This document shows positions 1 to 10,491 of a stretch of 10,491 bases of DNA, one piece after another. A program made the position numbers and the translations under genes. Origin of the DNA: Curvibacter sp. (GTDB lineage: Bacteria > Pseudomonadota > Gammaproteobacteria > Burkholderiales > Burkholderiaceae_C); assembly GCA_003500955.1 (NCBI GenBank), contig DNQP01000290.1, positions 1 to 10,491 of the forward strand. Direction: 5' to 3'. The notes beneath the pieces were generated by a model. It was given only the letters and a program-made list of their open reading frames with translations. It was not told the origin of the DNA and ran no database searches. Position 1 is the stretch's first letter, and the number at the start of each line of letters is the position of its first letter.

Positions 1-731
1 TGACCATGCAGTTCGGCGGCGTGCGTGCGGTCTCCGACCTGCACTTCAGCGCGCCGGCCGCGGCCGTGACCAGCCTGATCGGCCCCAACGGCGCGGGCAA
101 GACCACGCTGATCCAGCAGCTCTCGGGTGCACTCGCGCCCGACGCCGGGCGCATCGTCTTCGACGGCCAGGACATCACGGCCCTGTCCATGCACGAGCGC
201 GTGCACCGCGGCCTGGCGCGCTCCTACCAGATCACCAGCATCTTCCCGCGCCTGTCGGTGCTCGACAACGTGGCCCTGGCGCTGCAGGCGCGCACCGGCT
301 CGAGCCTGCGTTTCTGGTCGGCGGCGCGCGCCGAGGCGCAGCGCTACGCGGCCGCGGCCGCGGTGCTGGCACGCGTGGGCCTGGGTGAGCGCGGCGCACA
401 GCTGGCGGGCGCGCTCTCGCACGGCGAGCAGCGCCAGCTCGAAGTCGGCATCGCCCTGGCCACGGGCGCCAGACTCCTCTTGCTCGACGAACCCATGGCC
501 GGCATGGGGCCCGAGGAATCCGAACGCATGGTGGCCCTGTTGCAGAGCCTGCGCGGCGAGTGCACGCTGCTGCTCGTGGAGCACGACATGGATGCCGTGT
601 TCCGTCTGGCCGACACCATCTCGGTGCTGGTCAGCGGGCGCATCATTGCCAGTGCGGCCCCCGAGGCCATCCGTGCCGACGCCGAAGTGAAGCGCGCCTA
701 TCTGGGTGACGAGCTGGAGGAGGGCGCCTGA
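1..731 (+). CDS. livG: LivG-type ABC transporter ATP-binding protein (5' end cut by window edge)
   Basis: This is an ATPase subunit of a branched-chain/hydrophobic amino-acid (HAAT) type ABC importer. It sits on the cytoplasmic face and powers uptake with its LivF partner. Counting from the ATG at 6, I see Walker A GPNGAGKTT (26-34), the Q-loop within RSYQ, the signature LSHGEQ (137-142), Walker B LLLLDEP (157-163) and the switch histidine H193 in VEHD. The ATG at 6 is probably internal. The frame stays open to the left edge (reading L-T before M-Q-F-G-G), and LivG proteins normally have about ten more residues before the FGG motif. The end overlaps the next gene by one base (TGATG). The substrate cannot be told; amino acids, urea or aromatic acids are all carried by relatives. 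The family call is secure and the symbol is family-level only. Confidence 0.92.
   Translation, partial: TMQFGGVRAVSDLHFSAPAAAVTSLIGPNGAGKTTLIQQLSGALAPDAGRIVFDGQDITALSMHERVHRGLARSYQITSIFPRLSVLDNVALALQARTGSSLRFWSAARAEAQRYAAAAAVLARVGLGERGAQLAGALSHGEQRQLEVGIALATGARLLLLDEPMAGMGPEESERMVALLQSLRGECTLLLVEHDMDAVFRLADTISVLVSGRIIASAAPEAIRADAEVKRAYLGDELEEGA
716..724 (+). promoter_or_regulatory. Strong Shine-Dalgarno for the membrane protein gene at 731
   Basis: The purine run GGAGGAGGG lies inside the last codons of the livG-like gene, 6 bases before the ATG at 731. It supports that start and translational coupling of the unknown membrane protein to the upstream ATPase. Confidence 0.7.
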
Positions 732-1305
732 TGTCGAACGTCGCGCCGACCCCCATGGCCCGCCCCGCCGCCCGCCGCCCGCTGCGGGCCTGGCGGCATT
801 TCCAGCTCTGGACCTTGCTCATCGGGCTGAGCCTGCAACTGCACCTGGGCTACCTCTACCTGGTGGACGTCATGAACCCTGTGCCCGAAGCGGCGCAGCT
901 GGTGCAGCTGCCCATCGAGGTGCTCCAGGTGCGCGACCGCGTGCCCCATCTGCAGGTGCGCCTGGTCGACGACCGCCAGCGCAGCATGGAGTTTCCCGCC
1001 TCGGCGGCCCTCTTCGCGCCCATCCACACGCCTTTGCAGGACGGTGAGTGGAACAGCCTGGGCGGCTGCATGGGCTATGTGCTGGGCGTGCCCGTACGCT
1101 GGGTGCGCGGCGAGGAGCGCTTCCGCATCTGGGAGCTGCACTGCGGCCCCGTCCACCGCGTCTACGAGGAGTTCAGCGCCGCCTACGCGCAGACCCTGCG
1201 GGATGCGCAACGCAGCCTGGAGTGGCATGGCGGCATCATCCTGCTGCTCACGCTGGCGGTGTTGGTGCTGGAGCGGCGCGCCATGGCGCGTCGGGAGCGC
1301 CAGGC

Positions 1306-1309
<4 letters not shown>
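731..1309 (+). CDS. Unrecognised two-helix membrane protein between the two ABC ATPase genes
   Basis: I do not recognise this 192-residue protein. A basic N-terminus (residues 11-23 rich in Arg) precedes a hydrophobic helix at about 24-45. A polar domain of about 120 residues follows, then a second helix at about 168-180 and a basic tail (ERRAMARRERQ). By the positive-inside rule both ends are cytoplasmic and the middle domain is periplasmic. That domain has just two cysteines, C113 and C138, which could form a disulfide. It is not a LivH/LivM permease, which has many more helices, and it has no lipobox. It overlaps livG by 1 base and livF by 4 bases, has a strong ribosome-binding site, and uses codons like its neighbours, so it is a real operon member. 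A transporter accessory or sensor role is only a guess from position. Confidence 0.85.
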
Positions 1310-2016
<707 letters not shown>

Positions 2017-2134
2017 ACCTTCCCGGCGGGTGCTTCACACCCGGCCCTGTGTTTTTGAGTCCCCGCTTTACCTAGGGGAAACACTGATGTGGCCTAATTC
2101 TTGCGAATCCTGACCTAAACCTGACTTTCAGACC
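2017..2134 (+). promoter_or_regulatory. Intergenic region between the ABC operon and the efflux operon; likely holds the efflux promoter
   Basis: This 118-base gap is visibly less GC-rich than the flanking genes, as expected for a promoter region. It must hold the end of the ABC transcript and probably the start of the efflux transcript. I found no convincing intrinsic terminator for livF and no clear -35/-10 pair; TTGAGT at 2055-2060 has no good -10 at 17 bases. The stretch CCTAGGGGAAACACTGATG at 2071-2089 stands out from its surroundings and could be a regulator site, but this is unproven. Confidence 0.35.
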
Positions 2135-2554
2135 ATGCTTGGCCCGAACCGTTCCCACCCGCTCCCTGCCGCCGGCATGCGCACGGTCTGGCTGGGGCTG
2201 CTGGTTCTGCTGGCCGCGCTTCTCTGGTCCTGGGCCCAGGCCCAGGCCGCGCCGACCCCCCTGGACATCAGCGATGACGAGACGGTCTATTGGGCGATGG
2301 CGGATGCCCCGGTCGAGGACATCGAACCCAGCGAGTCCGCCCTGAGTCCCGCCCGGGACCTGATCTGTCGCAAGCCCGCGCCCTACAAGCCCGGTGCCGA
2401 CCAGGTGCCCCACGAAATTGCCCACCAGGACCTCCTGTCCGGTCCCGACCGATGGATCGCCCTGCCACAAGGCGTCCCGGTCCAGGGACCGCAGCCCGAA
2501 TTGCCGCAGACCGAACGCAAGCCCCTGCTGCGTCCGCCTGCGCGCCTGGGCTGA
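2135..2554 (+). CDS. Small exported protein of unknown function preceding the RND genes
   Basis: I do not recognise this protein (139 residues from the ATG at 2135). Residues 15-39 look like a signal peptide: M-R start, a Leu-rich core, WSW, then AQAQAA as a likely cleavage region. Translation may therefore start at the ATG at 2177 (residue 15); neither start has a clear Shine-Dalgarno. The mature part is about 100 residues, with an acidic patch (DISDDE), a single cysteine (C78) and a proline-rich C-terminal third. Codon use matches the neighbours, which argues that it is real. It precedes the RND genes in the same direction with an 81-base gap. In Cupriavidus the small exported CzcI sits in the same position, but the His-rich character I associate with CzcI is absent. 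A periplasmic accessory role in efflux is inference from position. Confidence 0.72.
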   Translation: MLGPNRSHPLPAAGMRTVWLGLLVLLAALLWSWAQAQAAPTPLDISDDETVYWAMADAPVEDIEPSESALSPARDLICRKPAPYKPGADQVPHEIAHQDLLSGPDRWIALPQGVPVQGPQPELPQTERKPLLRPPARLG

Positions 2555-2581
2555 TCTCCCGCATCTGCTCTGGGCTCACGC

Positions 2582-2604
2582 CCGGCCCGGCCAGACCGGG
2601 CCGG
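2582..2604 (+). other. Perfect GC hairpin followed by a T tract upstream of the outer-membrane factor gene
   Basis: CCGGCCCGG (2582-2590) and CCGGGCCGG (2596-2604) form a perfect 9-bp stem with a 5-base loop. A run of six T follows at 2618-2623, 13 bases past the stem. The gap is too long for a standard intrinsic terminator. It may act as a weak attenuator or mRNA-processing/stability element that sets efflux-gene expression relative to the small upstream gene. Confidence 0.5.
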
Positions 2605-2635
2605 CTGCGGCATCCCGTTTTTTACTGAGGATTGA

Positions 2636-3940
2636 ATGAACAAGACCAAGATCTGGCGGCGCTGGACCGCCAGCCTGTTGCTCTGCCCCCTGGCCGTGTT
2701 GGCCCAGCCGGCGAGCGAAGCTCCACAGCGGGCGAGCGCGACGCCCGCAGCGACGGCTGCCGAGGCCGGCACCGCCTACACCCTGGATGCGCTGGTTGAG
2801 CGGGTGCTGACCCACAACCCCACGCTGCAGGGCGCGCGCAGCGCGCGTGTCCAGGCCGAGGCCGGCATCCGCACGGCCGGGGCCCTGCCCAACCCACGGC
2901 TGGAGGTGAGCGACGGCCGCCAGCGGCCCAACGGCGTAGGCGGTACCAATGGCAGCATCACGGGCTGGGGCGTCTCGCAGCTGATCGAGAACCCCTGGCT
3001 GCGCAGCGCGCGCGTGGATGCCGCCGAGCAGGGCCTGCGCAACAGCGAGGCGCAGCTGGGCCTGACGCGCGCCGAAGTCGTGGCCCAGGCCAAGCTGCGG
3101 GCCTACGAGGTGCTGTTGCGCATCGAGGAATCGCGCGCTGCCGACGACGAACTGCAGCTGCTGGAGCAGACCCGTGACCGCGTGCGTGTGCGCGTTGACA
3201 GCGGCGAGGCGGCGCGCTACGAGATCATCAAGGCCGAGGCCGAGTTCATCAGCGCGCGCCAGCGCCAGCAGACGGCCCAGCTCGCCGTGGAGCAGGCGCG
3301 CATCCGCCTCAACCAGCTCGCCGGCGGCCAGCTGCCCCTGGGCTGGACGCTCAACGCCCGGCTCGAAGACGCACTCCCCCCGGTGCAGGCACCGCTGCTG
3401 CGCGAACAGCTGCTCAGCACCAACCCCGAGCTGCAGGGCTTGCGCGCCCAGCTCGAGCGCCAGCAGGCGCGCGTGCGCGAAGCCAGCGCCAGCCGCTGGC
3501 CTGGCGTGGAACTGCGCTACGACGACCTGCGCGATCCCGACAACCGCCAGGGCGTGATTGGCGCCAGCATCCAGATCCCGCTGCTGGACCAGAAGCGCGG
3601 CCCGCGCGCCGAGGCGGAGGCCGAGACGACACGCGCACGCACCCGGCTCGAGGCCCGACAGATCGAACTGCAACTGCAGCTCGACTCGGCCGTGATGGCA
3701 CTCGAGATGGCACGCCTGCGCGTGGAGGCGCTGGGCCAGGGCGCGATCCGCGACGCCGAGGCCGCCGTGCGGGTGGCCCAGGCCGCCTACCGTTTTGGCG
3801 AGCGCGGCATCCTCGACGTGCTCGATGCGCAGCGCGTGCTGCGCACCGTGCGCGCCGACCTGCTGCAGGCCCGTTACCAGCAGCAGGCCGCGGCCATTGA
3901 AATCGATCTCCTGACCGGCCGCGACGCCGTCCAACCCTGA
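2636..3940 (+). CDS. czcC: Outer-membrane factor of an RND efflux system (CzcC/TolC family)
   Basis: This 434-residue protein is the outer-membrane channel component that would carry substrate out of the cell. A signal peptide is visible at the N-terminus (KIWRRW, hydrophobic core, LAQPA cleavage region near residue 24). No lipobox cysteine is seen, so it is probably not a lipoprotein. The mature chain shows the twofold repeat of outer-membrane efflux proteins. The first half has NPTLQGARS near residue 60 and the second NPELQGLRA near residue 262. Each is followed by a long Ala/Gln/Arg-rich coiled-coil stretch and a short beta segment. GAGGA at 2627-2631, only 4 bases before the ATG, is the likely ribosome-binding site. 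The gene begins the CBA order typical of CzcCBA operons. The family is secure; the symbol denotes family, not proven metal specificity. Confidence 0.9.
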   Translation: MNKTKIWRRWTASLLLCPLAVLAQPASEAPQRASATPAATAAEAGTAYTLDALVERVLTHNPTLQGARSARVQAEAGIRTAGALPNPRLEVSDGRQRPNGVGGTNGSITGWGVSQLIENPWLRSARVDAAEQGLRNSEAQLGLTRAEVVAQAKLRAYEVLLRIEESRAADDELQLLEQTRDRVRVRVDSGEAARYEIIKAEAEFISARQRQQTAQLAVEQARIRLNQLAGGQLPLGWTLNARLEDALPPVQAPLLREQLLSTNPELQGLRAQLERQQARVREASASRWPGVELRYDDLRDPDNRQGVIGASIQIPLLDQKRGPRAEAEAETTRARTRLEARQIELQLQLDSAVMALEMARLRVEALGQGAIRDAEAAVRVAQAAYRFGERGILDVLDAQRVLRTVRADLLQARYQQQAAAIEIDLLTGRDAVQP

Positions 3941-3959
3941 CCCCGCAAGACGACACATC

Positions 3960-5120
3960 ATGAACAAGCAACACACAATCTTCCGGCCGGCGCTGCTGGC
4001 CACGCTGCTCACGGCTGCCGTGCTGGCGGGCTGCGGCAAGGGCGCGTCCGAAGGCAGCACGGCCGAGACGGCCGTCGATCCCGACCTGGTGGTGGTCAAT
4101 GCCGAGATGGCGCGCAATTTCACTGTCGCGCCGCTGGCCCTGAAGAAGGTCAGCACCGAGCGTGACCTGCCCGGCCGCATCGAGGCCAACGAACAGCTGG
4201 TCACGCGCATCGGCGCCTCCGTCACGGGCCGTGTCACCGAGGTCTATGCCGAGGTGGGCGCGCGCGTGCGCGCCGGCCAGCAGCTGGCCCGGGTCTCCAG
4301 CCCCGACCTCACCAACGCCCAACTGGCCTATCTGCGTGCGCATTCCGCCACCAACCAGGCGCAGCGTGCCGTCGAACGCGCACAGGCGCTGATCCAGGCC
4401 GACGTGATCGGCTCGGCCGAGCTGCAGCGCCGTGAGGCCGAACTCTCCATCGCGCGTGCCGAGCTGCGCGCCGCCACGGATCAGCTGCTGCTGCTCGGCG
4501 TCTCCACGGAATACATCGAGCGCCTGCGCGACCGGGGGCAGCTTAGCCCCTACGCCGGCGTCAACGCGCCGCGCTCGGGTGTGGTGATCGAGCGCAAGGT
4601 CAGCCAGGGCCAGGTGGCCCAGCCGGGCGACCCGCTGTTCACGATTGCCGACCTCTCCAAGGTCTGGGTCGTGGGTGCGCTGCCCGAGCAGGACGCGTCG
4701 GCCGTGCAGATGGGCCAGCGCGTGGAGATCCGCGTGCCCGCGCTGCCGCAGCGCGAGTTCAAGGGCAAGGTGGTGTTCGTGAGCGACACCATCTCGCCCG
4801 AGACCCGCACGCTGATGGTCCGTACCGAGGTGGACAACGCCGACCGAGCGCTCAAGCCCCAGATGCTGGCCACGCTGCGCATCATCGGGGCCCCGCGCGA
4901 ACAGCTGGCCGTGCCCGAGGCGGCCGTGGTGCGCGACAACGACAAGGACCACATCTACGTGCAGACGGCGGCGGGCCAGTTCCGCCTGACCCCGGTCGAA
5001 CTCGCCCCGGCCACGGCCGGTGTGCGCCCCCTGCTCAAGGGCCCGGCCGCCGGCACGCCCGTGGTGGTCGATGGCGCCTTCCATCTGAACAACGAGCGCA
5101 AGCGCGCGGAACTGGAGTAA
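3960..5120 (+). CDS. czcB: Periplasmic adaptor lipoprotein of an RND metal-efflux system (CzcB family)
   Basis: This 386-residue membrane-fusion protein would bridge the RND pump and the outer-membrane channel. The N-terminus has a lipoprotein signal with lipobox LAGC (residues 22-25), so C25 is the probable lipidated residue and the protein is anchored to the inner membrane. The barrel-sandwich halves are visible (ASVTGRVTEVYAEVGARV at about 82-99, and APRSGVVIERKVSQGQVA near 203-220), flanking an alpha-helical hairpin. A beta-barrel domain (FTIADLSKVWVVGALPEQD onward) and a membrane-proximal domain follow. I see no His-rich or Met-rich metal-binding stretch and no fused CusF-like domain. 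It lies 19 bases after the channel gene with only a weak ribosome-binding site, and 3 bases before the pump gene. Confidence 0.92.
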   Translation: MNKQHTIFRPALLATLLTAAVLAGCGKGASEGSTAETAVDPDLVVVNAEMARNFTVAPLALKKVSTERDLPGRIEANEQLVTRIGASVTGRVTEVYAEVGARVRAGQQLARVSSPDLTNAQLAYLRAHSATNQAQRAVERAQALIQADVIGSAELQRREAELSIARAELRAATDQLLLLGVSTEYIERLRDRGQLSPYAGVNAPRSGVVIERKVSQGQVAQPGDPLFTIADLSKVWVVGALPEQDASAVQMGQRVEIRVPALPQREFKGKVVFVSDTISPETRTLMVRTEVDNADRALKPQMLATLRIIGAPREQLAVPEAAVVRDNDKDHIYVQTAAGQFRLTPVELAPATAGVRPLLKGPAAGTPVVVDGAFHLNNERKRAELE

Positions 5121-5123
5121 GCC

Positions 5124-8100
5124 ATGCTCACCTCCCTGATCCGTGCCGCGCTCAGCCAGCGGCTGGTGGTGGTCGTGCTGGCCCTGGTGCTCTGCGCCTT
5201 CGGCGTGCGCGAAGCCACCCGCCTGTCGGTGGACGCCTTCCCCGACGTGACCAACGTGCAGGTCCAGATCGCGACCGAAGCCACGGGCCGCTCGCCCGAG
5301 GAGATCGAGCGTTTCGTGACCGTGCCGCTGGAGATCGCCATGACCGGCCTGCCCGGGCTGGTGGAGATGCGCTCGCTCAACAAGAGCGGCCTGTCCATCA
5401 TCACCCTGGTCTTCACCGATGCCACCGACGTCTACTTCGCCCGCCAGCTCGTGCTGGAGCGCCTGATCGAGGTCACGCCGCGCATGCCCGCGGGCATCAC
5501 CCCCGTGCTGGGTCCGGTCTCGACCGGTCTGGGCGAGGTCTACCAGTACACCCTGGACCACCCGGACGACGGCCAGCGCGCCCTCACGCCAGAGGAACTG
5601 GCCGAGCGCCGCATCGTGCAGGACTGGGTGGTGCGCCCGCTGCTGCGTTCCATCCCCGGCGTGGCCGAGATCAACTCCCAGGGCGGCTATGTGCGCCAGT
5701 ACCAGGTGCTGGCCAAGCCCGAGCGGCTGCTGCACCACAACATCAGCATCGAGCAGGTCTACGAGGCGGTGGCCAAGAACAATGCCAACGCCAGCGGTGG
5801 CATCCTGCCGCAGCGTTCCGAGCAGTACCTGATCCGCGGCGTGGGCCTGATCCGTACCCTGGAGGACATTGCCAACATCGTGGTGCGCGAGAAGAACGGC
5901 GTGCCGCTCTATGTGCGCGACCTGGCCGAGGTGACCATCGGCCACGAGGTGCGCCAGGGTGCGATCATCAAGGGTGGCTACACCGAGTCGGTCTCGGGCA
6001 TCGTGCTCATGATGCGTGGTGGCAATGCCAAGCAGGTGGTCTCCCGTGTCCAGCAGCGCGTGGAAGAGATCAACAGCAAGGGCATGCTGCCCGGCGGCCT
6101 GCAGATCGTGCCTTACTACGATCGCACCGAGCTCGTCGATTCGGCGCTGTGGACCGTGGGCAAGGTGCTGATCGAAGGCATCTTCCTCGTGGTGGTGGTG
6201 CTTTTCATCTTCCTGGGCGACGTGCGCTCCAGTCTGATCGTGGTGGCCACGCTGGTCATCGCGCCGCTGACCACCTTCATCCTGATGAACCGCTACGGCA
6301 TCTCGGCCAACCTGATGTCGCTCGGTGGCCTGGCCATCGCCATCGGCCTCATGGTCGACGCCACCGTGGTGGTGGTGGAAAACGTCTTCCATCGCCTGGG
6401 TCTGGCCAAGCCCGGCACCTCGCGCGTGCGCCTGGTGCTGGAAGCCACGCAGGAGGTGGCCACGCCCACGGTCTTCGGCATCGTCATCATCATGCTGGTG
6501 TTCCTGCCGCTCATGACGCTGCAGGGCATCGAGGGCAAGATGTTCGCCCCGCTGGCGCTGACCATCGTGATCGCCCTGGGCATCTCGCTGCTGGTCTCGC
6601 TGATCCTCTCGCCCGTGCTGTGCTCCTACATCCTCAAGGGCGGGGCCGACCACGACACCAAGGTCATCGCCGTGCTCAAGAGCGCCTACCTCAAGCTGCT
6701 GGACCGTGCGCTGGACCGGCAGAAGGCCACGCTGGCCGCGGCGATAGGTCTGCTGCTGTTCTCGCTGGCGCTCTTTCCCTTCCTGGGCAAGTCCTTCATG
6801 CCGACGATGAAGGAGGGCGCGCTCACGCCGCAGATCAACCGCGTACCCAGCATCTCGCTCGACGAATCCATCCGTCTCGAAATGGCGGCCATGAAATCCG
6901 TGGCCGAGGTCGAGGGCGTGCGCAGCGTGGTGTCCAAACTGGGCCGTGGCGAATCGCCGGCCGATCCGGCGGGCCCGAACGAGTCCGATCCCATCGTGCT
7001 GCTGGACCCCGATTCCGACCGCACGCAGGACGAGATCGATGAGGAGATCCGCCAGCGCCTCTCGTCCATCCCCGGCGTGCAGATCGTGCTCTCGCAGCCG
7101 ATCTCGGAGCGGGTCGACGAGATGGTCACGGGCGTGCGCTCGCAACTGGCCATCAAGATCTTCGGTGACGACCTGGGCGAGCTCAAACGCGTTTCCGAGC
7201 AGATCGCGCGCCTGCTGCGCAACGTCCCCGGTGCGCGTGACATCCGCATCGAGCGCCTCTCGGGCCAGCAGGCCCTGACCATCGACATCGACCGCAAGGC
7301 CATCGCGCGCCACGGCATCAACGTGGCTGAGGTGCACAACCTGATCGAAACCGCCATTGGCGGCCGCGAGGTGAGCCAGCTCTACGAGGGCGAGCGCCGT
7401 TTCGGCATTGCCGTGCGCTTCCCCGAGGAAGACCGCAACTCGGTCGAGACCATCCGCAAGATGCTGCTTCGTGCGCCCGACGGGGCCCTGGTGCCCCTGG
7501 CCTCGGTGGCCAGCATCGAGCTGCGCGACGGCCCGGCCCAGATCAGCCGCGAAAGCGGCAAGCGCCGCGTGGTGGTCGGTGCCAACGTCGAAGGGCGTGA
7601 CCTGGCCGGCTTCGTGGCGGAGGTGGAGCAGCGCATCGCCAAGGAGGTCAAGGTGCCCGAGGGCTACTACTTCGTCTACGGCGGCCAGTTCGAGAACATG
7701 GAGCGCGCCATGGCCACGCTGACCATCATCGTGCCCATCACCATCGCGGCCATCTTCTTCCTGCTCTTCCTGCTGTTCAACTCGCTGAAGCTGGCCTCGC
7801 TCATCATCCTGGTGCTGCCGTTCGCCTCCATCGGTGGCCTGATTGGCCTGGCCGTCACGCGCGAGTACCTCAGCGTGCCGGCCTCGGTGGGCTTCATCGC
7901 GCTCTGGGGTATCGCCGTGCTCAACGGCGTGGTGCTGGTGAGCTACATCCGCCGTCTGCGCGAGGACGGCATGGCCGTGATGCAGGCCGTGCGCGAAGGC
8001 TGCGTGGCGCGTTTCCGTCCCGTGATGATGACGGCCACCGTGGCCCTGCTGGGCCTGGTGCCCTTCCTCTTCGCCACCGGGCCGGGGTCGGAAGTGCAGA

Positions 8101-8210
8101 AGCCGCTGGCCATCGTGGTCATTGGCGGTCTGATTTCGTCTACATTGCTGACCCTGGTGGTGCTGCCGGCGCTCTATCGCTGGTTTGACGAGAGCCCGAT
8201 CGAGGCCTGA
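5124..8210 (+). CDS. czcA: Heavy-metal efflux RND pump (CzcA/CusA family, HME-RND)
   Basis: This is the inner-membrane proton/substrate antiporter of the efflux complex. Its 1028 residues are close to the 1040-1060 usual for the family. TM1 is at about 10-30, followed by the first large periplasmic loop. TM2-TM6 span about 345-500, TM7 is near 534-552, the second periplasmic loop follows, and TM8-TM12 run from about 865 to 1018. The TM4 motif reads AIGLMVDATVVVVEN with D412 and E419, matching the essential D408 and E415 of CzcA. The third acidic residue of CzcA (D402 in DFG) is alanine here (A406), as in CusA. The methionines that bind Cu/Ag in CusA (M573, M623, M672) align by eye with Q570, E620 and E666, which argues against a Cu/Ag pump. 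Metal specificity is therefore open. GGAG at 5114-5117 supports the start. Confidence 0.95.
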   Translation: MLTSLIRAALSQRLVVVVLALVLCAFGVREATRLSVDAFPDVTNVQVQIATEATGRSPEEIERFVTVPLEIAMTGLPGLVEMRSLNKSGLSIITLVFTDATDVYFARQLVLERLIEVTPRMPAGITPVLGPVSTGLGEVYQYTLDHPDDGQRALTPEELAERRIVQDWVVRPLLRSIPGVAEINSQGGYVRQYQVLAKPERLLHHNISIEQVYEAVAKNNANASGGILPQRSEQYLIRGVGLIRTLEDIANIVVREKNGVPLYVRDLAEVTIGHEVRQGAIIKGGYTESVSGIVLMMRGGNAKQVVSRVQQRVEEINSKGMLPGGLQIVPYYDRTELVDSALWTVGKVLIEGIFLVVVVLFIFLGDVRSSLIVVATLVIAPLTTFILMNRYGISANLMSLGGLAIAIGLMVDATVVVVENVFHRLGLAKPGTSRVRLVLEATQEVATPTVFGIVIIMLVFLPLMTLQGIEGKMFAPLALTIVIALGISLLVSLILSPVLCSYILKGGADHDTKVIAVLKSAYLKLLDRALDRQKATLAAAIGLLLFSLALFPFLGKSFMPTMKEGALTPQINRVPSISLDESIRLEMAAMKSVAEVEGVRSVVSKLGRGESPADPAGPNESDPIVLLDPDSDRTQDEIDEEIRQRLSSIPGVQIVLSQPISERVDEMVTGVRSQLAIKIFGDDLGELKRVSEQIARLLRNVPGARDIRIERLSGQQALTIDIDRKAIARHGINVAEVHNLIETAIGGREVSQLYEGERRFGIAVRFPEEDRNSVETIRKMLLRAPDGALVPLASVASIELRDGPAQISRESGKRRVVVGANVEGRDLAGFVAEVEQRIAKEVKVPEGYYFVYGGQFENMERAMATLTIIVPITIAAIFFLLFLLFNSLKLASLIILVLPFASIGGLIGLAVTREYLSVPASVGFIALWGIAVLNGVVLVSYIRRLREDGMAVMQAVREGCVARFRPVMMTATVALLGLVPFLFATGPGSEVQKPLAIVVIGGLISSTLLTLVVLPALYRWFDESPIEA

Positions 8211-8220
8211 CAAGAAGACT

Positions 8221-8225
8221 AAGGA
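8221..8225 (+). promoter_or_regulatory. Ribosome-binding site of the P-II-like gene
   Basis: AAGGA sits 8 bases before the ATG at 8234. It favours that start over the in-frame ATGs at 8243 and 8246, even though those would give an N-terminus closer in length to classical GlnB. Confidence 0.6.
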
Positions 8226-8233
8226 ACAAAGAC

Positions 8234-8578
8234 ATGAAAAAAATGATGGAAATCCGCGCCATCGTGCGCCCCAGCCGTCTGTCGCAGCTGCGTTATGCGC
8301 TGCACGACATCCCCAACTTCCCGGGCCTCACGATGATGAAGGCCGAGGGCTTCACGGCCCCGGCCGCCGTCGGCAAGCGCACGGTGAAAGAGGAGCTGAT
8401 CGACTACACCCCCAAGATCATGGTGGCTGTGCTGGCCGATGAAGACATGGTGGAGGAGATCCGCAAGACCATCATCGAGAGCTGCAGCACCGGTCAGATC
8501 GGCGACGGCCTGGTCTGGACCGTACCGATCGCCAGCATGCACCGCGTGCGCAACGGCTCGGACATGCTGGCCGAGTGA
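8234..8578 (+). CDS. Divergent P-II family signalling protein linked to the RND pump (PII-NG-like)
   Basis: This 114-residue protein matches the P-II (GlnB/GlnK) fold from end to end: IRAIVRPSRL at 7-16, GF at 39-40 before the T-loop, YTPK at 58-61, B-loop TGQIGDG at 86-92, and HRVRNG at 103-108. P-II proteins are trimeric cytoplasmic sensors that bind adenine nucleotides and act by docking the T-loop on partner proteins. Aligned by eye to E. coli GlnB, several key residues differ. Uridylylation Tyr51 is E54, Gln39 (Mg/2-oxoglutarate site) is P43, Gly37 is T41, and Lys90 is L93. Lys58, Arg101 and Arg103 are kept as K61, R104 and R106. It is thus unlikely to be a standard nitrogen regulator. 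It follows the pump gene by 23 bases and ends the operon, which suggests control of the pump. An A7 run at 8237-8243 follows the start codon. Confidence 0.9.
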   Translation: MKKMMEIRAIVRPSRLSQLRYALHDIPNFPGLTMMKAEGFTAPAAVGKRTVKEELIDYTPKIMVAVLADEDMVEEIRKTIIESCSTGQIGDGLVWTVPIASMHRVRNGSDMLAE

Positions 8579-8600
8579 ATCAGCGCGATCTGAAATGAAG

Positions 8601-8628
8601 GAGCCCGGCAAAGCCGGGCTCTTTTTTT
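8601..8628 (+). terminator. Intrinsic terminator of the efflux operon
   Basis: A perfect 9-bp stem, GAGCCCGGC (8601-8609) and GCCGGGCTC (8613-8621), with an AAA loop is followed at once by seven T (8622-8628). It lies 22 bases after the P-II-like stop codon and between converging genes. The opposite strand has the same stem but only a poor T tract, so it should act mainly on the + strand. Confidence 0.95.
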
Positions 8629-8637
8629 GTGGGGGGC

Positions 8638-9042
8638 CTAGCCGACCTGCGCTCTCAGCTGTGCCACCGTTGCCGGCTGCATCTCGAACCCGGCGGGCAG
8701 GCCCGGGTTGATGACGATGCCCTGCTCCGGCGCCATGCCCTTGAGCAGGCGCGCGAGATCCGTGGACCGCCCGAAGCCAAAGGTGGTCTGGCGCTTCGAC
8801 CATGCATCGGCGCGTTCAGGTGCCGTGAAGAGGGCCAGGAAGGGCGTCTTCTTGGCATCGGCGAGCACCATGGGCGTCGCGCCGTGGTCCCAGACCCCTC
8901 CGGCCTGGCTATCCCTGTCGGTCAGGACGTAGACGGTGGCGCTCAGCAAGGTCTGCACAAAGGTGGCTACCGGTATCTGGCTTTGCAGGGCCGCCACCAG
9001 GGCCCGCTCCAGATCGTTCAAGGGCTCGAAAGGCTGTCGCAT
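8638..9042 (-). CDS. SseB-family protein
   Basis: This 134-residue soluble protein resembles the SseB N-terminal domain family. The pattern is a leading helix (LNDLERALVAAL), then IPVATFVQTLLSATVYVLTD, a beta segment with PMVLADAKKTPFLALFTAPERADAW, and a late GIVINPG motif. The name comes from E. coli SseB. The domain is widespread, often as a short stand-alone protein of unknown biochemical role, and does not by itself mean type III secretion. It follows the membrane protein gene on the same strand with a 21-base gap, so the two are probably co-transcribed. The ATG at 9042 has only a weak G-rich ribosome-binding site. The stop lies 10 bases beyond the T tract of the converging operon's terminator. 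Confidence 0.78.
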   Translation of the reverse strand: MRQPFEPLNDLERALVAALQSQIPVATFVQTLLSATVYVLTDRDSQAGGVWDHGATPMVLADAKKTPFLALFTAPERADAWSKRQTTFGFGRSTDLARLLKGMAPEQGIVINPGLPAGFEMQPATVAQLRAQVG

Positions 9043-9063
9043 CGTCCCAGCCCCGCCTGCAGC

Positions 9064-9558
9064 CTAGCGCGGCCGGGCGTTGTGCACGGCAAACCAGCTG
9101 CTGATGAGCGCGCCGATGATGACCACGATGGGGGCGGCGTTGTCGGCGATGGCGCGGATGCTTTGCACCAGCCAGTTGCCGCTGGGCGCGGCGGGGGCCG
9201 TGACGTAGCCACCGGCCGGCGCCACGCGCTCGCTGGGGTCGGCCACGCCGGCGGCGGCATCGGCGGCCACGATGGCCAGCGCGGTGATCAGCAGCCCGGT
9301 GAGGCCCAGCCAGCGGCCCTGCCGCAGCCGTGCCAGCAACACGATGCCCAGGTGCATGCTCAGCAGCACGCCGATGGCGATGGCTGGCGCCAGCGCCAGC
9401 CGGGTCAGGTAGCGGCTCAGCAGCACATAGGCCAGGCCCGCAACGATGGCGAGCACGACCAGCGCCGCATGGGCCGCCGCTCTCCGGAGCTCAGGCTGGG
9501 GCGGCGAGGGCGGGGTGAACTCTGGCAGCTGGGAGGGGCGGAACTCGGGTTTCAACAC
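9064..9558 (-). CDS. Unrecognised four-helix membrane protein (GTG start)
   Basis: I do not recognise this 164-residue protein. A proline-rich, probably cytoplasmic N-terminus (residues 1-26) is followed by hydrophobic helices at about 28-48, 54-76, 83-101 and 138-158. A short polar, Pro/Gly/Ala-rich loop separates the last two. The start is GTG at 9558. The frame has no ATG near it, and GGAAAA on the minus strand about 9 bases upstream can serve as ribosome-binding site. It precedes the SseB-family gene in a likely two-gene unit. The extreme Ala/Leu richness makes distant similarities unreliable. No motif points to transport, enzyme or signalling activity. Confidence 0.7.
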   Translation of the reverse strand: MLKPEFRPSQLPEFTPPSPPQPELRRAAAHAALVVLAIVAGLAYVLLSRYLTRLALAPAIAIGVLLSMHLGIVLLARLRQGRWLGLTGLLITALAIVAADAAAGVADPSERVAPAGGYVTAPAAPSGNWLVQSIRAIADNAAPIVVIIGALISSWFAVHNARPR

Positions 9559-9588
9559 GGGCGGTTTTCCATGCGGGCTGGGGTCTGA

Positions 9589-9594
9589 ATTCTA
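9589..9594 (-). promoter_or_regulatory. Possible -10 element for the membrane protein/SseB pair
   Basis: The minus strand reads TAGAAT here, 31-36 bases before the GTG start and in the only less GC-rich spot of this gap. Upstream at 18-base spacing is CACACA, which matches the -35 consensus at only three of six positions. It is therefore a weak candidate. Confidence 0.3.
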
Positions 9595-9608
9595 CGGATG
9601 TCGGCGGC

Positions 9609-9627
9609 CGGCTGTGTGACACAGCCG
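9609..9627. other. Inverted repeat after the oxidoreductase gene
   Basis: CGGCTGTG (9609-9616) and CACAGCCG (9620-9627) are perfect 8-base arms with a 3-base loop. They lie 18-36 bases past the oxidoreductase stop codon on the minus strand. There is no T run after it, so it is not a classical terminator. It could be a Rho-associated 3' end structure or an operator for the next gene. Confidence 0.5.
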
Positions 9628-9644
9628 CTCGTCACCGATGCGTT

Positions 9645-10491
9645 TCACTTCATCCCATTGCGTCGGGCCAGTTCCACGAACAGGCCCGACTGGTCCAGAT
9701 CGCTGAGCCCGTGCGCCACGCCTTCGGCATAGAGCTGCTCCAGCAGGCCGGTGATGGGCGCGTTGTAACCCAGGCCGGTGGCGGTTTCCAGGGCATTGCG
9801 CATGTCCTTGAGCTGGACGGTCATGCGCCCGCCCGGGGCGAAGTTGCGCTCCACCATGCGCTGGCCGTGCACCTGCAGGATGCGGCTGTCGGCAAAACCG
9901 CCGCTGATGGCTTCCTTGACCTTGGCCGGGTCGGCACCGCCTTTCTGGCACAGCAGCAGGGCCTCGGCCACGGCACCGATGGTGATGCCCACGATCATCT
10001 GGTTGGCCAGCTTGGCGATCTGGCCGCTGCCGCTGGGGCCGACCAGGGTGGCGCGGCCCAGCGGGGCGAAGACGGCTTTGGCGCGTTCGAAGGTGCTGAG
10101 CTTGCCGCCGGCCATGATGGCCAGGGTGCCAGCCTCGGCCCCCAGCGTGCCACCCGAGACCGGGGCGTCCAGGTGGGTGATGCCCATGCCGCCCAGGCGC
10201 TCGGCGTGGGCGCGTGCCTCGGCCGGCTTGATGGAGGACATATCGATCAGCACCGTGCCCGGCTTCATGGCGCCGGCCACGCCCAGGATGAAGAGCACTT
10301 CCTCGACCACGGGGCCGTGCTCCAGCATGGTGATCACGAACTCGCTGTTCTGAACGGCGGCGGTGGGGGTGTCGTGGACCGTGGCGCCAAAGGCGGCCAG
10401 GCCTTCGGCCTTGGCGCGGGTGCGGTTCCAGACCTGCACGGTGTGGCCGGCTTCACACAGGCGGCGTGCCATGGGGTAACCCATGAGGCCG
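9645..10491 (-). CDS. NAD(P)-dependent beta-hydroxyacid dehydrogenase family oxidoreductase (5' end cut by window edge)
   Basis: This soluble dehydrogenase belongs to the 3-hydroxyisobutyrate / tartronate-semialdehyde reductase (GarR/GlxR) family. At least 279 residues are visible from the internal ATG at 10484. The frame continues to the window edge as G-L-M-G, the end of the Rossmann glycine motif, so roughly ten residues are missing; family members are about 290-300 long. Numbering from that ATG, VWNRT (18-22) ends the second beta strand, and R21 suggests a preference for NADP(H). DAPVSGG (106-112) is the substrate-binding motif, and SGQIAKLANQ (153-162) carries the catalytic lysine K158 and N161. 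KD (226-227) lies in the conserved C-terminal helix. Exact substrate cannot be assigned; short 3-hydroxy acids or semialdehydes are typical. An 86-base gap separates it from the next minus-strand gene. Confidence 0.93.
   Translation of the reverse strand, partial: GLMGYPMARRLCEAGHTVQVWNRTRAKAEGLAAFGATVHDTPTAAVQNSEFVITMLEHGPVVEEVLFILGVAGAMKPGTVLIDMSSIKPAEARAHAERLGGMGITHLDAPVSGGTLGAEAGTLAIMAGGKLSTFERAKAVFAPLGRATLVGPSGSGQIAKLANQMIVGITIGAVAEALLLCQKGGADPAKVKEAISGGFADSRILQVHGQRMVERNFAPGGRMTVQLKDMRNALETATGLGYNAPITGLLEQLYAEGVAHGLSDLDQSGLFVELARRNGMK

Follow-up and report, generated by a model that had tools for sequence, protein, structure and literature searches.

A PII-NG gene behind a heavy-metal RND pump and a pump C-terminal tail that comes and goes with it

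P-II proteins are central metabolic switches. One of them, GlnK, has its gene next to that of AmtB, a trimeric transporter in the membrane, and the gene for the P-II-like protein SbtB adjoins that of its transporter, SbtA. A further group, PII-NG, is described in the accessible portions of two publications as a distinct P-II clade whose genes adjoin those of CzcCBA-type pumps or heavy-metal efflux (PMC7726332 and PMC11617674, citing Sant'Anna 2009). The gene pair is therefore not new, since both the group and its pump linkage have already been published. The available part of one of these papers suggests that GSU2134 of Geobacter is a metal sensor like CutA1, signalling to a cascade (PMC7726332). 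We found no tested mechanism for the metal-pump-linked P-II group in the literature searched, and the portions available of PMC3637150, PMC3169532, PMC8218464, PMC4316997 and PMC10434189 contained nothing on PII-NG with pumps.

The locus studied here lies in a 10,491-nt stretch of DNA from Curvibacter sp. (the window, i.e. the whole stretch that was analysed), which carries the following features.

2636..3940, plus strand: OMF gene, OEP/TolC family, part of the tripartite pump (PF02321, 125 bits)
3960..5120, plus strand: MFP gene, periplasmic adaptor of the CusB/CzcB type (PF16576, 222 bits; TIGR01730, 159 bits)
5124..8210, plus strand: HME-RND pump gene, 1028 aa, ATG start (TIGR00914, 1106 bits; tree; site comparison)
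6429..6431, plus strand: R436 codon of the pump, TM4-TM5 loop, second among columns in association with P-II
8166..8207, plus strand: C-terminal cytoplasmic tail of the pump, PALYRWFDESPIEA, residues 1015-1028, proposed docking peptide
8211..8233, plus strand: 23-base gap between the pump and P-II genes, with a Shine-Dalgarno-like AAGGA at 8221-8225 (read by hand)
8234..8578, plus strand: PII-NG gene, 114 aa, ATG start (PF00543, 48 bits; clade support 98; model)
8601..8628, plus strand: hairpin (8601-8621) and seven T (8622-8628, read by hand), likely intrinsic terminator

The earlier note, made from the sequence, had placed a P-II gene 23 bases past a metal-type RND gene and before a terminator. 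The open reading frames (5124-8210 and 8234-8578) and the family profiles agree with the former: the OMF-MFP-RND operon spans 2636-8210, the P-II gene follows on the same strand, and the pump scores 1106 bits against the TIGR00914 (CusA/CzcA family) cut-off of 701. The terminator is a likely one, consisting of the hairpin and its T-run in a region (8590-8640) with a folding energy of -24.5 kcal/mol (z -2.4). The consensus terminator scan of 1950-9100 reported the 8601-8621 hairpin on the minus strand only and gave two terminator-like sites, no excess over the shuffle mean of 2.3; the consensus scan of the same interval found no promoter-like site. The pump and P-II genes are probably made from one transcript, judging by this layout. 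Pfam and NCBI family profiles revealed no regulator gene within this operon.

The 114-residue protein matches PF00543 with 48.1 bits (cut-off 25), its sole Pfam domain found, and its AlphaFold single-chain model (mean pLDDT 88.6) has the P-II fold. It thus shares family and fold with GlnB and GlnK, and could in principle be an ordinary member of these placed behind the pump by chance. However, it falls below both NCBI equivalog cut-offs for GlnB and GlnK (50 against 202 and 39.5 against 181 bits), and it belongs to a 48-row PII-NG clade (SH-aLRT 98) that stands apart from 57 rows labelled canonical in a tree with few columns, long branches and an unresolved deeper branching order. Y51, Q39 and K90, which occur in 56, 57 and 57 of the 57 canonical rows, respectively, are each absent from all 42 close PII-NG sequences. 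We take Q39 to be the 2-oxoglutarate residue and K90 the phosphate lysine of classical P-II, and likewise assume a role for Y51; by this residue comparison, the classical nucleotide/2-oxoglutarate site is partly kept and partly lost in the window protein. The same genome also has two canonical-scoring P-II matches. Tree position, profile scores and missing residues rule out an ordinary GlnB or GlnK, whose probability is practically nil. SbtB falls on a different branch from the window protein, whose neighbour is an RND pump, which leaves the latter outside SbtB.

Linkage to RND pumps is the rule among close homologues of this protein, 74 of 76 loci having an RND gene no more than 161 bp away. 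At one locus (L086) a close PII-NG gene sits behind an ABC importer instead of an RND pump. Among the matches listed in the linkage survey, 19 weak P-II matches (18 PII-NG and the more distant L127) have a same-strand HME pump at 13-84 bp, whereas the 114 canonical P-II matches have none on their contig at a distance of up to 10 kb. Again among the matches listed, 16 of 36 weak ones are without a nearby HME pump in these genomes, which are drafts with contig breaks; two of the 16 (L161 and L193) proved on reading to be SbtB next to SbtA, and the contig of one (G018) carries a fragment of a pump. PII-NG is scarce in the class and phylum samples (274 and 299 genomes), each of which has six matches above the score gap; in both, all six (the window included) were RND-linked as against none of the 24 lower-scoring loci read. 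On plasmids we found no close PII-NG, all 79 records being below 60% identity and the 40 listed at 29%-37%. The P-II gene lies upstream of the pump in L031 and L032, where the tail still ends in EA; an SbtA-SbtB pair lies downstream of a pump from this clade in L123, and SbtB likewise in L333. The earlier note had given the name PII-NG, asked whether homologues adjoin HME-RND genes or are scattered, and asked whether the protein falls inside GlnB/GlnK. The label is correct and, in the parts of the papers available, already in print (PMC7726332, PMC11617674); adjacency is near total, and the protein is a member of the published group, which by the phylogeny forms a clade outside GlnB/GlnK.

The window pump ends in YRWFDESPIEA-COOH. 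From the pumps beside PII-NG we fixed a tail motif, F-[DE]-E-x(2-4)-E-A-COOH, which occurs in 72 of 77 pumps of this source set and in none of the 58 other HME pump rows compared. These 58 come from some 106 HME pumps above the cut-off that have no linkage (126 less 20), and one of them, L005, was wrongly cut. Searched as a DNA pattern, the tail had 36 matches in 300 genomes. Thirty loci were read, 27 of which were these pumps (the window included), 26 of them with PII-NG directly behind; the remaining six matches comprised five pumps with PII-NG and one frameshifted pump end. The tail is missing at L090 and L091, RND-linked P-II loci of greater divergence, and L127, also more distant, shows only a partial likeness.

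For a phylogenetic test, 80 pumps were gathered by homology, the two best candidates per genome being scored. Ten of their tails (WIN, i.e. the window, and G036, G037, G047, G050, G283, G514, G524, G548 and G520) were known before the motif was fixed, and the other 70 were unseen at that point. Duplicates (L272, L285, L291) and fragments (L278 and the front piece of L315) were left out before counting, L312b was taken from an overlapping region outside the list, and L347 has no pump row. P-II proteins of 106-112 bits (L315, L316, L329, L331, L334) were classed with PII-NG, the same profile giving other P-II at most 94 bits; 'P-II-less' means none within the fetched flanks, about 1.5 kb per side for most.

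On the well-supported branches of the tree of these 80 pumps, the presence of P-II switches 10 times or more, and the tail changes with it. The strict motif, fixed beforehand, occurs in 30 of 47 pumps with P-II (17 being missed) and in one of 33 without (independent pairs, median p 0.03, range 0.03-0.22). An E[AP] end, a form picked after the tails were seen, occurs in 42 of 47 and one of 33, respectively, with 9.6 independent pairs changing the same way and 0.1 the opposite way (median p 0.002), and E1023 in 45 of 47 and four of 33 (median p 0.008). Five P-II-positive pumps, the four-pump clade of L122, L331, L332 and L335 together with L316, have no EA end. That the tail is kept mostly where P-II is co-encoded points to P-II plugging onto the pump. 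This repeated joint change of P-II presence and pump tail is what is new here.

The tail could also have a cause at the DNA level, the packed or overlapping P-II start and its ribosome site constraining the 3' end of the pump gene. Indeed, the P-II start mostly lies 0-100 bases past the pump, with stop/start overlap at several loci, and the tail is 14-15 residues long in 47 of 47 P-II-positive pumps. However, in the 42 P-II-positive pumps that end in E[AP], the E is encoded by GAG in 20 and GAA in 22, the A by all four GCN codons, and two pumps end in P; the final E and A codons also vary in the 35 pumps with a spacing of at least 10 nt. L031 and L032 keep the EA end with P-II upstream, and an association with P-II extends to R436, 1.7 kb away. 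We consider such a packing artefact quite unlikely.

R436 emerged from a scan of 844 pump columns for association with P-II, which omitted the five pumps that are not full-length (L269, L281, L284, L312b, L315). The top four columns were E1023, R436, A1028 and E1027, and the top value was 0.84 against a maximum of 0.47 in 30 label shuffles. Among the full-length pumps, Arg occupies position 436 in 42 of the 43 that have P-II and in 12 of the 32 that lack it, an association less firm than that of the tail, the independent-pairs test being not significant (median p 0.06). In general, the cytoplasmic loops and face showed no extra conservation in linked pumps, nor were the clade-specific residues of these pumps enriched in cytoplasmic segments.

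Association differs from contact, and columns 498, 782 and 622 of the pump body are also moderately associated with P-II (phi up to 0.54). The tail and R436 might thus be marks of a functional pump subtype, defined by its metal, its assembly or some third partner, in which PII-NG is also kept but makes no contact with the pump. Several observations argue against this. All four top columns presumably face the cytoplasm, by the general topology of RND pumps, within reach of a soluble protein. The sole P-II-less pump with the motif belongs to a genome with a PII-NG gene elsewhere, one of only two such genomes among 26 checked; in the other, G700, the P-II-less pump (L344) nevertheless has no tail. 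Furthermore, PII-NG proteins that are 95% identical (L018 and L014) pair with pumps that are 64% identical, both tail-bearing. AU tests of incongruence between the P-II and pump trees gave no significant result (p 0.06-0.25), which leaves these identities as the basis for a reshuffling of PII-NG among pumps. The subtype explanation appears improbable, if still worth keeping in mind.

Docking of P-II on the cytoplasmic face of the pump, as the earlier note proposed, has indirect support, in that the tail and, less firmly, R436 track the P-II gene. We consider it fairly probable, from sequence comparisons, that this P-II serves one subclass of HME-RND pumps as a dedicated and removable regulatory subunit, docking via the pump tails and regulating the pump. 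The RND trimer would carry the P-II trimer on its cytoplasmic side with matched three-fold axes, and every P-II subunit would hold one tail (F-[DE]-E-x(2-4)-E-A-COOH) beside R436 of the TM4-TM5 loop. An adenine-nucleotide-type ligand may set whether P-II is bound or released, and P-II would in this way hold back or allow metal efflux driven by protons, in the manner of GlnK on AmtB and SbtB on SbtA. What the comparisons show is the linkage, the separate clade and the repeated joint presence or absence of P-II gene and tail (with R436 less firmly); that the proteins touch, as trimer on trimer, and with which ligand and in which direction control would act, is inferred. Somewhat more tentatively, we lean towards the view that RND efflux pumps have in PII-NG their first P-II regulator whose docking site is defined (a C-terminal pump peptide that contains E1023 and ends in E-A-COOH, flanked by R436), the pair having been gained or lost together about 10 times in one order and the regulator being able to serve a pump in trans.

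The other proposed role, that of a cytoplasmic CutA1-like metal sensor signalling to a regulatory cascade, draws on the cobalt-induced, Fur-regulated Geobacter operon with PII-NG, as given in the available part of PMC7726332. However, no conserved Cys or His column was seen by eye in the PII-NG alignment, the Cys of the window's ESC-STG being missing in many rows; P-II is the only Pfam domain, the operon is without a regulator gene, and the pump tail is left unexplained. A CutA-like sensor is very unlikely. If PII-NG does regulate the pump, cell metabolism would gate RND metal efflux from the cytoplasm, a layer of control absent from the literature searched, in which we likewise did not find the tail/R436 signature and its repeated joint loss with P-II. 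A short, sharply delimited tail whose presence follows that of the P-II gene makes the mechanism simple to test.

Compared with the described PII-NG pairs, the window shares the distinct P-II clade and a gene adjoining a CzcCBA-type pump, but its P-II gene is the last of the operon whereas that of Geobacter, in the available part of the report, is the first (PMC7726332). GlnK-AmtB is similar in that a P-II gene adjoins that of a transporter; it differs in that the window transporter is a proton-driven RND pump, Q39, K90 and Y51 are not conserved, and docking by a C-tail is inferred. SbtB-SbtA also has a P-II-like gene beside a transporter (as in L161 and L193), although both the P-II branch and the transporter are different. 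CusA, ZneA and CzcA share the TIGR00914 family with the window pump, which matches PDB entries 4k0e (ZneA) and 3k07 (CusA). We assume that CusA-type pumps have three binding methionines; at these positions, located from the CusA-like rows L155 and L156, the window pump carries Q570, E620 and E666, which does not place it among CusA-type Cu/Ag (HME4) pumps. It forms a subclade of its own in the HME-RND tree and differs from all three in its tail, RWF[DE][DE]xxxEA.

The window P-II gene closes an HME-RND pump operon in a 3.3 Mb draft genome of which the window is contig 116, and the coordinates that the earlier note assigned to the pump and P-II genes proved exact. The operon runs from outer membrane factor (OMF) and periplasmic adaptor (MFP) to pump, 114-residue P-II protein and a hairpin with a T-run; with its flanking genes it is laid out as follows:

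6–731 and 1306–2016, two ABC ATPase genes of the UrtD/UrtE or Liv type, scoring below the equivalog cut-offs and separated by a 192-residue ORF
2135–2554, an ORF of 139 residues preceding the OMF gene, with no Pfam match; tblastn detected it in some near relatives but not in others
2636–3940 (+), outer membrane factor
3960–5120 (+), periplasmic adaptor
5124–8210 (+), HME-RND pump
8234–8578 (+), P-II protein, 23 bases after the pump gene
8638–9042 (−), SseB-domain gene, convergent with the pump operon

Because the genes are so tightly packed, we infer that the operon and the P-II gene are co-transcribed; the hairpin between the operon and the SseB-domain gene may be used by both strands. The records closest by P-II gene carry the names Burkholderiaceae, Hylemonella and Curvibacter.

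The P-II protein scores 48 bits against PF00543 and two more P-II matches in the same genome score 112 and 114 bits. Assignment to ordinary GlnB/GlnK was rejected, as the protein scores only 50 bits where the GlnB equivalog demands 202 and falls in a clade apart from the canonical rows. A tree was built from 111 P-II proteins, with a program warning of few columns and long branches; in it the protein belongs with its kin to a 48-row PII-NG clade (SH-aLRT 98%) separate from the 57 canonical-labelled rows, among which L088 and L089 are the nearest branches, consistent with the earlier note's description of it as divergent. All 42 close PII-NG members compared by column lack Q39, have K90 substituted and retain G35, K58, the B-loop GDG, R101 and R103, columns whose roles we take to concern Mg/2-oxoglutarate and phosphates. 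With Q39 lost and K90 replaced, 2-oxoglutarate sensing of the classical kind appears unlikely; the protein may still bind adenine nucleotides. The AlphaFold model (mean pLDDT 88.6) matched P-II structures in all 50 PDB matches listed; its T-loop region has pLDDT 58 for block 41–50 and 69 for block 51–60.

Of the 114 canonical P-II matches in 60 related genomes, none has an HME pump on its contig at a distance of 10 kb or less; 19 weak matches, 18 of them PII-NG and one, L127, more distant, lay 13–84 bases from such a pump on the same strand. In genome G018 the weak match lies where the contig begins and a pump fragment adjoins it (L015), and the match 1 kb from a pump in G037 is an SbtB gene behind SbtA. 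Among the 76 named-record loci (80 with the distant L088–L091 set aside), in 74 the P-II gene lies no more than 161 bases from an RND gene; at L030 the contig stops 33 bases past that gene, and at L086 PII-NG stands behind an ABC importer. This tabulation, proposed in the earlier note, upholds the linkage, and both the name PII-NG and the association with metal efflux pumps agree with the portions consulted of two papers in which the linkage is already in print (PMC7726332, PMC11617674). Six matches each in the class (274 genomes) and phylum (299 genomes) samples exceeded the score gap, the window included, and every one lies beside an RND pump; none was found within about 1.5 kb on each side of the 24 lower-scoring loci read in each sample. 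P-II precedes the pump gene at L031 and L032, and L313 (1457–8179) is a tandem of two pump–PII-NG pairs. At L086 (2655–6927), a close PII-NG (56% identity) follows binding protein, fused permease and ATPase genes with no RND pump, possibly a change of transporter partner.

Pumps beside PII-NG share a C-terminal tail, P-x-LYRWF[DE][DE]xxx[EQ]A followed by the stop, present in 72 of 77 pumps of the named set, the same from which it was derived, and absent from all 58 rows that represent PII-NG-less HME pumps of the 60 genomes. Where a single PII-NG gene lies between two clade pumps (OMF-MFP-RND1-PII-RND2; L035, 4900–11511, and L043, 4899–11508), both pumps carry the tail. A DNA pattern covering the final ten pump codons gave 36 matches in 34 of 300 genomes from the order (three matches for the reversed pattern). 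Thirty loci were read: HME-RND pumps made up 27, among them the window's own, and 26 of the 27 are followed directly by PII-NG; three were chance matches. The other six were five pumps with PII-NG (L300, L301, L302, L305, L314) and one frameshifted pump end (L347). At L315 the pump gene is broken by an in-frame stop. At L127 (G050), where an HME pump from a different clade (42% identity) adjoins a divergent P-II (29%), the pump ends in LYRNFEEKYQT, a partial likeness only and possibly convergent; the tail is absent at the more distant RND-linked loci L090 and L091.

Tail and P-II might simply share inheritance from one ancestor, so losses were looked for. Homologues of the window pump were sought across those 300 genomes, and relatives were taken with their flanks irrespective of tail; these are 53–100% identical, separated by a clean gap from the others among the matches listed (at most 47%). 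Of the resulting 80 pumps, 47 are followed directly by PII-NG and 33 are not; on a pump tree with the tail columns left out, P-II presence switches 14 times, and at least 10 of these switches fall on starred branches. The strict motif, fixed beforehand, occurs in 30/47 pumps with P-II versus 1/33 without (Fisher p 7e-9), E1023 in 45/47 versus 4/33, and a final E followed by A or P, a form picked after the tails had been seen, in 42/47 versus 1/33. Tails are 14–15 residues long in all 47 pumps with P-II; without it they span 11–61 residues (14–15 in 10/33). In ten independent pairs of pumps, a test that takes relatedness into account, concordant and opposite pairs numbered 9.6 and 0.1 for the E[AP] end (median p 0.002), 8.2 and 0.0 for E1023 (p 0.008), and 5.5 and 0.1 for the strict motif (p 0.03). 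Codons at the E[AP] end of the 42 P-II-positive pumps vary freely (E: GAG 20, GAA 22; final A: GCC 21, GCA 8, GCT 7, GCG 4; two P ends), so it is the protein sequence that is conserved rather than the DNA.

A telling case is L311 (G659), which has no P-II and ends ..WFEERR; its relatives L314 (G737) and L284 (G700) have P-II and the tail ..WFEERRVEA. Among the 26 genomes that have a P-II-less pump, 24 yielded no PII-NG scoring higher than the range of other P-II proteins, the exceptions being G737, home of L320, the sole P-II-less pump with the motif, and G700, where P-II-less L344 lacks the motif and the frameshifted pump end L347 carries it. The E[AP] end is missing from five pumps that do have P-II (L122, L331, L332 and L335 of one clade, and L316). 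Behind same-clade pumps, PII-NG is replaced by an SbtA–SbtB pair in L123 (798–2094) and by SbtB in L333, with tails lacking the E-A end.

Pump columns were also ranked in a hypothesis-free scan. Within the C-terminal half, scored in all 80 pumps, tail columns came first (E1023 phi 0.84, best body column 0.48), and over 844 scored columns in 75 full pumps the order was E1023 (0.84), R436 (0.66), A1028 and E1027 (0.62), the rest not exceeding 0.54; the maximum in 30 label shuffles, which ignore relatedness of the pumps, was 0.47. R436 alone fell short of significance in independent pairs (median p 0.06). Assuming from the RND fold that R436 lies in the TM4–TM5 cytoplasmic loop and that the tail follows TM12, the top four columns would all face the cytoplasm; extra conservation of the cytoplasmic loops as a whole was not found in linked pumps.

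PII-NG seems to have been exchanged between pump types, judging from L018 and L014 (PII-NG 95% identical, pumps 64%); between L014 and L033 the pumps are 82% identical and the P-II proteins 71%. AU tests of incongruence between the P-II and pump trees were not significant. All three pumps carry the tail pattern, and such partner exchange with a shared tail would be easier to reconcile with a docking peptide than with an extended surface shaped by co-evolution.

The gene pair is thus a member of a known group; what is new is a pump signature that appears and vanishes with the P-II gene, best explained, on sequence grounds, as a putative PII-NG docking site. No description of it was found in the searched portions of open-licence full texts, a scope that stops short of Sant'Anna 2009, reportedly the founding paper on PII-NG. 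As for the window pump itself, TM4 reads AIGLMVDATVVVVEN, and at the three columns where CusA-like rows have methionine it has Q570, E620 and E666, which suggests that its substrates would be divalent cations and not Cu(I)/Ag(I).
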